64,000 bases of DNA from Chloroflexota bacterium (GTDB lineage Bacteria; Chloroflexota; Anaerolineae; Anaerolineales; Villigracilaceae). The notes beneath the pieces were generated by a model that was given only the letters and a program-made list of their open reading frames with translations, ran no database searches and was not told the DNA's origin. The stretch lies in assembly GCA_026390015.1 (NCBI GenBank), contig JAPLGS010000074.1:1-64000 (forward strand), in the 5' to 3' direction. Both the position numbers and the translations under genes were made by a program. The number at the start of each line of letters is the position of its first letter. Positions within the stretch are counted from its first letter, which is position 1. Below are positions 1-64,000 of the stretch, piece after piece.

Positions 1-90
1 CGCTAGGTGATTCGGCGGCAACGCTTCCCCAATCTGAATCATCTGCTTCAGCGCCTCTTCATAATTCACAGTTTTGAATTTTCGGCTCAT
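1..90 (-). mobile_element. IS transposase, N-terminal fragment cut by the window edge
   Basis: A minus-strand frame starts with ATG at 88-90 and stays open to the window edge, giving 30 residues that begin MSRKFKTVNYEEAL and end with LPPNHLA. An N-terminus in which a Leu-Pro-x-x-His-Leu motif follows about 25 charged residues is typical of DDE transposases of the IS5/IS1182 type. The catalytic residues lie outside the window, so the family call is recall-based. The terminal inverted repeat should lie just to the right of 90 but was not identified. Confidence 0.55.
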
Positions 91-281
91 TTTTGAAGTT
101 TATCATGCAAGGCAATGTCAATCTCCCCGACAAACTGCTAGGATTCAATATGGCTTTGGGCGGAACAATCGCAACGCCAGTCGCCTGGCTGGGAATGGGA
201 TTGTTTATCTTATGGCTTGTGTGGACAAAGCGACTCCCGGTGGAGAGTCCACTCAACGAGATGGAAGCAAGCGTCGGGTAA
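78..281 (+). pseudogene. Possible remnant of a membrane protein gene next to the IS
   Basis: An open plus-strand frame (TTG at 93, ATG at 105) ends at 281. It encodes about 62 residues with one clear hydrophobic segment (roughly residues 20-44) followed by a positively charged stretch. It reads like the C-terminal end of a polytopic membrane protein. There is no good ribosome binding site, and the frame runs back into the transposase leader. I infer that it is the 3' stump of a gene interrupted by the insertion sequence. A chance frame is also possible. No function can be assigned. Confidence 0.3.
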
Positions 282-297
282 AAATGAAGCCAGAATT

Positions 298-319
298 GCA
301 TAGAACATTTGTTCTATGC
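298..319. repeat. Perfect 10-bp-arm inverted repeat
   Basis: GCATAGAACA, a 2-nt centre, then TGTTCTATGC. It lies between the membrane-protein remnant and the dnaN terminator. No T-run follows on either strand, so it is not an obvious terminator. It could be a protein-binding site or an IS-associated end. Confidence 0.4.
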
Positions 320-327
320 AGTAGATC

Positions 328-363
328 AAAAAAAAGCCACCGACATTTCTGCCGGCGGTTTTT
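328..363 (-). terminator. Rho-independent terminator after dnaN
   Basis: On the minus strand CCGCCGGCA pairs with TGTCGGTGG (two G-U pairs) around a GAA loop and is followed by a run of eight T. It lies about 20 nt past the dnaN stop codon. Confidence 0.8.
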
Positions 364-384
364 CATTAACCTTCAATTCGCTCA

Positions 385-1518
385 TTATCCCAAATGCATC
401 GGCATGATAACGTGCAGGAAATTGTCATCACCCACCGGCTTCACCACACCTGGCGCATTCGCCGCGGAAGTTTCAAGCGCAACATTTGGGGTCTTGATAA
501 CTTCCAATGCCTCGCGCAGAAATTTCACGTTGAACGCGATCAAGACACTACCGCCGTCCACTGTAGCTTCGACAATGGTTTCATTCTTGCCTGTTTCTTC
601 CGAGGTTGCGGATATTTCAACTTCACTCGGCTGCATCTCACCACTGGATTGTTTAATATCGAAGCGGGCTACGTTTGAACCTTCGCGGGCAAAAATTTCA
701 GCCTGCTTGCAAGCTTTGAGCAAAGCCGCGGTGGAAACCAATGTACGTGATTTGTAATTGCGCGGAATGATCTGCTGATAATCGGGGAATGTTCCATCGA
801 TCAACTGCGAGACCACTTCCACATCTTTCACGCGGAATAAAACTTGGCCGCGATTCTTTGGCACCACCATATAAATAGGTTCTTCACCATCCGAAGCGAC
901 CCGCGCCAACTCATTTAATGCGCGAGCGGGAATGATGATATTAATAGGCTGTCCAACAGCTTGCGAGAGTAGTGCCTTGCGTACTGATAGACGAAATCCG
1001 TCCGCCGCCGCCATCGTGACATTATCTTTTTCAACATGCAGCAACACACCCATCAACACCGGGCGGGATTCATCTGTCGAAGCGGCAAATGCGACCTGCT
1101 GGATCATCTCTTTGAAATCAGCGACATTCAACTGCACAGCGCCATCCATTTCAGGAACAGGCAGTGGAGGAAATTCCTGCGCATCAATGCACTTGATATC
1201 ATTATTCGATGATCCACCTTTGACATGCAGGCTTTGAGTTTTTACATCGAGAGTTAGCTGTACTTGATCACCAGGCAATGTATTTACCAAATCCCCAAAT
1301 GTGCGTGAAGGAACCGTCGTTGAACCTTCTTCATCAATACGCGCCGCGATCCAACAAGTAATACCCAACTCAAGGTTGGTTGCAGAAAGCCGCAATCGAC
1401 CTTCATCACTCGCGATCAAAATGTTGGATAAGACAGGAAGCGTACTGCGCGGTGAAACTGCGCGGGAAACAATGCTCAAACCACGTGCCAGATTTTCTTG
1501 AAGGACAGTTACTTTCAT
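385..1518 (-). CDS. dnaN: DNA polymerase III sliding clamp (beta subunit)
   Basis: 377 residues, the usual length for a bacterial beta clamp, spanning its three clamp domains (about 1-120, 128-245, 250-377). The start MKVTVLQENLARGL and the end HVIMPMHLG are characteristic of the family. The clamp is a dimeric ring that tethers the replicative polymerase to DNA. A GAGG element lies about 12 nt before the ATG, and an AT-rich TATATAT box lies further upstream. The gene is transcribed alone and closed by the terminator at 328-363. dnaA is not adjacent, but a candidate origin lies 16 kb to the right, and dnaN reads away from it. Confidence 0.96.
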   Translation of the reverse strand: MKVTVLQENLARGLSIVSRAVSPRSTLPVLSNILIASDEGRLRLSATNLELGITCWIAARIDEEGSTTVPSRTFGDLVNTLPGDQVQLTLDVKTQSLHVKGGSSNNDIKCIDAQEFPPLPVPEMDGAVQLNVADFKEMIQQVAFAASTDESRPVLMGVLLHVEKDNVTMAAADGFRLSVRKALLSQAVGQPINIIIPARALNELARVASDGEEPIYMVVPKNRGQVLFRVKDVEVVSQLIDGTFPDYQQIIPRNYKSRTLVSTAALLKACKQAEIFAREGSNVARFDIKQSSGEMQPSEVEISATSEETGKNETIVEATVDGGSVLIAFNVKFLREALEVIKTPNVALETSAANAPGVVKPVGDDNFLHVIMPMHLG

Positions 1519-1563
1519 AGGTTATCGCCCTCGATATATAAAATTATTTTCAAAAGTATATCA

Positions 1564-3477
1564 TTAAAAACTTGTGACCATTGATATGCCAAAAGCTAAA
1601 AGCATGAACACCAATTGGATTGCGAATAGTACCGCAAAAACATACGCAACAGTTGTCCACACTGGGGTAGTCTTTGCTGAAGATTGCGGGCGGATTTCCT
1701 GCCCTTCAGCCATTGCCCGCGCGGATTGAGCCGCCTGCCCGAGATCATTCATCCAGTAAACGCCCGCCGCATCATCCTCGACGATGAACCTGCTCCCGCT
1801 AAACGAGCGCAGCCACGCCTCGAGATTCTCTGGCGTATTGACCGCCAATGATCCCTCCAAAATGACGGCACTTGGCGTCATACCTTCTGGGATTTTTTCG
1901 TTTACATTCACCACAGTCACGGGGACTTTAGGTGCGTGTTTCACGAAGGCGGCTTTTACTGATTCGCCAAACTTACCGTTATTGTCAAAGACCCACACAC
2001 CAAATTGTTCCTGTCTGGCTTCCAAAGCATCGGCGCGTGCAATGCCATCTTTTCGCAAGGCAGAAAAATGATATAACAACAAAACAACAAACATTACCAA
2101 AACTTGTAAATTGTCGAGAAGTGAATTTGTGAAATTGGGAGTATCGCCGCCCAACAAGGCATTGATCAGTGTGAATATCAAAGTGCCCGCGGAGACCATT
2201 CCGCCGATCACAGATGCAAACAGCACGAGATACAAATACACCTTGCGGACAATGGAACGCCGCGTGTGGTCACCAACGTCACCATCTGTCAGCGCCTCGG
2301 CTTGCATGGGGCGCCAGACCATTAACCAGAGCGGCATCCCGACTGCAAGAATGGCAAGTGCACCCGTCAGCGACTGACGGAATCCATCTGTATTGAGAGA
2401 ATCACTCCCAAGTCCAAGCGTGATCAAGAACGAAAGCAGGGAAGCTATTCCAACAAAAGTTGCAACCAAACCAATAATGGAAAGAATATAAAAATAGATA
2501 CGCTTCTTTCCTGCGCGGCGCGGCGCTTGTGATTCAAAACCAATTTGTTGATTCAGCCATTTGCCGTAATATGCCCAAATCACACCAAACGGCAGTCCCA
2601 ATGAAATGGGGCCGCCAATTTTTTGGATGAACTCACTCCATGGCATTGATTCGCCAAACAATCGGTTGAGGAGCATATAAAATAAATTTCCGCCAGCCGT
2701 GAGTACTACAATGACTCCGCTCAAGGAAAGTAGATAGAGAATGCCGAGGCGTAGCAGAGACTCTTTTTCATCGGGATCAGCCAAAGTATCCTGTAAGATG
2801 CGCCAGGCGAAGAACCAAATTGGAGCGCCGATCACGAGCAAGGCAGTCGCGTTGATGAATGTCTCGCGGCCCATCATCCCGATCACCCCGGTCGGAACGT
2901 AAAAAATGTAACGCAATATCTGCTGCGTGCCAAAGATGATCATCAATAAACCGTAAAGCACCCACAGATAACGATACAAGCGGCGGATGTCTTTGAAGTT
3001 TTCGGGGTCGGGCAAGGTTGGCCATTCGGCGCGTAGAATGCTCCAGAAATAAGCAGCCATCAAAAGGTTAAGCGCGATCGCGATCAAATTATCAGGCCAG
3101 CTTTGAGTGCCTCCTAACAGGGCGCGGTCATAAGAGATGCGGGCTACTCCAAGAAATGTGCGATTGATCAACGCGAGTAAATTTTGAATAGCGGGGATCA
3201 AAGTGGCAAAGAGCGCGCCATACAAAAAGACGGCGCGAATCGTGGCGGTTTTCTCTTCCTCTTCGCGGGCGGATGTGCGCTGCGCCCACAGCCAATGAAC
3301 CAGAAAAATTGGAACGCCCACCAAAATAAGCGAAAGCGCCTGCGCCAAGGCCTGCGCGTTATCGGTAATGAGGTTGGGGTTGACGATGGAACGGATCAAA
3401 CCGATCAGCCCCCACAGCACCACTTCAAAGCTAATGAAGGCTACTGCGTAAAAATAAAGTCTTCGAATTGTTTTCAT
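1564..3477 (-). CDS. Multi-repeat DUF5671 membrane protein
   Basis: 637 residues with about 15 hydrophobic segments and a small soluble region near residues 500-590. The sequence repeats a unit beginning with an Arg/Lys-Arg-x-Tyr-x-Tyr motif at the start of each bundle (RRLYFYAVAF at 5, RRLYRYLWVL near 165, KRIYFYILSI near 325, RKVYLYLVLF near 410). This is the pattern of the DUF5671 family, common in Chloroflexota and of unknown function. A GGAGGAATTAATT sequence precedes the ATG. It stands between dnaN and a small anchored protein, all leftward, with a repeat element upstream. Its biochemical role cannot be told from sequence. Confidence 0.75.
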   Translation of the reverse strand: MKTIRRLYFYAVAFISFEVVLWGLIGLIRSIVNPNLITDNAQALAQALSLILVGVPIFLVHWLWAQRTSAREEEEKTATIRAVFLYGALFATLIPAIQNLLALINRTFLGVARISYDRALLGGTQSWPDNLIAIALNLLMAAYFWSILRAEWPTLPDPENFKDIRRLYRYLWVLYGLLMIIFGTQQILRYIFYVPTGVIGMMGRETFINATALLVIGAPIWFFAWRILQDTLADPDEKESLLRLGILYLLSLSGVIVVLTAGGNLFYMLLNRLFGESMPWSEFIQKIGGPISLGLPFGVIWAYYGKWLNQQIGFESQAPRRAGKKRIYFYILSIIGLVATFVGIASLLSFLITLGLGSDSLNTDGFRQSLTGALAILAVGMPLWLMVWRPMQAEALTDGDVGDHTRRSIVRKVYLYLVLFASVIGGMVSAGTLIFTLINALLGGDTPNFTNSLLDNLQVLVMFVVLLLYHFSALRKDGIARADALEARQEQFGVWVFDNNGKFGESVKAAFVKHAPKVPVTVVNVNEKIPEGMTPSAVILEGSLAVNTPENLEAWLRSFSGSRFIVEDDAAGVYWMNDLGQAAQSARAMAEGQEIRPQSSAKTTPVWTTVAYVFAVLFAIQLVFMLLAFGISMVTSF

Positions 3478-3490
3478 AATTAATTCCTCC

Positions 3491-3588
3491 CGTCATTGCG
3501 AGAACGCCCTTGTATTTGCCCGACACTCCCTGGCAGTGTTTTGACCAAAGATTGCCGGGTCGGGAAGAGCGCCCTCTTCGCAATGACG
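3491..3588. repeat. Dispersed inverted-repeat element (CGTCATTGCGA ends)
   Basis: A 98-bp intergenic block is bounded by CGTCATTGCGA (3491-3501) and its exact reverse complement (3578-3588). A related, decayed block opens with TCATTGCGAGG at about 38664, between sdhA and sdhC. Such TCATTGCGAGG elements are common REP-like or MITE-like repeats in many bacteria. No coding potential. Confidence 0.6.
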
Positions 3589-3596
3589 AATAGTCG

Positions 3597-4070
3597 TTAC
3601 GGCTTGATAGGTTCCTGATACCAATCATACGCCCAGAAGTTGTAGGGCATATAGATCAGTTTCCAATCGCCATTTTGTTTGACGAGTTGAGCGCGATCTG
3701 TGTTGTTGTATCCGCCTGAAAATGGGTCACTGGACGAGTAAACCAAAGTCAAATCCACAATGGCTTCATCGCCGTTCACCTCAGCCGTCCCTACGGTTAC
3801 GCCCACGTTATTGGCGTTGATATTTCCATTAAAGAAAGATTGTCTAAATTGTTCGTAAGTGGGCTTGTTGTCTTTATCTGCAAGATAGGTGTAGGCGGTT
3901 TTGTAATCCTTGTTGGTGACCGCCAATACATAGTTATAAGTCACCGCGTACGGGGTTTTTTCGGTTAGAAATTCCTTCTTGTCCTGTCGGGTAAAGAACA
4001 ATGCCAGCGCAAGCAGGATCAATGCGCCGATACCGATCAAAATTCCTGTTAGAAAACGGTCTTGTTTCAT
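3597..4070 (-). CDS. Membrane-anchored DUF4878-like protein
   Basis: 157 residues from the ATG at 4070, chosen because GGAGGT lies 7 nt upstream; the frame extends further but without such a site. Residues 8-26 form one hydrophobic helix after a short Lys/Arg-containing N-terminus, giving an N-in anchor with an exported domain. The rest resembles NTF2-fold or DUF4878 proteins: a helix with YKTAYTYLADKD, then strands ending in a WKLIYMPYNFW segment. The fold call is an inference. Partner and function are unknown. Confidence 0.6.
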   Translation of the reverse strand: MKQDRFLTGILIGIGALILLALALFFTRQDKKEFLTEKTPYAVTYNYVLAVTNKDYKTAYTYLADKDNKPTYEQFRQSFFNGNINANNVGVTVGTAEVNGDEAIVDLTLVYSSSDPFSGGYNNTDRAQLVKQNGDWKLIYMPYNFWAYDWYQEPIKP

Positions 4071-4179
4071 TATGTACCTCCGAGTATGAATTGATTGTAT
4101 AAGGTTAAAGATGAAATAGCAAGCAAGGAAGTTCCCCAAAGCCTTTGGTATACTATCCTTACTTTATAGGAGAATAGCC

Positions 4180-5982
4180 ATGACCCTTTCTGCACCCCGC
4201 TGGGATATGACCAACGTCTACCCTTCACTTGAATCTAAAGAATTCAAGACTGCCATAAAGAACTATAAATCTTTGCTGGACGAAATGGAAGTATTCTTTA
4301 AAAAAGCCAGCAAGGCAAATTCCAAGACCGACCCGAAGAAACTCGGAAAACTGCTTGGCGAATCTGTAGACCATTTCAACGCGCTCTTTAATATATCCGG
4401 CACCATCAGTCCATTTATTTATTCCTTCGTCAGCACCAACTCACGTAACAAAGACGCCATGCGCGCCCTGTCAGAATTTGAGAAAATGTCTGTTCAGGCG
4501 AGCATCCTCAACACAAAATTTCAGGCGTGGATCGGCAAACTTGGAAAAGCCGCAGTGAAGAAAGCCGCAAAAACAAATGCGTCAGCCAAAGCGCACGAGT
4601 TCACGCTTCAGGAAAGTGTTGACCAATCCAAATACATGATGAGCGAAGCGGAGGAAATTCTCGCGGCAGAATTAACTCTAAGTGGAGGCAATGCCTTCGG
4701 TAAACTACAAGATACTTTAACCTCGCAGCTTTCCGTAGACTTTGAACTGGGTGGAAAAACTGAGAAACTACCCATGCCCGCGCTGATCAACCTGCGCTCG
4801 CATCCCGATGAAGCAACTCGCCGCCGCGGGTACGAAGCGGAAAACATCGCCTGGGATGGAGTCAAAGAAACTCTGGCGGCGTGCATGAATGGAGTCAAAG
4901 GCGAAGCGCTGACCCTGGGATCAAAACGCGGACGCGAAGATGCGATCCACGCATCTATTGATTTCGCCCGCATGGATCGCGCCACGCTCAATGCCATGCT
5001 CGGCGCAATGAAAGATTCCTTCCCGATGTTCAGGAAATATTTCAAACACAAAGCAAAATTGATCGGCAAGGAAAAACTCGCATGGTGGGATGTATCCGCT
5101 CCGATGGGCAAAACCGACAAAGTTTATTCTTTCGAAGAAGCGCGCGATTTCATCGTCAAAAACTTCAACTCATTCTCCCCTGAACTCGGCGCATTCGCCC
5201 AACGCGCCTTTGACAACAACTGGATCGACGCTGAACAACGCGATGGAAAAAGCGGCGGCGCATTTTGTATGGGCGTTGCGAGTGTAAAAGAAAGCCGCAT
5301 CCTCAGCAACTTTGATGGTTCGTTCGATCAGGTCAGTACGCTGGCGCATGAACTTGGTCACGCCTTCCACAATGAATGTGCCTATCAGGCGGGCAAAACC
5401 GAATTACAACAATCCACGCCAATGACTCTGGCAGAGACCGCTTCCATTATGTGCGAGACGATCGTCACCGAAGCTGTGCTTTCACAGGTGACTGATCCTC
5501 AGGAAGAATTGGCGGTGCTGGAAGCACAAATGAACAACGCAACCGCCGTGATCGTTGATATTTATTCCCGTTATCTTTTTGAGAAAGAAGTCTTTGAGCG
5601 CCGCGAAAAATCTGAACTCTCCGCTCATGACTTGAATGACATTATGGAACGCGCTCAAAAAGCCACGTACGGCGATGGTCTTGATGAAAGCTACCTGCAA
5701 AAATTCATGTGGACGTGGAAACCTCATTACTATAACAGCCGCTTCTCTTTCTATAACTATCCTTACGCATTCGGCCTGCTGTTTGCAACAGGCTTATACG
5801 CCATCTACCAAAAACGCGGCGCGGACTTCGTGCCCGATTACAAGAACCTGCTTGCATCCACGGGTGAAAATCGCGCGGCAGAACTTGCCGACCGCTTTGG
5901 CATTAACATCCGCACCAAGAAATTCTGGGCGGATAGTCTGTCCATCATTGGTAAACGAGTGGATCGCTACTGCGAATTGTAA
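4180..5982 (+). CDS. pepF: M3 family oligoendopeptidase F
   Basis: 600 residues, the normal length for a PepF-type zinc metallopeptidase that cleaves oligopeptides in the cytoplasm. The zinc motif HELGH is at residues 390-394, and a downstream Glu in MTLAETASIMCE (E419) fits the third ligand. The N-terminal two thirds are helical, as in the family. No signal peptide. The start is supported by TAGGAG 8 nt upstream, and a TATACT -10 box lies near 4149. It stands alone on the plus strand among leftward genes and ends at the terminator at 6025-6063. Confidence 0.92.
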   Translation: MTLSAPRWDMTNVYPSLESKEFKTAIKNYKSLLDEMEVFFKKASKANSKTDPKKLGKLLGESVDHFNALFNISGTISPFIYSFVSTNSRNKDAMRALSEFEKMSVQASILNTKFQAWIGKLGKAAVKKAAKTNASAKAHEFTLQESVDQSKYMMSEAEEILAAELTLSGGNAFGKLQDTLTSQLSVDFELGGKTEKLPMPALINLRSHPDEATRRRGYEAENIAWDGVKETLAACMNGVKGEALTLGSKRGREDAIHASIDFARMDRATLNAMLGAMKDSFPMFRKYFKHKAKLIGKEKLAWWDVSAPMGKTDKVYSFEEARDFIVKNFNSFSPELGAFAQRAFDNNWIDAEQRDGKSGGAFCMGVASVKESRILSNFDGSFDQVSTLAHELGHAFHNECAYQAGKTELQQSTPMTLAETASIMCETIVTEAVLSQVTDPQEELAVLEAQMNNATAVIVDIYSRYLFEKEVFERREKSELSAHDLNDIMERAQKATYGDGLDESYLQKFMWTWKPHYYNSRFSFYNYPYAFGLLFATGLYAIYQKRGADFVPDYKNLLASTGENRAAELADRFGINIRTKKFWADSLSIIGKRVDRYCEL

Positions 5983-6024
5983 TAAACACAATCACGCTTG
6001 GAGCGTGAGCTGATCAAGTGAATC

Positions 6025-6063
6025 AAAAAGAGGATGTGTCATCAAAGACGCATCCTCTTTTTA
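6025..6063. terminator. Bidirectional terminator between pepF and gcdH
   Basis: AAAAAGAGGATGTGTC pairs with GACGCATCCTCTTTTT around a 6-nt loop, with A/T runs on both sides. It can serve the two convergent genes. Confidence 0.85.
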
Positions 6064-6064
6064 T

Positions 6065-7240
6065 TTATGAAAACGCTTGTATTCCAGTCTGCGCTCTTCC
6101 TAAAATCAACGCATGAATGTCGTGCGTGCCTTCATAGGTATTCACCCCCTCTAAATTCAACACATGTCGGATGATGTGATATTCATCCGAGATGCCGTTG
6201 CCGCCGTGCATGTCGCGTGAGTTGCGCGCGATCTCCAGTGCCTTGCCGCATGAGTTGCGTTTGACCAGCGAAACCATCTCAGGTGTCGATTTGTCTTGAT
6301 CCATCAATCGTCCAACGCGTAAAACGCTTTGCAATCCCAAAGTAATTTCTGTCATCATATTCGCCAGCTTAAGTTGGATGATCTGATTCGCGGCGAGCGG
6401 CCTGCCAAACTGCGGACGATCTAATGTGTATTGGCGAGCAGCGTGCCAGCAAAATTCTGCCGCACCCAAGGCGCCCCAGGCAATTCCATAACGGGCTTTG
6501 TTCAAACAACCAAAAGGTCCTTTCAAACCACTGACATTGGGAAGCATATTTTCATCAGGCACAAATACTTCGTCCATGACGATCTCGCCTGTCACACTTG
6601 CGCGCAGGCTGAACTTGCCTTCGATCTTCGGAGCGCTTAATCCTTTCATTCCTTTATCTAAAATGAAACCGCGAATTTCACCGTCCGCTTTTGCCCACAC
6701 GATGAATACATCCGCGATCGGAGAGTTAGTGATCCACATTTTGTTGCCCTGCAGGATCCAGCCGCCATCCACTTTTTTGGCGCGGGTTTGCATACTGCCT
6801 GGGTCACTGCCGTGATCAGGTTCTGTGAGTCCAAAACAGCCAATGGTTTCTCCACTCGCAAGTTTGGGTAAATATTTTTTTCTTTGTTCTTCAGAGCCGT
6901 ACGCATAAATGGGATGCATGACCAGTGAACTTTGCACGCTCATCGCACTGCGATAGCCGCTGTCTACGCGTTCTACTTCACGGGCGATCAAGCCATAGGT
7001 TACATAATTTAATTCCGAGCCGCCGTATTCTTCGGGCAGGGTACAGCCCAATAATCCCATGCTGCCCATTTCGTTCATGATGGCGCGGTCAAAGGTTTCG
7101 TGTCGATTCGCTTCGATGATGCGCGGCATTAATTTATCCTGACAATATTTGCGCGCCGTGTCGCGGATCATGCGTTCTTCGTCGGAGAGCTGGTCGTTGA
7201 GCAGAAAGGGATCGTCCCATTTGAAAATTTGTTTTGACAT
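6065..7240 (-). CDS. gcdH: Glutaryl-CoA dehydrogenase (acyl-CoA dehydrogenase family)
   Basis: 391 residues. Family members of this type oxidise and decarboxylate glutaryl-CoA to crotonyl-CoA with FAD, in lysine, tryptophan and aromatic degradation. Supporting signs are the [15 protein letters not shown] opening, the [19 protein letters not shown] segment, [12 protein letters not shown], and the C-terminal [12 protein letters not shown], whose Glu370 is the expected catalytic base. GAGGT precedes the ATG. Glutamate dehydrogenase and an enoyl-CoA hydratase/isomerase follow upstream in the same direction, suggesting an amino-acid or acyl-CoA catabolic neighbourhood, although terminators separate them. 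Confidence 0.88.
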
Positions 7241-7352
7241 GGATACCTCGCAAGTGGTAATTGGTGAATGGCAATTGGTATTGTATCAAAGAGAGGGTGA
7301 CTGTATTCGAGAAAACAAGAACAACTTCCAGTTAAGCGTGAAACGTCTATCA

Positions 7353-7385
7353 AAAAGAGGACTCACCCGCAGGCAAGTCCTCTTC
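7353..7385 (-). terminator. Terminator after gdhA
   Basis: AAGAGGACT pairs with AGTCCTCTT around a 12-nt loop. On the minus strand it is followed by a T-run, 20 nt past the gdhA stop. Confidence 0.75.
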
Positions 7386-7403
7386 CAAATTACCCATTAC
7401 TAA

Positions 7404-8702
7404 CTACGCATTCCCAGTCAACCAGCCGCGTAAATCCATGGCTTTCACAACGCGATCGATCGCGACCATGTAAGCCGCGTCGCGCATGTAAACCTTTTCC
7501 TTCTCACTGCGTTCAACAACGCCGTTGAAAGCGGAAGTCATCTTCTCGTCGAGTCTTCCCAAAACTTCATCCTTCGACCAGTAGAAATTCATATCGTTCT
7601 GAACCTGTTCGAAGTAGGAAGTTGTCACACCGCCCGCGTTGCACAGGAAGTCGGGGATGTCGAAGATGTTGTTATTCTTGAAGTATTCATCCGCCTCGGG
7701 TGTGCACGGACCGTTCGCGCCTTCAGCCACGATCTTGATGTTCTTAGACATCTTGTTGACCGTATCCGCGGTGACTTGGCCTTCCATTGCGGCGGGGATC
7801 AACACGTTGGCTTCCTTGGTGATCCAGGCGTCGCCGTCTTCCACGGTGTAGCCGGCATCTTGCGCCTTGGCTTTGTCAATCGTGCCGTACTCATCCACGA
7901 TTGTGAGCAGGAAGCGCGGATCAATGCCGCCTTTCTTGCTATAAGTGAACGCCTTCTTTTCATGGCGGTCATAGCAGGAAACGCAGGCAACTGTACCACC
8001 GAGCATTTCTACAAAACCGGCAGCCGCATATTGCGACACATTTCCAAAACCTTGAATTGCCGCAACCGAATTCTTGGAATCAATGTTGAGGTGCTTCATC
8101 GCTTCGCGGACGGTGTATATCACGCCGTAGCCAGTAGCTTCGGTGCGGCCAAGGGATCCGCCGCCGCCGAGAGGTTTGCCCGTAAAAACGCCGGGCGTAT
8201 ATTGACCGACGAGTCTGGAATATTCATCCATCATCCAGCCCATCATTTGAGGAGTGGTACCAATATCCGGAGCGGGCACGTCGTTGCGCGGGCCAATATT
8301 CTTCCACATGGCACGCACCCAACCGCGGCACATTTCTTCTTTTTCATTCACAGTTAAAGTTGAAGGATCAACAATAATGCCGCCTTTACCACCGCCAAGG
8401 GGAATATCAGCCACGGCGCATTTCCAGGTCATCCATGTGGCGAGGGCGCGCACGGTATCCATGGTTTCATTGGCGGCAAAACGGATGCCACCTTTGTTGG
8501 GACCACGCGCGTCGTTGTGTTGTACACGGAAGCCTTGAAAGACTCTGAGCGAGCCATCATCCAAACGCACAGGAATGCGGAAGGAAAATTCGCGCATCGG
8601 CCAGCGCAAAACTTCCGCGACACCGGGGTCAAGTTTGAGCTGCTTGGCAACGCCGTCGAATTGTTTCTGTGCCATTTCAAAAGCATTTATTTGTCCTGAC
8701 AT
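7404..8702 (-). CDS. gdhA: Glutamate dehydrogenase (Glu/Leu/Phe/Val dehydrogenase family)
   Basis: 432 residues, the size of the hexameric catabolic-type enzyme that interconverts glutamate with 2-oxoglutarate and ammonia. Present are the glutamate-binding region (GPNKGGIRF, then PLGGGKGGI with the catalytic Lys), a dinucleotide fold near residues 220-250 (AAIQGFGNVSQYAA), and a C-terminal KAMDLRGW. Cofactor preference cannot be read with confidence. AGGAG lies 6 nt before the ATG. The mRNA appears to have a leader of about 120 nt with a terminator-like hairpin, so attenuation is possible. Confidence 0.93.
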   Translation of the reverse strand: MSGQINAFEMAQKQFDGVAKQLKLDPGVAEVLRWPMREFSFRIPVRLDDGSLRVFQGFRVQHNDARGPNKGGIRFAANETMDTVRALATWMTWKCAVADIPLGGGKGGIIVDPSTLTVNEKEEMCRGWVRAMWKNIGPRNDVPAPDIGTTPQMMGWMMDEYSRLVGQYTPGVFTGKPLGGGGSLGRTEATGYGVIYTVREAMKHLNIDSKNSVAAIQGFGNVSQYAAAGFVEMLGGTVACVSCYDRHEKKAFTYSKKGGIDPRFLLTIVDEYGTIDKAKAQDAGYTVEDGDAWITKEANVLIPAAMEGQVTADTVNKMSKNIKIVAEGANGPCTPEADEYFKNNNIFDIPDFLCNAGGVTTSYFEQVQNDMNFYWSKDEVLGRLDEKMTSAFNGVVERSEKEKVYMRDAAYMVAIDRVVKAMDLRGWLTGNA

Positions 8703-8737
8703 GTTGTTCTCCTAAAAGGGATTTAGAAAAAAATATA

Positions 8738-8769
8738 AGCGGACAGCCCCAGAGTGGGATTGTCCGCTT
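8738..8769 (-). promoter_or_regulatory. Leader hairpin of gdhA, possible attenuator
   Basis: On the minus strand AAGCGGACA pairs perfectly with TGTCCGCTT, with a 14-nt loop, and is followed three nt later by seven T. It lies between the predicted promoter (8829-8857) and the gdhA Shine-Dalgarno site, so it would stop transcription before the gene. A 9-codon open frame (MDYGYDSVY) lies in the leader ahead of it, without a visible ribosome binding site. It could instead be the terminator of the upstream hydratase gene. Confidence 0.55.
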
Positions 8770-8828
8770 TAAACACAAAGTATGTCAATACACTGAGTCA
8801 TATCCATAATCCATAAAAACGCAACTGA

Positions 8829-8857
8829 ACTTTACACGATAATTAGATTGAAGTCAA
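8829..8857 (-). promoter_or_regulatory. Sigma-70-type promoter for gdhA
   Basis: On the minus strand TTGACT (8852-8857), a 17-nt spacer, TAAAGT (8829-8834). The predicted start near 8822 leaves a leader of about 120 nt. Confidence 0.65.
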
Positions 8858-8908
8858 TATGACAAAAATCAGCATAATTTTGATTACCAATGATGTTTTT
8901 TGAGCGTT

Positions 8909-9673
8909 TCAGAAATTCGGCTTCCTCTTCCCCAAAAATGCCGCTACGCCTTCGCGATGTTCTGCCGATTTTCCTGCTTCTTCCTGCAGGATTCCTTCAA
9001 AATTGAGAATACGTTCCAAATTAGGGATGACCGCCTCATTGAAAGCTTTCTTGCCTACCGCAAACGCTTCCCTCGGACCTGTTGCCAGCGTGCCCGCAAC
9101 TTGATTGACCAGCGCCTGAAAATTGAACCCACCTATCTGATTAACCATGCCCCATTGATAGGCCTGCTCTGCAGTAATAGGTTTATTCGAATAAAAATAT
9201 TCCTGCGCGCGTCCCAAACCGATATAGGTTGGCAATAACAATGAAACGCCAGAATCAGGCGCGAGCGCAATCCCGCCGAATCCAACCACAAAGTAAGCGC
9301 TGGATTTCGCGATCCGCAAGTCACAGGCGAGCGCAACCCCGAAAGCCGCGCCAGCGCACGGCCCATTGACTGCCGCCACAACCGGCTTCCCCATTTTACG
9401 AATTTGTAAAATTAACGGGTTATAGGTTTTATCTAAATGATCACGATATGAAATTTCAGTTCCCCTTTGCATCTCGGTGATATCCTGCCCGGCGCTGAAT
9501 ACTTTTCCGCTGCCGGTTATCACAACACAGCGCACCTGCGGATTCTTCTCCGCATCAATGAGGGCTTTCCTCAGTTCGTTGACCATCTCAAAGTTAAAGG
9601 AGTTGGCGCGCTCGGGGCGATTCAGAGTCAGCACCGCTGTGCCCGCTTGAATGGTAATAAGAAGCGTTGTCAT
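8909..9673 (-). CDS. Enoyl-CoA hydratase/isomerase, PaaG-like
   Basis: 254 residues of the crotonase fold: the oxyanion-hole motifs FSAGQDITEM (about 59-68) and NGPCAGAAFGVALACDLRIA (103-122), then LAPDSG with Asp140. The Asp in this PDSG position is characteristic of PaaG-type isomerases acting on ring-opened or epoxide CoA thioesters, whereas classical hydratases carry Glu residues here. The exact substrate is not determined. GAGGACGA precedes the ATG. A terminator-like hairpin sits just upstream (9685-9727), so expression may depend on readthrough from the small gene above. Confidence 0.82.
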   Translation of the reverse strand: MTTLLITIQAGTAVLTLNRPERANSFNFEMVNELRKALIDAEKNPQVRCVVITGSGKVFSAGQDITEMQRGTEISYRDHLDKTYNPLILQIRKMGKPVVAAVNGPCAGAAFGVALACDLRIAKSSAYFVVGFGGIALAPDSGVSLLLPTYIGLGRAQEYFYSNKPITAEQAYQWGMVNQIGGFNFQALVNQVAGTLATGPREAFAVGKKAFNEAVIPNLERILNFEGILQEEAGKSAEHREGVAAFLGKRKPNF

Positions 9674-9684
9674 TCGTCCTCAAT

Positions 9685-9727
9685 AAAAAAAGTGACCGTC
9701 AAATTCTAATGAGACTGCCACTTTTTT
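9685..9727 (-). terminator. Terminator after the 122-residue hypothetical gene
   Basis: AAAAAAGTG pairs with CACTTTTTT, with an interrupted inner stem, and is followed by seven T on the minus strand. It ends only about 12 nt before the start codon of the hydratase gene, so it may double as an attenuator of that gene. Confidence 0.65.
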
Positions 9728-9734
9728 GAAAAAT

Positions 9735-10100
9735 CTATTCGTCGGGGAAATCGTCGATCAGATCATCGTCACCAGCATCCGTTTCATATTCGATACCGTC
9801 GCTGTCGAGATAGACCCAAAGGAGCAGTACATGCCCATCAGGAGTTGAAACATTGCGGGCGGCAAGAATCGGCGCAGTTTCTTCAACACCAGTTTCGTTG
9901 CGATAATGCAGATGGATGGAGGTTTTATTATGCCAGGCGGCGTAGCACCGTTCGACGAGCGCAGGCCCGTTAAATGTGCGCAGCCGTGTAAGCGCGGGGA
10001 CAGAGAGATTCGGGCTTTCGTTCAAACCCAATGCCCAGCCGTCGTTTACTTGTTCAAAAATCGGTGGGGGACCTTCGATGATCGTGATTTTATCTTCCAT
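9735..10100 (-). CDS. Conserved hypothetical acidic protein
   Basis: 121 residues from the ATG at 10100, chosen for AGGA about 7 nt upstream; an in-frame start 10 codons earlier has no such site. The protein is soluble, with a predicted alpha/beta pattern, and ends in a very acidic tail (DAGDDDLIDDFPDE). No cysteine pair, signal peptide or known motif is seen. I do not recognise the family. It is leftward between pyrD and the hydratase gene, with its own terminator. Confidence 0.6.
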   Translation of the reverse strand: MEDKITIIEGPPPIFEQVNDGWALGLNESPNLSVPALTRLRTFNGPALVERCYAAWHNKTSIHLHYRNETGVEETAPILAARNVSTPDGHVLLLWVYLDSDGIEYETDAGDDDLIDDFPDE

Positions 10101-10184
10101 AGTGTTTCCTATAATTTGAGAATATACCACAACTATGGATAGAAAACCTTTCAGAGTCTTATTAGAATTTTAGATGCCAGGATT

Positions 10185-11273
10185 CTACAAGGCTCGCAAA
10201 ATTTCCTTTACCAACCAAGGCCCGCGATAGATCAAACCCGTATAAACCTGCACCAACGCCGCGCCCATATCAAGGCGGCGTTTTGCATCCTCTGGATCCA
10301 TGATGCCGCCCGCACTCACCACAGAGACTTCTCCATTTACGCGTAATAATGTTTGATGAAGAATCGCTTCGCTCCGAGCCGTGAGCGGACTCCCGCTCAA
10401 CCCGCCTGATTCGCCTTTTAGGTTTGATCTTAATCCCTCGCGTGCCAGAGTAGTATTCGTGACGATAATTCCATCCATCTTTGCGCGCAAAATTGCTTCG
10501 ATAGAATCATCCAATTCTGATGCTGATAAATCAGGAGCAAGTTTCACAAGGATTGGAATTCGCTTCTCAAGATTTTTTTCCTCGATCAGGCGTTGTTGAT
10601 GCAAATGGGTTAGTAAACTTTCAAGCGCGGCGCGTCCCTGCAATTCACGTAATCCCACAGTGTTCGGCGAACTGACATTGATCGTTAAATAATCGGCATA
10701 GGCTGCGAAGTTTTGCAACAATGAAAGATAATCTAATGCCGCTTCTTCATTGGGAGTCTCTTTATTTTTTCCGAGATTGATGCCCAAAATTGCTCCGCCT
10801 TTATTAATGGATGTGACATTCCTTTTTTTATTGCGCGGCATAATACCATAAATATTCTCGAACCAGCCTGCGCGCAAAGAGGGATTCAAATTGCGCTGCA
10901 TAAACTCGGCGCCATAACTTGGAAAGCCCATGCGGTTGATGACGGCATCATCTTCTAAAAGGCGGAAAATGCGCGGGGACGGATTCCCAGCTTGCGGACT
11001 GGGAGTGACCGTTCCGATCTCGATGTGACCAAATCCCAGAGCGGCGAGTCCACGAATGGCGATTCCATCCTTGTCATATCCAGCGGCGAGTCCAACAGGA
11101 TTCTTGAAAGTCAGTCCAAAAACGCTGACGGGTTTTGAAGGAGTTTTGTAGATCAATTCAAGCAGTTTGTAAGAAGGGTAAAAATATCCCGCGATACGCA
11201 ATGCGTTTATTGTGAGTGCGTGAGCGCGCTCGGGGTCAAGACGAAAAAGATGGGAACGGAGAGTTTTATACAT
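10185..11273 (-). CDS. pyrD: Dihydroorotate dehydrogenase, quinone-dependent (class 2)
   Basis: 362 residues. It oxidises dihydroorotate to orotate with FMN, passing electrons to membrane quinone. The class-2 N-terminal helical segment (residues 1-40, DPERAHALTINAL) is present. So are FKNPVGLAAGYDKDG (FMN site), LTINVSSPNTVGLRELQ with the class-2 catalytic Ser, and a C-terminal VSAGGIMDPEDA phosphate-binding stretch. pyrE, pyrF and pyrC are within 10 kb, so most of the de novo UMP route from carbamoyl-aspartate is here, though not as one operon. The quinone link fits the aerobic or anaerobic respiratory genes elsewhere in the window. Confidence 0.95.
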   Translation of the reverse strand: MYKTLRSHLFRLDPERAHALTINALRIAGYFYPSYKLLELIYKTPSKPVSVFGLTFKNPVGLAAGYDKDGIAIRGLAALGFGHIEIGTVTPSPQAGNPSPRIFRLLEDDAVINRMGFPSYGAEFMQRNLNPSLRAGWFENIYGIMPRNKKRNVTSINKGGAILGINLGKNKETPNEEAALDYLSLLQNFAAYADYLTINVSSPNTVGLRELQGRAALESLLTHLHQQRLIEEKNLEKRIPILVKLAPDLSASELDDSIEAILRAKMDGIIVTNTTLAREGLRSNLKGESGGLSGSPLTARSEAILHQTLLRVNGEVSVVSAGGIMDPEDAKRRLDMGAALVQVYTGLIYRGPWLVKEILRAL

Positions 11274-11296
11274 TTATTTACCGACTTCACCTAATT

Positions 11297-11325
11297 TTGA
11301 CAAATTAAGCAAAGTACACTATACT
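11297..11325 (+). promoter_or_regulatory. Consensus sigma-70-type promoter, leaderless
   Basis: TTGACA (11297-11302), a 17-nt spacer, TATACT (11320-11325). Only six nt separate the -10 box from the ATG at 11332, so transcription should begin at or next to the start codon. No Shine-Dalgarno site is present. Confidence 0.75.
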
Positions 11326-11331
11326 AAATTT

Positions 11332-12471
11332 ATGGAAATTGATCGAAGTCTATTTTATCATATTCAAAAAGAACTTCAATCCGAGCCAAAAGCGCTTATT
11401 TTGTATGGTCCGCGACAGGCGGGAAAGACCACGTTAATTGGGCAATTGCTGGCAAAAACCAATTTGACCTACGTTCAATTGAACGGAGATGACTTGCGGA
11501 CACAAGAACTGTTGAGCCGCGCCGACCTGGATAAGCTTAAATCTATTATGGGCACAAATCAATTACTGGTAATTGATGAAGCCCAGCGCATTGAGAACAT
11601 TGGGCTAACGCTCAAACTGATCTTTGACCATTATAAGATACATATCCTTGCTTCAGGCTCCGCTTCGTTTGACCTTGCAAATAAGATCAATGAGTCGTTG
11701 ACAGGTCGTTCGTCCACTTTTATTTTGTATCCTTTCTCATACAATGAACTTCCAATTCATCCGCCCATCACTTCAAACAGCGAACGCATGGAGGAGTTCT
11801 TACGTTTTGGGATGTATCCAAAAGTGGTAAGTTACGACTCATATGAAGATAAGGAAAATTATCTCTACGACCTGATCAACAATTATCTTTATCGCGATAT
11901 TCTCTCCTTCGAGCAGGTAAAGAAACCAAAGAAAGTCCTGGATCTGCTTTCCCTTCTGGCATTACAGATCGGGTCAGAAGTTTCCACTGCGGAGTTGGCT
12001 TCGCATCTTTCCATCTCAAAAATATCGGTTGAAAAATATCTCGACCTGCTGGAGAAGATGTTTGTGATCGTCAACCTGCGCGGATTTAGCCGTAACCTGC
12101 GCAAAGAGATCTCGAAGTCTTCCAAATATTATTTTGTAGATCTGGGATTCCGCAACGCATTGATCCGCAATTTCAACCCGCTCCACATCCGCGCGGACGT
12201 GGGGGCATTGTTCGAAAATTTCGCTGTGATCGAGCGGATGAAAAATCTTCTACATCAGCGTCGCTATGCCAATTTTTATTTCTGGCGAACCTATGACCAA
12301 AAGGAAATTGACCTGATCGAAGAAAAGCAGGGTGAATTAAAAGCGTTTGAATTCAAATGGAAAGATCAGGGCGGAAATGCGAAAGCGGCAAAAGAGTTCA
12401 CCGCAACTTATAAAAGCAGTCAGTTTCAAGTTATCACCCCAGCCAACTTTGACAAATTTTTATCGGAATAG
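11332..12471 (+). CDS. DUF4143-type ATPase with C-terminal nuclease-like domain
   Basis: 379 residues. The N-terminal P-loop ATPase has Walker A GPRQAGKTTL (about 26-35) and Walker B LLVIDEAQ (about 80-87). A winged-helix-like segment follows (about 195-245). The C-terminal domain contains EIDLI then AFEFKW, an Asp and Glu-x-Lys arrangement as in PD-(D/E)XK nucleases. This is the common AAA_14/DUF4143 architecture, often mobile and of unclear role, possibly in defence or stress. It sits alone on the plus strand between pyrD and pyrE and has its own leaderless promoter, suggesting an inserted cassette. Confidence 0.85.
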   Translation: MEIDRSLFYHIQKELQSEPKALILYGPRQAGKTTLIGQLLAKTNLTYVQLNGDDLRTQELLSRADLDKLKSIMGTNQLLVIDEAQRIENIGLTLKLIFDHYKIHILASGSASFDLANKINESLTGRSSTFILYPFSYNELPIHPPITSNSERMEEFLRFGMYPKVVSYDSYEDKENYLYDLINNYLYRDILSFEQVKKPKKVLDLLSLLALQIGSEVSTAELASHLSISKISVEKYLDLLEKMFVIVNLRGFSRNLRKEISKSSKYYFVDLGFRNALIRNFNPLHIRADVGALFENFAVIERMKNLLHQRRYANFYFWRTYDQKEIDLIEEKQGELKAFEFKWKDQGGNAKAAKEFTATYKSSQFQVITPANFDKFLSE

Positions 12472-12518
12472 AAGTTGAATATAAAATCCATCCGCTAGTG
12501 ATAGACGCGGGGAATTTT

Positions 12519-13130
12519 TTATTTCGAGGTTTTCAGAAACTTCCTCGTCTCTTCGATCTTATCCTTCGCAACTTTTCCATTCCCCTCCCAATGATCCAGC
12601 AGCTGCGTGATGGTCAACACGGCTTGCATGGAATATCCCGCCTGGTCCAAAGACTCTTTCGCGCCAGATTGTCGGTCCACCAAAACGACGATATCTTTTA
12701 CGATCAAGCCGACAGCGGTTAATTTTTCGATGGCTTCGAATTTGCTTCCGCCGGTGGTGGCGAGATCGTCAATGACGATCGCTGTTTCACCAGAATGGAA
12801 CACACCTTCTATTTCGGCTTTTGTGCCATACGTTTTCACTTCCTTGCGCGGGTAGATCATGGGATAGTTTCCTTGCAAAGAGATCGCGGTCGCGATGGGA
12901 ATGGCGGCATAAGGCAAACCCGCCAGACGGTCAAATTTTAGCGTTTGAAGAATTGGCAAATAAGCCGCTCCAATTTGCTCGAGTAATTTCGGAAAAGAAA
13001 TAATACGGCGCAGGTCAATATAGATGGGAGAAATGAGTCCAGACTTCAAGTTGAATTCGCCAAATTTGATACAGCCCGCGTCGAGCAGGCCATCAGCGAG
13101 AGCGGATTGAGATGAATTAAGTTTTGTCAT
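12519..13130 (-). CDS. pyrE: Orotate phosphoribosyltransferase
   Basis: 203 residues from the ATG at 13130, chosen because AAGGA lies upstream; a TTG nine codons earlier would overlap pyrF by 4 nt. It joins orotate to PRPP to make OMP. The PRPP-binding motif AIVIDDLATTGGS (near 116-128) and KEVKTYGTKAEIEG (flexible loop) are present. The gene follows pyrF by 23 nt, so the two form an operon in the order pyrF-pyrE. Confidence 0.93.
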   Translation of the reverse strand: MTKLNSSQSALADGLLDAGCIKFGEFNLKSGLISPIYIDLRRIISFPKLLEQIGAAYLPILQTLKFDRLAGLPYAAIPIATAISLQGNYPMIYPRKEVKTYGTKAEIEGVFHSGETAIVIDDLATTGGSKFEAIEKLTAVGLIVKDIVVLVDRQSGAKESLDQAGYSMQAVLTITQLLDHWEGNGKVAKDKIEETRKFLKTSK

Positions 13131-13153
13131 GGATGAGTCCTTTTTTACTGCGA

Positions 13154-13987
13154 TCAACGATTCATATCACGTTTGATATTCACGATCTGATCGCGAAATT
13201 CGGCGGCGGCTTTGGCTGGGTTTGAGGAACGGGAAATTCCGCGCGAGATGGGAATCAACAATCCTTTGCCGTCGGCGCGCAAGCCTGATCTCAAAGTGGA
13301 CTCCAACTCCCCGCCCTGCGCCCCAACGCCGGGCGTAAGGAACCACAGATCAGGCACAGAAGCGCGGATCATTCCCATAATTTTCGGGTGAGTTGCGCCA
13401 ACGACGATTCCAATGTTATTGTTCACATTCCATTTTTGCGCGAGGTGCGCAACATAATTATACAAAGGCATCGGGCTATCTGAACCTGTAGGTAACACCA
13501 AAACATTTTGCAGATCCATTGAGCCGGCGTTGGATGTTTTACACAACAGAAAAATCCCGTTTTCTGGATTGCTGATAAATGGTTCGATGGAGTCGTGCCC
13601 AAGATATGGGTTCAATGTGATGCAATGCGCGCCCAAATGCTCAAAAGCGGATTGGGCGTAGGCTTCGGCAGTGGAAGCAATGTCGCCGCGTTTCGCATCC
13701 AAAATGACGGGGATCTTTGATCCGAGTCTTTTTGATTCCTCGCTGATGGCTTCGATGACCTGCTTGAGCGCGCTCCAACCTTCGGCACCGAACACTTCGA
13801 AGAACGCGGCGTTGGGTTTGAATGCCGCAGCGTAGGGAGCTGTCTGCTTGACGAGAGTCAGGCAAAAATCGAGAGCAGAAGCGGCACTGGATTCTTTAAG
13901 ATCAGGGATGTGCGGGTCGAGTCCAATGCAGAGCAGGGAGGAAGAGTCTTCGACTCGTTTTTCCAAAAAAGAAAAAAAGGTTTCCAT
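13154..13987 (-). CDS. pyrF: Orotidine-5'-phosphate decarboxylase, type 2
   Basis: 277 residues, the longer type-2 form of the TIM-barrel enzyme that converts OMP to UMP. LCIGLDPHIPDL opens the barrel, VILDAKRGDIASTA carries the catalytic Asp-x-Lys-x3-Asp set, and VGAQGGELESTL lies near the phosphate site. It is the first gene of the pyrF-pyrE pair. A 30-bp palindrome lies upstream (14009-14038). Confidence 0.93.
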   Translation of the reverse strand: METFFSFLEKRVEDSSSLLCIGLDPHIPDLKESSAASALDFCLTLVKQTAPYAAAFKPNAAFFEVFGAEGWSALKQVIEAISEESKRLGSKIPVILDAKRGDIASTAEAYAQSAFEHLGAHCITLNPYLGHDSIEPFISNPENGIFLLCKTSNAGSMDLQNVLVLPTGSDSPMPLYNYVAHLAQKWNVNNNIGIVVGATHPKIMGMIRASVPDLWFLTPGVGAQGGELESTLRSGLRADGKGLLIPISRGISRSSNPAKAAAEFRDQIVNIKRDMNR

Positions 13988-14008
13988 CGATTATCCTTTT
14001 ATAAGTAA

Positions 14009-14038
14009 GACCCTAAAGGTTTTGAAACCTTTAGGGTC
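14009..14038. repeat. Perfect 14-bp-arm palindrome between pyrF and the surface protein gene
   Basis: GACCCTAAAGGTTT, a 2-nt centre, then its exact reverse complement. It follows the stop of the lamin-tail gene, so it may act as a terminator, although no proper T-run follows. Similar CCCTAAAGGTTT palindromes are known as dispersed intergenic repeats in this group (recalled, not checked). Confidence 0.6.
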
Positions 14039-14044
14039 TATATT

Positions 14045-17000
14045 TTACTTTATAAAAGATTCCCACTTACTCATATTTTCAGGAATGTATAACTCTCCCT
14101 GCCAGCCGGGTTGATCCCAATAGAAGGTGCTCCAAATATTTGCTCCGTATCCGCGGCATTCGGCGAAGAGGAAATCTGCGGGGAGAGTGTCGGGCAGATC
14201 GCAGACGGCGGGTTCGAAAGTTTCACCCGGCGCGGAAGGAACTTTGCCCTCGCGCGTGTTGGCGAGGTTGGGCGTGGGGATGCAATCTGTTTTCCATTCA
14301 CCGAAACCAAATTCGTTGCTTTTGCTGTCAGGCATACGACAGATGGATTGATCTTCATTTTTGGCGACAGGATATGTATAAGAATCGTAGACTTCTCCGT
14401 TGGGGTGGAGCAGGCGCACGGTATCGCCGCCGTCACTCAGCAGGATGTTGGTTTCAAGACCATAATAAACGATGCGCTCTCCAGGCTGTAAAATGATATT
14501 AGACAACGTAAAGGGTTCCGACCCGAGGCCTGCTTCATCATCCAATCGGAAACCACTCAGGCTGATAGCCACAGCGCCTGCATTTTTTATCTCGATGAAT
14601 TCATCGAAGACATTGATCTTGCCGTCTTGATTCCAGTCAAAGCTAGGGCGCGCAAGGAATTCGTTGATGATGGGACGGCCAACGATAACAACTACCGGGG
14701 TTGGAGAGCGGTAAGGGGTGGGTTTTTTTGTAGGCGCGGCTGGAGGAGGAGTTGAGGTTGGGAGAACTGTAGTTATCCAGTTAACTCTTTTAGGAGTTCC
14801 CCTTACTGTGGTGAGACCATTACGATTTATAGCAAAAGGCGTACCCGCGAATGTTCCCCACGCAGCACCTGAATTAGAATCCGATATTTTTCCTTTTCTC
14901 TCCATACTGGCAAAAGAAGGGGAAGCGGAACCGGCAGGCCAATTGCCACGATCAATATTAGCCTCGTCAATTGTATTATTAGAGGAATCTAGTAACCGTA
15001 AGTGTTGCCCACTTGTAAAATTATCGACAAGCCTTACACTAAAACATTTGTCCTCTATAACGTTTTGGAATACGTTTTGGTAATCAGTATCAGCGCCGGT
15101 ACATGGACTGGTAATCGTAGTGGAACGCGCTAAAAGAAAGAACCCTCCTGCAGGAATTGTATCGCTGGCGTCAAAAGAAGCCAAGTCTATTATAGTAGTC
15201 CCGTTATCGACTTGCAGCTTCCAGCCATTCAGGCTTATAGGATCATTTGCGTTCATGTTAAATAGTTCTATCCATTCATCGCCTGCGGTTGGTAATGATG
15301 TGCCAGCCCAGGCAACTTCATTGATCAGAACCAGTGGATTAAATGTCGAAGTGGCCGTTGGCAGGGGTGTTGGGGTTGGTGTTGTATACGAAACACTATT
15401 ATCAGTAAATGTATTAGCCGTATTATTACGTCCTAACAAATCTGTCACTCGATTTGCGGCAATGGATGGGATTAAAGTTCCTCTTCCAGTCACCGCCGTT
15501 GCTGAAAGGGTGAAGCTCGTATGATCCCCTGAATCTGCAATACTCCATGTGATTCCTGTTGCTGTTCCGTTTTGAGTAATGTCTGACAGGGTAAAGAAAC
15601 TGGCAATAATGGCTTTTGAAAAAACAACTGTAAATTTAATTGGCAAGGTACTCGTCGGGTCAGTCTGCCCAACTGCTTGATCCACGGTTACCCTCGGGGG
15701 GGTATCATTGTTGAAATAAACGGTGCTATTCGTACTTGTGCTTACATCATTACCATTGCCAGCAACATCGGTAACTTTACCCACACCAATAGTTGGAATT
15801 ATGGTATCCCCGGGATTCGAGGGGTCGACAACTGCTATTGCTGAAAGGGTAAAAGTTTTATTGTCACCCGAATTGGTAATTTTCCAAGTATTTCCAGTTA
15901 GAAGACCAGTTTCTACTATAGCAGATGGAATAAATTTACTGACATCAATAACTTCACTGAATACAACAGTGAAATTTATTGGAGATACATCTATTGGGGT
16001 TCCAACGGTTCCGGATTGCTGACCAACTGCCAAATCTACAGTCACCGTTGGGGCAGTATTATCCAGGGTGTATGTCTCATCAATAGCAGGTTCTGCGTTA
16101 GGCAGGAGAAAATTACCTGAGTCTTGAATGTTTTGAGCGGGGCTCAAATCCAATCCTACAATACCGTCGAAGGATCCAAGATCACCGCCCGAAATTGTCA
16201 CATTATATTCACTACTATTTAAAGGAGTCACAACTATTGTATCCGCTGTTGTTGTGCCATTTACAGCAAAGTCAGTGGAATCGACATTTTTTACAGCTTC
16301 ACTGAATATGACATGAAAAATCAAGCTGTCGGCATTAGTGGGCGTTGTAAGCGGGACTTGGCGTTTAAAAGAAATAAGGCTGGGAGGAATTTGATTATCT
16401 ATAATGATTGCATTATTTGCGCCTAGTGAGCCTACTGCACCCGTACTCGGCAATTCCAAAGTTGCATCCCCTACCGCGCCTGTGATCGTACCCCCATTTA
16501 ATGACAAAGAATCGGTTGCCACATAATCCAGGTCGGCAGAAACATCACCAGCAATTACGGTGTAGTTAAAGAAGATGGTGTCCTGGAGTCCACTAGCATC
16601 GGTTGCAGCCTTATCGAAGATTGCATTATGATGTGCCACCCCGGTATCAAGCAATAATTGTGGAGAGCCGGTAACATTCACGTTTGTGCTAAAGGTTACC
16701 GTTATGGGTATTATTGGATTTGATGTTGTTGTGTGGGTACCATTATTGGCGGCTGTAGAAGAGACATTGGTCACTCTTATGCAGGGGAAGAAAATGCTGG
16801 ATGAATCCTGTGGCTTACTTGCTGTTTGAATCCAATTAAAATCATTATCATTATCATTTGTGTCAAGACAACCATTATCCGCTCGTTCATAACTTTGATC
16901 TGCTATCCCACTTAATGGAGCCAAATAAAAGGGGGGTGAAGAATTGAACTCTTTATAGAGGGTGGTGCTGCACATTCCAACGCTATCAACAATAATATTT

Positions 17001-17422
17001 GAAGCATCGAATAAAGCACCCCCCCCATTATTTGCAACATCTACTGAATATGTTTGGTCGGGAGTTCCCGTAAAGGCTGAATTTCCCAAAAGGTAATGTT
17101 GTCCTGGATTAAGAGTTACAGATGGAATCGTTGCAAGGTCTGTTGATGTTGATCCACAACCACTCGAAGTCTTAATCTTCCATCCCGTTATATCAACGTT
17201 CTTTGTTGTTCGGTTAAAAAGTTCAATAAATTCATCAAGCCCACCATTAGGGCCAGTGCTACGAAACATGCTGATCACCACATCCCCCCCCGCTAAAACC
17301 GGATTCAATGGCGCCGCTTTTACAAAGTCATCCAAAAACATAGGCGCGGAAATACCCGCCAGCAAACTGATCAGCAGGGCCAGTAAAAGAAAAACGCGAG
17401 AGAAACTCTTCGAACGAATCAT
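14045..17422 (-). CDS. Secreted multidomain protein with lamin-tail and Ig-like domains
   Basis: 1125 residues from the ATG at 17422; a TTG 16 codons upstream also opens the frame and neither has a good ribosome binding site. Residues 1-36 look like a Sec signal peptide. Then follow a lamin-tail domain (about 45-175, DEFIELFNRTTKNVDITGWK), three or more Ig-like repeats (about 310-660, each with FTVVFSE/SEAVKN-type strands), a Pro/Thr linker, a second lamin-tail domain (about 690-830), another Pro/Thr linker, a third lamin-tail domain (about 900-1010) and a Cys-containing tail. Lamin-tail domains are recurrent in extracellular bacterial proteins and may bind surfaces or nucleic acid. No enzyme domain was seen. 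Likely a surface or matrix protein. Confidence 0.8.
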   Translation of the reverse strand: MIRSKSFSRVFLLLALLISLLAGISAPMFLDDFVKAAPLNPVLAGGDVVISMFRSTGPNGGLDEFIELFNRTTKNVDITGWKIKTSSGCGSTSTDLATIPSVTLNPGQHYLLGNSAFTGTPDQTYSVDVANNGGGALFDASNIIVDSVGMCSTTLYKEFNSSPPFYLAPLSGIADQSYERADNGCLDTNDNDNDFNWIQTASKPQDSSSIFFPCIRVTNVSSTAANNGTHTTTSNPIIPITVTFSTNVNVTGSPQLLLDTGVAHHNAIFDKAATDASGLQDTIFFNYTVIAGDVSADLDYVATDSLSLNGGTITGAVGDATLELPSTGAVGSLGANNAIIIDNQIPPSLISFKRQVPLTTPTNADSLIFHVIFSEAVKNVDSTDFAVNGTTTADTIVVTPLNSSEYNVTISGGDLGSFDGIVGLDLSPAQNIQDSGNFLLPNAEPAIDETYTLDNTAPTVTVDLAVGQQSGTVGTPIDVSPINFTVVFSEVIDVSKFIPSAIVETGLLTGNTWKITNSGDNKTFTLSAIAVVDPSNPGDTIIPTIGVGKVTDVAGNGNDVSTSTNSTVYFNNDTPPRVTVDQAVGQTDPTSTLPIKFTVVFSKAIIASFFTLSDITQNGTATGITWSIADSGDHTSFTLSATAVTGRGTLIPSIAANRVTDLLGRNNTANTFTDNSVSYTTPTPTPLPTATSTFNPLVLINEVAWAGTSLPTAGDEWIELFNMNANDPISLNGWKLQVDNGTTIIDLASFDASDTIPAGGFFLLARSTTITSPCTGADTDYQNVFQNVIEDKCFSVRLVDNFTSGQHLRLLDSSNNTIDEANIDRGNWPAGSASPSFASMERKGKISDSNSGAAWGTFAGTPFAINRNGLTTVRGTPKRVNWITTVLPTSTPPPAAPTKKPTPYRSPTPVVVIVGRPIINEFLARPSFDWNQDGKINVFDEFIEIKNAGAVAISLSGFRLDDEAGLGSEPFTLSNIILQPGERIVYYGLETNILLSDGGDTVRLLHPNGEVYDSYTYPVAKNEDQSICRMPDSKSNEFGFGEWKTDCIPTPNLANTREGKVPSAPGETFEPAVCDLPDTLPADFLFAECRGYGANIWSTFYWDQPGWQGELYIPENMSKWESFIK

Positions 17423-17551
17423 AATAATAAAAAAAGGTGTGGCTTCTGCCTGGCGCGTGAACCAATTCAAATTTACGCGCGAAGCTCAATATCCACAAGG
17501 AGGATTATAAGCCACCCTGCGTTTAATTGTCTATGAAAATAAGATCATTCA

Positions 17552-17812
17552 CTACCGTGGCTCGATCACCATTTTGATGGCGGTACGTATCTTTTCCTCA
17601 ATTTGAACTTCCACAAACTCAGGGACGCAGACCACATTGATCCCATCCTCTTTGAGATATCCAGTGGCAAGCACCAAGCCTTTAATCGCCTGATTTACAG
17701 CGCCCGCTCCAATGGCTTGCACTTCTGCCCGTTTATGATCGCGGACAACGCCGGCGATTGCCCCGGCGACTGCCGAGGTTCGGGAGTTGGCTGAAACTTT
17801 GATAATATCCAT
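17552..17812 (-). CDS. spoVS: Stage V sporulation protein S family
   Basis: 86 residues from the ATG at 17812, preceded by GGGAGGT. MDIIKVSANSRTSAVAGAIAG and KGLVLATGYL are hallmark sequences of the SpoVS family, an Alba-like fold found far beyond spore formers. It acts in the cytoplasm, and nucleic-acid binding is suspected from the fold. A promoter reads from within the candidate origin region, and the gene is the first to the left of the DnaA boxes. Confidence 0.92.
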   Translation of the reverse strand: MDIIKVSANSRTSAVAGAIAGVVRDHKRAEVQAIGAGAVNQAIKGLVLATGYLKEDGINVVCVPEFVEVQIEEKIRTAIKMVIEPR

Positions 17813-17854
17813 GACAACCTCCCACGGTTGGTTAAGAAGGAAATTACTTATTGA

Positions 17855-17883
17855 ATTGTACAGGAAACCCTTAATAGATTCAA
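17855..17883 (-). promoter_or_regulatory. Promoter of spoVS
   Basis: On the minus strand TTGAAT (17878-17883), a 17-nt spacer, TACAAT (17855-17860). The leader would be about 36 nt and contains the GGGAGGT site. Confidence 0.6.
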
Positions 17884-17926
17884 TAGTATATATATATTTA
17901 TATGGAATCGTAATAGTAGTAGGCCC

Positions 17927-18490
17927 TGTGGATAGTGTGGATAAAAAGAATTTAACACCACTGGTGGTGATGAAAACCCGCTTCGCCCCATCCCTTTGGT
18001 TGGATCCAGTTTCCAAACATTCTCTGACTGTGGATAGCTGTTGGGAAACTTATCCACAGAAAAATGCCCTTATCCACGCTCCTAAAAAATTTTCCACATT
18101 TTGGCAGAGATGATTAATGACCACCATATATGGGGGTCTACTTTTATGGTAAAGCAAATCATTTTTGGAACAATTGTGCAGATTGTCCACAGTCGAGGTT
18201 AGTTTTCCACAGTTTTTAGGTACTTATCCACAGATTTGGAGCTTTACATAAAATTTTGTATATACAAATAAGCCGTGTATATAGGCGTTGGATATGCTAT
18301 TTAAGGCAATGGAGCTTAACTTGCTATTGAAAAATTTGTCTATACTTTTCGCAAGCGTCAACGGACCAAATTCAAGAGTGTTTTCAGACTTTTTGACAGG
18401 GCAAAGCGGCATTTTGAAAACTGAATAGCAAGTTATGCGGTACTGCTATTTAAGATAATATAACTACGTTATGTGAATTTATTCACACAT
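17927..18490. other. oriC: Candidate chromosomal replication origin (oriC)
   Basis: Nine 9-mers match TTATCCACA with at most one mismatch. Minus-strand boxes start at 17927, 17936 and 18029. Plus-strand boxes start at 18050, 18070, 18090, 18183, 18203 and 18224. Those at 17936, 18050 and 18224 are perfect. The plus-strand boxes form two triplets spaced 20-21 bp, two helical turns. AT-rich DNA follows (about 18240-18490) and could be the unwinding element. A 768-bp gap without genes surrounds them. Genes to the left run mostly leftward, consistent with an origin. dnaA is not in the window. Confidence 0.75.
18472..18487. repeat. Palindrome TGTGAAT-TT-ATTCACA
   Basis: Perfect 7-bp arms around TT at the right edge of the AT-rich part of the origin candidate. 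It could be a site for an origin regulator or a transcription factor. Confidence 0.4.
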
Positions 18491-18542
18491 AAAACTCTTT
18501 TATTTACCTATCTTTCGCTTAATCCCAGTCTGAATTTTCCTG

Positions 18543-18578
18543 ACTTTGGCGCAAAATCTCCTGATTTTGCGCCAAAGT
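18543..18578. terminator. Strong 16-bp-stem hairpin closing pyrC
   Basis: ACTTTGGCGCAAAATC pairs perfectly with GATTTTGCGCCAAAGT around TCCT, starting 2 nt past the pyrC stop. There is no clear T-run on either strand. It probably stops or protects the pyrC transcript and would keep leftward transcription out of the origin region. Confidence 0.6.
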
Positions 18579-18580
18579 TC

Positions 18581-19645
18581 TTATCCCCTTAAGTTTTTGC
18601 CGTATCCTGCCGGCACCAAAATCTTGCCATCTTCAAAGGCTGTCTCTCCGCGTAAAAAAACTTTGCTAATTTTTCCTTTCACCTTCCAGCCTTCAAACGG
18701 AGTCCAATTACAGCGTGAGAATTGATCCTCTGCCTTAATTTCATAAACAGCTTTTTCATCCACTTCGACCCAGGTTTCGGGTTGATCTGGCAGGCTGAAA
18801 ATCCTTTTGGGGTTGCTGTACATTTTTTCGATAATATCTGAAAGTGTGAGCCGCGATTCTGATACAGCATTCAGGAGCAAAGGTAATGCCGTCTCAAGCC
18901 CGGGGAATCCTGGTGGAGGATTATCTGAATCTTTTTCTTCGATGGTGTGAGGAGCGTGGTCTGTGGCAAAACAGTCAATAACATCCAGATTTTTCCACAG
19001 AGAATCCACATCTTCTTTTGTCGCCAAACGCGGGCGGACTTCGCCCCGCCCCGCATGTCCGTTTGATATCAGGGGAATATCCTCATTAGATAGAAATAAA
19101 TGATGCGGACACACTTCGCAGGTCACTTTGATTCCGCGTTCTTTTGCGGCTTTGATGATCAAAACTTCTTCCTTTAATGAGATATGAGCAATGTGGACTG
19201 GCCGGTCGTAGATCGCGGCAAAAAGGATCGCGGCGGCCATGCTGCGGCTTTCTGAGTGAGCCACGATGGGATATTTTTTTGGATATTTTTCAAAGTGAGG
19301 CTGCCAGAGAGTCATATCGTCGAGTCGTAATTCGCCGAATGTTGAATCGAGATACATTTTCAGTCCCGCGGCTTTATCCGAAACGGACGCGGCTTTCTCC
19401 GCGTTATCAGGTCCCGCGCCAACGAATTGAGCATAGTCACAGCGCGCTTTCTGGCTGGCGGCGTTCAATACCATATCAAGTGTGTCTGAGTCGAAAATAG
19501 GAGGCTTGGTGTTCGGCATGGTCAGCACGATGGTGAATCCGCCTGCCAGCGCCGCAGATGTTCCTGAATCAAAATCTTCTTTGTGGGCGGCGCCAGGTTC
19601 GCGCATGTGGACGTGTGGGTCTATTAAGCCGGGGAGTTTTATCAT
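18581..19645 (-). CDS. pyrC: Dihydroorotase, short CAD-like form
   Basis: 354 residues of the amidohydrolase barrel. It cyclises carbamoyl-aspartate to dihydroorotate with zinc. LIDPHVHMREPGA carries the His-x-His metal motif at about residues 11-13, GLKMYLDSTFGELRLD the bridging Lys, IVAHSE and VHIAHIS further metal His residues, and CFATDHAPHT the catalytic Asp. The start at LPGLIDP, without the roughly 50-residue N-terminal strand domain, matches the dihydroorotase domain of animal CAD. No strong ribosome binding site precedes the ATG. It completes the local pyrimidine set with pyrD, pyrE and pyrF. Confidence 0.92.
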   Translation of the reverse strand: MIKLPGLIDPHVHMREPGAAHKEDFDSGTSAALAGGFTIVLTMPNTKPPIFDSDTLDMVLNAASQKARCDYAQFVGAGPDNAEKAASVSDKAAGLKMYLDSTFGELRLDDMTLWQPHFEKYPKKYPIVAHSESRSMAAAILFAAIYDRPVHIAHISLKEEVLIIKAAKERGIKVTCEVCPHHLFLSNEDIPLISNGHAGRGEVRPRLATKEDVDSLWKNLDVIDCFATDHAPHTIEEKDSDNPPPGFPGLETALPLLLNAVSESRLTLSDIIEKMYSNPKRIFSLPDQPETWVEVDEKAVYEIKAEDQFSRCNWTPFEGWKVKGKISKVFLRGETAFEDGKILVPAGYGKNLRG

Positions 19646-19795
19646 GGTTTTTTAGTAATGGTTGACGGTTATATTTGGATGATGTTCATAATACTATATG
19701 AAGCACCGGAATGGAAAGTAGTTTTCAAAGTTTTTACAAACTCATGAAAAGCATTCCATGGTTTCATAGCGGAAATAAATTACAAACCAAACTGG

Positions 19796-19801
19796 TACAA
19801 T
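19796..19801 (+). promoter_or_regulatory. -10 box six nt before the first ABC exporter gene
   Basis: TACAAT ends six nt before the ATG at 19808, and there is no Shine-Dalgarno site. The matching -35 box is weak. The geometry suggests a leaderless transcript. Confidence 0.45.
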
Positions 19802-19807
19802 TAAGAA

Positions 19808-21571
19808 ATGTCATCCATTTCAATTCCCGCAGAATTTACTTTAAAGAGAAAGAATACTTATAACCATACCAGCGCCGTCAAGTGGATCGTTTCTCACGCG
19901 CGCCCATATGGTTGGATCATGGTGATGCTGGTCGCGGGCGCGGTTGGGAACGCGGCCTTGGCGGCTTATGTTCCCGTGTTGACCGGCAATGCGTTCAACG
20001 CGATGGTTAAACTTCCGCCGGATACCTCGGTGTTGATTCCGCTCGCGATCATCATTGGTATTTCGCAGATCATCCGCGGCGTGTTGCAGCTCGGGCGGAA
20101 TTTTGGTGCGGAACTTCTGGCTCAATTTTTGGAACGCGATATTCGTGATGAGTTATATCTTTCCTTGCTTGGTAAAAGCATGACCTTCCACAATTTGCAG
20201 CCGGTCGGCGATACGATGGCGCGCGCCACGAACGATGTGCGTGAAGTTAATTTCATGTTCAATCCCGGCGTGAATCTTGTGGTTGGGTCTTTTATGTTCA
20301 TCGTGATGCCGTTCTTCGCCGCTCCGCGATATCATCCGTCCCTGCTGATCACACCTGCCATCTTTACGATCTTTTATTTCATCGCGCTGGTGCGTTATCT
20401 CAAAACACTTTCACCGATCACGGATGAAGTGCGCGCGACTTTCGGCGACATGAACACGCATCTCTCTGAATCATTAGACGGCGTTGAGGTGATGAAAGGC
20501 GCGGCTCAGGAGGGCGCGGAGGTGGATCGCTTCGTCTCCAATGCGCGCCGAGTACGAGAGGCTTTCGTTCGTCAGGGCGATCTTGAAGGACGCTACGTAG
20601 CCATGTTGTTACTTGGAGCGGCTTACGCGGTCGGGCTGGTACACGCGCTTTTGCTTTTTCGCGCTGGAACCATAGACCTCGGTGCCGTGATCGCGTACTT
20701 CGGCCTTTTGCGTTTGCTTGAATTCCCAACCTTCGCATCCACCTGGGCTTATTCGCAGATCTCTTCTGGAATGTCCAGCGCGCGTCGAATTTTAGAACTC
20801 ATCAACAGCGAGACACAGCTCGATCAAAACGCATCCGGTCTGACTTCGACCATGCGCGGTGAAGTTGAGTTTCGCGACGTCTCATTTGCTTATCCCGGCA
20901 GTGAACCGGTGGTTGAAAATATTTCATTCAAAATAAAACAGGGACAGACCGTTGCCATCGTAGGCCAGACCGGCGCCGGAAAAACCTCGCTGGCAAAATT
21001 GATCAACCGTACTTATGAAGTCACAGCGGGTCAGGTTTTAATAGATGGCGTGGATGCGCGCGAATGGAATCTGGCGGCGCTTCGTTCGCAGATCTCCATC
21101 ATCGAGCAGGACATCTTTTTGTTTTCACGATCTCTGAGCAACAACATTGCCTTCGGAAAACCAGAAGCCACAAAAGACGAGATCATCGCCGCAGCTGTAG
21201 CATCTCAGGCGCACGATTTTATTCAGGAATTTGACCAGCAATATGACACAGTCGCCGGCGAACGTGGTGTGACTCTCTCCGGAGGACAACGTCAGAGGAT
21301 TGCGCTCGCCCGGGCTTTTCTCACAGACCCGCGCATTCTCGTGCTGGATGATTCCACTTCCGCCATAGACTCTGCCACTGAAGATAAAATCCAGCGCGCC
21401 ATATCCAACGCCGCTCGTGGACGCACAACTTTTATCATCACGCACCGCCTGTCGCAGATCCGCTGGGCTGATATGATCATCGTCATGCGCAAAGGCCGCA
21501 TCGCCGCCATCGGCACGCATGACGATTTGATGAAGACTTCCGAAGCGTATTCGAGAATTTTTAGAGAATAA
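19808..21571 (+). CDS. ABC exporter half-transporter with degenerate catalytic site
   Basis: 587 residues: a six-helix type-IV exporter membrane domain (about 30-325) and a C-terminal ATPase domain. Walker A GQTGAGKT contains K392, the signature LSGGQ is at 490-494, Walker B ends at D514, and the H-loop His is H546. The residue after Walker B is Asp515 where active sites have Glu, so one of the two ATP sites is degenerate, as in heterodimeric exporters such as TM287/288. The next gene supplies the partner with a normal Glu. Substrate unknown, perhaps a lipid, peptide or drug. The start is set by the immediately preceding -10 box. Confidence 0.9.
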   Translation: MSSISIPAEFTLKRKNTYNHTSAVKWIVSHARPYGWIMVMLVAGAVGNAALAAYVPVLTGNAFNAMVKLPPDTSVLIPLAIIIGISQIIRGVLQLGRNFGAELLAQFLERDIRDELYLSLLGKSMTFHNLQPVGDTMARATNDVREVNFMFNPGVNLVVGSFMFIVMPFFAAPRYHPSLLITPAIFTIFYFIALVRYLKTLSPITDEVRATFGDMNTHLSESLDGVEVMKGAAQEGAEVDRFVSNARRVREAFVRQGDLEGRYVAMLLLGAAYAVGLVHALLLFRAGTIDLGAVIAYFGLLRLLEFPTFASTWAYSQISSGMSSARRILELINSETQLDQNASGLTSTMRGEVEFRDVSFAYPGSEPVVENISFKIKQGQTVAIVGQTGAGKTSLAKLINRTYEVTAGQVLIDGVDAREWNLAALRSQISIIEQDIFLFSRSLSNNIAFGKPEATKDEIIAAAVASQAHDFIQEFDQQYDTVAGERGVTLSGGQRQRIALARAFLTDPRILVLDDSTSAIDSATEDKIQRAISNAARGRTTFIITHRLSQIRWADMIIVMRKGRIAAIGTHDDLMKTSEAYSRIFRE

Positions 21572-21669
21572 AATTTCGGAACGCGGACAGAAATCTGAAT
21601 TACAAATCAGATTAAAATCTCCACTCCTTTAATTAATCGTAAATTCAAAATCAAAAATCGGAAATTAAA

Positions 21670-23484
21670 ATGGGCTTCTTTGCAGGACTGAACGACGAAA
21701 AATATGACCGTCAATATACCGACCGTGAACTCACGCGGCGTATCCTTGATTTCTTCCGCACACAGGTCAAGCGGCTTGTGTATTCATCCATCACCATTAT
21801 TATCCTGGCATTCATCGGCGCGGCATTGCCGGTGGTTGTCAGCCGCATGATGGATCTGCTCAAGGAACAACCCTCACTGCAAGCGATCGCTCTGGTGGGA
21901 GTCACGCTAATGGCGGTTGGAGTCGGCTTGTGGGGATTGAACTGGCTGCGGCGGAGTCTGATCGTGCGCGCAGTCGGAGATGTGGTTCTCGATCTGCGCA
22001 CACGCGCATTCCGCGCCGCCGCCGAACATGATCTCTCTTTCTACGATCAATTTTCCTCAGGCCGAATTGTCTCGCGCATCACATCTGATACGAATGATTT
22101 CGGTCAACTCGTGGTCATTGTCACTGACGTCATTTCGCAAATGATGCAGGCGCTGATCCTTGGAGTGGTGCTCTTTCGCACCGAATGGCATTTGGCATTA
22201 TTGTTGATGGCATTTTTGCCTCTCATCTTTGGCGTGGCCGCGGGCTTCCGCGAGTTGGCGCGACGGGTAACCAAACGCGGCATGAAAGCCATGGCGGATG
22301 TGAACGCCGCGATCAAGGAAACCATCAGCGGAATTTCCATCGCCAAAAATTTTCGTCAGGAAGAAAGTATTTTCAAATCATTCGACGAATCGAATCAGCA
22401 ATCGTATCAAGTCAACGTGCGGCGTGGATTCGTGCTGGCGCTTGTCTTCCCAACGCTCAATGCACTTTCCGGTATTTTCGTCGGCGTATTGATCTATGCA
22501 GGCGGAATGAGCGCGAAGCAGGGTTTGGTCAGCATTGGCGCTTGGTATCTTTTTATCATGAGCCTTGACCAATTCTTTTTCCCTGTATTAAATCTCACCG
22601 CTTTCTGGGCGCAAATTCAGGGCGGATTGTCTGCCGCGGAAAGAGTGTTTGCTTTGATCGATGCCGACCCAAATGTTCTTCAGACAGAAAAATCGGATGT
22701 GCCTCGGCTGAAGGGTGAAATAAAATTTGAGAAATTTGATTTTAGTTATTCGGATAAGGAACCTATCCTGACGAACTTTAATCTGGTCATACAACCCGGA
22801 GAGACCCTTGCGCTGGTGGGTCATACCGGTGCGGGAAAATCATCCATTGCAAAATTGATTGCTCGTTTTTATGAATTTCAAAAAGGGAGATTGCTGATCG
22901 ACGGCCGTGATATCCGCACTTTTGATCTCAGTCAATATCGCCGTCAATTGGGAATTGTCTCGCAGGTTCCGTTCTTATTTTCAGGTACAGTCATAGAGAA
23001 TATTCGCTATGCCGCGCCCGGAGTTCCTGAAGAGGAAATGCTCAATCTCGCAAAAAAGATCGGCGATGGAGAATGGCTTGAAACCCTGCCCGATGGTTTG
23101 CATACGGAAGTTGGTGAACGTGGAAATAGACTTTCGATGGGGCAGCGTCAACTCGTGGCTTTGATGCGTGTTCTGGTGCAGAATCCCGCCATCTTTATTT
23201 TGGACGAAGCCACTGCCAGCATTGACCCGTTCACTGAGTGGCAGATCCAGCAGGCGTTGAATCTTATTTTGAAAAATACGACCAGCATTCTAATTGCGCA
23301 TCGCCTGTCCACAGTCAAAGCTGCGGACAGGATCGTGGTCATGCAAAAAGGAGCCATCATCGAACAAGGCTCCCATGATGGCTTGTTGGCTCAAGGCGGA
23401 CATTACGCCGAGTTATATAACACGTATTTCCGGCATCAAAGCTTGTCTTATATTGAGCAGGTGAAGGAAATGGTTGGAAAGTGA
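21670..23484 (+). CDS. ABC exporter half-transporter, catalytic partner
   Basis: 604 residues with the same layout: membrane domain about 35-340, then an ATPase with Walker A GHTGAGKS, Walker B ending ILDEA (D512, catalytic E513) and H-loop AHRLSTV. Its signature reads LSMGQ, slightly off the LSGGQ consensus. Combined with the Asp in the partner, this gives one consensus and one degenerate nucleotide site in the heterodimer. It follows the first gene by 98 nt. An IS200/IS605-like palindromic element begins directly after its stop codon. Confidence 0.9.
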   Translation: MGFFAGLNDEKYDRQYTDRELTRRILDFFRTQVKRLVYSSITIIILAFIGAALPVVVSRMMDLLKEQPSLQAIALVGVTLMAVGVGLWGLNWLRRSLIVRAVGDVVLDLRTRAFRAAAEHDLSFYDQFSSGRIVSRITSDTNDFGQLVVIVTDVISQMMQALILGVVLFRTEWHLALLLMAFLPLIFGVAAGFRELARRVTKRGMKAMADVNAAIKETISGISIAKNFRQEESIFKSFDESNQQSYQVNVRRGFVLALVFPTLNALSGIFVGVLIYAGGMSAKQGLVSIGAWYLFIMSLDQFFFPVLNLTAFWAQIQGGLSAAERVFALIDADPNVLQTEKSDVPRLKGEIKFEKFDFSYSDKEPILTNFNLVIQPGETLALVGHTGAGKSSIAKLIARFYEFQKGRLLIDGRDIRTFDLSQYRRQLGIVSQVPFLFSGTVIENIRYAAPGVPEEEMLNLAKKIGDGEWLETLPDGLHTEVGERGNRLSMGQRQLVALMRVLVQNPAIFILDEATASIDPFTEWQIQQALNLILKNTTSILIAHRLSTVKAADRIVVMQKGAIIEQGSHDGLLAQGGHYAELYNTYFRHQSLSYIEQVKEMVGK

Positions 23485-23615
23485 CTACTCCCCACGCCTA
23501 AAGGCGGGGGCTTCTAGGGCAAAGCCCAGGCTCTCTAGTCCGAGAGCTTCTATGTTTAGTATACTACAAGCAAAACCGTTCCTTACATCTCCACTGCTAA
23601 AGCAGGGAGCTTTAC
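23485..23615. mobile_element. IS200/IS605-like palindromic MITE (no ORF)
   Basis: A non-coding block of about 130 bp contains two hairpins of the same design. CCCC-A-CGCC pairs with GGCG-GGGG near 23490-23511, and CTCC-A-CTGC pairs with GCAG-GGAG near 23589-23609. Both have a TAAA loop and a bulged A in the 5' arm. A third hairpin, GCTCTC/GAGAGC, lies between. Imperfect hairpins at both ends are the hallmark of single-strand-transposing IS200/IS605 elements and their non-autonomous derivatives. No Y1 transposase or TnpB is nearby. Confidence 0.5.
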
Positions 23616-23620
23616 GGAAC

Positions 23621-23657
23621 AAAAGAGTGGCAACCAAATTTGGTGGCCACTCTTTTT
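23621..23657. terminator. Bidirectional terminator between the ABC and TrkA genes
   Basis: AAAAGAGTGGC pairs with GCCACTCTTTT around a palindromic ACCAAATTTGGT, and T-runs flank both sides. It separates convergent transcription units. Confidence 0.85.
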
Positions 23658-23659
23658 TA

Positions 23660-24361
23660 TCAGGAAGTTTTTCTCCCGCCACTACGTTCTGGGTGAACTG
23701 GCGCAGACAGTAACTCGGCAAGTCGATGTGCTCCTTCGGGGCTGGCAACTGCGATGATCTCATCGTTTTCCTGCAAGGTACTGTCACCGCGCGGCAGTGT
23801 CATGACTCCATCGCGGATGATGGCCGCGATCACGCAGTGCTCTGCAAGTGCCATATCCTTGAGCAGGGTTCCGATCGCTTTTGCTCCGGCTGGTATTTTT
23901 TCTTCCACCACAGAGTATCGTCCGCGGCGGATCTTGAAGAGGGTCATCATATCGCCCAGCGACATTTCCTCTTGAATTAAGTGGGCTAACACATCAGCCT
24001 GATTAAGGGAAACATCCACATTAAATTTCTCGTCAAACAGCCAGGCGTTGTTGGGGTTGTTTACGCGCGCGATCGTGCGCGGAACATCAAACAGTTTTTT
24101 CGCAAGAAAACTAATGGTTAGGTTCATCGAGTCGTCGCTGGTGACCGAAGCCACAGCATGGGCTTCACGAATTCCGGCGGCTTCGAGAACAGTTGGGTCT
24201 ATGGAATTGCCTTCATAGATGACTTCGGTCGGCAATTCCTGATGCAAGATCGAGAGTAAGTTGCGGCGGTTTTCGATCAGCCGGACTTTATAATTTTCAT
24301 TTAGAAGTAAACTTGCAAGACGTGCTCCCGTACGTCCGCCTCCAGCAATTAATACGAACAT
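23660..24361 (-). CDS. TrkA/RCK-type potassium channel regulatory protein
   Basis: 233 residues from the ATG at 24361, with GGAGG in the end of the preceding gene. It has an N-terminal Rossmann RCK domain (FVLIAGGGRTGARLASLL, a Gly-rich NAD-binding loop) and a C-terminal TrkA-C domain from about residue 135 (VVEEKIPAGAKAIGTLL). Such proteins bind the cytoplasmic face of Trk/Ktr potassium transporters and sense NAD(H) or ATP. The stop of the upstream paralogue lies 1 nt before its start, so the two are translationally coupled. Confidence 0.88.
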   Translation of the reverse strand: MFVLIAGGGRTGARLASLLLNENYKVRLIENRRNLLSILHQELPTEVIYEGNSIDPTVLEAAGIREAHAVASVTSDDSMNLTISFLAKKLFDVPRTIARVNNPNNAWLFDEKFNVDVSLNQADVLAHLIQEEMSLGDMMTLFKIRRGRYSVVEEKIPAGAKAIGTLLKDMALAEHCVIAAIIRDGVMTLPRGDSTLQENDEIIAVASPEGAHRLAELLSAPVHPERSGGRKTS

Positions 24362-24362
24362 A

Positions 24363-25025
24363 TTAAGCCTCCGCCTTTTCACTCAAGCGTGCAGTGAGTG
24401 CGCCAATCCCGTCATAAGTCGTGCTGATATTAAGCACATCTCCAGATTGTAAAACAGTTTCAAGTTCCGGCAGAGCCGAACGTCCTGCCCGAGTGACCGC
24501 GACCGGGTAGCATTGTTTGAGCGGTCCAAGTAATTTTCCGAGTGTGCTTCCATTCCATGTTTCAGGGAGGATGATCTCGTATACTTCCACTTCACCGTTG
24601 CCTGCGGAATAGATCATTCTTTGCGATGGGTTGATCAATAATTCCTCCACACGCTGTGCGCCCCAAAATGTGGAACTGACGGTCTGCAAGCCAAAAGATT
24701 CAATGACCACTCGCAAGGTTGGATCGTAATTACGAGCCACAACCACAGGCACCTTGTAAAAGGAGCGTGCTGTATGAGCCACGACTGCATTGAGTGTGTC
24801 TGAATTTGTGACAGAAGCCAGTCCATTAGCTTCGGTAATGCCCGCGCGATCGAGCACATTTTCTGCCAGACAATCTCCTTCGAGTGTGCGTCCGCGAAAA
24901 TCGGGATGCAAGCGATTGAATGATTCGCGATTGCTATCTACAACAATGATCTGGTGCCCACTTTTGAACAGGCGATAGGATAACTCTGCGCCTACGCGCC
25001 CGCATCCGACGACAATAAAATTCAT
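24363..25025 (-). CDS. TrkA/RCK-type potassium channel regulatory protein
   Basis: 220 residues from the ATG at 25025, chosen because AAGGAG lies 9 nt upstream. RCK fold with FIVVGCGRVGAELSYRL at the N-terminus and Asp at the end of strand 2 (IIVVDSN), which favours NAD(H). A C-terminal TrkA-C-like domain follows. It is a diverged paralogue of the next gene; two separate RCK proteins could form a heteromer, in contrast to the single TrkA of E. coli that has both halves in one chain. A KimA-type permease ends 4 nt upstream. Confidence 0.87.
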   Translation of the reverse strand: MNFIVVGCGRVGAELSYRLFKSGHQIIVVDSNRESFNRLHPDFRGRTLEGDCLAENVLDRAGITEANGLASVTNSDTLNAVVAHTARSFYKVPVVVARNYDPTLRVVIESFGLQTVSSTFWGAQRVEELLINPSQRMIYSAGNGEVEVYEIILPETWNGSTLGKLLGPLKQCYPVAVTRAGRSALPELETVLQSGDVLNISTTYDGIGALTARLSEKAEA

Positions 25026-25029
25026 GTGT

Positions 25030-27000
25030 TTACTCCTTGTGTGCTTCGTGCAATTCATGCACGTGGTAGGGGACGTCAGTTACAACAACCCCGTGTTTGT
25101 TTAAGAGTTCACTTCGCAAGAGGTTGGCTGTCTGCATATGCAATAAATTGTGCCATTGTTTGGATGGAATGAATTGCGGCACTACGATAGTGATTGTTTC
25201 ATTAGACTGACGGTTGGCGATAATATCTTTCAAATATTCCAGCAATGGCTCGATAAAGAGACGGTATGGAGAATCCAGAATGACCAGGCGCGTTCCCTCG
25301 CCCCAGGTTATCCATTTTTTTTGCACCTTATCAGTTTCAGCGGCATCCAAGGAAATATGAACAACCGTCACGTCATCCGAAAGCAAACGGGCATAACGCA
25401 GTGCGTCTAATGTTCCTTGATGCACGCCGCTGATCGCCATGATCACGCGGTGACGCGCCTGCCGTGTGGGATTCCCTGAAAAATCCTCAAGTGAGAGATC
25501 GTGGGCGAGGTCTTTGTAATGGTAATGGATCCTGAAGAAAACAAAAACAAGGAATGGAATCAGGAGAATTACAACCCAGGCGCCCTCCCTGAATTTGGTG
25601 ATGGCGAATACGAGCATAACAATTGCTGTAGACAGCGACCCAATGCCGTTCACTACCATTCTTGTCTTCCAGTTTGATTCAAAATGGAGGGTCGAACCTG
25701 GCTGTACAATTTCTTCACCGGGTTTCAGATGCCCGCATCGCCACCAACGAACCGCCATTCCTGCCTGCGATAGGGTGAACGATAGATATACTCCAATGGC
25801 ATAGAGTGGGATTAAAGCCGAGGTCTGTGCTCCGAAGAGGATAACCAGCAGCGATGCTACTCCAGCCAGCGTAAGAATGCCGTTCGAGAAGACAAGGCGG
25901 CTGCCGCGGAAAGTTAACTGTTTGGGCAGAAAGCCGTCACCGGCATGGAGTGCCGCCAGCCTTGGGAAATCAGCAAATGATGTGTTTGCTGCCATAATGA
26001 GAATTAATGTTGTTGAACCAAGCAACGTTATATATAGAATGCTCTCCCGTCCATATATGACACGCCCAATTTGAGAGAAGCCGGTCTCGAAATGAGAAGG
26101 CATAACGCCGACTTGATGTGCAAGAAAGGTGAGCCCAAGCAGGTTGATTCCCAAAATCACACTCATCCAGATCAGAGTAATGCCGGCGTTGCGGCTGCGA
26201 GGCTGATCAAAGGCGGTGATCCCATTGCTAATCGCTTCCACGCCGGTTAGGGCGGTACAACCTCCAGCAAAAGCCCGCATGATCAGAAATAAAGTCAAGG
26301 TTTGGAGCGCCTCTCCAGCGTGGGCAATTTCCTCAACACCGGTGACCTGCGTCAGCGTCCCGGTGAGATATTTATAGAGTCCCGCTCCTATGGTAAACAA
26401 AACCATCCCAAGGAAGAAATAAGTTGGAATTGCAAAAGCACGCCCCGACTCCTTTACACCCCGCAGGTTCACAACAGCCATGAAGATAATCAGTGCAAGC
26501 GCAATTTCAACCCGCCAGGGATACAAGGCCGGAAATGCTGAAGTGATCTGCGCGACACCGGATGAAATGGAAACCGCCACTGTGAGTATATAGTCCGTTA
26601 GCAGCGCCGCACCTGCTGTTTGCGCAGGGGCTTCTCCAAGATTATCGCGAGCCACGATGTATGCTCCACCGCCGCCGGGGTACGTATGGATCGTCTGCTC
26701 ATAGGAAATGGTCAAAATAGCGAGTAATCCTATAATGACAAACGCAATGGGAATTGATACCGTCAAAGCGCCTGTGCCGGCAAGGATCAGGACGATAAGA
26801 ATTTCATCAATTGCATATGCGCTTGAAGAAAGCGCATCTGATGCAAATACAGCCAGACCAACCACTTTTCCAATGGTTTGATGTGGAGCATCTGCCGAAT
26901 CGAGTGGGCGGCCAATTAGCCAGTGGCTGAACGAACGCGGAGGTCGATAATTACTTTCCCGCCGCATGACTTTGGATTGATTGTTTTCAGGGGTTAACAT
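25030..27000 (-). CDS. KimA-like APC-superfamily permease, probably potassium
   Basis: 656 residues: about 12 membrane helices (30-470) and a cytoplasmic C-terminal domain of about 150 residues (ARHRVIMAISGVHQGTLDALRYAR) resembling a nucleotide-binding USP fold. ASDALSSSAYAIDE and TYPGGGGAYIVARDNLGE are typical of the KimA/YdaO group, which includes proton-coupled potassium importers controlled by c-di-AMP. The adjoining RCK genes support a potassium role, but amino-acid transport cannot be excluded. The downstream RCK gene starts 4 nt past its stop, so they share an operon. Confidence 0.8.
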   Translation of the reverse strand: MLTPENNQSKVMRRESNYRPPRSFSHWLIGRPLDSADAPHQTIGKVVGLAVFASDALSSSAYAIDEILIVLILAGTGALTVSIPIAFVIIGLLAILTISYEQTIHTYPGGGGAYIVARDNLGEAPAQTAGAALLTDYILTVAVSISSGVAQITSAFPALYPWRVEIALALIIFMAVVNLRGVKESGRAFAIPTYFFLGMVLFTIGAGLYKYLTGTLTQVTGVEEIAHAGEALQTLTLFLIMRAFAGGCTALTGVEAISNGITAFDQPRSRNAGITLIWMSVILGINLLGLTFLAHQVGVMPSHFETGFSQIGRVIYGRESILYITLLGSTTLILIMAANTSFADFPRLAALHAGDGFLPKQLTFRGSRLVFSNGILTLAGVASLLVILFGAQTSALIPLYAIGVYLSFTLSQAGMAVRWWRCGHLKPGEEIVQPGSTLHFESNWKTRMVVNGIGSLSTAIVMLVFAITKFREGAWVVILLIPFLVFVFFRIHYHYKDLAHDLSLEDFSGNPTRQARHRVIMAISGVHQGTLDALRYARLLSDDVTVVHISLDAAETDKVQKKWITWGEGTRLVILDSPYRLFIEPLLEYLKDIIANRQSNETITIVVPQFIPSKQWHNLLHMQTANLLRSELLNKHGVVVTDVPYHVHELHEAHKE

Positions 27001-27084
27001 TATTCTCTCTTAAAGTTAATTAAAACTATGTTGATTTTGGATGAGGAACGGCAGTGATTATAGTACAAATTCACTTTTCAGTAG

Positions 27085-29028
27085 TTAATGAATCTGATAG
27101 GGTACATCTGTAATTACCACGCCGGGTTTGGAAAGTAATTCCTTGCGGAGCATTTCTGCTGTTTGCATGTGCAATGCCTTGTAAGCTTGGCTGGATGGAA
27201 TAAATTGCGGGACGACGATGGTGATGGTTTCATTCGACTGTAGGTTTGAAATGATCTCTTCGATATAACCAAGCAACGGTTCCAGAAAGAGGCGATATGG
27301 TGAATCAACAATAACAAGTCTGGTGGCTTTTCCCCAAGTCCCCCACTTTTGCTTGACTTTTTCCGTCTCATCCGTATCTATGGAAATATGCACAGCGGTG
27401 ACATCGTTCGATAACATATTCGCGTATCTCAAAGCAGCCAGAGTCCCTTGATGCAAATTGCTGATAGGGACGATCACCCGATGGCGCCCTGTATAAGGAG
27501 GGGGTTCACCATAATTCTCCAATGTGAGACGGCTGGCGAGCATTTGATAATGTCTGTGAATGAACAGAAATACTCCAACGAGGATGGGAATTAAAATCAA
27601 TACAACCCAGGCTCCCTCGCCAAATTTAGTCACCGCAAAGATGAGCATGACGATGCAAGTGGCAAACGACCCAACACTATTGATGATCATCTTTCCAGTC
27701 CAGCGGGGGTCATGATGCAGGGTGGATCCGCGCTCAACTTTTTCTGCACCGGGCTGAATATGTCCCATTTTCCACCAGCGATGCGTCATGCCGGCTTGAG
27801 ATAATGTAAATGAAAGAAACACACCAATTGCATAGAGGGGAATCAAAGCCGAAACGCTGGCATTAAAAACCACGATCAGACCTGATGCGATCGTGGCAAG
27901 CGAGATGATGCCATACGAATAAACCAATCGACTGCCTTTGAAAGCCAACTGGCGGGGAAGGAAACCATCTGCGGCGACAAGTGCGCTAAGTCGAGGAAAA
28001 TCGGCAAAGGCAGTATTTGCGGCCATAACCAAAATGAGGGTAGTTCCCACGATGGTTCCGATGTACATGAAATTACGACCGCCATAAACAGTACGGGTCA
28101 ACTGTGAAATGACAGTTTCAAATTCTGATGGTACTGCGCCGATATGCACTGATAAAAACGTAATCGCAAGCAACAGAGACCCCAAAATTACCGACATCCA
28201 AATGAGAGTGATGCCCGCGTTGTGGCTGCGCGGTTCCTTGAAAGCCGATATCCCGTTTGAGATAGCCTCTACGCCGGTCAGCGAAGTTGTCCCATTTGAA
28301 AAAGCGCGCAGGATTAAAAATAAAGTGATCGGGTGCAGCACGTTAACTTCAAAATGCGGCGGATCCTGGACTATACCCAGGGAACCGGTTGCATACATAT
28401 ATAAACCAATTCCCGATGTCAGGAAAATCATCGCCAGAAAGAAATAAGTTGGGATCGAAAAAGCGATGCCCGATTCTTTTACTCCCCGCAAGTTGATCAG
28501 CATAATAAAAAGAACCAGCGTTACGGCGATCAATGCCCGATAAGAAAATAGAACTGGATAAGCTGAAACAATTTGAGCGACGCCGGAAGAAATCGAAACT
28601 GAAACCGTCAAAATATAATCTGTCAATAATGCCGCACCAGCGATCAAAGCCGGTATCTCCCCAAGATTATCGCGTGAGACAATGTACGCGCCGCCACCAC
28701 CAGGGTACGCGTGGATGGTTTGCTCGTAAGACAGAGTTAAGATGATCAGCAGGCCAACAATAGCCATCGCCAATGGGAAAGCATAACCCAGCGCCTGTGT
28801 GCCTGCTACCGCGAGGATCGTCAACATTTCCTGAGGCCCATACGCGACTGAAGACATTGCGTCCGACGAAAAAACAGCCAGACCAATGGCTTTTCCAATC
28901 GTCTGGTGTGGCGCGTCTGCGGTTGCTAGAGGACGACCGATCAGATAATGGCTTATATCTCGCGGCGGCACATAATTTGTCGCTCGATGGATGAAGGGTG
29001 AATTTTTATGATCTTCAGGATTTATCAT
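27085..29028 (-). CDS. KimA-like APC-superfamily permease, paralogue
   Basis: 647 residues, with the same layout as its neighbour: N-terminal RDISHYLIGRPLATADAPHQTIGK, helices over about 30-470, and a C-terminal USP-like domain with RHRVIVPISNLHQGTLAALRYA. Long stretches are nearly identical between the two (for example SNETITIVVPQFIPS and YGV/AIGVFLSFTLSQAGM), so this is a tandem duplication. It is the upstream gene of the potassium cluster. The spacing of 84 nt to the next permease shows no terminator. Confidence 0.8.
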   Translation of the reverse strand: MINPEDHKNSPFIHRATNYVPPRDISHYLIGRPLATADAPHQTIGKAIGLAVFSSDAMSSVAYGPQEMLTILAVAGTQALGYAFPLAMAIVGLLIILTLSYEQTIHAYPGGGGAYIVSRDNLGEIPALIAGAALLTDYILTVSVSISSGVAQIVSAYPVLFSYRALIAVTLVLFIMLINLRGVKESGIAFSIPTYFFLAMIFLTSGIGLYMYATGSLGIVQDPPHFEVNVLHPITLFLILRAFSNGTTSLTGVEAISNGISAFKEPRSHNAGITLIWMSVILGSLLLAITFLSVHIGAVPSEFETVISQLTRTVYGGRNFMYIGTIVGTTLILVMAANTAFADFPRLSALVAADGFLPRQLAFKGSRLVYSYGIISLATIASGLIVVFNASVSALIPLYAIGVFLSFTLSQAGMTHRWWKMGHIQPGAEKVERGSTLHHDPRWTGKMIINSVGSFATCIVMLIFAVTKFGEGAWVVLILIPILVGVFLFIHRHYQMLASRLTLENYGEPPPYTGRHRVIVPISNLHQGTLAALRYANMLSNDVTAVHISIDTDETEKVKQKWGTWGKATRLVIVDSPYRLFLEPLLGYIEEIISNLQSNETITIVVPQFIPSSQAYKALHMQTAEMLRKELLSKPGVVITDVPYQIH

Positions 29029-29095
29029 GATAAATAACTCAAAGCCTTTTGAATAAGAGGAAGATTATATCCGAACATAATTGCTAATTGAATTT

Positions 29096-32000
29096 TCAAA
29101 CACGACTGGATCCCTTCGTTTGTGTAAGTGGAATTTGTAAATAGAAAGTGCTGCCTTTGCCAATCTCACTATCCACCCACACGCGTCCACTATGATTGGC
29201 GGTAATCGAATGCACAATGGCAAGCCCCAGTCCGGAGCCAGTTTGAGCGCGCGCTTCGCGTTGTTTGCCGCGATAGAATTTTTCGAATAAATGCGGCAAA
29301 TCATCTGGTGCAATGCCGATGCCAGAATCTGCTATGGAAAAAATTAAATATCCAGGCAGTGACGCTGCGCCGACGGTTACATGCCCGTCCTGCGGAGTAT
29401 ATTTGATGGCGTTTTCCATAAGGTTATAGAGGGCCTGCTGTAAAAGAGTCTGATCCGCCTCCACAGTTTGGGGCATGTCTTTGGGAAGTTCCACGCTCAA
29501 GGTGATATTCTTTTGCGACGCCTGCAATTGCAAGGAAGCGGTTACTTGATCAATGATATTCAACACAATAACGCACTCAATTTGAAGACCAATGCCTATT
29601 TCGATTCGTCCCAGGTCTAGCAAGTTATTCACGAGGTGAGTCATATTCTCCACGCCAGAAACGATCTTTCTGGCATACTCCTGCTGCTGATCGTTCAGCT
29701 CGCCTGCCATGGCTAGCATGGAGGCATATCCGCGCATGAGAGTCAGTGGAGAACGCAAATCATGGCTGACCGTTGCCACGAACTCTGATTTTGTTGAGTC
29801 CAACTCTTTAAAATGAGTCACGTCTCGCATGATACAAACTCGCCCGATCTGACGGCCGTCCACCATCACAGAAGACGCAGTTGCAAGATACGTTCGTTTA
29901 TCTGACAGCTCGATCTCAGCGGATTGATCCTCCGTGGTTGTACCCTGCAGGAGTTCAAGCAGAGGTTTGAGCTTTAAAACTTTTTCAGTTTCCTGCCCAC
30001 TACTTCTTTCCGCATTTTGACCGAGGGCAATTGCCGCGGCGCGATTGGTGAGCAGAAGCCGGTTATGATGATCCGTCACCAGCACCGGATCAGGCGTAGA
30101 GTTGAGAACTGCTTCCAATTGCCTGCGGGATGCTTCCACGTTCAAATACAAATGCGCGTTTGCAACTGCCAGCGCGGCTTGCCCCGCCAGTGTCGTCACG
30201 AAGCGCACATCCGAATCGGAGAACATGCGCGGTTGTTCATATCCCGCCCAGACCACGCCGTAATAACGATTCTCGTGTTGCAACGCCACAGCCAGTAATG
30301 CGAGCGGCTGTTGATATTTTGGGTCCAGAGTTAATTCGCGCGAACGGCTTAGATTTGGGATGACGATCTTTTCCTGTTTTTGGGCCAGCGCGAGAATTTG
30401 GTTATCGAGATGAGCAAAAATATCTTTAACGGCACCCAATGCAAAACGCGACGGCAATTCAATGAACGTATCCGGCAGGATGCTGGGTGAGAGTACCACG
30501 CTGACAGATTTCGCGCCTGTCGAGAGGATCGCATCCAAGATCGGTTTGACAGAATCCTGCATCTCGAGACTGGATGCCACATCTTGACTCACGCGCAGGA
30601 GACGGTTGAGCTCTTCGAGTCGCGCCTGCAAACTGGAGCGCATCTGCTCGAATGCGCGCCGCAATTGACCAACTTCATCGACGCCTTCAATTTGAAGTGG
30701 ATGATCCAGATTGCCATCCGCGATTCGGTTGGCTTCGATTGCCAGGCTTTGCAGTGAATTGGTGACAGCTCGTAAGCCCACCCGCAAAAAGATCAGCGCC
30801 AGCAGCGCTAGAAAAATGATCATCAACGAAAGAGGCATGGCAATGTCAAGCGCAATTTGCTGTGCCTGTTGCGAAGGGACTGTCAACACGATCGCCCAAG
30901 GACGCCCGATCACAGGCTGGTAGTAAACTAACTGACGTGTACCATCTGTCGCAGTATCATCATAAAAGAAGGTTTGATTGCCATGCTGGCCGGTGTATTG
31001 AGTCAGTAGCTGAGTCTTGTCTGAATGATAAATGATCTGGTTATTTTCATTTATTAAAATACCAGTTCCATCCAGATTGCGCATGTTGTCGAGACTGTTG
31101 ATGAGCGGCTGCGTCAGCGGATTAGTTGACAAAGTAGTGCGGCCGATCAAGACACGTTGGATAGCGTTTGATGGATCCTTAATGACGATCATAAATGAAA
31201 CGCGCGGCGCATCCTCTATGGAGTTGGGCGCGATCGAATAGATCTGCGTGAGCACCCCGTTGACCGCCAATAACCTTCCCGACTCTTCATCAGAATATAA
31301 AATAAAACTTGCTTCATTTATTGAGTCCGGATAGCCTGCTACAAAAGTTTTGTCTCTGGCGTTTAGCACAATGAATTGGTCAAAATAGGGAACGGTTTGC
31401 ATGCGTAATTTTAAGAAAGATCTCAACTCTTCGCCACTGTCGTTTAATAGATTCGGCTCAGACGCAAGTTGCACTGCCAGGTTCTGTCCTGTTTCGAGGA
31501 AGAATGGCACACTCTGCGCGGCAGATTCTCCAATACTGGAAAGACGGTCTGCCAGCATTTCACGCGCCGCGCGGCCTGCCACCACCCAATCACCGATCAG
31601 TAATGTTAAAAACAAAAGGGAAATGAATGTGCCCACCGTGAAAAGAAAACGTGATTCCAGACTCTTTTCAGCGGGTGATGGCTGCAAAGGTTGTTGTCTG
31701 CCCCAGGCTGCTGGGAAGGCCGTCGAAATGATCTGCGCCACAATTCCGGCTATCAGTATTTCTCCGCCAAAAGTAATGGATGTTACGCTTGCATTGCTTA
31801 GCGCAAAATCAAGTCTGGCGGTGGCCGGCGCGGAAATATCCACGCTCCATTGGGTGAATAATGAACTGATGATATAAAATAATAAATGAAATGGGATCAA
31901 CAATAAAGCGCCAACAAGCGGCTGGCGCAAATATTTATAGAAGGCAGTGCGGTAGCGCTGGCGTATATTCACCGAAAACCACGCACCCATCAGCGCAAGC

Positions 32001-32407
32001 TCAATGATGGAAAAAAGTGAATATGTATTCCATACGCCGCGCAAAAGCCCTGAGAGTGCACCGAGGATGGCCGCCCCAAAGGGTCCCAGCAATCCTCCGG
32101 CTAACATCCACGGGATGGCAGAAAAAATCATCAACGCTGAACCAGGTGCCTCGGCCGGCACCCCGGGCAAAGGTCGGGCGGATGCGGAATTTAGTCTGAG
32201 TCCAATAAATAGGCTGGTGACCGGTATCAGAATCAGCAAGCCGATAAAGAATCCCCACTCGCGCCTTTTCCAGGCTGGTTGATATTTACGCCAGCCGCCC
32301 AACGCGTAGACCAACGTCCCCAGAAAAAATATCCATACCAGCCAGCCTGTGATCGTGGGCGGGGCTGGGAAGGCGATGCCAGAAAGAAGTGTGAAAATAA
32401 AACTCAT
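29096..32407 (-). CDS. Large hybrid-sensing membrane histidine kinase
   Basis: 1103 residues. An N-terminal block of about six membrane helices (1-250) is followed by a seventh helix (255-280), an extracytoplasmic dCache-like region (about 285-540) and another helix. Then come HAMP (about 565-615), GAF (about 630-790), PAS (about 790-880), HisKA with H882 in VSHDLRSPLTL, and an HATPase domain (NLMENAIKYTP, ADSGIGIAPDD, GSGLGLAIV). It should autophosphorylate at H882. No response regulator is in the window, so it is an orphan here. It lies upstream of the potassium genes in the same direction and may respond to osmotic or ionic cues, which is only inference. Confidence 0.88.
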   Translation of the reverse strand: MSFIFTLLSGIAFPAPPTITGWLVWIFFLGTLVYALGGWRKYQPAWKRREWGFFIGLLILIPVTSLFIGLRLNSASARPLPGVPAEAPGSALMIFSAIPWMLAGGLLGPFGAAILGALSGLLRGVWNTYSLFSIIELALMGAWFSVNIRQRYRTAFYKYLRQPLVGALLLIPFHLLFYIISSLFTQWSVDISAPATARLDFALSNASVTSITFGGEILIAGIVAQIISTAFPAAWGRQQPLQPSPAEKSLESRFLFTVGTFISLLFLTLLIGDWVVAGRAAREMLADRLSSIGESAAQSVPFFLETGQNLAVQLASEPNLLNDSGEELRSFLKLRMQTVPYFDQFIVLNARDKTFVAGYPDSINEASFILYSDEESGRLLAVNGVLTQIYSIAPNSIEDAPRVSFMIVIKDPSNAIQRVLIGRTTLSTNPLTQPLINSLDNMRNLDGTGILINENNQIIYHSDKTQLLTQYTGQHGNQTFFYDDTATDGTRQLVYYQPVIGRPWAIVLTVPSQQAQQIALDIAMPLSLMIIFLALLALIFLRVGLRAVTNSLQSLAIEANRIADGNLDHPLQIEGVDEVGQLRRAFEQMRSSLQARLEELNRLLRVSQDVASSLEMQDSVKPILDAILSTGAKSVSVVLSPSILPDTFIELPSRFALGAVKDIFAHLDNQILALAQKQEKIVIPNLSRSRELTLDPKYQQPLALLAVALQHENRYYGVVWAGYEQPRMFSDSDVRFVTTLAGQAALAVANAHLYLNVEASRRQLEAVLNSTPDPVLVTDHHNRLLLTNRAAAIALGQNAERSSGQETEKVLKLKPLLELLQGTTTEDQSAEIELSDKRTYLATASSVMVDGRQIGRVCIMRDVTHFKELDSTKSEFVATVSHDLRSPLTLMRGYASMLAMAGELNDQQQEYARKIVSGVENMTHLVNNLLDLGRIEIGIGLQIECVIVLNIIDQVTASLQLQASQKNITLSVELPKDMPQTVEADQTLLQQALYNLMENAIKYTPQDGHVTVGAASLPGYLIFSIADSGIGIAPDDLPHLFEKFYRGKQREARAQTGSGLGLAIVHSITANHSGRVWVDSEIGKGSTFYLQIPLTQTKGSSRV

Positions 32408-32500
32408 CTCTGTGAATTATAGCCGTAAAAAACATCTGTAATGGATGGTAAGAATTGGCTGTAGTGATTTTGATTTTCCCCAGTGAATTTTGGTGGGTAA

Positions 32501-32547
32501 ACAAGTGGATTGGCAGCAGACTCTGCTGCCAATCCACTTGTTTTTTT
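32501..32547. terminator. Strong terminator between permease and kinase genes
   Basis: ACAAGTGGATTGGCAGCAG pairs perfectly (19 bp) with its complement around ACT and is followed on the plus strand by seven T. On the minus strand, which the genes use, it ends the permease transcript about 5 nt after the stop, with a weaker T-tract. Confidence 0.85.
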
Positions 32548-33934
32548 AATTACCGCGGACTACGGGAGGTTTGAACACTAGGAAGATCGAGTTGATGAAG
32601 ATGCCTGCTATAGCCGCGAAGACAATTGCAGGAATGCCATTTGGGAAGAGGAACGGTACCTGGAACGGGAATACACCATTGGGCAGGGCCAGGTTGCCGC
32701 CGATACCACAAATCAGAATGATAGCGCCAATTGCCAATTGCTTCGGGTCGAACAGGTTGACCTTCTCTGATTGGATGAGCGCGACGCCTTGCATCCCGAT
32801 GATACCGAACAGGTAAATACTCAACCCGCCGACGACAGCCGCAGGCATGGTGTTGACCAACTCTACGAGTTTGGCAAAAAATCCGAACACGATCGCCATG
32901 CCGCCGGCAACCATCAACACTGACGTGGAATAGTTACGTGTGATGGCCATCAACGAATTGTTCTCGCCGTAGTTCGTGCCTGCCGAGCCGCCCAGCAAAC
33001 CGACTATGATGTCGTCGGCGCCATCTGCAACCAGATTGAGACCGACAAGTTCCTTGATGTTATAAGGCTTGCGTCCCATTTCAGTGGCGAGATCGTCAAT
33101 ATACAGACTCATTTGATACAAGTGAGCCGTGGATTCAGGTACTGTTGCAATGAAGATCAGCGCGATGCTCAAAGCCATGCCCCAGGCGTTGGGGTCGTTG
33201 AACGCAGGGAAAGTCCAATGCGGCACTGCGAACCAGGGGGAAGCAACAACTTTTTCAAAATGAACCAGGCCAAATGGAATGGCTACCAGATAGCCAAAAA
33301 TTGCACCAAGCAATATCGGTAACATGCCGATCAAACCCTTACCTTGCAGATAAACAGAGAAAAGGATGGTCGCGATCAATGTGATGAAAGCTACTGCCCA
33401 CGTTGCGGCCGCCATTTCAGGAGCCGCCCAATTGCCAGCGTTGCCCAAAGCCGCATTGGCCAGCGCGATACCGATTACCATAGCCATCGAGCCTGTCACG
33501 ATCGGAGGCAAAACACGATCGAGCGCGGCTTTGCCAATCCGCATGATAAGAAAGCCAACTCCGATCTCAAACACTGCAGTGAGAATAATCCCGACTTGCA
33601 CGATACGCACTCCCTCCGGGCAGTAAACCTGTGTTGGGTCACTGAAGCAGGCTGGAGCGAATTTGCTCATGACCGTGATGATCACTGCAATATATGAAAA
33701 TGACGAACCGTAGTACATTGGGATCTTGCGTTTTGAAACCAATAACGCAATGATCGTGCCGAGTCCTGATGCAAGTAAAGTAATGCCCACATCGAACTTG
33801 GTCAGAATGGCAACCAGCACTGTGGCGGGGAACATCGTCAGGAATTGTTGGAAGCCGAGACTGAGCATGGCTCCAAGGGGCGGGGTATCATCAGGCAGGA
33901 AGCCGATGATGGGGGACTTTTTTTCTGCAGACAT
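32546..33934 (-). CDS. Uracil/xanthine permease (NCS2 family)
   Basis: 462 residues from the ATG at 33934, chosen for AAAGGAG five nt upstream; a TTG nine codons earlier lacks a site. There are 14 predicted helices. LGFQQFLTMFPATVLV and the segment GLLGGSAGTNYGENNSLMAITRNYS fit the conserved family motifs (the Gln/Glu and Asn-rich TM10 region). It would import uracil or xanthine with protons. The N-terminal start and pyr genes nearby make uracil (uraA) plausible, but the substrate is not decided. The mRNA leader has two hairpins, the second terminator-like. Confidence 0.86.
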   Translation of the reverse strand: MSAEKKSPIIGFLPDDTPPLGAMLSLGFQQFLTMFPATVLVAILTKFDVGITLLASGLGTIIALLVSKRKIPMYYGSSFSYIAVIITVMSKFAPACFSDPTQVYCPEGVRIVQVGIILTAVFEIGVGFLIMRIGKAALDRVLPPIVTGSMAMVIGIALANAALGNAGNWAAPEMAAATWAVAFITLIATILFSVYLQGKGLIGMLPILLGAIFGYLVAIPFGLVHFEKVVASPWFAVPHWTFPAFNDPNAWGMALSIALIFIATVPESTAHLYQMSLYIDDLATEMGRKPYNIKELVGLNLVADGADDIIVGLLGGSAGTNYGENNSLMAITRNYSTSVLMVAGGMAIVFGFFAKLVELVNTMPAAVVGGLSIYLFGIIGMQGVALIQSEKVNLFDPKQLAIGAIILICGIGGNLALPNGVFPFQVPFLFPNGIPAIVFAAIAGIFINSIFLVFKPPVVRGN

Positions 33935-33959
33935 ATTCTCTCCTTTGGGTTGTGTGGAC

Positions 33960-34053
33960 AAAAAAAAGAGCCGCCAAAAGCGACTCTCTAATTACCAAAA
34001 GTAGAAACGATCATTCCGAAGAAGTGTTGATGAAAGTTGGCTTTGCTTCGGAA
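33960..34053 (-). promoter_or_regulatory. Leader of the nucleobase permease: two hairpins, possible attenuator
   Basis: In transcript order, TTCCGAAG pairs with CTTCGGAA (34014-34053, loop 24 nt), then AGAGTCGC pairs with GCGGCTCT (33967-33987, one U-G) and is followed by nine T ending about 25 nt before the start codon. A promoter lies upstream (34076-34103), so termination here would shut off the gene. I did not see the PyrR-binding consensus or a purine riboswitch core. Confidence 0.6.
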
Positions 34054-34075
34054 GATTACTGGCATGTTGGGACTG

Positions 34076-34103
34076 ATTTTATCTAGGTGATGAATTCTGT
34101 CAA
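34076..34103 (-). promoter_or_regulatory. Promoter of the nucleobase permease
   Basis: On the minus strand TTGACA (34098-34103), a 16-nt spacer, TAAAAT (34076-34081). The leader is about 135 nt. Confidence 0.65.
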
Positions 34104-34188
34104 GGGAGTGGAGAATATTGATTTGACAGCGGCCACCTAAAGGCTGACGCTGAGCACGGTCGAAGTGTCAGAATTGATGCGGGAGGTC

Positions 34189-34231
34189 GTGACAATTGTC
34201 ACTGAAAGGAAAAAAAGTCCGCTGTTATAAT
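34189..34231 (+). promoter_or_regulatory. icd promoter region with 14-bp palindrome
   Basis: A perfect palindrome GTGACAATTGTCAC (34189-34202) lies immediately upstream of the -35 position of a TATAAT -10 box (34226-34231). It is a candidate operator for icd. The sequence 34104-34188 of this 327-bp intergenic gap holds only a decayed dispersed-repeat motif (CTGAGCACGGTCGAAG). Confidence 0.5.
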
Positions 34232-34261
34232 CCATCAAAATAAATCAAAGGAGAAAGATAA

Positions 34262-35662
34262 ATGGCTTACACACAGGTAACAGTCCCCGCAGGTGGGGCG
34301 AAGATCACGATTGAAAAAGGGAAACTGAATGTTCCAAATAATCCGATCATCCCGTTCGTTGAAGGCGATGGCACCGGGCGCGACATCTGGCGCGCATCAG
34401 TGCGCGTGTTCGATGCGGCGGTTGAGAAAGCCTACGGCGGCACGCGCAAGATCCATTGGATGGAAGTGTACGCGGGCGAGAAGCCGTTCAAAATGTTCCA
34501 AAGCTGGCTGCCCGATGAAACCGTTGAAGCGTTCAAGGAATTTTTGGTCGGCATCAAAGGCCCGTTGACCACACCGATCGGCGGCGGTATTCGTTCATTG
34601 AATGTTGCGCTTCGTAAACTGCTGGATTTGTATGTTTGCCTGCGCCCTGTGCGTTGGTACACAGGCGTGCCATCTCCAGTGAAGCACCCTGAGCATGTGG
34701 ATATGGTCATCTTCCGAGAGAACACTGAAGATATTTATACCGGCATTGAATTCCAGTATGGCACCGAAGACAACACCAAGTTCATGCAAATGTTCAAGGA
34801 AGCCTTCCCGAAAGAATACGCCAAGATGCGTTTCCCTGAAACAGCCGGCATCGGCATCAAACCAGTTTCTGTTGAAGGCACGGAGCGCCTCGTGCGCGCT
34901 GCTGTTCAATGGGCTTTGCTGAACAAACGCAAGAGCGTGAATTTTGTGCATAAGGGTAATATTATGAAATACACCGAAGGCGCGTTTAAGGATTGGGGTT
35001 ATGCGCTTGCCAAACGCGAGTTCCGCAATGAGATCGTCACCGAGCGCGAGACTTGGATTTTGGGAAACAAAGAATCCAAAGCAGACTTGAGCATTGAAGA
35101 TAACGCGAAGGCGATTGACCCCGGCTTTGACATGATGTCGCCTGCACAACAAAATGACATCAAAGGCGAAGTGGAAGAAGCCATGAAACTGTGGGATACA
35201 CATGGCGAAGGCAAATGGAAGAAGATGCTGCTGATCAAAGACTCCATCGCCGATGTGAGCCTGCAATTCACGCTCATCCGCCCGAAGGATTACGATGTGA
35301 TCGCCACTTTGAATCTCAACGGTGACTATCTCTCCGATGCTTTGGCTGCGCAGGTTGGCGGTATTGGAATCGCTCCGGGCGCGAACATCAACTATGTAAC
35401 AGGTCACGCCATCTTTGAAGCGACTCACGGCACTGCACCCAAGTATGCTGATCTCGATAAAGTGAATCCCGGCTCAGTCATTCTCTCCGGCGAAATGATG
35501 TTCCGCTATATGGGCTGGGGTGAAGTTGCCGACCTGATCGTCAAGGGTATGGAAGGCGCTGTCGCAGCCAAGACTGTGACTTATGACTTCGCCCGTTTGA
35601 TGAACGGCGCAACCGAAGTCAAATGCTCCGAGTTTGGTGACGCGATCATCAAGCACATGTAA
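34262..35662 (+). CDS. icd: NADP-dependent isocitrate dehydrogenase
   Basis: 466 residues, somewhat longer than the 416-residue E. coli enzyme. It oxidatively decarboxylates isocitrate to 2-oxoglutarate. [13 protein letters not shown] contains the substrate-site Ser, [13 protein letters not shown] and [14 protein letters not shown]-type motifs line the active site, and [17 protein letters not shown] has the Lys-Tyr pair that favours NADP. Residues about 255-310 carry an acidic insertion relative to the E. coli form. AAGGAG precedes the ATG, and a terminator follows. Together with gdhA and sdh it points to a TCA-type respiratory metabolism. Confidence 0.95.
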
Positions 35663-35690
35663 CAAATAAACAACTCTCTTTGTTTGAAAT

Positions 35691-35730
35691 ATAAAATCAC
35701 CGAGGCTAATCTGGTCTCGGTGATTTTATT
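35691..35730 (+). terminator. Terminator after icd
   Basis: ATAAAATCACCGAG pairs with CTCGGTGATTTTAT around an 11-nt loop. Confidence 0.85.
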
Positions 35731-35787
35731 GTGGTGTATCATTGCCCAAAGAAATAGTTGTATCCATTTTATTCATAAGAGGAAGAA

Positions 35788-36135
35788 ATGAACATCATTG
35801 TAAACATCATTATCGGTATAGTGGCACTTTTGCATGGTTACTTTCTCATACTTGAAATGTTCCTATGGGAAAAACCTGCAGGCCGCAAATCCTTCCGCAC
35901 CACTGCGGAATTCGCGGCACAGTCCAAAACGCTGGCGGCGAATCAAGGGCTGTATAACGGCTTCCTCGCGGCAGGGCTGGTCTGGAGTCTCTTCGCAGAT
36001 CAGCCAGTGAAGATATTTTTCTTAAGTTGTGTCATCATTGCGGGACTCTTTGGCGCGTTCACGGTCAGCAAAAGGATATTTTATATTCAAGCATTGCCAG
36101 CTTTGATCGGGCTGGTGCTTCTCTTGGTGGCATAG
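35788..36135 (+). CDS. DUF1304 family membrane protein
   Basis: 115 residues with four predicted helices. The signature is the early LLHGYFLILEMFLWEKP, followed by NQGLYNGFLAAGL, as in DUF1304 proteins of unknown function, often beside stress genes. AAGAGGAAGAA precedes the ATG. It is followed by a palindrome and a terminator, so it is monocistronic. Confidence 0.8.
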   Translation: MNIIVNIIIGIVALLHGYFLILEMFLWEKPAGRKSFRTTAEFAAQSKTLAANQGLYNGFLAAGLVWSLFADQPVKIFFLSCVIIAGLFGAFTVSKRIFYIQALPALIGLVLLLVA

Positions 36136-36138
36136 ATT

Positions 36139-36154
36139 CTTGTAAATTTACAAG
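36139..36154. repeat. 16-bp perfect palindrome CTTGTAAATTTACAAG
   Basis: Located 3 nt after the DUF1304 stop codon and just before its terminator. It could be an operator for the downstream DUF4160 gene or part of the terminator structure. Confidence 0.4.
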
Positions 36155-36158
36155 AATA

Positions 36159-36192
36159 AAAGTTGGAATGTAAAAGTCCCAACTTTGTTTTT
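36159..36192 (+). terminator. Terminator after the DUF1304 gene
   Basis: AAAGTTGG pairs with CCAACTTT around a 12-nt loop and is followed by GTTTTTT. Confidence 0.8.
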
Positions 36193-36270
36193 TATCAAAT
36201 CAAGTGCAGTTTCTAAAAGTAGTTATAATATGCAAGGCTCCCGAAAAAAAATATTCATTAGGAAATTTCA

Positions 36271-36525
36271 ATGCCAACTGCTTTACGGATCGGTCAATAT
36301 CGTTTTTACTTTTATTCTTATGATTGCGGTGAGCCCCGTCACATGCATCTGGATCGTGAAAACATGAGCGCAAAAATCTGGCTTGACCCCCTTGTTTCAC
36401 TTGCTGAAAATCATGGTTACAATCGAAAAGAATTGCGTGACATTGAAAGAATTGCAACAGAGAATCTGGAGAAATTAAGAAATGAATGGGACTCTTTCTG
36501 TAGTGGTAACCCTAAACCTGCCTAG
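36271..36525 (+). CDS. DUF4160 protein (toxin-antitoxin-like pair)
   Basis: 84 residues. IGQYRFYFYSYDCGEPRHMHLDREN is the family signature with its conserved E-P-x-H-x-H. DUF4160 genes almost always precede a DUF2442 gene and are treated as a putative toxin-antitoxin pair, although activity is not established. The end overlaps the DUF2442 start by 44 nt. Preceded by an AGGAAATTTCA stretch. Confidence 0.8.
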   Translation: MPTALRIGQYRFYFYSYDCGEPRHMHLDRENMSAKIWLDPLVSLAENHGYNRKELRDIERIATENLEKLRNEWDSFCSGNPKPA

Positions 36526-36787
36526 GGCTGTAAATGTATCCGTAACGGATGATACATTGTCCGTGGATTTGGAAGACGGGCGCACGGTTTCCGTTCCGAT
36601 TGGCTGGTATCCCCGTCTTGCGCATGCGACTCCTGCTGAGCGTGACAATGTCCAAATTGCAGGCGCAGGCTTGGGTCTTCACTGGCACGATTTGGATGAG
36701 GATATTGGTGTTGAAGGAATTTTGCTCGGCAAACAATCTAATGAAAACCTTGAGTCATTTCAGAGGTGGCTGCAATTAAGAAAATAA
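36482..36787 (+). CDS. DUF2442 protein, partner of the DUF4160 gene
   Basis: 101 residues. The pattern VTDDTLSVDLEDGRTVSVPIGWYPRLAHA and the end LHWHDLDEDIGVEGILLG are diagnostic of DUF2442. The start at 36482 gives the 44-nt overlap with the DUF4160 gene, which suggests translational coupling. Function unproven; a DNA-binding antitoxin role is sometimes proposed. Confidence 0.83.
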   Translation: MNGTLSVVVTLNLPRAVNVSVTDDTLSVDLEDGRTVSVPIGWYPRLAHATPAERDNVQIAGAGLGLHWHDLDEDIGVEGILLGKQSNENLESFQRWLQLRK

Positions 36788-36789
36788 GG

Positions 36790-36822
36790 AAAAAAGTCGG
36801 AACTTTCATGTTCCGACTTTTT
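36790..36822 (+). terminator. Terminator after the DUF4160-DUF2442 pair
   Basis: AAAAAGTCGGAAC pairs perfectly with GTTCCGACTTTTT around a 6-nt loop. Confidence 0.88.
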
Positions 36823-36941
36823 GATTCCCAAATTACTGTGACTACACTCCGCCCAATCCATGACAATCATCACTAAGGCAAAAAGGGGATAAAGGCTACA
36901 ATAAATCTCGAATTGACATTCCGTGAGGAGAATAACAGCCA

Positions 36942-38654
36942 ATGGAAGTTTACAATCATGATCTGATCATTTTAGGAACCGGCTTGGCAGGCTTACGCGC
37001 CGCGCTTGAAGCCACACAGCAAAGCAAAGGGGAATTGGATATCGCTTTGGTTTCCAAACTCCAATTAATGCGCGCTCATTCCGTGGCGGCAGAGGGTGGT
37101 ACCGCCGCCGTCATGCGCCAGGATAAAGGCGACAGCTTCGAACTGCACGCCTGGGATACGGTCAAAGGCTCTGACTTTTTGGCTGACCAGGATGTGGTGG
37201 ATTTCTTCGTGCATGAGATGCCGAAGGAAATTTTGCATCTCGATCACTGGGGCATTCCCTGGTCGCGGACGGAAGATGGTCACATTGCACAGCGACCGTT
37301 CGGCGGGCACTCGTATCCACGTGCAGTTTTCGCCTCTGACAAAACGGGCTTCCTCGAAATGCAAACGTTGTACGACACGTTGATGAAGCACACCAAGAAG
37401 ATCAACCGCTACGATGAAGGCTTTGTTACTTCGATCATCATCGAGAACGGACGCTTCGCCGGATTGACCATGATCGATATGATCAACGGCCGCTATGTGT
37501 TGATCCGCGGCAAGGCGTTGATCATCGCCACTGGCGGCGCAGGTCAGATCTTTGGCTTTACCACTTACTCTGAAACAGTTACGGGTGACGGACTCGCGAT
37601 GTCTTATCGCGCGGGACTTGCGTTGAAGGATATGGAATTTGTTCAATTTCACCCGACGGGATTAATTCCCAGCGGCATTCTGATGACGGAAGCCTGTCGT
37701 GGCGAGGGCGGATACCTGCTCAATAACAAAGGTGAACGCTTCATGGGAACGTATGCTCCCAGTAAGTGGGAACTCGCTCCGCGTGACATGGTCTCCCGTT
37801 CAGAGATGACCGAGATCGAAGCGGGTCGCGGCTTCCCTGGACCTGGCGGCTTGGATTATCTTCATCTGGATCTGCGTCACCTCGGCAGGGAACAAATTCT
37901 TGAACGTCTTCCGCTCATCCGTGAAGTAACCATAAAACACATCGGACTTGATCCAATTGAAAAACCCATCCCGATCCGCGCTGTGGCGCATTATTCCATG
38001 GGCGGCGTCCATACGGATATTAAGGGACATACTCCCGTTGAAAATATCTGGGCGGCGGGTGAAGTATCCTGCGTGTCTTTGCATGGAGCGAATCGACTCG
38101 GCTCAAACTCGACGGCTGAATGTCTCGTATGGGGACGAGTGACTGGCGAAGAAGCGGCGCGTTATTGCAAGAATGCAACAGCGGCCGAATCACCAGTTGA
38201 GTCCGCACAGGCTGAATGGTCGAGGATCGAAGCGCTGATTAAATCCACAGGTACCGAAGATCACTATCAGATTCGCGCTGAACTGCGCCGTACATTGGAT
38301 GTCAACATGGGTGTCTTCCGCACGGGCGAACAAATGCAGGCGGGCTTGGATAAGATCCGCGAGTTGAAGGAACGCTACAAGCGCATCAATCTTAAGGACA
38401 AGAGCCTGCGCTACAACACGGATATGGAACGCGCCATTGAAACCGGATTCATGATCGATGTGGCTGAAGTTGCGACGCTGGGCGCGTTGACCCGCACCGA
38501 GTCGCGCGGCGGACATGCGCGCAGAGATTTCCAGGTGCGTGATGATGAAAATTGGCTGAAGCACACCATGGCGAACTTTACGCCCGCTGGTCCCAAGTTG
38601 GATTACATCCCTGTTGATATCTCCATGTGGAAACCTGTGGAGAGGAAATATTAA
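36942..38654 (+). CDS. sdhA: Succinate dehydrogenase/fumarate reductase flavoprotein subunit
   Basis: 570 residues. It holds covalent FAD and interconverts succinate and fumarate on the cytoplasmic side of the membrane complex. The N-terminal LGTGLAGLRAALEA is the dinucleotide fold, HSVAAEGGTAAV carries the His that binds FAD, and FHPTGLIPSG, EACRGEGGYLLN and HYSMGGVHTD form the active site. GAGGAG lies before the ATG and TACAAT near 36897 could be the -10 box. First gene of an sdhA-sdhC-sdhD-sdhB operon. Confidence 0.94.
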   Translation: MEVYNHDLIILGTGLAGLRAALEATQQSKGELDIALVSKLQLMRAHSVAAEGGTAAVMRQDKGDSFELHAWDTVKGSDFLADQDVVDFFVHEMPKEILHLDHWGIPWSRTEDGHIAQRPFGGHSYPRAVFASDKTGFLEMQTLYDTLMKHTKKINRYDEGFVTSIIIENGRFAGLTMIDMINGRYVLIRGKALIIATGGAGQIFGFTTYSETVTGDGLAMSYRAGLALKDMEFVQFHPTGLIPSGILMTEACRGEGGYLLNNKGERFMGTYAPSKWELAPRDMVSRSEMTEIEAGRGFPGPGGLDYLHLDLRHLGREQILERLPLIREVTIKHIGLDPIEKPIPIRAVAHYSMGGVHTDIKGHTPVENIWAAGEVSCVSLHGANRLGSNSTAECLVWGRVTGEEAARYCKNATAAESPVESAQAEWSRIEALIKSTGTEDHYQIRAELRRTLDVNMGVFRTGEQMQAGLDKIRELKERYKRINLKDKSLRYNTDMERAIETGFMIDVAEVATLGALTRTESRGGHARRDFQVRDDENWLKHTMANFTPAGPKLDYIPVDISMWKPVERKY

Positions 38655-38660
38655 AGTTTC

Positions 38661-38760
38661 ATGTCATTGCGAGGGCGCACTTTGCCCGAAGCAATCCCTG
38701 ATAAGGTTGGAGATTTCTTCGCCGCAAAGTACAAAACCGTGTCTCGCAACGATATTAGGA
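38661..38760. repeat. Dispersed repeat (TCATTGCGAGG type) within the sdh operon
   Basis: The sdhA-sdhC gap begins with TCATTGCGAGGGCGCAC and ends near CTCGCAACGAT, an imperfect inverted copy. It is related to the element at 3491-3588. It adds about 100 nt between two operon genes and may fold in the mRNA. Confidence 0.5.
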
Positions 38761-38773
38761 ATGAGGAACAATT

Positions 38774-39214
38774 ATGAATTCAAAAAAATCAACTGCTTAC
38801 AACAATCGCCTTGGTATCAAGGGTTGGGTATATGCCGGAAAATATACCTTTGAACGATATTTATATTTAGCTCACCGCCTGACAGGCATGGGATTGATCG
38901 CCTACATGCTGTTGCATATTCTTGAAACTGCAAATCGTATGCGCGGCGTAGTGGCCTGGGAAGGTTTGATGGGACTCTTCGCTTTGCCGCTCTTCAAGAT
39001 GATTGAGTATGCACTGTTTGCTGCGGCTGTGTTCCATGCGTTGAATGGTGTGCGCCTGTTGATGACCGAGTTGGGTTTTTTTCTTGGCAGACCCAAAGAA
39101 CCGGTTTATCCGTATTCATCTTCCATCAAAAGACACCGTCCGTTGACATATATCATCATGGCATTGGCCTCGTTGATCATTATCCTCGGCGGTTCGAGTC
39201 TGTTCTTCCCGTAA
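38774..39214 (+). CDS. sdhC: Succinate dehydrogenase membrane anchor, cytochrome b subunit
   Basis: 146 residues with three predicted helices. FERYLYLAHRLTGMGLIAYMLLH contains the family motif S/A-x-x-H-R-x-T-G and a possible haem-ligand His, and FHALNGVRLLMTELG follows in helix 2. It anchors the SdhAB dimer and passes electrons to quinone. GAGGAAC precedes the ATG. Context in the operon makes the call firm. Confidence 0.88.
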   Translation: MNSKKSTAYNNRLGIKGWVYAGKYTFERYLYLAHRLTGMGLIAYMLLHILETANRMRGVVAWEGLMGLFALPLFKMIEYALFAAAVFHALNGVRLLMTELGFFLGRPKEPVYPYSSSIKRHRPLTYIIMALASLIIILGGSSLFFP

Positions 39215-39291
39215 TTAGATATTAGGTAATTAGGAATTAGGAGTTCCCCAATACCTATTCCCTAATAACCTGTTTCCTACAAGGAGTTCTT

Positions 39292-39660
39292 ATGCGCGAA
39301 ACACGTTTATGGTCATGGCATTTGCTGGTTATACCGATCATCATTGTATTGCTGGGATTACATTTTGCCATTATGCATTACGCACCGGTCTTTTACGGAG
39401 TGAGTGTGGAAGAGGCTCGCAACTTTGAAACAATGATCGAGCGCGGAAAAAGTGTCTCTCAATTGGTACTTTATATTTTATTATTGGCCGCGGCGCTGTA
39501 TCACGGCTTATATGGATTGCGCGGAATTATTCGCGAATTGCCGATGACGCCTGCTCTCGGAAAGATCGTGGATATAACCGTCATCTGCGTCGGACTCTTC
39601 ATCTTTGCATTCGGTACATACGTCACCTGGTGGACGTTTAGTTACCCGGTCGGAGGATAA
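39292..39660 (+). CDS. sdhD: Succinate dehydrogenase membrane anchor, second subunit
   Basis: 122 residues with three helices; helix 2 carries LYHGLYGLRGIIREL, whose His fits a haem ligand or quinone-site residue. AAGGAG precedes the ATG. The 77-nt gap before it contains imperfect inverted TTAGG-rich sequence (39225-39270). It ends 5 nt before sdhB. Confidence 0.83.
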   Translation: MRETRLWSWHLLVIPIIIVLLGLHFAIMHYAPVFYGVSVEEARNFETMIERGKSVSQLVLYILLLAAALYHGLYGLRGIIRELPMTPALGKIVDITVICVGLFIFAFGTYVTWWTFSYPVGG

Positions 39661-39665
39661 TTTTT

Positions 39666-40499
39666 ATGAGTGATAAAACAACCACCCCGCGCGAGATCAC
39701 CTTTCGCGTTCGCCGCTTTGACCCTGATGTGGATACCGCTCCGCACTGGAGCGAATACCGTCAGCATGTTCACGACGGGATGACCGTGCTTGAAGCGCTG
39801 CACCAACTCAAGGCGGAGCAGGAACCGACTTTGTCGTGGCGTTCCTCCTGCCGCATGGGAGTCTGCGGTTCGTGCGGCATGTTCGTCAATGACCTTCCAC
39901 AGCTTGCCTGCCAAACGCAAGTCCTTCATTTGGGAACGGATGTGGTAACGATCGCGCCGCTTCCCAATTACGACAATGTCAAAGACCTTGTACCTGATCT
40001 CGCGCCGTTGATCGAAAAACACGCGGCGGTCAAGCCTTACATTATTTATCTCGACCAGATCGAAATCGATTCTCCGACTGGTGAATTTATTCAAACTCCA
40101 GATCAGCGCGAAGAATTCAGTCAGTTCACGCACTGCATCAAATGCGGATTATGTCTCGCAGCCTGCCCAACCGTTGCGACTGATCCACTCTTCCTCGGAC
40201 CTCAGGCTTTGGCGCAGGCCTATCGTTACACAGCTGACAACCGCGACTGCGGAATGAAGGAACGCATCTCAGCGATCGATATTTTCCACGGGCCGTATCA
40301 ATGTCACCTGGCTGGCGCCTGCTCACAAGCCTGTCCCAAAGGCGTTGACCCGGCCTTCGGAATCCAATTGCTCAAACGCGCATTGGTTCTGGACAGTATC
40401 GGATTCGGAAAGAAGAAACCATCGGTCGCAAAAATAATGCCTTTAGCGGATGTAGTGAAGGCGATCGAGGAGTTCGCTCCGCCGCCGCGAACAGTGTAA
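39666..40499 (+). CDS. sdhB: Succinate dehydrogenase/fumarate reductase iron-sulfur subunit
   Basis: 277 residues. The N-terminal ferredoxin domain binds [2Fe-2S] (SSCRMGVCGSCG, then LACQTQ). The C-terminal domain has CIKCGLCLAACP and CSQACPKGVDP for the [4Fe-4S] and [3Fe-4S] clusters. It links the flavoprotein to the membrane anchors. Its position last in the operon (A-C-D-B) differs from the usual C-D-A-B order. Terminator follows at 40523-40562. Confidence 0.94.
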   Translation: MSDKTTTPREITFRVRRFDPDVDTAPHWSEYRQHVHDGMTVLEALHQLKAEQEPTLSWRSSCRMGVCGSCGMFVNDLPQLACQTQVLHLGTDVVTIAPLPNYDNVKDLVPDLAPLIEKHAAVKPYIIYLDQIEIDSPTGEFIQTPDQREEFSQFTHCIKCGLCLAACPTVATDPLFLGPQALAQAYRYTADNRDCGMKERISAIDIFHGPYQCHLAGACSQACPKGVDPAFGIQLLKRALVLDSIGFGKKKPSVAKIMPLADVVKAIEEFAPPPRTV

Positions 40500-40522
40500 G
40501 GGCGAGTAATAAGTTTTCAGTG

Positions 40523-40562
40523 AAAAAAAACCGTGCCCATATGGACGCGGTTTTTTTTTTTT
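40523..40562. terminator. Terminator after sdhB, possibly bidirectional
   Basis: AAAAAACCGTG pairs with CGCGGTTTTTT (one mismatch) and is followed by twelve T on the plus strand. It also lies just past the stop of the minus-strand lipoprotein gene. Confidence 0.88.
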
Positions 40563-40576
40563 GAAAGCGATAAATT

Positions 40577-41074
40577 TTATTTTGTAACCGTGATGGCCAG
40601 CTTCATCCCATCGTTATAATGTCTTTGTATAAGACAGGAAAATTCCAATTGCGCCGCCGCAGTAGAATCAGGAAAAGTATATTGAACCGTGACCTGCGCG
40701 CCGCCGCCTAGTTGATCCTTTGGAACCGCAAGCAAGGCGTTTTGCAAAGCTGAGTCAAGACTGCCAGCTACGGAAATAGGCTGGGCAATATTAAAGTTGT
40801 GGGCGTGGTTTCCCTTGTTGGTGATGATAAAAGTATACGGCACGCCGACTTGGAATGTAGTCAATGATGAGTCGATTGTATTGTCGCCCAAAGTGACTTC
40901 CACTTCAGTGCTATTCGTCCCGGCGACTGGTTCGGTTGCTGCAGGTTGGATCGCTGGTTCAGTAGCGACAGGCTGAGAAACGGGAACTTCAGTCACTGCT
41001 GGCGCGGATGCTTCGCAGGCAGCGACAATAATCATAGCAAATACAACAACAACCAGTAAAGTTATTTTTTTCAT
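40577..41074 (-). CDS. Cupredoxin-like lipoprotein
   Basis: 165 residues. The N-terminus has a lipoprotein signal with lipobox VAAC (Cys20). Residues 24-53 form a Pro/Thr/Glu-rich tether, and the rest is a small beta-barrel. GNHAHNFNI (H92, or H90) and SCLIQRHYNDGMK (C147, H152, M157) give the His, Cys, His, Met set of a type-1 copper site. The usual Pro-Gly before the second His is Gln-Arg here. It would sit on the outer face of the membrane and carry electrons. AAGGAG lies upstream. Partner unknown. Confidence 0.8.
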   Translation of the reverse strand: MKKITLLVVVVFAMIIVAACEASAPAVTEVPVSQPVATEPAIQPAATEPVAGTNSTEVEVTLGDNTIDSSLTTFQVGVPYTFIITNKGNHAHNFNIAQPISVAGSLDSALQNALLAVPKDQLGGGAQVTVQYTFPDSTAAAQLEFSCLIQRHYNDGMKLAITVTK

Positions 41075-41218
41075 TTTATTTTTCTCCTTTCAACCTGACG
41101 GGATTATCTTTTCAGTCTTTACCTTGGGTCGTATATTCTAATCAACTGCTCATTTGAGTAGCAGCTGTTTGCGGGGTCTTGCGTAAGTTCTAAGGGCAGC
41201 TTTCTCCGGTTTCTTTAT

Positions 41219-41743
41219 TTATGCAATCAATGCGTCTTCCATTTTTAGCAGCCATTCTTTTGTAGGTATTCCATCTCCGCCGCCATAGCCGTGGAGTTTT
41301 CCATCCTTGCCGATCACGCGATGACATGGGATCACAAGCGGCATGGGGTTGGTGGCATTGGCACGCCCAACAGCGCGATACGCGTGCGGATGTTCGATCT
41401 GCGCAGCGACTTCTGCATAAGTACGTGTTTTCCCATAAGGAATTGTAAAAACAACTTTCAAGGCTTTTTGTTGAAATGGACGCATACTTGCCCAGTCAAT
41501 TTTGAAAGTGAATTCATGGCGTTTTCCTTTTAAATACTCAGCCAATTCTTTTGCGTAGGGTTTTATCATTGACTGATTTTGTTCAATAGCACATTTGAAA
41601 CGACGCAGGTATGAATCCAGATCGGGCTGAGAGTGGTCCCATTCAACGGCGAGCAGTCCCAAGTCTGACGCGGCGATTCGTAAATCTCCCAACGCAGTAT
41701 TATTTAATTCGCCAAGATAAATTTTGAGGGAAGAGAAAGCCAT
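41219..41743 (-). CDS. ogt: Methylated-DNA-protein-cysteine methyltransferase
   Basis: 174 residues of the MGMT/Ogt family, a suicide enzyme that takes O6-alkyl groups from guanine onto its active cysteine. The active site IPCHRVIG has Cys140, and RAVGRANATNP with the Arg finger lies before it. The N-terminal domain is short and without zinc ligands, as in Ogt and unlike Ada. AGGAG lies 6 nt before the ATG. An 18-bp palindrome lies upstream and could be an operator. Confidence 0.92.
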   Translation of the reverse strand: MAFSSLKIYLGELNNTALGDLRIAASDLGLLAVEWDHSQPDLDSYLRRFKCAIEQNQSMIKPYAKELAEYLKGKRHEFTFKIDWASMRPFQQKALKVVFTIPYGKTRTYAEVAAQIEHPHAYRAVGRANATNPMPLVIPCHRVIGKDGKLHGYGGGDGIPTKEWLLKMEDALIA

Positions 41744-41779
41744 TTTATACTCCTGAAAAACGCTGAAAGATTTACAATC

Positions 41780-41797
41780 TTGTTAGTTGACTAACAA
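41780..41797. promoter_or_regulatory. 18-bp palindrome upstream of ogt (TTGTTAGT-TG-ACTAACAA)
   Basis: Perfect 8-bp arms located 37 nt upstream of the ogt start codon. A GTTGACTAA core is shared with a site in front of the TetR gene at 57213-57227. The rest of the 243-bp gap to the TyrA-like gene holds a direct repeat of AATCGTAGGG (about 41796-41816) and the hairpin at 41893-41919. Confidence 0.5.
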
Positions 41798-41892
41798 TCG
41801 TAGGGTAATCGTAGGGTTGGCGTCAAGTACTATTCGGACAACCATGATAAATTTACCTTTGTAAGGTGATTTCTCTTCTCCTCCTTTCAAAG

Positions 41893-41919
41893 AGAACCGC
41901 GGTCGGCGTCCGCGGTTCT
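41893..41919. repeat. Inverted repeat AGAACCGCGG/CCGCGGTTCT upstream of the TyrA-like gene
   Basis: Perfect 10-bp arms with a 7-nt loop, with no T-run. A TATAAT -10 box for the TyrA-like gene follows near 41954-41959, so the hairpin is upstream of the promoter. Confidence 0.5.
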
Positions 41920-41986
41920 TGGCGTTTAAAAGGCCAGCGGAGATATTGGCAGTATAATCGCGTCATCAAACTCTTGCGAGGGTAAC

Positions 41987-42964
41987 ATGCCTGTTCAAAT
42001 TACAATTATTGGTCTTGGTCAAGTGGGCGCTTCGATTGGGTTGGCGCTTGCGGCTCATAAAGATAGCGTTTTCGTTGTGGGGCACGATAAGCAGTTTTCG
42101 GTCGAGCGCGCAGCCCAGCAAAAAGGCGCAGTGGATAAAACCGAGCACAATCTTCCCAAAGCCGTGCAGGGTGCGCGATTGGTGCTGTTGGCTTTGCCGG
42201 TGCATCAAGTGCGCGAAACCTTGGAATTCATCGCTCCCGACCTCACGCCGGGCATGGTTGTGGTGGATACTTCTCCGATCAAAACTGAAGTGGCGAAGTG
42301 GGCAAAAGAAATTCTTCCGTCAGGCTGTTTCTATGTGGGACTTATCCCCACTATCGCGGCTGAATTTTTACACGAATCTACGACTGGTCTGGACTCAGCC
42401 AAAGCTGATCTTTTCAAAGACAGCATTTTCCTGGTTGATGCCCCTTTGGGCACACCGAGTAATGTTTTGCAAATGGTTACAGATCTTGTAAAGCTAATTG
42501 GCGCAACGATCATGATCGCCGATGTACTCGAGTCAGATGGCTTGATGGCCTCTGCATATCTGTTGCCGCAACTGGTTTCCACGGCGTTATTGAACGCAAC
42601 CATGAATCAGCCTGGCTGGAAGGAAGCACGCAAAGTTGCCGAGCGTGCCTATCATGCAACTACGACCATACAAGATGACTCTGACTCATTGTGGATGTTA
42701 TCTTTGCATAATCGTGAAAACACCATCCGCGTGCTGAATGCAATGATTCAATCTTTGGTTGAGCTGCGTGATGATGTGGAAGATGGAAATGATGAAGCGC
42801 TAAAGAATCGATTGCAATCCGCTCAGAGCGGCCGTGAAGATTGGTTGAGCGATCGCTTCTCAGCGACCTGGGCAGACAGGAAAACTCCGCCGTTGGAGAA
42901 AACGCCCTTGAAGGAAAGACTGCTAGGTTCCATGCTAGGTAAATCAACAAAAGATAAAAAATGA
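41987..42964 (+). CDS. TyrA-like prephenate dehydrogenase family protein, atypical
   Basis: 325 residues: an N-terminal NAD(P)-binding Rossmann domain (IIGLGQVGASIGLAL) and a helical C-terminal domain, as in prephenate dehydrogenases. The substrate-site motif His-Pro-Met-x-Gly is replaced by GLIPTIA at residues 118-124, so the His that binds prephenate is missing. Another substrate, or loss of activity, is likely. The C-terminal 30 residues are Lys-rich and probably disordered. It overlaps the GIY-YIG gene by 4 nt (ATGA). Confidence 0.72.
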   Translation: MPVQITIIGLGQVGASIGLALAAHKDSVFVVGHDKQFSVERAAQQKGAVDKTEHNLPKAVQGARLVLLALPVHQVRETLEFIAPDLTPGMVVVDTSPIKTEVAKWAKEILPSGCFYVGLIPTIAAEFLHESTTGLDSAKADLFKDSIFLVDAPLGTPSNVLQMVTDLVKLIGATIMIADVLESDGLMASAYLLPQLVSTALLNATMNQPGWKEARKVAERAYHATTTIQDDSDSLWMLSLHNRENTIRVLNAMIQSLVELRDDVEDGNDEALKNRLQSAQSGREDWLSDRFSATWADRKTPPLEKTPLKERLLGSMLGKSTKDKK

Positions 42965-43227
42965 CCTGCTATTGTTACATCCTCGAATGCGCGGATGGAA
43001 CCTATTACACCGGCTGGACAACTGACCCAGAGAGGCGGGTATCCCAACATAATAAAGGCATCGGCGCAAAATACACCAACGCACGCCGTCCGGTGAAACT
43101 GGTGTATTTGGAACTGCATCCAAATCGCACTGATGCCATGAAACGCGAACTAGCGATCAAAAAAATGAAACGGGTACAGAAAAGCGAATTGATTAAAGGA
43201 TGTGTGCGAATACAAGTAGATAAGTAA
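42961..43227 (+). CDS. GIY-YIG family small nuclease-like protein
   Basis: 88 residues, the length of the single-domain UPF0213 or YhbQ group. CYCYILECADGTYYTGWTTD is the GIY-YIG core, and GAKYTNARRPVKLVY the following strand and Arg. Such proteins are small endonucleases linked to DNA repair or RNA turnover, with unclear substrates. Translationally coupled to the TyrA-like gene. A terminator follows. Confidence 0.88.
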   Translation: MTCYCYILECADGTYYTGWTTDPERRVSQHNKGIGAKYTNARRPVKLVYLELHPNRTDAMKRELAIKKMKRVQKSELIKGCVRIQVDK

Positions 43228-43244
43228 ATAAGAACACACATAAT

Positions 43245-43280
43245 AAAAAGACCCCGAGATTGTTCTCGGGGTCTTTTTAT
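43245..43280. terminator. Bidirectional terminator after the GIY-YIG gene
   Basis: AAAAAGACCCCGAGA pairs with TCTCGGGGTCTTTTT around a short loop. It serves two convergent genes. Confidence 0.9.
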
Positions 43281-43296
43281 AAAACCTATTTAATTT

Positions 43297-43848
43297 TTAT
43301 TCCGCAAATAACGGCAAATGTCCCAGAGAATAAATATGCATCCATTGCGCGCGATCACCTTCCGTGAGGATCGCGGCTTCGGCCACAACATTTGCATTTG
43401 CCTTGTCCAAAATCATCCGCATTCCTTGTAATGTCGAACCGGTGCTGATCACGTCATCCAGGATGACCACCTTTTTGCCATCGAGTGACTGACGATCTTT
43501 TTCATCCAGGATCAAAAGTTGCGGCTGACCGGTCGTGATCGAAAGCGTTTCCGCCTTGAGCGCATCGCCCATATAGGGTTTGTATGTTTTACGCAAAACA
43601 ACGTATGGTTTTTTTGTTTCCACCGAAAGCGCATACGCCAGCGGAATGGATTTTGCCTCCGCGGTTACGAGAATATCATAATCAACTTCACTAAGTTTTT
43701 TTGCAAGCTCGCGCGCGCAAGCTTGCACTAACTCGGTATCACCAAGAATGTTCAGAATCGCAATGCGCAGGCCGGGCTTGATCTCAAACAAACGCAGTTC
43801 ACGCTTCACGCCGGCGATCTCAATAGAATAGGTTTCACGTTTTGTCAT
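43297..43848 (-). CDS. Purine-type phosphoribosyltransferase
   Basis: 183 residues from the ATG at 43848, fixed by GGAGGAA seven nt upstream; the open frame continues without a site. KKVVILDDVISTGSTL is the PRPP-binding motif, and VTAEAKSIPLAYALS (residues about 60-75) resembles adenine or xanthine phosphoribosyltransferases. It would salvage a purine base to its nucleotide. The base is not decided. Divergent to the split nuclease operon with 102 nt between them. Confidence 0.82.
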   Translation of the reverse strand: MTKRETYSIEIAGVKRELRLFEIKPGLRIAILNILGDTELVQACARELAKKLSEVDYDILVTAEAKSIPLAYALSVETKKPYVVLRKTYKPYMGDALKAETLSITTGQPQLLILDEKDRQSLDGKKVVILDDVISTGSTLQGMRMILDKANANVVAEAAILTEGDRAQWMHIYSLGHLPLFAE

Positions 43849-43950
43849 AATTTCCTCCGTCAGGAATGTTATTTTGCGCGTGTAGTTTATCATGGATGCC
43901 GTCCGGGATTCGGATAATTCCGCATAGAAAATTTGTGCTATACTCTGCCC

Positions 43951-44184
43951 ATGCCAATTATCCGCGCCTCTGAAATTGGAAGTTATCTTTATTGCCGCCG
44001 CGCCTGGCGCTATCGTAAATCTGGAGTTGAATCGGAGAATCAAGCCGAGATGACAGCCGGAACTGAACTTCATCACCAACACGGACGAAAGACCCTCTCT
44101 GCGCTTCTCTTGCGGACCTTTGGTATGATCTTGCTTCTGGCAGCCATGCTCGTGTTTGTGGCATTTTGTACGGCGCAATTATAG
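43951..44184 (+). CDS. Split Cas4/Dna2-like nuclease, N-terminal half with membrane helix
   Basis: 77 residues from the ATG at 43951. IRASEIGSYLYCRRAWRY has Cys15, matching the first Fe-S cysteine of Cas4, and AGTELHHQHGR has His41 (or 42/44), matching RecB-family motif I. Residues 51-72 are a membrane helix, and positive residues before it place the N-terminus inside. The catalytic Asp, Glu and Lys and the last three cysteines are absent; they occur in the protein at 44845-45357. A TATACT box ends six nt upstream of the ATG, so the mRNA is probably leaderless. No cas1, cas2 or CRISPR array is near. Confidence 0.72.
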   Translation: MPIIRASEIGSYLYCRRAWRYRKSGVESENQAEMTAGTELHHQHGRKTLSALLLRTFGMILLLAAMLVFVAFCTAQL

Positions 44185-44191
44185 GAAAACA

Positions 44192-44836
44192 ATGTCCAAC
44201 TTATTAAATCGTCTTGGCTATTTGCAAACCCGTCGCGACCGAACGCCCAATCTTGATCTGGCGCGTGATCTTGTTGCGCGAAATGATATGGCCGGGATTC
44301 GCGAGATCGCCGAAAACATGTGGAACGACAATAAGAATATTCACGGCGACTGTATGAATGTAATGTATGAGATCGGCAGAATTGACCCGGATCTTATTGC
44401 GCCATATTCCGCTGATTTTATAAAATTCCTAAAAAGCAAATATCAAAACATGGTGCTCGGCGCGATCACCGCGCTCGCGGAAATCGCAAAGGTCAAACCC
44501 GAGTTTACCTTCCAACATTTGGACGACATCAAGAAAGTCAAAGAGACCAGTTCCGATATGACCCTGAATAAATCAATTTCCGCGCTGGCAAATACGTCAG
44601 CCGCGAATGTAGAATACAGCAATGTCATCTTTCCATATTTGCTGAATCATTTATCAACCTGTCGTTTCAAGGAAATTCCTGAACATGCCGAGCGGATATT
44701 ACCTGCTGTAAACGAAGATAATCAATATGATTTCATCAAGACTTTGGAAAAAAGAATTGAAGAACTTTCTGGTTCGGATTTTACAAGGTTAAAGAAAATT
44801 ATAAGAATAGCAGAAAAACTAAGTCTTAATTCCTAA
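44192..44836 (+). CDS. Helical-repeat (HEAT-like) protein inserted between the nuclease halves
   Basis: 214 residues from the ATG at 44192, preceded by AGGAAAA. The protein is almost all alpha-helical, with repeated 35-40 residue helix pairs (for example DFIKFLKSKYQNMVLGAITALAEIAK, then FKEIPEHAERILPAV), as in HEAT or ARM repeats. No catalytic motif is seen. It starts 7 nt after the N-terminal nuclease gene and ends 8 nt before the C-terminal one, so the three form one operon. A scaffold that brings the halves together or recruits a partner is a reasonable guess. Confidence 0.6.
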   Translation: MSNLLNRLGYLQTRRDRTPNLDLARDLVARNDMAGIREIAENMWNDNKNIHGDCMNVMYEIGRIDPDLIAPYSADFIKFLKSKYQNMVLGAITALAEIAKVKPEFTFQHLDDIKKVKETSSDMTLNKSISALANTSAANVEYSNVIFPYLLNHLSTCRFKEIPEHAERILPAVNEDNQYDFIKTLEKRIEELSGSDFTRLKKIIRIAEKLSLNS

Positions 44837-44844
44837 TTCCCGCA

Positions 44845-45357
44845 ATGCTCTATCTTGCCCTCGCCCTCCTTATCTTTGCTCTCTTTTTCTTCCGCAAATC
44901 TTCTGCCCAGCGCAAAGAAGCCGGTTTGCCCGGCGGACGGATCATCTACACCGATACGCATGGATGGGGCAAAGTGGAGAAACCGCTCTACTACGCCGCA
45001 ATGGATTTGACCGGCAAGCCCGATTATCTCGTCCAACAAAACGGTAAAATAATTCCTGTTGAAGTTAAATCCGGCCGCGCTCCAGATGCACCTTATGATT
45101 CGCATATTTTTCAACTCGCAGCGTATTGTCTGCTGGTTGAAAAAACCTACGACACACGTCCGCCGTATGGGATCATCCACTACGAGAATAAGGATTTTGC
45201 CATAGATTACACCCGTGAACTGGAAAATGCCCTGATCGATCTTCTTGTGGAAATGAAACGCGATGAACATAAAAAAAATGTCGCGCGCTCGCACGAACAA
45301 AATGCGCGTTGCGCCCGCTGCGGTTACAGGAATGTGTGTGATCAGAGTCTGGCGTGA
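44845..45357 (+). CDS. Split Cas4/Dna2-like nuclease, C-terminal half with membrane helix
   Basis: 170 residues. Residues 1-16 are a membrane helix followed by RKSSAQRK, which places the C-terminus inside. Catalytic residues of the PD-(D/E)XK fold follow: GKPD (D60), PVEVKSG (E73, K75) and QLAAY (Q90, Y94). RCARCGYRNVC gives C156, C159 and C165, the C-terminal Fe-S triad of Cas4. It lacks the first Cys and motif-I His, both present in the 77-residue protein. A weak ribosome site suggests translational coupling to the helical-repeat gene. Confidence 0.75.
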   Translation: MLYLALALLIFALFFFRKSSAQRKEAGLPGGRIIYTDTHGWGKVEKPLYYAAMDLTGKPDYLVQQNGKIIPVEVKSGRAPDAPYDSHIFQLAAYCLLVEKTYDTRPPYGIIHYENKDFAIDYTRELENALIDLLVEMKRDEHKKNVARSHEQNARCARCGYRNVCDQSLA

Positions 45358-45424
45358 ACGCAGGTCGAAAGCCAAAAACCTTCATCCTTCATAATTCATC
45401 CTTTCATCTTATAATTGACTGACC

Positions 45425-46288
45425 ATGTCTGAACCCTTTATACCTAAACGACCCGTTGTAACATCATATCCAAAAATGCCGCATGCCTTTGCGGAAGCGG
45501 AAGCCATGACCGCTTACTTAAAAGAAAAAGGCATTGAAGCGCCCTGCGGTTCTCTATACGATGAAGAACTTCGTAAGCGTGTAAAAAAAGGTGAATACGA
45601 TATGCTGATTGCCGTCGGCGGTGATGGAAGCGTGCTGCGCGCAGGTCACCTTTGCGCTCCATGCAGCGTGCCGATCCTCGGTGTGAATCTTGGACGGCTG
45701 GGTTTTATGATCCAGGTTGATCGCAAAGATTGGCGCGAATACTTTGAAAGATTATTCAACGGTGAGGCGTGGATCGAAAACCGCATGATGCTGCGCGCAG
45801 AACATATCCGCGCTGGTGAAAGCCTCGGCAGTTCAATCGCGTTGAATGAAGTCGTCGTCGGGCGCGGACAATATCTGCGCCCCGTTTGGTTGACCGCCTC
45901 CGTGGATGACCGCCAGCTGACAAGTTACGTCGCTGATGGACTCATCGCATCCACTGCCACGGGTTCCACAGCGTATGCGCTCGCAGCAGGCGGACCCATC
46001 CTGCCGCCGGAGTTGCGAAATATTTTGCTTGTGCCAATTGCTCCGCACCTTTCTGTAGATCGCGCCGTGGTTTTATCGGAAGGTTCTTCGGTGAGCATTG
46101 TTGTCAAAAGTGAGAACGCCGTGCTCAGCGTGGACGGTCAACCGCCAATACCGCTAATGGAAGATGACCAGGTAAAAGTTACCGCCGCAGATGTCACCGC
46201 GCAATTTGTCCGCTTTGGAGACCCGGGTTATTTTTATCGCAATCTGACCGCGCACATGAATGAAAACTCTTTAGGATTTCCACGATGA
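45425..46288 (+). CDS. nadK: NAD kinase
   Basis: 287 residues. It phosphorylates NAD to NADP. The motif VGGDGSVLRA holds the catalytic Asp, NEVVVG the Asn-Glu pair, and DGLIASTATGSTAYALAAGGP the Gly-rich region. A TATAAT box lies 9 nt before the ATG (45410-45415), so the leader is only a few nt and there is no Shine-Dalgarno site. It overlaps the zinc-finger gene by 4 nt. Confidence 0.93.
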   Translation: MSEPFIPKRPVVTSYPKMPHAFAEAEAMTAYLKEKGIEAPCGSLYDEELRKRVKKGEYDMLIAVGGDGSVLRAGHLCAPCSVPILGVNLGRLGFMIQVDRKDWREYFERLFNGEAWIENRMMLRAEHIRAGESLGSSIALNEVVVGRGQYLRPVWLTASVDDRQLTSYVADGLIASTATGSTAYALAAGGPILPPELRNILLVPIAPHLSVDRAVVLSEGSSVSIVVKSENAVLSVDGQPPIPLMEDDQVKVTAADVTAQFVRFGDPGYFYRNLTAHMNENSLGFPR

Positions 46289-46818
46289 CAGAAACAGAAA
46301 CCATATCCACTGCAACTTATTGTTATGTTCATCCTGATCGAGAAACGGGACTGCGCTGCAAAAGATGCGAAAAACCGATCTGCGCTTCCTGCGCAGAGCG
46401 CACGCCCACCGGTTATCTTTGCAAAGATTGCGTCCGCTCGCATCAGAAATCATTTGATACTTCTGAATGGTACGATTTTATCTTCGGGTTTTTGACCGCC
46501 GGCATCCTTTCAACGGTGGCGGCAGTCTTGATCATATTGATCAGCAGCATTGGTTTCATTGGCTGGTTTTTAGCGCTTTCAGCCGCTCCGATTGCAGGAA
46601 CTACAATTTCCGAAGGCGTGCGTTTTGTCACCCGCCGCCATCGCTCACGTTCGTTATTTATCACGGTTGGCGCGGGTATGATACTTGGCGCATTGCCTGT
46701 TATGATATTTCAAATATTGAGTATGAATATTTTCGGGATCATCTTTCAAGTGGTTTATTTGATCATCGCTGTGCCGCTCGTTTATACACGTCTTTCTGGA
46801 ATTCAATTATTTAAATAG
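46285..46818 (+). CDS. B-box-type zinc-finger membrane protein
   Basis: 177 residues. The N-terminal part has a treble-clef or B-box-like pattern: CYVHPDRETGLRCKRCEKPICASC, then LCKDCVRSHQ, giving Cys/His pairs for zinc. Two or three hydrophobic segments follow (about 65-100, 125-170), probably a DUF or RDD-like membrane domain. The start overlaps nadK, and recN begins 3 nt after its stop, so nadK, this gene and recN are one operon. The role is unknown. Confidence 0.78.
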   Translation: MTETETISTATYCYVHPDRETGLRCKRCEKPICASCAERTPTGYLCKDCVRSHQKSFDTSEWYDFIFGFLTAGILSTVAAVLIILISSIGFIGWFLALSAAPIAGTTISEGVRFVTRRHRSRSLFITVGAGMILGALPVMIFQILSMNIFGIIFQVVYLIIAVPLVYTRLSGIQLFK

Positions 46819-46821
46819 CCT

Positions 46822-48549
46822 ATGCTAACTGAACTGCACATTCAAAATTTCGCGATCATAGACAAGCTCGATCTGCGCTTTGACTCGGGATTGATCATCC
46901 TTACGGGTGAAACTGGCGCCGGCAAATCCATCATCCTCGACGCCGTTGTTATGCTTATCGGCGGGAAGGCTGATACAACCTTCGTGCGAACTGATTCAGA
47001 CGCCGCGTTTGTCGAAGCGCTGTTCCAGCTCACAGGTCCAGAAAAAGAAGCGGTGCACTTCATCCTCAATCGCGAAGAATTAATGGATGATCCAAATTAT
47101 GTGACACTCATGCGCGAAGTCCGCAAAGAGGGGCGCAGTGTGGCGCGCATCAACGGCCGCACGGTGAATGTTGGATTGTTGAAGGAGCTCGGCGCGTTGT
47201 TGATAGACATCCACGGGCAGGCGGAACATTTATCTTTGCTTGATCCGCGTGCGCATCTTGGCCTGCTCGATCGCTACGCGGAAGTGGGACTGCCCCTTGG
47301 CGACTACCGCCAGACATACCGCACGCTGTTGGATCTGCGCCGTGAATTGTCTGACCTCCGCAAAGCGCAATCGGATGCAGACCGCCGAATTGAAATACTC
47401 ACCTATCAAGCCGAAGAAATTGAATCAGCAAGATTGAAAACCGGCGAAGATGAAGAGTTGCGCAAAGAGCGTGATCGTTTAGCCAACGCCGAATCGCTTG
47501 CGCAAAACGCGCAGGAAGCCTTGGCTGTATTGGATGAAGGTTCTCCTGAAACGCCCGCCGCAACGGACTTGATCGGTCAAGCCGCGCAAGCCCTGGCCAC
47601 TTTGGCAAAAATTGACGAAGGCCAGGCGCAGATGGCAGAACAAGCCGAACTACTGCTTGAAACAATATCGGATGTCATCCACAGTTTGCGCGATTATCTC
47701 GAAGAGATCGAATTCAACCCCAAGCGTTTGGAAGATGTGGAGGAACGCCTGGATGTGATCCACACACTTACGCGCAAATATGGTGGGAATATTTCTGCGG
47801 TGATCGCGTACGGCACTGAGGCGCGCAAGCAGCTTGAGACGATCACTGGCGCCGCAGAACGCATCAACGAATTGGAAATGCAGGAAGCGAAATTATTGGA
47901 AAAACTAGCCAGACAAGGCGGCACACTTTCTGAAAAACGTAAATCAGCCGCGACAGAAATGGGCAAGGGCATCGAAGCAGAACTTAATGACCTGAAAATG
48001 CAATCTGCCCGATTTGGCGTGGATTTCCAAACCAAGCCAGATCTGAACGGTATTCCCATGACTGACGGCACACGCATCGCATTTGACCAGAATGGTTTTG
48101 ACCGCGCCGAGTTTTTGATCGCACCGAATCCCGGCGAGGGACTCAAGCCGCTGGCGAAGATCGCCTCCGGCGGTGAGACCTCGCGTTTGATGCTTGGTTT
48201 AAAAAATGTAATGGCAAAAGCTGATGAAGTACCTTCGTTGATCTTCGATGAAATTGATCAGGGCATCGGCGGGCGGGTGGGCTTGGTGGTGGGGCATAAA
48301 CTTTGGAATCTCTCGCGTACACATCAAGTCTTTTGTGTGACGCATCTTCCGCAACTTGCAGCTTTTGGCGACCAGCATTATCAGGTACAAAAAATTGTGG
48401 ATAATGGTCGCACACTAACCCGCGTTGAAAATCTAAATGGAGAGGCTCGTCTGCTTGAACTCTCACAGATGTTGGGCGAAGTGGGCGAGGGAACTTTGCG
48501 TTCCGCGCATGAGTTAATGCAGGTTGCAAGACAGATCATAAAAGGGTGA
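46822..48549 (+). CDS. recN: DNA repair protein RecN
   Basis: 575 residues, the normal RecN length. It is an SMC-like ATPase for double-strand-break repair. GETGAGKSII is Walker A near residue 29, a central coiled coil covers about 150-380, and ASGGETSRLMLGL (signature) and LIFDEIDQGIGGR (Walker B) lie near residues 460-480. VTHLPQLAAFGDQHY near the end is also typical. Third gene of the nadK operon. Confidence 0.95.
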   Translation: MLTELHIQNFAIIDKLDLRFDSGLIILTGETGAGKSIILDAVVMLIGGKADTTFVRTDSDAAFVEALFQLTGPEKEAVHFILNREELMDDPNYVTLMREVRKEGRSVARINGRTVNVGLLKELGALLIDIHGQAEHLSLLDPRAHLGLLDRYAEVGLPLGDYRQTYRTLLDLRRELSDLRKAQSDADRRIEILTYQAEEIESARLKTGEDEELRKERDRLANAESLAQNAQEALAVLDEGSPETPAATDLIGQAAQALATLAKIDEGQAQMAEQAELLLETISDVIHSLRDYLEEIEFNPKRLEDVEERLDVIHTLTRKYGGNISAVIAYGTEARKQLETITGAAERINELEMQEAKLLEKLARQGGTLSEKRKSAATEMGKGIEAELNDLKMQSARFGVDFQTKPDLNGIPMTDGTRIAFDQNGFDRAEFLIAPNPGEGLKPLAKIASGGETSRLMLGLKNVMAKADEVPSLIFDEIDQGIGGRVGLVVGHKLWNLSRTHQVFCVTHLPQLAAFGDQHYQVQKIVDNGRTLTRVENLNGEARLLELSQMLGEVGEGTLRSAHELMQVARQIIKG

Positions 48550-48692
48550 GTTATCGGGTAGCTTGTCATCTGAAATAGGGCGGCCAATATATTAGAGTAA
48601 GTATTCTTCAGACGATGCGAACAATTTTAAAAGCATAAATAAAGCGGGCGCTATTCTCATAAATTACTAGTAAAATTCTACGTAAATCTACA

Positions 48693-48760
48693 TTGACCAT
48701 TCAGCCCTAAAAAGTAAAATATATAGAACTCAGGTGAGGGCGTTCCCAAGCGCCCTCCTT
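48693..48760 (+). promoter_or_regulatory. Promoter and leader hairpin of the PucC-like gene
   Basis: TTGACC (48693-48698), a 16-nt spacer, TAAAAT (48715-48720). The leader then has GAGGGCG pairing with CGCCCTC (48736-48757), followed by CTTTGTTT, before AGGAAAT and the ATG at 48789. It is terminator-like inside the leader. The rest of this 239-bp gap shows nothing clear. Confidence 0.55.
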
Positions 48761-48788
48761 TGTTTAATATTGTTTCCCAAAGGAAATT

Positions 48789-50096
48789 ATGCTCCTCAAA
48801 CGCCTTCAACTCGGACTCATTCACGTTGCCGTGGCCATGACGCTCGTGCCGATCAACAGCACGCTCAACCGTGTCATGATCAAGGAGCTTTCGCTTTCAG
48901 CGACTCTCGTCGCCATTCTCGCGTCGCTCCCTTATCTCTTTGCTCCGATCCAGGTTGCCATCGGATCCTATTCAGACCGCCACCCCATTTTCGGATTGCG
49001 CCGCACACCCTATATTCTCGCGGGTTTAATTTTGTGCGTGCTCGGTGTGGTGATTTCTCCTCAAGTCGCATTTTTGATGGCGAATAATTTTCCGCTTGGA
49101 TTGTTCGCAGGCATCTTCGCTTTTGGTCTATGGGGCATGGGCTACAACCTCTCTGCAGTTTCCTATCTTTCGCTTGCCTCCGAATTATCAGGCGAAAATG
49201 GGCGCGGCAAAACGATCGCCACCATGTGGTTCATGATGATCGTTTCCATTATCGCGACAGCCATCGGACTCAGCCGCATGGTGGATCCGTACACACCTGA
49301 AGCATTGATCCGCGCATTTGAAGTTGTAGCTGCTTCCGCCTTGACCCTGGGGCTGCTCGGTCTCATCAAATTGGAGCCGCGCTCAAAAAGTGTCGTGGAT
49401 ATGAGCACGCATTCCGAGACCTACTCTTTTAAACAAATGAGCGCCGCCATCACAACGAATCCAGTTGCCCGTACGTTCTTCATCTATCTTCTATTGTTGC
49501 TCGCCGCAATATTGGGCCAGGATGTTTTACTCGAACCGTTCGGCGCGGAAGCCTTTGGCATGACAGTGACTCAGACGACGCGCATCACATCCATTTGGGG
49601 CACGTTCGTGCTGATCGCGATTCTGATCGCGGGTGCGCTGGAAGGTCGTGTTGCAAAAAAGACCGTCGCGCAATTTGGAAACATCGGCGCGCTGGCAGGT
49701 TTTGTTGTGATCGTGGTCAGCGGTTTCACCCGTTCGACAAGCATCTTCTACAGCGGCGTGACCTTGCTTGGGATTGGTACAGGATTATCCACCGTTGCGA
49801 ATCTTTCCTTAATGTTTGACTTCACCGTGCCAGGCATGGTGGGTTTGTATATCGGTGCTTGGGGATTCTCGAACGCTCTCTCGCGCTTGATAGGATCCAT
49901 TCTCGGCGGGGTGGTGCGCGATGTGGTGAATCAGATCACAGGCGCGGCTTTGAGCGGCTATCTCGTGGTGTTCATTCTCGAAGCGTTGATGCTGCTCGCC
50001 GCAGCGATCATGCTGACAAAAATCAATATCGAAAACTTTCAAAGAAGTGTTGAAGAACCTTCCTTTGTCGAGAAGGTTGCTTTGGCGGCGGAATAA
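48789..50096 (+). CDS. PucC/BCH-type MFS transporter
   Basis: 435 residues with 12 predicted helices. The N-terminus LLKRLQLGLIHVAVAMTLVP, STLNRVMIKELSLSATLVA and LRRTPYILAGLIL match the bacteriochlorophyll-synthesis and light-harvesting-assembly PucC family rather than other MFS groups. Phototroph members help assemble antenna complexes. No photosynthesis genes are in the window, so either the substrate differs or the host has distant ones. AGGAAATT precedes the ATG. Starts an operon with the next three genes. Confidence 0.82.
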   Translation: MLLKRLQLGLIHVAVAMTLVPINSTLNRVMIKELSLSATLVAILASLPYLFAPIQVAIGSYSDRHPIFGLRRTPYILAGLILCVLGVVISPQVAFLMANNFPLGLFAGIFAFGLWGMGYNLSAVSYLSLASELSGENGRGKTIATMWFMMIVSIIATAIGLSRMVDPYTPEALIRAFEVVAASALTLGLLGLIKLEPRSKSVVDMSTHSETYSFKQMSAAITTNPVARTFFIYLLLLLAAILGQDVLLEPFGAEAFGMTVTQTTRITSIWGTFVLIAILIAGALEGRVAKKTVAQFGNIGALAGFVVIVVSGFTRSTSIFYSGVTLLGIGTGLSTVANLSLMFDFTVPGMVGLYIGAWGFSNALSRLIGSILGGVVRDVVNQITGAALSGYLVVFILEALMLLAAAIMLTKINIENFQRSVEEPSFVEKVALAAE

Positions 50097-50098
50097 GT

Positions 50099-50719
50099 AT
50101 GACCAACGAATGGCTTTCTTTAAGTGACGCGGCGAAAATATTGGGAGTGCATCCCAGCACTGTCAGGTTGTGGTCAGATAAAGGTGTGTTGCCCACGCAT
50201 AAAACACAGGGCGGGCATCGCCGATACAAACGTAGTGAGATCTCTCTTTGGTCTGAAGCTAGCACGAAATCTCCTGAGATCAAAAATGAACACATGCTGC
50301 AGGAAGTGATCAAGAATGTCCGCATGCAAATTTCAGAGGGACGTTTGCAAGCCGAAGCCTGGTACAAAAAATTGGATGAAGACGCGCGCGCGCAATATCG
50401 ACTGAGTTCGCATTCGCTCTTTCACGGGCTGATGAATTACCTCGCGTCGAATGGAGTCGCAGCCGATAGTGAAGCCTATGCCATCGGCTATGAATACGCG
50501 TCGCGCGCGCACCGCTATAGTTTAAGTTATGTAGACGCGGCGCGCGCATTTTTATTCTTTCGAAATACGTTGATCGAGTCTGTGATCAACGTGTATGGCA
50601 ATGCCAATCTGCCGTCTGGAAAAACAGCAGAGATGTTCCATAAGATACACGCCTTCACCGATGATATTTTGATCAGCCTCTTGCAGACGTATGAGTCATT
50701 GGAAAATTCAAATCATTAA
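50099..50719 (+). CDS. MerR-type HTH regulator with C-terminal RsbRD-like domain
   Basis: 206 residues. The N-terminal winged helix has LSLSDAAKILGVHPSTVRLWSDKG and TQGGHRRYKRSEI, as in MerR or HTH_17 families. The C-terminal helical domain (about 70-195) resembles RsbRD_N or histidine-kinase-type sensory bundles. It starts 2 nt after the PucC-like stop and so is co-transcribed. It probably regulates this operon. No ligand-binding cysteine or known cofactor motif is seen. Confidence 0.77.
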   Translation: MTNEWLSLSDAAKILGVHPSTVRLWSDKGVLPTHKTQGGHRRYKRSEISLWSEASTKSPEIKNEHMLQEVIKNVRMQISEGRLQAEAWYKKLDEDARAQYRLSSHSLFHGLMNYLASNGVAADSEAYAIGYEYASRAHRYSLSYVDAARAFLFFRNTLIESVINVYGNANLPSGKTAEMFHKIHAFTDDILISLLQTYESLENSNH

Positions 50720-50744
50720 GTCAGTATAGCAGTGATGATTATTC

Positions 50745-50894
50745 ATGCCTGAGCCTCGTCGTTCGAAACGTTTTTCCCCTTCGTCCTTCACAGAAAAACT
50801 GGTCCCTGTTTTTCTGCTCGTGCTCGTATTGGTTTTATTGGCGGTGCTTGTCATTATCGTTCTCTCGCTATTTGGCGCGACCCCATCAACATAA
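50745..50894 (+). CDS. Small single-pass membrane protein
   Basis: A 49-residue frame from the ATG at 50745. The N-terminal 17 residues are Arg/Ser-rich, followed by a long hydrophobic run of Val and Leu (about residues 19-43). It lies between two clearly related operon genes with no gap to spare, and codon positions look coding. No homolog recognised. The start has only a weak ribosome site. Confidence 0.6.
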   Translation: MPEPRRSKRFSPSSFTEKLVPVFLLVLVLVLLAVLVIIVLSLFGATPST

Positions 50895-50915
50895 TTTTTA
50901 TAACCTGGAGACCTC

Positions 50916-51605
50916 ATGAATTACATTCCGTATCTTTCCACTGTGATCGCTTTTGTTTTTGTCGTCGCTGTTTATAACCGTTATCGTCAGCGCGGCGGCA
51001 TCCACTTGCTGCTTTGGGCAGTTGGTCTGTTCTTCTTCGGGCTTGGCACGCTCAGTGAGGTCATCCTCACCCTGACCTTCAATATTTTTGTTTTGAAAAT
51101 TTGGTACCTGACAGGCGCGATGTTGACTGCCGCCTGGCTGGGGATGGGAACCGTTCACCTGCTCATTCGCAAGGGCAACGCGGCGCAGATCAGCACCTGG
51201 GTTTTGGCTGGAGTCTCAGCCCTCGCACTTTTCCTCGTTTTGACAGCGCCAGCTCTAAGCGGAAATTATGATGTTACTCATCCCGCGTCGGAGCAATATA
51301 AAGATTTTCTAACCCGCGGCGGTCTCACCATTTTTCTGACGATCGTGCTTAACATCTACGGCACTCTGACTCTGGTTGGCGGCGCAATTTATTCCGCCTT
51401 CCTTTTTTGGCGGAAGAAAATATTGGCGAACCGTATGTTCGGCAATATTTTGATCGCAGCTGGAGCCTTGTTCCCGGCAGTAGGCGGTAGTTTGTTAAAA
51501 GCCGGTCTGACGGATATGCTTTATCTCAGTGAGTTCGCGGGCGCGATTCTGATGTACATCGGTTTCGTGATGGCCACTTCAGGAAAATCTGAATTGCTCG
51601 AGTAA
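50916..51605 (+). CDS. Seven-helix membrane protein of unknown function
   Basis: 229 residues with about seven hydrophobic segments. CTGGAGACC lies before the ATG, giving GGAG 7 nt upstream. The segments resemble the 7TM sensory membrane domains of some histidine kinases, but no kinase follows. The retinal-linked Lys pattern of rhodopsins is not in the last helix. It ends the operon PucC-like, HTH, small membrane protein, 7TM protein. Confidence 0.6.
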   Translation: MNYIPYLSTVIAFVFVVAVYNRYRQRGGIHLLLWAVGLFFFGLGTLSEVILTLTFNIFVLKIWYLTGAMLTAAWLGMGTVHLLIRKGNAAQISTWVLAGVSALALFLVLTAPALSGNYDVTHPASEQYKDFLTRGGLTIFLTIVLNIYGTLTLVGGAIYSAFLFWRKKILANRMFGNILIAAGALFPAVGGSLLKAGLTDMLYLSEFAGAILMYIGFVMATSGKSELLE

Positions 51606-51697
51606 AATTTTTGCAGAATTTAGTTTCCCCGGCCCTGTCTTGATCTTTCAAGTAAGGGTTGGGGAAATTTTATTTAGAGAAGAATTGTCATATTTTC

Positions 51698-51727
51698 TTG
51701 CGCCAACAACTCCATCTGGTTTATACT
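51698..51727 (+). promoter_or_regulatory. Promoter of the Ser/Thr kinase, leaderless
   Basis: TTGCGC (51698-51703), an 18-nt spacer, TATACT (51722-51727). Seven nt separate the -10 box from the ATG at 51735, and no Shine-Dalgarno site is seen. Confidence 0.6.
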
Positions 51728-51734
51728 TGCGCGC

Positions 51735-53180
51735 ATGGCATTTCCAGAAAAAATTGGGCGTTACCAAATCAAAGACGAACTTGGCCGGGGTGGTATGGCT
51801 GTAGTTTATCAGGCGATCGACCCAAGTTTTGACCGTCAGGTTGCGATCAAGGTATTGCCGCGTGAGATGCTGCATGATCCGCAATTCCGTTCACGATTTG
51901 AGCGTGAGTTCAAAATTGTAGCTGCTTTGGAGCACCCGTCCATTGTGCCGGTCTATGATGTCGGCGAGGAAAATGGGCAGCCATATTATGTCATGCGCTA
52001 TATGACCGGTGGCTCTCTAGCAAATCTGATCGATAAAGGCAAGGTTTCCCTACAGGATACAGCTCGCATTATTGAAAAAGTCGCGCTAGCCCTCTCTTAT
52101 GCCCATAAGAAAGGTGTGATTCACCGCGACCTTAAGCCGGATAACATTCTATTTGATGGGAATGGAGATCCTTTCATTTCAGATTTTGGCGTTGCTAAAT
52201 TGACAGAGAAATCTGCCGGGTTGACCGGGAACGGGATCGTTGGCACACCCGCATATATGAGCCCGGAACAGGCTAAGGGGAGCGAGTCTGACAGTCAAAG
52301 TGACATCTATAGTTTGGGCGTGATCGTCTATCAAATGTTGAGTGGTCAACAGCCATATCGCTCTGATACGCCCATGGGGGTGGTCATCAAGCATATTACC
52401 GATCCCATCCCGGATATTTTAAAAGCCAACCCAGATCTGCCAGCCGAAGTGGATTTTGTTATCAAGAACGCGTTAGCGAAAGATAAGACCAGACGCTACT
52501 TAACGACATTGGAATTAGCCAAGGCGTTAAATCTTGCGGCATTCGGAGTTGAAGGAAATATAATTTTAAATACGAATATCGGCCTGAACCTGACTGATCC
52601 TCAACAGTCTCGGGGAAGAATGGGATGGATGGCGGCAGGTATTGTGTTGATAATCATGGTGATTGGTTTCTTCCTGTTGCGTAATCAACTGTTCGTAATT
52701 GAACAACCACCGACCGCCACTTCTGCGCCCGCATTAATAACTGTATCCACTTTGACCAGCAGTCCGACATTGACCAGTGTTCCAACTTTGATTCCGTCAG
52801 CTACTTCATCTTTTGCGCCCTTTTGTTCCGAGAATATCACGAGCGCGGTTCCTTTCGTAAAAGAGACCGACTACTCCTGCAATAAGAAACGCCCTTATAC
52901 AACGATCACCATACCCGAAGACGCGACTTTTGAAATTACCGACCCACTGGCTTTATGTGTATCTGAAGCCACCAGTAGAGGGAGGAAGGTAATATCCTGC
53001 TCAGGCCCGTCATTTCTTGTATTTGATCTAAAGGCGTGTGTGCCGGTAGTGATACCCAATTCTGACCTCGATAAATGTTCGCAGGGTGACAGCTTCGACT
53101 CTGCCAATCAATGCTGTATCGTTGCGCCGCCGCAAGGCGCAGGCTGTACTATTTTTGTGGTGAAACTAAAAGGGTGTTGA
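51735..53180 (+). CDS. Membrane Ser/Thr protein kinase with Cys-rich external domain
   Basis: 481 residues. The kinase domain (about 9-275) has the Gly loop LGRGGMAVVYQ, Lys39 in AIKVL, HRDLKPDN with D132, DFG with D150 and GTPAYMSPEQ, all needed for activity. One helix (about 298-316) follows, then a Pro/Thr linker and an external domain of about 125 residues with about ten cysteines. It lacks PASTA repeats, so the ligand is not peptidoglycan-type. It is a one-component receptor kinase with a probably disulfide-bonded sensor. Monocistronic. Confidence 0.87.
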   Translation: MAFPEKIGRYQIKDELGRGGMAVVYQAIDPSFDRQVAIKVLPREMLHDPQFRSRFEREFKIVAALEHPSIVPVYDVGEENGQPYYVMRYMTGGSLANLIDKGKVSLQDTARIIEKVALALSYAHKKGVIHRDLKPDNILFDGNGDPFISDFGVAKLTEKSAGLTGNGIVGTPAYMSPEQAKGSESDSQSDIYSLGVIVYQMLSGQQPYRSDTPMGVVIKHITDPIPDILKANPDLPAEVDFVIKNALAKDKTRRYLTTLELAKALNLAAFGVEGNIILNTNIGLNLTDPQQSRGRMGWMAAGIVLIIMVIGFFLLRNQLFVIEQPPTATSAPALITVSTLTSSPTLTSVPTLIPSATSSFAPFCSENITSAVPFVKETDYSCNKKRPYTTITIPEDATFEITDPLALCVSEATSRGRKVISCSGPSFLVFDLKACVPVVIPNSDLDKCSQGDSFDSANQCCIVAPPQGAGCTIFVVKLKGC

Positions 53181-53231
53181 TGATAGAACCGGGCGTTTCG
53201 CGCGCGGTTCTACTTTCCCGAAGCGCGGTGA

Positions 53232-53237
53232 TAAAAT
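53232..53237 (+). promoter_or_regulatory. -10 box six nt before rsmI
   Basis: TAAAAT ends six nt before the ATG at 53244, with no Shine-Dalgarno site. The -35 box is weak. A leaderless start is likely. Confidence 0.4.
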
Positions 53238-53243
53238 AACTCA

Positions 53244-54068
53244 ATGGGAATTCTTTATCTCGTCGCCACACCGATCGGAAATCTTGAAGATATATCGCAG
53301 CGTGCCTTGCGAATCCTGCGCGAAGCAGTTTTGATCGCCGCCGAGGATACGCGTCATACCGGAACATTGCTCAAACACTTTGAGATAAAAAGTCCACTCA
53401 CCAGTTATTTTGAACACAATAAAATAAAAAAGCTGGATCTCATTCTTGAGACTCTTTCAAAAGGCGATGTGGCTTTGGTTTCGGATGCGGGCACGCCGGC
53501 CATCAATGACCCTGGTTATGAATTAGTCAAAGCCGCTCTCGCTTCAGGCTTTGACGTTCGGCCTGTTCCTGGTCCTTCGGCACCCATCGCCGCCTTGACA
53601 GTCTCGGGACTGCCCACGGATTCATTTCTGTATCTTGGATATCTTCCCAATAAATCAACAGACCGCCGCAAAGCCATAAGCCAGGTTTCCAGCCTGGCCT
53701 ACACCCTCATTTTTTTAGAATCCCCTCACCGCGTTGTTGACTCTCTTGAAGATATCCTCTCCGTTCTAGGTGACCGTCAGATCTGCGTCGCTAGAGAAAT
53801 GACTAAGTTCTTCGAAGAATTCTGGCGTGGACCTGTCAGCGGCGCTGTTGCATATTTTAAATCCAAAGAACCGCGCGGCGAATTTACATTTGTCATCGAA
53901 GGGCAGAAGACCGAAAGCCGTGACCGCTGGATGGAAAAAGATTTATTGACCGCGATCAAAAAAGAATTACAAGCGGGAAAATCTGCAAAAGAGATTTCCG
54001 CTGAATTAGCTGAACGAAGCGGCTGGAATAAAAAAGAAGTTTATGCGTTGATCAATCAAAATAAATAG
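53244..54068 (+). CDS. rsmI: 16S rRNA (cytidine(1402)-2'-O)-methyltransferase
   Basis: 274 residues. It adds a 2'-O-methyl group to C1402 in the ribosomal decoding centre, using SAM. LYLVATPIGNLEDIS at the N-terminus, AEDTRHTG, VSDAGTPAINDPG and RPVPGPSAPIAAL are hallmark motifs of the tetrapyrrole-methylase fold in RsmI. A C-terminal HTH-like domain (about 235-274) is also typical. First gene of a three-gene run with the S10 peptidase and sugar isomerase. Confidence 0.95.
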   Translation: MGILYLVATPIGNLEDISQRALRILREAVLIAAEDTRHTGTLLKHFEIKSPLTSYFEHNKIKKLDLILETLSKGDVALVSDAGTPAINDPGYELVKAALASGFDVRPVPGPSAPIAALTVSGLPTDSFLYLGYLPNKSTDRRKAISQVSSLAYTLIFLESPHRVVDSLEDILSVLGDRQICVAREMTKFFEEFWRGPVSGAVAYFKSKEPRGEFTFVIEGQKTESRDRWMEKDLLTAIKKELQAGKSAKEISAELAERSGWNKKEVYALINQNK

Positions 54069-54077
54069 GAGCAAAAC

Positions 54078-55559
54078 ATGGCAGGCTTAAAGAAAACCGA
54101 AGAAAAGAAAGATGAAAAGAAGGATGAAAAAGTAATTCCAAAAGATAATCTTGTTGTGAGCAAGCACTCGGTCAAGATCGGCGGCAAGATCATTAAGTAC
54201 ACTGTCACAACTGGCACGATGGTGATGAAGGAAGAAGTCTATGAGAAGGAGGGTGAGGTTGAAAAGCCGCGCGCGCAGATTTTCTTTATCGCCTACACAA
54301 AAGACAGCGTGAAAGATAAATCCAAACGCCCCGTCACTTTCTCATTCAATGGCGGACCAGGCTCTTCGTCTGTGTGGCTGCATATTGGTGTATTGGGACC
54401 GCGCCGCGCAGTGCTCACAGATGACGGCGAAATGCCTCCGCCTCCATTCAAGTTGACCGATAATCAATATTCCATTCTCGATGAAACTGACCTTGTTTTC
54501 ATCGACCCGATGAGCACCGGTTTCAGCCGCCCTGTCGAAGGTGAAAGATCTGCCGAATGGCATACCTTTTCAAAAGATATCGCGTCTGTTGGCGATTTTA
54601 TCCGTTTGTATACCACGCGTTACAACCGCTGGCTTTCGCCAAAATTCCTGGCCGGCGAATCCTATGGGACTACACGCTCGGCCGGTCTTTCAGGATATTT
54701 ACAGAATCGTCACGGCATGTTGTTGAATGGGCTGATCCTCATCTCTGCCGTGCTTGATTTCGCCACCATTGATTTCAACCTCAACAATGATCTGCCATAT
54801 ATTCTCTTCCTGCCGGCTTATGCAGCCACAGCCTGGTATCACGGCAAGTTAAATTTCAAAGCGCCTTTGGAAACCGTCATCAAGGAAGCCGGGGAATTTG
54901 CGATGGGCGAATACGCTTCCGCGTTACTTAAAGGCGCATCGCTCACGACTGAAGAACGCGCCAATATTGTCGAAAAACTTTCACGCTACACCGGCATCTC
55001 ACAGGACTTTATTGAACGCTCAAATCTTCGCATCCTTGACAGGCATTATTTCAAGGAGCTTTTGCGTGAGCGAGGAAAAACCATCGGCCGTTTAGACAGC
55101 CGCTACACCGGCATCGATCGCAGCGGAGTTACTGAATCTTATGAATACGATCCACTCTTTGCTCAAGTTTCAGGCCCGTACACGGCGGCATTCAATGATT
55201 ACATCCGCACCGAGTTGAAATTTGAAACAGACCAACCGTATGAGATTCTCAGCGATAAAGTTTGGATGAATTGGTCGTATGAATATTTCCAAAATCAATA
55301 TGTCAATGTCGCCGAAACTTTGCGCCAATCCATGACCTTTAACAAGTATCTGAAAATATTTGTCGCCAACGGTTACTTCGATCTCGGCACGCCCTACTTC
55401 GCCACTGAATACACCTTCGATCATCTCGGTCTCGACGAATCTTTGCGCGGCAATATCCGCATGGCGTATTACAACGCGGGTCACATGATGTATGTTCACA
55501 TGCCATCACTCAAAGAAATGAAAAAGGATCTGGCGAAATTCATCAAGGACGCGAGTTAA
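54078..55559 (+). CDS. S10 serine carboxypeptidase-like protein, apparently cytoplasmic
   Basis: 493 residues of the alpha/beta-hydrolase fold. FNGGPGSSSVWLH is the oxyanion region, AGESYGTTR holds the nucleophile Ser195, GYFDLGTPY the Asp435, and YNAGHMMYVH the His469. This is the S10 carboxypeptidase triad, cleaving C-terminal residues at acid pH in eukaryotic vacuoles. The N-terminus is Lys/Glu-rich (MAGLKKTEEKKDEKK) and has no signal peptide, which is odd for this family. AGGAGC precedes the ATG. Confidence 0.87.
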   Translation: MAGLKKTEEKKDEKKDEKVIPKDNLVVSKHSVKIGGKIIKYTVTTGTMVMKEEVYEKEGEVEKPRAQIFFIAYTKDSVKDKSKRPVTFSFNGGPGSSSVWLHIGVLGPRRAVLTDDGEMPPPPFKLTDNQYSILDETDLVFIDPMSTGFSRPVEGERSAEWHTFSKDIASVGDFIRLYTTRYNRWLSPKFLAGESYGTTRSAGLSGYLQNRHGMLLNGLILISAVLDFATIDFNLNNDLPYILFLPAYAATAWYHGKLNFKAPLETVIKEAGEFAMGEYASALLKGASLTTEERANIVEKLSRYTGISQDFIERSNLRILDRHYFKELLRERGKTIGRLDSRYTGIDRSGVTESYEYDPLFAQVSGPYTAAFNDYIRTELKFETDQPYEILSDKVWMNWSYEYFQNQYVNVAETLRQSMTFNKYLKIFVANGYFDLGTPYFATEYTFDHLGLDESLRGNIRMAYYNAGHMMYVHMPSLKEMKKDLAKFIKDAS

Positions 55560-56617
55560 TGAATTTAGACGATCTTGGCCTCTTCAAAAAAATTGATACA
55601 AAAAATATGCTTGCTGAAATTGACGGGCTTCCCGATCAACTTCAGCAGGCATGGGAATTGGGGCAGACTCTGCCGCTATCTGATTATGTTGACATCCAAA
55701 ACATCATCATCGCGGCGATGGGAGATTCAGCGATCGCGGCGGAACTGGCGGCTGTTTCTGTTTTCTCAAGCATTCAACTCCCCGTGACAGTGCATCGCGG
55801 CTATGGTCTGCCTGCTTATGCAAACGGCGGACAAACCTTGGTCATCTGCATTTCACACTCTGGCAATTCCGAAGAAGTATTGGACTCGTTTGAATCCGCG
55901 CAAAAAAATAAATGCAGTCTGATGTCCATTTCCACGGGCGGGGAACTTGCCAAACGCTCCACTGAAAAAAATATCCCAGCGTGGATATTTGACAATCACG
56001 GTGTAGTGGATACAGCCGCAGTCGCCTATCCATTTGGGTTACTGCTTGCACTCTTCTTCCGCCTAGGATTTCTTCCAGACCCCGCCAATGAGATAGCCGA
56101 AGCCGTCAACATGATGAAGCGCTCGCAGCAACACATCGTTGCAGATGTGGTCGCGGCGAAGAATCCTGCCAAGCGATATGCCGGTCAACTGGTGGGTCGC
56201 TGGGTTACTTTTGTTGCAACAGAAAATCTTGCCCCCGTTGCCAGAAGGTGGAAAACACAGATCAATCAACTTGCCAAAGCGGGCGCAAATTTTGAGATCA
56301 TCCCCGAAGCCACGCACAATACTTTGATCGCCACGATCAACCCGAATCAAACACTCAACGCCCACACGATGACTCTTTTTATGCGTGCGCCGAGTGACCA
56401 TCCGCGCAACAGATTGCGTTCAGACTTGATGCGTCAGGCTTTTATGATCGAAGCCTTAAACACAGATGTGATCGACGCGCGCGGCGAATCAATCATTGCT
56501 CATTTGTGGACGTTAATTATTTTTGGTGATTATATGGCTTACTATCTCGCCATGGCGTACGGTGCTGACCCCTCTGAAGAAGATGCGTTTGTGAATTTGA
56601 AAAGATCGTTAGTGTAA
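55559..56617 (+). CDS. Bifunctional phosphoglucose/phosphomannose isomerase
   Basis: 352 residues with two SIS domains. The first has ISHSGNSEEVLDSFE and MSISTGGELAKRS. The C-terminal half has EATHNTLIATINP, with a His in the catalytic Glu/His region of the family. It interconverts fructose-6-phosphate with glucose-6-phosphate or mannose-6-phosphate. The start overlaps the stop of the peptidase gene by 1 nt (TAATG), so they are coupled. Convergent with the TetR gene. Confidence 0.88.
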   Translation: MNLDDLGLFKKIDTKNMLAEIDGLPDQLQQAWELGQTLPLSDYVDIQNIIIAAMGDSAIAAELAAVSVFSSIQLPVTVHRGYGLPAYANGGQTLVICISHSGNSEEVLDSFESAQKNKCSLMSISTGGELAKRSTEKNIPAWIFDNHGVVDTAAVAYPFGLLLALFFRLGFLPDPANEIAEAVNMMKRSQQHIVADVVAAKNPAKRYAGQLVGRWVTFVATENLAPVARRWKTQINQLAKAGANFEIIPEATHNTLIATINPNQTLNAHTMTLFMRAPSDHPRNRLRSDLMRQAFMIEALNTDVIDARGESIIAHLWTLIIFGDYMAYYLAMAYGADPSEEDAFVNLKRSLV

Positions 56618-56620
56618 ATA

Positions 56621-57199
56621 TTACGCAAACTGTTCCAAGTTGACCGCAACCAACGGAAGCGCTTCGTCCACGAATTTTTCGAGGGCGGGGCGCTTTTTTG
56701 TGTGACTGTATAGAGATGCAAGTCCGTAGATTGCCCAGGTGGCAACCGTAGCGGGGATGTCGGTGGAGATCTTGGACTTTGTTTGCTTCAGCCAGTAGGA
56801 TAACAAATCGAAAATCATTGTCTTGATCGTTCCCTCTACAAGGGATTCGAACTGCTGATGCGGCTGGGCGCAGCCCGTGTGAATGTTGGAGAGGAACTCA
56901 CACACGGCAAGGATCAAGTTTCGCAAATTATCGGGGGTGTAATGACAGGCGTTTAACGTCCGCTTTTCAATTTCCTGTTTGAACATCTGACTGATCGAAT
57001 AATCGAGCAAGGCATATTTATCGGGGAAGTGCGCGTAAAACGTGGCACGGTTGATCTCAGCTTTATCGGTCACATCCTGCACGGAGATGGTTTCGAATCC
57101 TTTTTCAGCGAGCAAATCTCCAAAGGATCGCAGGATCAGCCTTCGGGTCCGTTTGACGCGCGGGTCGAGTTTTTCTTCTTCTCTTGGGTTAGACAACAT
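56621..57199 (-). CDS. TetR/AcrR family transcriptional regulator
   Basis: 192 residues. The N-terminal HTH is ISVQDVTDKAEINRATFYAHFPDKYALLD (about residues 38-66), and the C-terminal domain is helical for ligand binding. It is divergent from the NADP-binding oxidoreductase gene at 57335, with two palindromic or half-palindromic sites between them, so it probably represses that gene and itself. Confidence 0.9.
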   Translation of the reverse strand: MLSNPREEEKLDPRVKRTRRLILRSFGDLLAEKGFETISVQDVTDKAEINRATFYAHFPDKYALLDYSISQMFKQEIEKRTLNACHYTPDNLRNLILAVCEFLSNIHTGCAQPHQQFESLVEGTIKTMIFDLLSYWLKQTKSKISTDIPATVATWAIYGLASLYSHTKKRPALEKFVDEALPLVAVNLEQFA

Positions 57200-57212
57200 A
57201 TTCGCTCCAGTG

Positions 57213-57309
57213 TTGCTTAGTCAACAAAATCCATTGTTTGATGGTTGATCTGAAAGGGTAAGGGGGGGAAATTAGACAACATCTGTTGTTTAGAACACAA
57301 CTGTATAAT
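57213..57309. promoter_or_regulatory. Divergent control region of the TetR gene and oxidoreductase gene
   Basis: TTGCTTAGTCAACAA (57213-57227) lies in the TetR leader, and its reverse contains GTTGACTAA, also present in the palindrome upstream of ogt. ACAACA-TC-TGTTGT (57276-57289) is a perfect palindrome overlapping the expected -35 zone of a TATAAT box (57304-57309) that serves the oxidoreductase. Confidence 0.5.
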
Positions 57310-57334
57310 ATCAAATAACTCAAGGAGAGTCAAG

Positions 57335-57979
57335 ATGAACGTAACAATTATTGGATCTGGAAATATGGGACGCGGTATCGGAACCCGCGCCGCGACTGGC
57401 GGACATTCGGTCATATTTGTGGATGCAAATCCTGAAGTGGCGGAGAAGACAGCTTCAGATGTGAAGGCTTTCGCTAAAAATGGAGCGAAGGTTTCAACCG
57501 CAAGCCTCGGCGATGCGGTGCTCGGTGATGTGGTTGTGCTTGCCGTCTGGTACGGCACGAATATCGAGATCGCAAAGAAACTCGGTACGAAACTCGCGGG
57601 CAAAGTCGTCGTGGATATTGCCAACCCGTTGAACTCCACCTACGACGGTCTTGTCACTGCGGCAGATTCATCTTCTGCTGAAGATTTGGCGAAGGCGATC
57701 ACTCCCGGCGCGAAAGTGGTCAAGGCTTTCAACACCACCTATGCCGGCACGCTCCTCGCTGGAGAAGTAGCCGGTCAGAAACTGGATGTCTTTATCGCCG
57801 GCGATGATGCCGAGGCAAAGGATAAGGTCGCCCAAATCGTGACGGATGGCGGAATGCGCGCCATTGACACAGGTCCATTAAGCCGTGCCCGTCAGATCGA
57901 AGGGATGCAGTTATTACATATTGTCACGCAGGGAACACTGGGCACCAATTGGGGCAGTGCAGTAAAAATACTTGGATAA
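57335..57979 (+). CDS. NADPH-dependent F420-reductase-type oxidoreductase
   Basis: 214 residues. N-terminal Rossmann fold with IIGSGNMGRGIGTRAATGGH (NADP loop), then VVVDIANPLNSTYDG and AFNTTYAGTLLAGEV, as in the F420 reductase (NpdG-like) group. The actual hydride acceptor may be F420 or another compound. AAGGAG before the ATG is strong. It is the first gene after the TetR operator, and the LUD gene 23 nt downstream is probably in the same operon. Confidence 0.83.
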   Translation: MNVTIIGSGNMGRGIGTRAATGGHSVIFVDANPEVAEKTASDVKAFAKNGAKVSTASLGDAVLGDVVVLAVWYGTNIEIAKKLGTKLAGKVVVDIANPLNSTYDGLVTAADSSSAEDLAKAITPGAKVVKAFNTTYAGTLLAGEVAGQKLDVFIAGDDAEAKDKVAQIVTDGGMRAIDTGPLSRARQIEGMQLLHIVTQGTLGTNWGSAVKILG

Positions 57980-58001
57980 TCCATTTTAGAGAGGAGGTTT
58001 T

Positions 58002-58646
58002 ATGTTAGCGGTAAATGATACAACATTGGAACTTAACGCAGATTTCAAAAAGTTAGCCAGCGATGAACAGGTCGCACAGATCGCCAAAACGCTCGAAGCA
58101 AACGGTATGAAAACTGTGGTTGTTGAGAATGGCGAAGAAGCCAAAAAGTTCGTTCTTGATATGGTGCCTCAGGGCGTGGAGATCTATGTCGGTCAATCTC
58201 AAACGCTTGAAAAACTTGGTTTGCCGGCTGAGTTCGATAAGTCTGGCCGCTATGACGCGATACGTCCCAAAGTGTTTGCATTGGACCGCAAGACTCAGGG
58301 CGATGAGATCCGCAAACTGCGCGCCAGCCCTGATTACTTCATTGGCAGTGTGCAAGCCATCACCGAAACAGGACAGGTATTAATCTCCTCATTTGGGGGG
58401 AGTCAATTAAGCGCTTATGCATATGGTTCGGCGAAGGTGATCTGGGTAGTTGGCACACAAAAGCTTGTCAAGGATCTTGACGAAGGTCTGCGCCGCATCG
58501 AAGAATATTGTCTTCCTTCGGAGGATACACGTTTACTGACGGCTTTTGGAATACACAGCGCAAATGCGAAAACCCTGATCGTCAATCGTGAAGTAGTTCC
58601 CGGTCGTATTACGATCGTGTTAGTCAAGGAAGAGATCGGTATCTAA
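58002..58646 (+). CDS. LUD-domain protein (LutC/YkgG family)
   Basis: 214 residues. The LUD fold is recognised by the N-terminal helix pair, VYVGQSQTLEKLGLP-type strand-turn, and GSVQAITETGQVLISSFGGSQLSAYAYG, the conserved core. LutC-family members act in lactate oxidation with LutA and LutB, which are not nearby, so a stand-alone regulatory or redox role is possible. AGGAGGTTTT lies before the ATG, the best ribosome site of this stretch. Confidence 0.83.
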   Translation: MLAVNDTTLELNADFKKLASDEQVAQIAKTLEANGMKTVVVENGEEAKKFVLDMVPQGVEIYVGQSQTLEKLGLPAEFDKSGRYDAIRPKVFALDRKTQGDEIRKLRASPDYFIGSVQAITETGQVLISSFGGSQLSAYAYGSAKVIWVVGTQKLVKDLDEGLRRIEEYCLPSEDTRLLTAFGIHSANAKTLIVNREVVPGRITIVLVKEEIGI

Positions 58647-58675
58647 AATGATCCCGTCCTAACGAAAAATAAATC

Positions 58676-58722
58676 AGGTTGATGTAGTCGTATGGACTGC
58701 ATCAACCCCGTTTGTTTTGATT
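58676..58722 (+). terminator. Terminator-like hairpin after the LUD gene
   Basis: GGTTGATG pairs with CATCAACC across a stem-loop of about 36 nt, with inner pairing, and a T-rich tract follows. Moderate strength. Confidence 0.55.
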
Positions 58723-58768
58723 AATTGCAAAAAATATTTACCAAATAAGAGCTATTATTGGAACCCGT

Positions 58769-59854
58769 ATGACCAAATCTTTCTCAAACCATGAACGCCC
58801 ATTTGAAATCGGGATATATAACTTTGTAGACTCCGGCGCAAATCCGATTACAGGCGAAAAGAAAGACCCCGCTGAAACCATGCGGAACCTGATGGAAACT
58901 ATTGAGCTTGCCGACCAAACCGGCTTGGATATGTTTGCCATTGGAGAACATCACCGGGAGGAATATCTGGCATCGGCTCCTGTTGTCATTTTAGGCGCGG
59001 CTGCGGCACGCACAAAAAATATTCGTTTATCGACAGCCGTCACGGTTCTGAGTTCTGATGATCCTGTGCGCGTCTTCCAAAATTTCGCCACACTGGATCT
59101 GCTCTCAAATGGCCGCGCCGAGATCATGGCGGGGCGAGGTTCATTTATCGAATCGTTTCCGCTCTTTGGTTATGATTTGCATGATTACGATGGTCTATTC
59201 GATGAGAAATTAAAATTGTTGACTGAATTGCGTGAAGCTGAAAAGATCACCTGGTCAGGTAAGTTCCGTGCGCCGCTGGATAACCTTGGTGTGTATCCGC
59301 GCCCGGTGCAGGAAAAACTTCCCATTTGGGTGGCAGTTGGCGGCACGCCCGAGTCGGCTGTCCGCGCGGCATCCATGGAATTGCCGATGGCGCTTGCCAT
59401 TATCGGCGGCATGCCCGAGCGGTTTGCGCCGTTCTTTGATCTGTATCGTAGAGCATCCACGCAATACGGTTTTGATCCAACACAAATTCCGCTCAGCATC
59501 AATTCACACGGGTTTATCGCGGATGATGCGCAAGAGGCGGTTGATGCTTATTATCCCGCCCAAACCGCGATGATGAACAAGATCGGGCGCGAGCGTGGTT
59601 GGACGCCTGCGACGCGTGCTCAACTAGAATCTCAACGTCTGCTGCGCGGTTCTGATTTTGTCGGCACGCCAGATGAGATCATTGAAAAAATATTGTTCCA
59701 ACATGAAATATTCAATCATCAGCGCTTTATGATGTACATGGGCAACAACTCAATTGAACACAACAAGATGCTGCATGCCATTGAGTTATTCGGAACAAAA
59801 GTTGCGCCTGTGGTACGCAAGGAAATTGCCAGCCGCAACGCATCTGCAGGATGA
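58769..59854 (+). CDS. LLM-class flavin-dependent oxidoreductase
   Basis: 361 residues of the luciferase-like TIM-barrel family. The signs are FAIGEHHREEYLASAPVVIL, FQNFATLDLLSNGRAEIMAGRGS and YPRPVQEKLPIWVAVGGTPESA. It uses FMN or F420 to oxidise or monooxygenate an unknown substrate. The start has a TATTAT -10 box ending 10 nt upstream, so the leader is only a few nt. An IS copy separates it from the VOC gene downstream. Confidence 0.88.
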   Translation: MTKSFSNHERPFEIGIYNFVDSGANPITGEKKDPAETMRNLMETIELADQTGLDMFAIGEHHREEYLASAPVVILGAAAARTKNIRLSTAVTVLSSDDPVRVFQNFATLDLLSNGRAEIMAGRGSFIESFPLFGYDLHDYDGLFDEKLKLLTELREAEKITWSGKFRAPLDNLGVYPRPVQEKLPIWVAVGGTPESAVRAASMELPMALAIIGGMPERFAPFFDLYRRASTQYGFDPTQIPLSINSHGFIADDAQEAVDAYYPAQTAMMNKIGRERGWTPATRAQLESQRLLRGSDFVGTPDEIIEKILFQHEIFNHQRFMMYMGNNSIEHNKMLHAIELFGTKVAPVVRKEIASRNASAG

Positions 59855-59941
59855 TATATCATTCGTGTTTCTGTTCATTAGTTTTATAGGTTGATCAAAG
59901 TGACGGCCATGGAAAACAAGTGGAAAGAAATTGATTTAATA

Positions 59942-60998
59942 ACTGATGTTACGCACTGAGTGCGATAAAAACCGTGTAAGATTTGAGCATGAACAAAGAA
60001 TATTTAGAATTGTACACAGATTATTTGCTCAGCACCTTTGGACATGCAACGGCGACCGGTTTTTCGGCGATGGTCAGCGGACAAGTAAGCCATGATCAGA
60101 TTACTCGCTTTCTGTCCGACGATGAGTACACCTCGAAAGACTTATGGCTGGAAGTCAAGACCACGGTACGGAAGGTGGAACGGGAAGACGCGGTCCTGAT
60201 TTTTGACGATACCGTGCAAGAAAAGCCATACACGGACGAGAATGAGTTAATGTGCTGGCATTATGATCATAGCAAATGTCGGGCTGTGCAAGGCTTCAAT
60301 CTGCTCAACTGTCTGACCATGTGGAAGATAAATCTATTCCAGTGTCATTTGAACTAATCAAGAAGCCTGTCGAGTACAGCGACCTCAAAACGCGCAAGCG
60401 CAAACGAGCCAGTCTGGTGACAAAAAACGAGTTGATGAGAGCGATGCTTGATGTTTGCATGAAAAACAAGTTGTTGTTTCGCTTTGTTTTGTTCGATACT
60501 TCGTGTGCGCACTGAAAACCAATCGTTTGGTGGCTGTGAGCGAAGAAGATTATCAGTCCAACTGCTTTATTCCGATTGACGAACTGTCCTGGCAAGAAGA
60601 GACGCTATTTATGGGCTGGCTCAAAGACGTGCCATTTCCTGTATTGTTTGTGCGAAAGGTCTTTACCAATAAAGACGGTAGCACGGGAATTCTTTATCTG
60701 GCTTGCAGTGATACAACGGTCACGCGGAAACTAATTCTAGCGACCTACCAAAAACGGTGGCCGGTAGAATTCTTCCATAAATCACTCAAACAAAATGCCG
60801 CTTTAGGCAAAGCGCCCGTGCGCCGGGTTGTAACACAGAACAATCATGTCTTCGCTGTCCTTTATGCAACTTTCAAGTTGGAGTGCTTGAAAATCAAACG
60901 GCATCTCAATCATTTTGCTTTGCGGGCACATTTATATCTCAAGGCGACCCGTATGGCTTTTGACGAACTGCAAGCCCTCAAGGCTGCGTAACATCAGT
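59942..60998 (+). mobile_element. Insertion sequence with 14-bp terminal repeats and 5-bp target duplication
   Basis: ACTGATGTTACGCA (59942-59955) is repeated inverted at 60985-60998. TAATA flanks both sides (59937-59941 and 60999-61003). The element of 1057 bp carries one transposase reading frame that is disrupted. The terminal repeats are perfect, so the copy is recent, or the transposase can still be supplied in trans. Confidence 0.8.
59989..60991 (+). pseudogene. Frameshifted IS4/IS701-like transposase
   Basis: The first frame (ATG at 59989) reads MNKEYLELYTDYLL and continues to VLIFDDTVQEKPYTDENELMCWHYDH, then NLLNCL. It loses a base near 60318, and the sequence continues in the next frame as HVEDKSIPVSFELIKKP. 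Near 60500 a deletion of about 50 nt removes the region after FVLFDT, and the third frame resumes with YFVCALKTNRLVAVS and runs to the stop at 60991. The DDE catalytic Asp in DDTV is present, the Glu region near YQKRWPVEFFHK too. The protein is inactive as encoded. Confidence 0.8.
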
Positions 60999-61029
60999 TA
61001 ATAAATTATCTTTAGATTAGGAGCGCATC

Positions 61030-61944
61030 ATGAGTATTTTACAAAATGCAACAGCCAAAACTGATTTTTCGATTCATCCCGCCACGTTGATTGGTCATGT
61101 CTCATTGACAGTTGCCAGTCTGGAGAATCAGATCGTGTTCTATCAACAGGTGTTGGGATTCAAACTCCACTGGCGCGAGGGTAACAAAGCTGGACTCGGC
61201 GCAGGCGGCGCGGACTTACTCCTTCTATCTGAAGAACCCAACCTAAAAAAATATCGTGGCGTGACGGGACTGTATCACTTTGCTATTTGGTTTCCCAGCC
61301 GTCGTGAATTGGCGCGGGCGGTGGCTCGTTTAGGTGAGTTGAGATATCGTAATTATCCAACCGATCACGTGATGACCAAGACCACCTATCTTGACGACCC
61401 CGAAGGTAACGGCATTGAATTGTATTGTGAGTCGCCTGAAGACGGAAGGTTCGTTATCGAAAACAATGATTTTGTCACCCGCCGCGCCGACGGCTCATTA
61501 AGCAGTGGACGCGAATCTTTGGATGTGCAAGCCCTGTTCAGCCATCTCAAGAAAGATGACAAATTGGATGTGCCGCTTCCGCCCGAAACACGCCTGGGAC
61601 ATATCCACTTGCACGTGCGTGATGTCCAGGAAGCAGTGGATTTTTATCACGGCATCATCGGTTTCGATGTGATGGGAAATTCATCCACATTCAAAGCTGC
61701 GTTCATCTCCGCGGGTGGATATCATCATCATTTGGGGTTGAATGCCTGGCAGGGCGAAGGTGCGCCGCCTCCGCCGGCCGACGCGGTTGGGTTGCGTCAC
61801 TTCACGATCGATTTCACAAATCAACAAGCTTTGGATGAAGTGGTCAAGCGCATTGACGATGCAGGCATCCCCTCCAACAAAACTGACAACGGCTTATTGG
61901 TCTACGATCCGTCACAAAACGGTGTGGTATTGAGAACTGTCTAA
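61030..61944 (+). CDS. VOC-family dioxygenase (CatE-like)
   Basis: 304 residues with two vicinal-oxygen-chelate modules. The N-terminal one has IGHVSLTV, LYHFAIWF and NGIELYCE, and the C-terminal one has LGHIHLHV and HHHLGLNAW. The C-terminal metal Glu position reads NGVVLRTV, so one ligand seems missing there, and the N-terminal module keeps His, His, Glu. The family includes catechol 2,3-dioxygenases. GGAGCG precedes the ATG. In an uninterrupted genome it would follow the LLM gene. Confidence 0.82.
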   Translation: MSILQNATAKTDFSIHPATLIGHVSLTVASLENQIVFYQQVLGFKLHWREGNKAGLGAGGADLLLLSEEPNLKKYRGVTGLYHFAIWFPSRRELARAVARLGELRYRNYPTDHVMTKTTYLDDPEGNGIELYCESPEDGRFVIENNDFVTRRADGSLSSGRESLDVQALFSHLKKDDKLDVPLPPETRLGHIHLHVRDVQEAVDFYHGIIGFDVMGNSSTFKAAFISAGGYHHHLGLNAWQGEGAPPPPADAVGLRHFTIDFTNQQALDEVVKRIDDAGIPSNKTDNGLLVYDPSQNGVVLRTV

Positions 61945-61988
61945 AAAGATTAACACAGATTAGCGGGCTATAAAATCCCGATGATCAT

Positions 61989-62024
61989 CAAAAACGTCTC
62001 GCTATCAAGTGGGGCGTTTTTGTT
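61989..62024 (+). terminator. Terminator after the VOC gene
   Basis: AAAACGTCTC pairs with GGGGCGTTTT (two G-U) around a 10-nt loop and is followed by a T-tract. Confidence 0.7.
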
Positions 62025-62100
62025 TGGCATAGAGAAAGCAGGGATATATCGCGTTATAATTCCAAGCATAAATCCAAAATATAAAATCGGAAATGAAATC

Positions 62101-62865
62101 ATGCATATCCTTGTAACCAACGATGATGGCGTCCAGGCGCCCGGACTTTTAGCTCTCGCGCAGGAAATGCGCAAACTCGGCCAGGTGACCGTCTTCGCAC
62201 CCGATAAGAACTGGTCTGCTTCCGGACATGTCAAGACGATGGATCGTCCATTGCGCGTGAAGGAAGTTTTGCTTGCGGATGGAACCAGCGCGTTCGCTTC
62301 CGATGGCGCACCGTCAGACTGTGTGGCTCTGCCGTTGCTTGGCCTAATAGAAGAACAAATAGATCTGGTCGTTTCAGGTATCAACCCGAACGCCAATCTC
62401 GGACATGACGTCACATATTCGGGAACTGTCACCGCCGCGATGGAAGCAGTAATTGCGGGTGTGAAGGGAATCGCGGTTTCGCTTGATTCACCTGATGGAT
62501 ACAAAGGTATATTGGATTATTCGTGCGCGGCTTCGGTGGCTCGCTGCGTGGCTGAAAAAGTCATCGCCGATGGTTTGCCTGAAGGAGTGGTGATGAATGT
62601 CAATGTTCCTTATCTGAAAGAGAATGAACTAAAAGGCTATATGATCACCCGTCAGGGATTGCGCGTCTATCGCGATGCTCTCGATGAACGTATTGACCCG
62701 CGCGGCAAGCCTTATTTCTGGATCGGCGGCGAAGCCCCTACCGGCGTGGATGAACCCGGCACAGACTTTGGCGCGTTGCGCGCCGGATATGTGTCCATCA
62801 CGCCGCTGCAATTGGATCTGACTCATTACAAGGCGATGGATGTTTTGAAGAAGTGGAAATTTTAA
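62101..62865 (+). CDS. surE: 5'/3'-nucleotidase SurE
   Basis: 254 residues from the ATG at 62101, where MHILVTNDDGVQAPG begins; a longer frame from 61981 covers a terminator and is rejected. The N-terminal NDDG carries the metal-binding Asp8 and Asp9, and VSGINPNANLGHDVTYSGTVTAAMEA has the conserved Asn and Ser. It hydrolyses nucleoside monophosphates and is linked to stationary-phase survival. Ribosome site weak (GGAAA). Confidence 0.93.
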   Translation: MHILVTNDDGVQAPGLLALAQEMRKLGQVTVFAPDKNWSASGHVKTMDRPLRVKEVLLADGTSAFASDGAPSDCVALPLLGLIEEQIDLVVSGINPNANLGHDVTYSGTVTAAMEAVIAGVKGIAVSLDSPDGYKGILDYSCAASVARCVAEKVIADGLPEGVVMNVNVPYLKENELKGYMITRQGLRVYRDALDERIDPRGKPYFWIGGEAPTGVDEPGTDFGALRAGYVSITPLQLDLTHYKAMDVLKKWKF

Positions 62866-62906
62866 GAACAAGCCGTGGGCAATAATCCACGCTTACAAGG
62901 AGCACC

Positions 62907-63188
62907 ATGAATTTCCTTAAAAAATTATTTGGCGGTCTCTCTGCCAAACCAGAAAAACGATATTACATCTTTTCCATTAAATGCCTGCGCTGCGCAGAAA
63001 TTATTGAAGGCCGCGTAGATCTCGACAATGACCTGAGTGTCGATTATGAAGATGGCGGTGATGTCTTTTACGCCCGCAAGGGATTAATGGGAAATGGCAG
63101 GTGTTTCCAGCGCATGGAAGTGGAATTGAAATTTTCATCCAGCCGTGAGTTGATCGAAAAGCAAATTACCGGCGGAGAATTTATTTAA
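62907..63188 (+). CDS. Conserved small protein with a Cys pair
   Basis: 93 residues. KCLRCAEIIEGRVDL gives a CxxC pair near residue 26-29, and GNGRCFQRME a third Cys. The N-terminal 15 residues are amphipathic and basic. The protein has a predicted beta-rich core. Possibly zinc-binding; function unknown. It starts an operon with the ASCH gene and GT-C gene (1-nt gap, then 1-nt overlap). AGGAGCACC precedes the ATG. Confidence 0.65.
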   Translation: MNFLKKLFGGLSAKPEKRYYIFSIKCLRCAEIIEGRVDLDNDLSVDYEDGGDVFYARKGLMGNGRCFQRMEVELKFSSSRELIEKQITGGEFI

Positions 63189-63189
63189 C

Positions 63190-63657
63190 ATGATTGAGCT
63201 GATCGCTGCTGAATATTGGAACACCTTCCTTGCAAGCCTGTCGCCCCTTTCACTTTATTATGGCAAGCCTTATATTCTTGAAAGATTTGGCGATACTCTG
63301 CAACTTGCGGATGAGCTCGGCCAGCTTGTTGTGAGAGGGGTCAAAACAGGTACAAGTTCCGCGTTATGGAGTTGGGAATCGGAAGGGGCACTTATTCCCC
63401 AGCCCGGTTTAATCTCAATTATTCTCAATGGAAAAGATCAGCCCATCTGCATCATTGAAACAACAGAGGTTTACATTTGCCGTTTTAATTCCGTAGATGA
63501 AGAATTTGCGCGCTCTGAGGGGGAAGGAAATCTATCCCTGGCCTATTGGCGCAGATCTCACAAACATTTTTTTTCACGTATACTCCCCCAGATTGGAAAA
63601 GAATTCACTGAAGAAATGCCTCTCGTATGCGAACGGTTCCGCATCATATACAAATAA
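63190..63657 (+). CDS. ASCH-domain protein
   Basis: 155 residues. GQLVVRGVKTGTSSALW and PICIIETTEVYICRFNSVDEEFARSEGEGN, followed by WRRSHKHFF, are the conserved ASCH features (PUA-like fold). Some ASCH proteins bind RNA or have ribonuclease or amidohydrolase activity. It starts 1 nt after the previous gene and its stop overlaps the next ATG. Confidence 0.87.
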   Translation: MIELIAAEYWNTFLASLSPLSLYYGKPYILERFGDTLQLADELGQLVVRGVKTGTSSALWSWESEGALIPQPGLISIILNGKDQPICIIETTEVYICRFNSVDEEFARSEGEGNLSLAYWRRSHKHFFSRILPQIGKEFTEEMPLVCERFRIIYK

Positions 63658-64000
63658 TGCGCCGCGTATTATTTTTTTTACTTGCGCTTCTTGCCATCTT
63701 TCTTCTTGTTCAAGCCGCGTTTTCCCTGCAATGGCCCATCACACACGATGAAGCTCCCCTCCTCTATGAAACCTTCCTCATGCACGATCAAGGCCGCGTT
63801 CCCTATCGAGACATTTTTGATTTTCAAATGCCGGGTAGTTTTGCAGCTTATTCCGCGCTCGGTTTGTTGAGCGGCTTCAGTGCCTTTCGTATTCGAATTC
63901 TTGACCTCATTCTCCTTTCCACTCTGCTCTCCGTCACATTTTTTCTGATGCGTCGTTTTGGCAGTCCCGCCGCCTTCGCCGCCGCGCTGCTCTTTGGCCT
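63657..64000 (+). CDS. GT-C family glycosyltransferase, N-terminal fragment
   Basis: The frame begins at ATG 63657 (TAATG overlap with the ASCH gene) and stays open to the window end, about 114 residues. The first helix (3-25) is followed by THDEAPLLYET with the Asp-Glu pair at residues 31-32, then VPYRDIFDFQMPG, the typical first external loop of dolichyl-phosphate-mannose-type glycosyltransferases with the catalytic Asp. It would transfer a sugar from a lipid carrier on the outer side of the membrane. Truncated by the window. Confidence 0.78.
   Translation, partial: MRRVLFFLLALLAIFLLVQAAFSLQWPITHDEAPLLYETFLMHDQGRVPYRDIFDFQMPGSFAAYSALGLLSGFSAFRIRILDLILLSTLLSVTFFLMRRFGSPAAFAAALLFG

Follow-up and report, generated by a model that had tools for sequence, protein, structure and literature searches.

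The closest described systems to the gene pair analysed here are Cas4 and solo-Cas4 (PF01930, TIGR00372), which have the same fold, the same order of motifs and the same set of one N-terminal and three C-terminal cysteines. The known soluble Cas4 is one polypeptide without a transmembrane segment, whereas the pair found in our window (the whole 64,000-nucleotide stretch of Chloroflexota DNA that was analysed) consists of two chains from two ORFs, with one hydrophobic segment each, and its motifs I and II are separated by a transmembrane hairpin (or by a larger number of segments). The Cas4 structures compared were SSO0001 (4IC1), Pcal_0546 (4R5Q), the type I-C Cas4 (8D3L) and Cas4/Cas1 (7MI4). 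Solo-Cas4 has already been reported in Chloroflexi, but in the part of the literature covered here, subscription papers and preprints apart, we found no report of a split or membrane Cas4. In the main text of one article on the subject (Hudaiberdiev et al., 2017; PMC5704561), the words “transmembrane” and “split” never appear, and the only “membrane” is part of the name of an unrelated gene.

Nuclease domains of the RecB type that carry a cysteine cluster also resemble the model of a related pair (L056, see below), with VIA Z scores of 15.6 for AdnA (7sjr), 13.8 for Exo5 (7lw7), 11.9 for Dna2 (5ean) and 10.4 for AddB (4cej). These four are soluble single chains, several of them joined to helicases. 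The Argonaute-associated ACE1 (9IAB, 9IAC) has a Cas4-family fold too (Foldseek E 8.9e-6, VIA Z 11.0-11.6); its name points outside CRISPR, and it is a single chain of ca. 266 residues in the solved entries. One study describes in AddB a four-cysteine staple similar to that of Cas4, and in a relative, 3L0A, cysteines that hold Zn (PMC3466216). By analogy with 3L0A, the cysteines of our pair could hold Zn as well.

A Probable Cas4-Family Nuclease Divided between Two Reading Frames

The features of the locus are collected in Table 1. The preliminary description had proposed a Cas4/Dna2-like nuclease split over two membrane-anchored proteins, and both ORFs are present as it described them, with every residue where it had been placed (C15 and H41 on one chain; D60, E73-V-K75, Q90-x3-Y94 and C156-x2-C159-x5-C165 on the other). 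The full PD-(D/E)XK set (His, Asp, Glu-x-Lys, Gln-x3-Tyr) is there, spread over both chains, as is the pattern of four cysteines, one N-terminal and three C-terminal. The third gene, between the halves, was absent from that description; it begins 7 nt past the stop of the N-half, and ends 8 nt ahead of the start of the C-half. Among the named loci, 11 have it inserted between the two halves.

Table 1. Features of the split nuclease locus and its neighbours.
Feature	Position	Strand	Length	Description
Phosphoribosyltransferase-like gene (presumed)	43297..43848	-		Divergent upstream neighbour of the N-half; context
N-half ORF	43951..44184	+	77 aa	Cas4 N-terminal part, then one hydrophobic segment (ca. 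residues 56-75)
C15 codon	43993-43995			N-half
G37				N-half
H41 codon	44071-44073			N-half, motif I
Inserted gene	44192..44836	+	214 aa	HEAT/ARM-like alpha-solenoid by model
C-half ORF	44845..45357	+	170 aa	N-terminal hydrophobic segment (ca. residues 2-20), then PD-(D/E)XK core
D60 codon	45022-45024			C-half core
E73 codon	45061-45063			C-half core
K75 codon	45067-45069			C-half core
Q90 codon	45112-45114			C-half core
Y94 codon	45124-45126			C-half core
C156 codon	45310-45312			C-half Cys triad
C159 codon	45319-45321			C-half Cys triad
C165 codon	45337-45339			C-half Cys triad
NAD kinase (nadK)	45425..46288	+		Downstream neighbour; context
B-box-like zinc motif protein	46285..46818	+		Hydrophobic C-terminal part; context, not claimed as functional part
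recN (presumed)	46822..48549	+		DNA repair ATPase; context

Searched alone, the C-half scored 42.2 bits against Pfam PF01930 (cut-off 22.7) and 74.1 bits against the NCBIfam cas4 model TIGR00372 (cut-off 65). The N-half alone gave a weak match, below cut-off, to the first ca. 45 positions of the Cas4 models (E-values of 2.4e-4 for TIGR00372, 1.4e-5 for PADLOC Cas4 and 0.061 for Pfam). When the two halves of the window were joined into one query, as had been suggested, the scores rose to 91.4 bits (TIGR00372) and 52.5 bits (PF01930). Neither half passed a cut-off outside Cas4 and PDDEXK_1, which are of the same superfamily, and membership of one half in a different complete family, the outcome that would have spoken against the original idea, was not observed. 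The 77-residue protein carries the first part of a Cas4-family nuclease and the 170-residue one the second, the division falling between the motif-I His and the motif-II Asp.

The fold was modelled on L056, a relative of the window pair, taken as one chain with its stop codon read as Ser. This link made it easier for the parts to come into contact, and joined rows numbered 10 among the 103 for this model. The result (pLDDT 92.9, pTM 0.87) is one Cas4 domain with a membrane hairpin, in keeping with the Cas4/Dna2-type fold first claimed and with the higher Cas4 scores of the joined window halves. It superposed on the Cas4 part of 7mi4 with a VIA Z of 19.7 (rmsd 2.5 over 177 aligned residues, positions 1..254 of the model) and on SSO0001 (4ic1) with a Z of 13.2. 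The same hits superposed less well in Foldseek than in VIA (TMq 0.51-0.58, rmsd 5.7-13.9 in the top rows for Dna2 and Cas4), and both the Foldseek and the VIA lists leave room for other families.

Conservation and Distribution of the Two Halves

Both halves were found in 85 of 101 related genomes (C-half in 87, N-half in 86). In the two genomes with the C-half only, the contig stops short of where the N-half would lie; the single match to an N-half only was weak and had an internal stop. The profile searches covered samples of two phyla, and other collections were probed with single proteins. Among the aligned rows, many of them close relatives, C15 is a cysteine in 120 of 124 distinct N-halves (a gap in the other four) and H41 is present in all 124, while D60, E73, K75, Q90, Y94, C156, C159 and C165 are each kept in 125 of 125 distinct C-halves.

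A sequencing error that would join the frames in other strains had been considered at the outset, but the halves are separate ORFs in all 122 distinct pairs, which together with the kept motifs rules out a pseudogene or frameshift. Their spacing, computed with script-chosen start codons, is variable: 30 pairs overlap by 1-10 nt, and the gap is 0-30 nt in 38, 31-100 nt in 19, 101-250 nt in three and more than 400 nt in 32. The frame relation between the halves also differs (59, 33 and 30 pairs), and the halves can be unlinked, so read-through or programmed frameshifting is unlikely as the normal route to one chain. Unlinked halves, both of them retained, occur in five genomes from three families; in one genome made of a single contig they are found at 0.24 and 3.05 Mb.

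The same split pair is present in Thermoplasmatota archaea and on plasmids of B. subtilis and of the planctomycetes Paludisphaera and Singulisphaera. The B. subtilis plasmid pair bears the locus tags KJP42_RS21470/RS21475. In the B. subtilis plasmid that was inspected, a gene for a DinG/XPD-type helicase stands two genes upstream of the N-half. A virus-borne gene was also considered: a scan of IMG/VR, with a reach limited to close relatives, confirmed no relative, phage records gave no match to the pair, and it is plasmid copies that exist. No match to Cas1 (PF01867) was obtained in the window's genome (95% complete), which extends beyond the window the absence of cas1 noted before; a role as a CRISPR adaptation protein is not supported for this genome.

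With regard to gene neighbourhoods, the nadK cluster occurs in 63 of 89 loci, that of the B-box-like protein (Pfam 23.3 bits, slightly below the cut-off of 24.1) in 60, that of the presumed recN in 50 and that of the phosphoribosyltransferase-like gene in 12. The nadK-recN context may be passive. Another upstream cluster, found in 40 of the 89 loci, has a representative that matches Translin (26.0 bits, cut-off 25.9), but Translin as a general, obligatory partner was ruled out, since the window's own genome has no Translin-type match. In the archaea, where the flanks span only ca. 1.5-2 kb, no cluster exceeded 7 of 50 loci, and a general archaeal neighbourhood was rejected.

Membrane Topology and Natural Fusions

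Each half has one predicted transmembrane helix. Lys and Arg residues are more frequent before the hydrophobic segment than after it in 110 of 119 N-halves (those of at least 70 residues; equal in seven, fewer in two), and more frequent after it than before in 123 of 125 C-halves (equal in two). This bias agrees with the charge pattern from which both catalytic parts had been placed on the cytoplasmic side. The ordinary Cas4 proteins used for comparison lack a hydrophobic segment in 10 of 11 rows; the remaining one (L286) has a single segment, towards the distal end of its 459-residue ORF.

The idea of an in-out-in hairpin cut in its external loop has natural counterparts, as single-ORF relatives with that hairpin exist. 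There are 31 membrane-type single ORFs that are fusions, with the halves linked via transmembrane segments in the Cas4 order. By a simple hydropathy scan the number of segments is even (2, 4 or 8) in 29 of them, which fits both halves being cytoplasmic, and odd (3 and 7) in two; a further fused ORF outside the 31 counted (L293) also has three. In the tree, 127 split, fused and unlinked rows stand on one side and the 11 ordinary Cas4 rows on the other (support 100/96), and at least four changes are required for fusion.

Decay of Catalytic Residues in Some Branches

The label of nuclease, as first given to the pair, is an overstatement for one branch, in which the catalytic residues have decayed and the cysteines are kept. 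All 122 Anaerolineae rows preserve Asp, Glu, Lys, Gln and Tyr, as do 11 of 11 Chloroflexia-like rows and the archaeal split rows (24 of 24 and a further 4 of 4). The archaeal fused forms keep Asp, Lys, Gln and Tyr in 28 of 28 and Glu in 25 of 28, with Asp in the other three. Within the decayed branch, family f38, the cysteines are retained in 27 of 27 N-halves and the triad in 28 of 28 C-halves; the His/Asp/Glu set is incomplete in 11 of 27, with residues lost on both chains. Where His is kept (18 pairs), Asp and Glu are intact in 16, and where it is lost (nine pairs), in none. Uncorrected for relatedness, this co-loss has a Fisher value of 1.2e-5; once relatedness is counted the test has no power, leaving three supported independent pairs (same direction, mean 1.6; opposite, 0). 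Besides, L208 retains the Cys triad but none of Asp, Glu, Lys, Gln and Tyr, and in a small group of five rows (f67/45/51/62/27) Tyr is absent from all and Glu replaces Asp in one.

Alternative Explanations

We believe that the pair is very probably a non-CRISPR nuclease of the Cas4 family (Dna2/RecB-type), made of two membrane-anchored chains and complete only as a heterodimer. One might think instead of a solo-cas4 broken by mutation or mis-assembly in the window's genome, as the stop codon and the inserted gene between the halves would suggest, but the frames are separate in every pair, 30 of which overlap, the residues are invariant and the same layout recurs in archaea and on plasmids, which leaves this explanation next to no probability. 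It is also most improbable that the C-half works alone as a truncated nuclease, with the N-half an accessory membrane protein that has a function of its own and only resembles the start of Cas4. That the C-half passes the Cas4 cut-offs on its own, where the N-half fails, would favour such an arrangement; yet the N-half holds precisely the Cas4 elements absent from the C-half (C15, G37 and H41), the two co-occur in 85 of 101 genomes, natural fusions link them in the Cas4 order and joining them lifts the TIGR00372 score from 74.1 to 91.4 bits.

Somewhat less improbable, though still unlikely, is that the pair forms no nuclease at all but an Fe-S (or Zn) protein of the membrane, whose function would be structural, redox-sensing or regulatory and whose nuclease fold would be inherited. 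The complete cysteines of f38 beside its 11 of 27 incomplete catalytic sets, the decay of L208 and the group without Tyr all point that way, but the catalytic residues are intact in the larger groups, e.g., throughout the Anaerolineae, and it is likely that this explanation is true for the decayed branches only.

Proposed Mechanism and Implications

For the two-chain nuclease that we favour, the N-chain would bring in the first cysteine of the cluster along with the initial helical part and the motif-I His before crossing the membrane outwards. The C-chain would begin outside, cross inwards and contribute the remaining motifs (Asp, Glu-x-Lys and Gln-x3-Tyr) as well as the C-terminal trio of cysteines. 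Paired as a hairpin, the two helices would bring the cytoplasmic parts together under the membrane, where the chains would jointly form the metal site and, spanning both of them, an Fe-S “staple” of four cysteines. We infer contact between the chains in the cell, an Fe-S cluster and DNA cutting, with the active site and the cluster common to both polypeptides. Its most likely task would be to degrade or trim single-stranded DNA in an end-dependent manner, on the inner side of the membrane, and its activity would depend on co-assembly and probably on the loading of the cluster too. As for the process served, we can offer two guesses, both tentative and given equal weight: the nuclease may act in bringing in or controlling foreign DNA, or in repair alongside SSB, RecN or translin-type partners.

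A broader picture, about which we are evenly divided, is that of a widespread, non-CRISPR, DNA-processing membrane complex of bacteria and archaea with its active site and [4Fe-4S] staple built in trans from two membrane proteins, in which loading and co-assembly switch the nuclease on, and where in one lineage the cluster has outlived the nuclease. In the lineage with the decayed nuclease, if this is true, the intermolecular cluster would have a separate sensing or structural duty. In the pair itself, two different polypeptides would have to come together, on a membrane, for the single Fe-S cluster and the single metal site of a RecB-type nuclease to be complete. The natural fusions and the unlinking of the halves would amount to a ready experiment on Fe-S control of protein assembly, and the presence of the pair on B. 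subtilis plasmids makes it experimentally accessible in that host. The solo-Cas4-like proteins of Chloroflexota and Thermoplasmatota would also be placed in the cell and be given the half that they lack and a partner that can be tested.

Two conserved chains that share a Cas4 domain

The window genome (4.31 Mb, 95% complete) encodes two conserved membrane chains, the N-half and the C-half, whose parts complement each other to a whole Cas4 domain. The closest match of the C-half in a named record is from an uncultured Chloroflexi bacterium (97% identity). Across 101 genomes, with that of the window counted in, the C-half was matched in 87, the N-half in 86 and both in 85. The contig ends before the N-half site in the two C-half-only genomes (G008 and G040), and the one N-only match (G098) is weak and has an internal stop.

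Coordinates of the split pairs and of the gene inserted in the window
Feature	Position	Strand	Description
N-half	43951-44184	+	ORF, 77 residues
Inserted third gene, between N-half and C-half	44192-44836	+	
C-half	44845-45357	+	ORF, 170 residues
Split pair, Bacillus subtilis plasmid NRS6107_2	L334:1959-2923, L336		

All the catalytic and cysteine residues named in the preliminary description are at their correct positions in the window ORFs. The motif-I His (H41) and G37 are invariant in 124 distinct N-halves, in which the C15 column is Cys in all 120 filled rows, and in 125 distinct C-halves the invariant residues are D37, G57, P59, D60, P71, E73, K75, H87, Q90, Y94, Y113, H150, C156, C159 and C165. 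These figures, which include three archaeal loci 33-35% identical to the window C-half, count sequences and not independent events, as many of the aligned rows are close relatives. D37, H87, Y113 and H150 of the C-half, kept in 125 of 125 relatives, are presumably outside the standard Cas4 motif set.

Profile scores, motifs and fold place the split pair in the Cas4 family, broadly defined. Joining the window's own halves raised the score from 74.1 bits (C-half alone) to 91.4 with TIGR00372, and from 42.2 to 52.5 with PF01930. Against PDB sequences, the window C-half alone had one match (Cas4 4r5q, E 0.13), and the alignment profile had two with E no higher than 0.01, each of them a Cas4. At ten loci both halves share a reading frame and are parted by one stop codon, and L056 was modelled with the stop read as Ser, on an alignment of 103 rows of which 10 were joined and 93 were single halves. 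This read-through model (pLDDT 92.9, pTM 0.87), with two long helices at residues 31-79 and 83-109, is a single chain, and its link itself helps the two parts to meet in the model. Its top Foldseek matches were Dna2, type I-C Cas4 and Cas4/Cas1 (E 1e-6 to 1e-5), with modest superpositions (TMq 0.51-0.58). VIA-align against the Cas4 part of 7mi4 gave Z 19.7 and an rmsd of 2.5 A over 177 residues, and the model range of 1..254 indicates that both halves jointly fill one Cas4 domain.

Separate genes, linked and unlinked

A joining of the two frames in other strains had been named as one case that would speak against a true split; the halves are separate ORFs in all 122 distinct pairs with both on one stretch. 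With script-chosen starts, they overlap in 30 pairs (by 4 nt in 19, 1 nt in 9 and 10 nt in 2), and the gap is 0-30 nt in 38, 31-100 nt in 19, 101-250 nt in 3 and >400 nt in 32. A few N-halves are clipped at the edge of the fetched stretch (e.g., L012, L018, L057). In the >400-nt group, reading of the 11 named loci showed the inserted gene in each (50-86% identity to that of the window), and the spacing suggests it in the remaining pairs. The version from the window subclade is modelled as an all-helical ARM/HEAT-type solenoid (pLDDT 87.8), with engineered and designed armadillo-type proteins as best structural matches (E 1.6e-4), and may be either a third subunit or a passenger. One genome has, besides an unbroken pair (L200), a second, frame-broken C-half copy beside a partial N-half (L201, G299:C30).

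Five genomes from three families keep both halves unlinked. They lie far apart on one contig in G288 (C-half at 244.7 kb and N-half at 3,051.9 kb of 3.3 Mb) and G361 (188.7 and 1,076.0 kb), and on different contigs in G349, G075 and G088; the N-half proteins of G088, G075, G361 and G288 look complete on reading. That both halves persist when unlinked speaks for two distinct proteins that come together once they are translated.

Membrane topology and natural fusions

The N-half ends in one hydrophobic segment and the C-half starts with one; at least one N-half, probably that of L094 with its frameshift, has a poor hydrophobic end (lowest value -0.62). When the 12 residues on either side of the segment are compared, Lys/Arg are more numerous on the N-terminal side in 110 of 119 N-halves (equal in 7, fewer in 2), and on the C-terminal side in 123 of 125 C-halves (equal in 2). 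By the positive-inside rule, this bias places both soluble parts on the cytoplasmic side. The 31 membrane-type single ORFs (3 from one Chloroflexota family, 28 archaeal) agree with this orientation, which had been proposed from charge: in 29 the motif-I and motif-II parts are separated by 2, 4 or 8 segments, an even number being what is needed to keep both on one side. The odd counts, L241 (3) and L253 (7), and 3 in a further fused ORF outside the 31 (L293), come from a simple 19-residue hydropathy window that possibly misses weak segments. In the archaeal fusions L272, L273 and L249, eight transmembrane segments are predicted to separate motif I from motif II.

Distribution and history

A 29-row C-half profile matched 132 of 301 sampled genomes in the phylum of the window (ordinary Cas4 counted in) and 98 of 145 in that of the Thermoplasmata archaeon locus L090, a phylum named Thermoplasmatota by inference. 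Among the 50 archaeal loci first inspected (L226-L275) there were 28 fusions; the archaeal split pairs are the others of these named in the tree and four found later (L287-L290).

Tblastn against plasmid records placed the C-half on plasmids of B. subtilis (three) and Paludisphaera borealis (one), and further copies in Singulisphaera acidiphila and Planctomyces sp. SH-PL62; an N-half was looked for in the last and not found. Of the three B. subtilis plasmids one was inspected, and there the N-half lies directly upstream of the C-half (81 aa, profile E 1.8e-17), as it does in Singulisphaera (2.5e-15) and Paludisphaera (5.2e-15), in each case annotated simply as hypothetical protein. The B. subtilis gene order is DinG/XPD-type helicase (PF13307, 152.5 bits), hypothetical gene, N-half, C-half, hfq. 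Beside the pair on NRS6107_2 lie genes for a DinG/XPD-type helicase and for an unknown protein of 77 aa, as well as hfq and a thermonuclease gene.

In a tree of 138 C-parts from the two phyla (127 of membrane type after thinning and 11 ordinary Cas4, without the plasmid copies), one branch sets the membrane type apart (support 100/96), with the bootstrap not settled and L208 a long branch. Fusion requires at least four changes, and the branches closest to the root are split forms, with weak basal supports (89/40, 81/57). The simplest reading is one split followed by several re-fusions.

Catalytic decay

Family f38 has the membrane type in 28 of its 29 genomes (L304-L331), and catalytic residues are decaying in part of the rows. 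Where both halves are present (n = 27), the motif-I His is found in 18, 16 of which keep Asp and Glu, and none of the 9 without it keeps both; in L329 the assignment of the His is doubtful, to judge from its position. Fisher's test gives 1.2e-5 with relatedness ignored; with relatedness counted there are 3 supported independent pairs (same direction 1.6, opposite 0), on which the test is powerless. This co-loss across chains is a hint of a shared active site. In f38 all 27 visible N-halves keep their Cys and all 28 C-halves the triad, and the cysteines persist outside the family in L208, where catalytic residues are lost. The f38 pattern is good evidence that the cysteine set outlives catalysis, and with L208 it suggests a cluster function independent of cleavage. 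A 5-row group outside f38 is without the Tyr.

Gene neighbourhood

At 89 loci with flanks of unequal length (86 Chloroflexota, 3 archaeal; two genomes enter twice, their halves being apart), the neighbour clusters were nadK (63), a B-box-like protein (60), a gene that we take to be recN (50), SSB (25) and DUF3467 (23). A translin-like protein gene lies upstream of the N-half at 40 of the 89 loci, at shortest distances of 2-6 nt (e.g., L084); one representative was checked for each of the translin, SSB and DUF3467 clusters. Translin had no match in the window genome. What is presumably an HD-domain-like gene lies upstream at 17 of 39 other Chloroflexota loci. In archaea, even the most widespread neighbour cluster was present at no more than 7 of 50 loci.

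A putative membrane nuclease

We infer a heterodimer with a shared metal site and a shared Fe-S staple. The Cas4 protein SSO0001 is a 5'-3' ssDNA exonuclease with ca. 4.3 Fe per protein, its D99A variant does not cut, and a change of any of its four cysteines makes it insoluble (PMC3466216). By analogy, the staple would hold both chains together and activity would depend on cluster loading. The likely substrate is the ends of single-stranded DNA on the inner side of the membrane. The process served might be the handling of foreign or plasmid DNA, in line with the plasmid copies, the helicase neighbour and the membrane site, or repair, in line with the SSB and RecN neighbours.

The preliminary description placed the pair outside CRISPR. 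To this is now added that Cas1 was not found in the window's genome, and by this one test the pair is not a CRISPR-associated Cas4. Solo-Cas4 had already been noted in many Chloroflexi (Hudaiberdiev et al., 2017; PMC5704561), in a paper whose main text does not contain the words "transmembrane" and "split", and among open-licence papers we found no split or membrane Cas4. The split membrane Cas4 is thus an unusual architecture within a known family.
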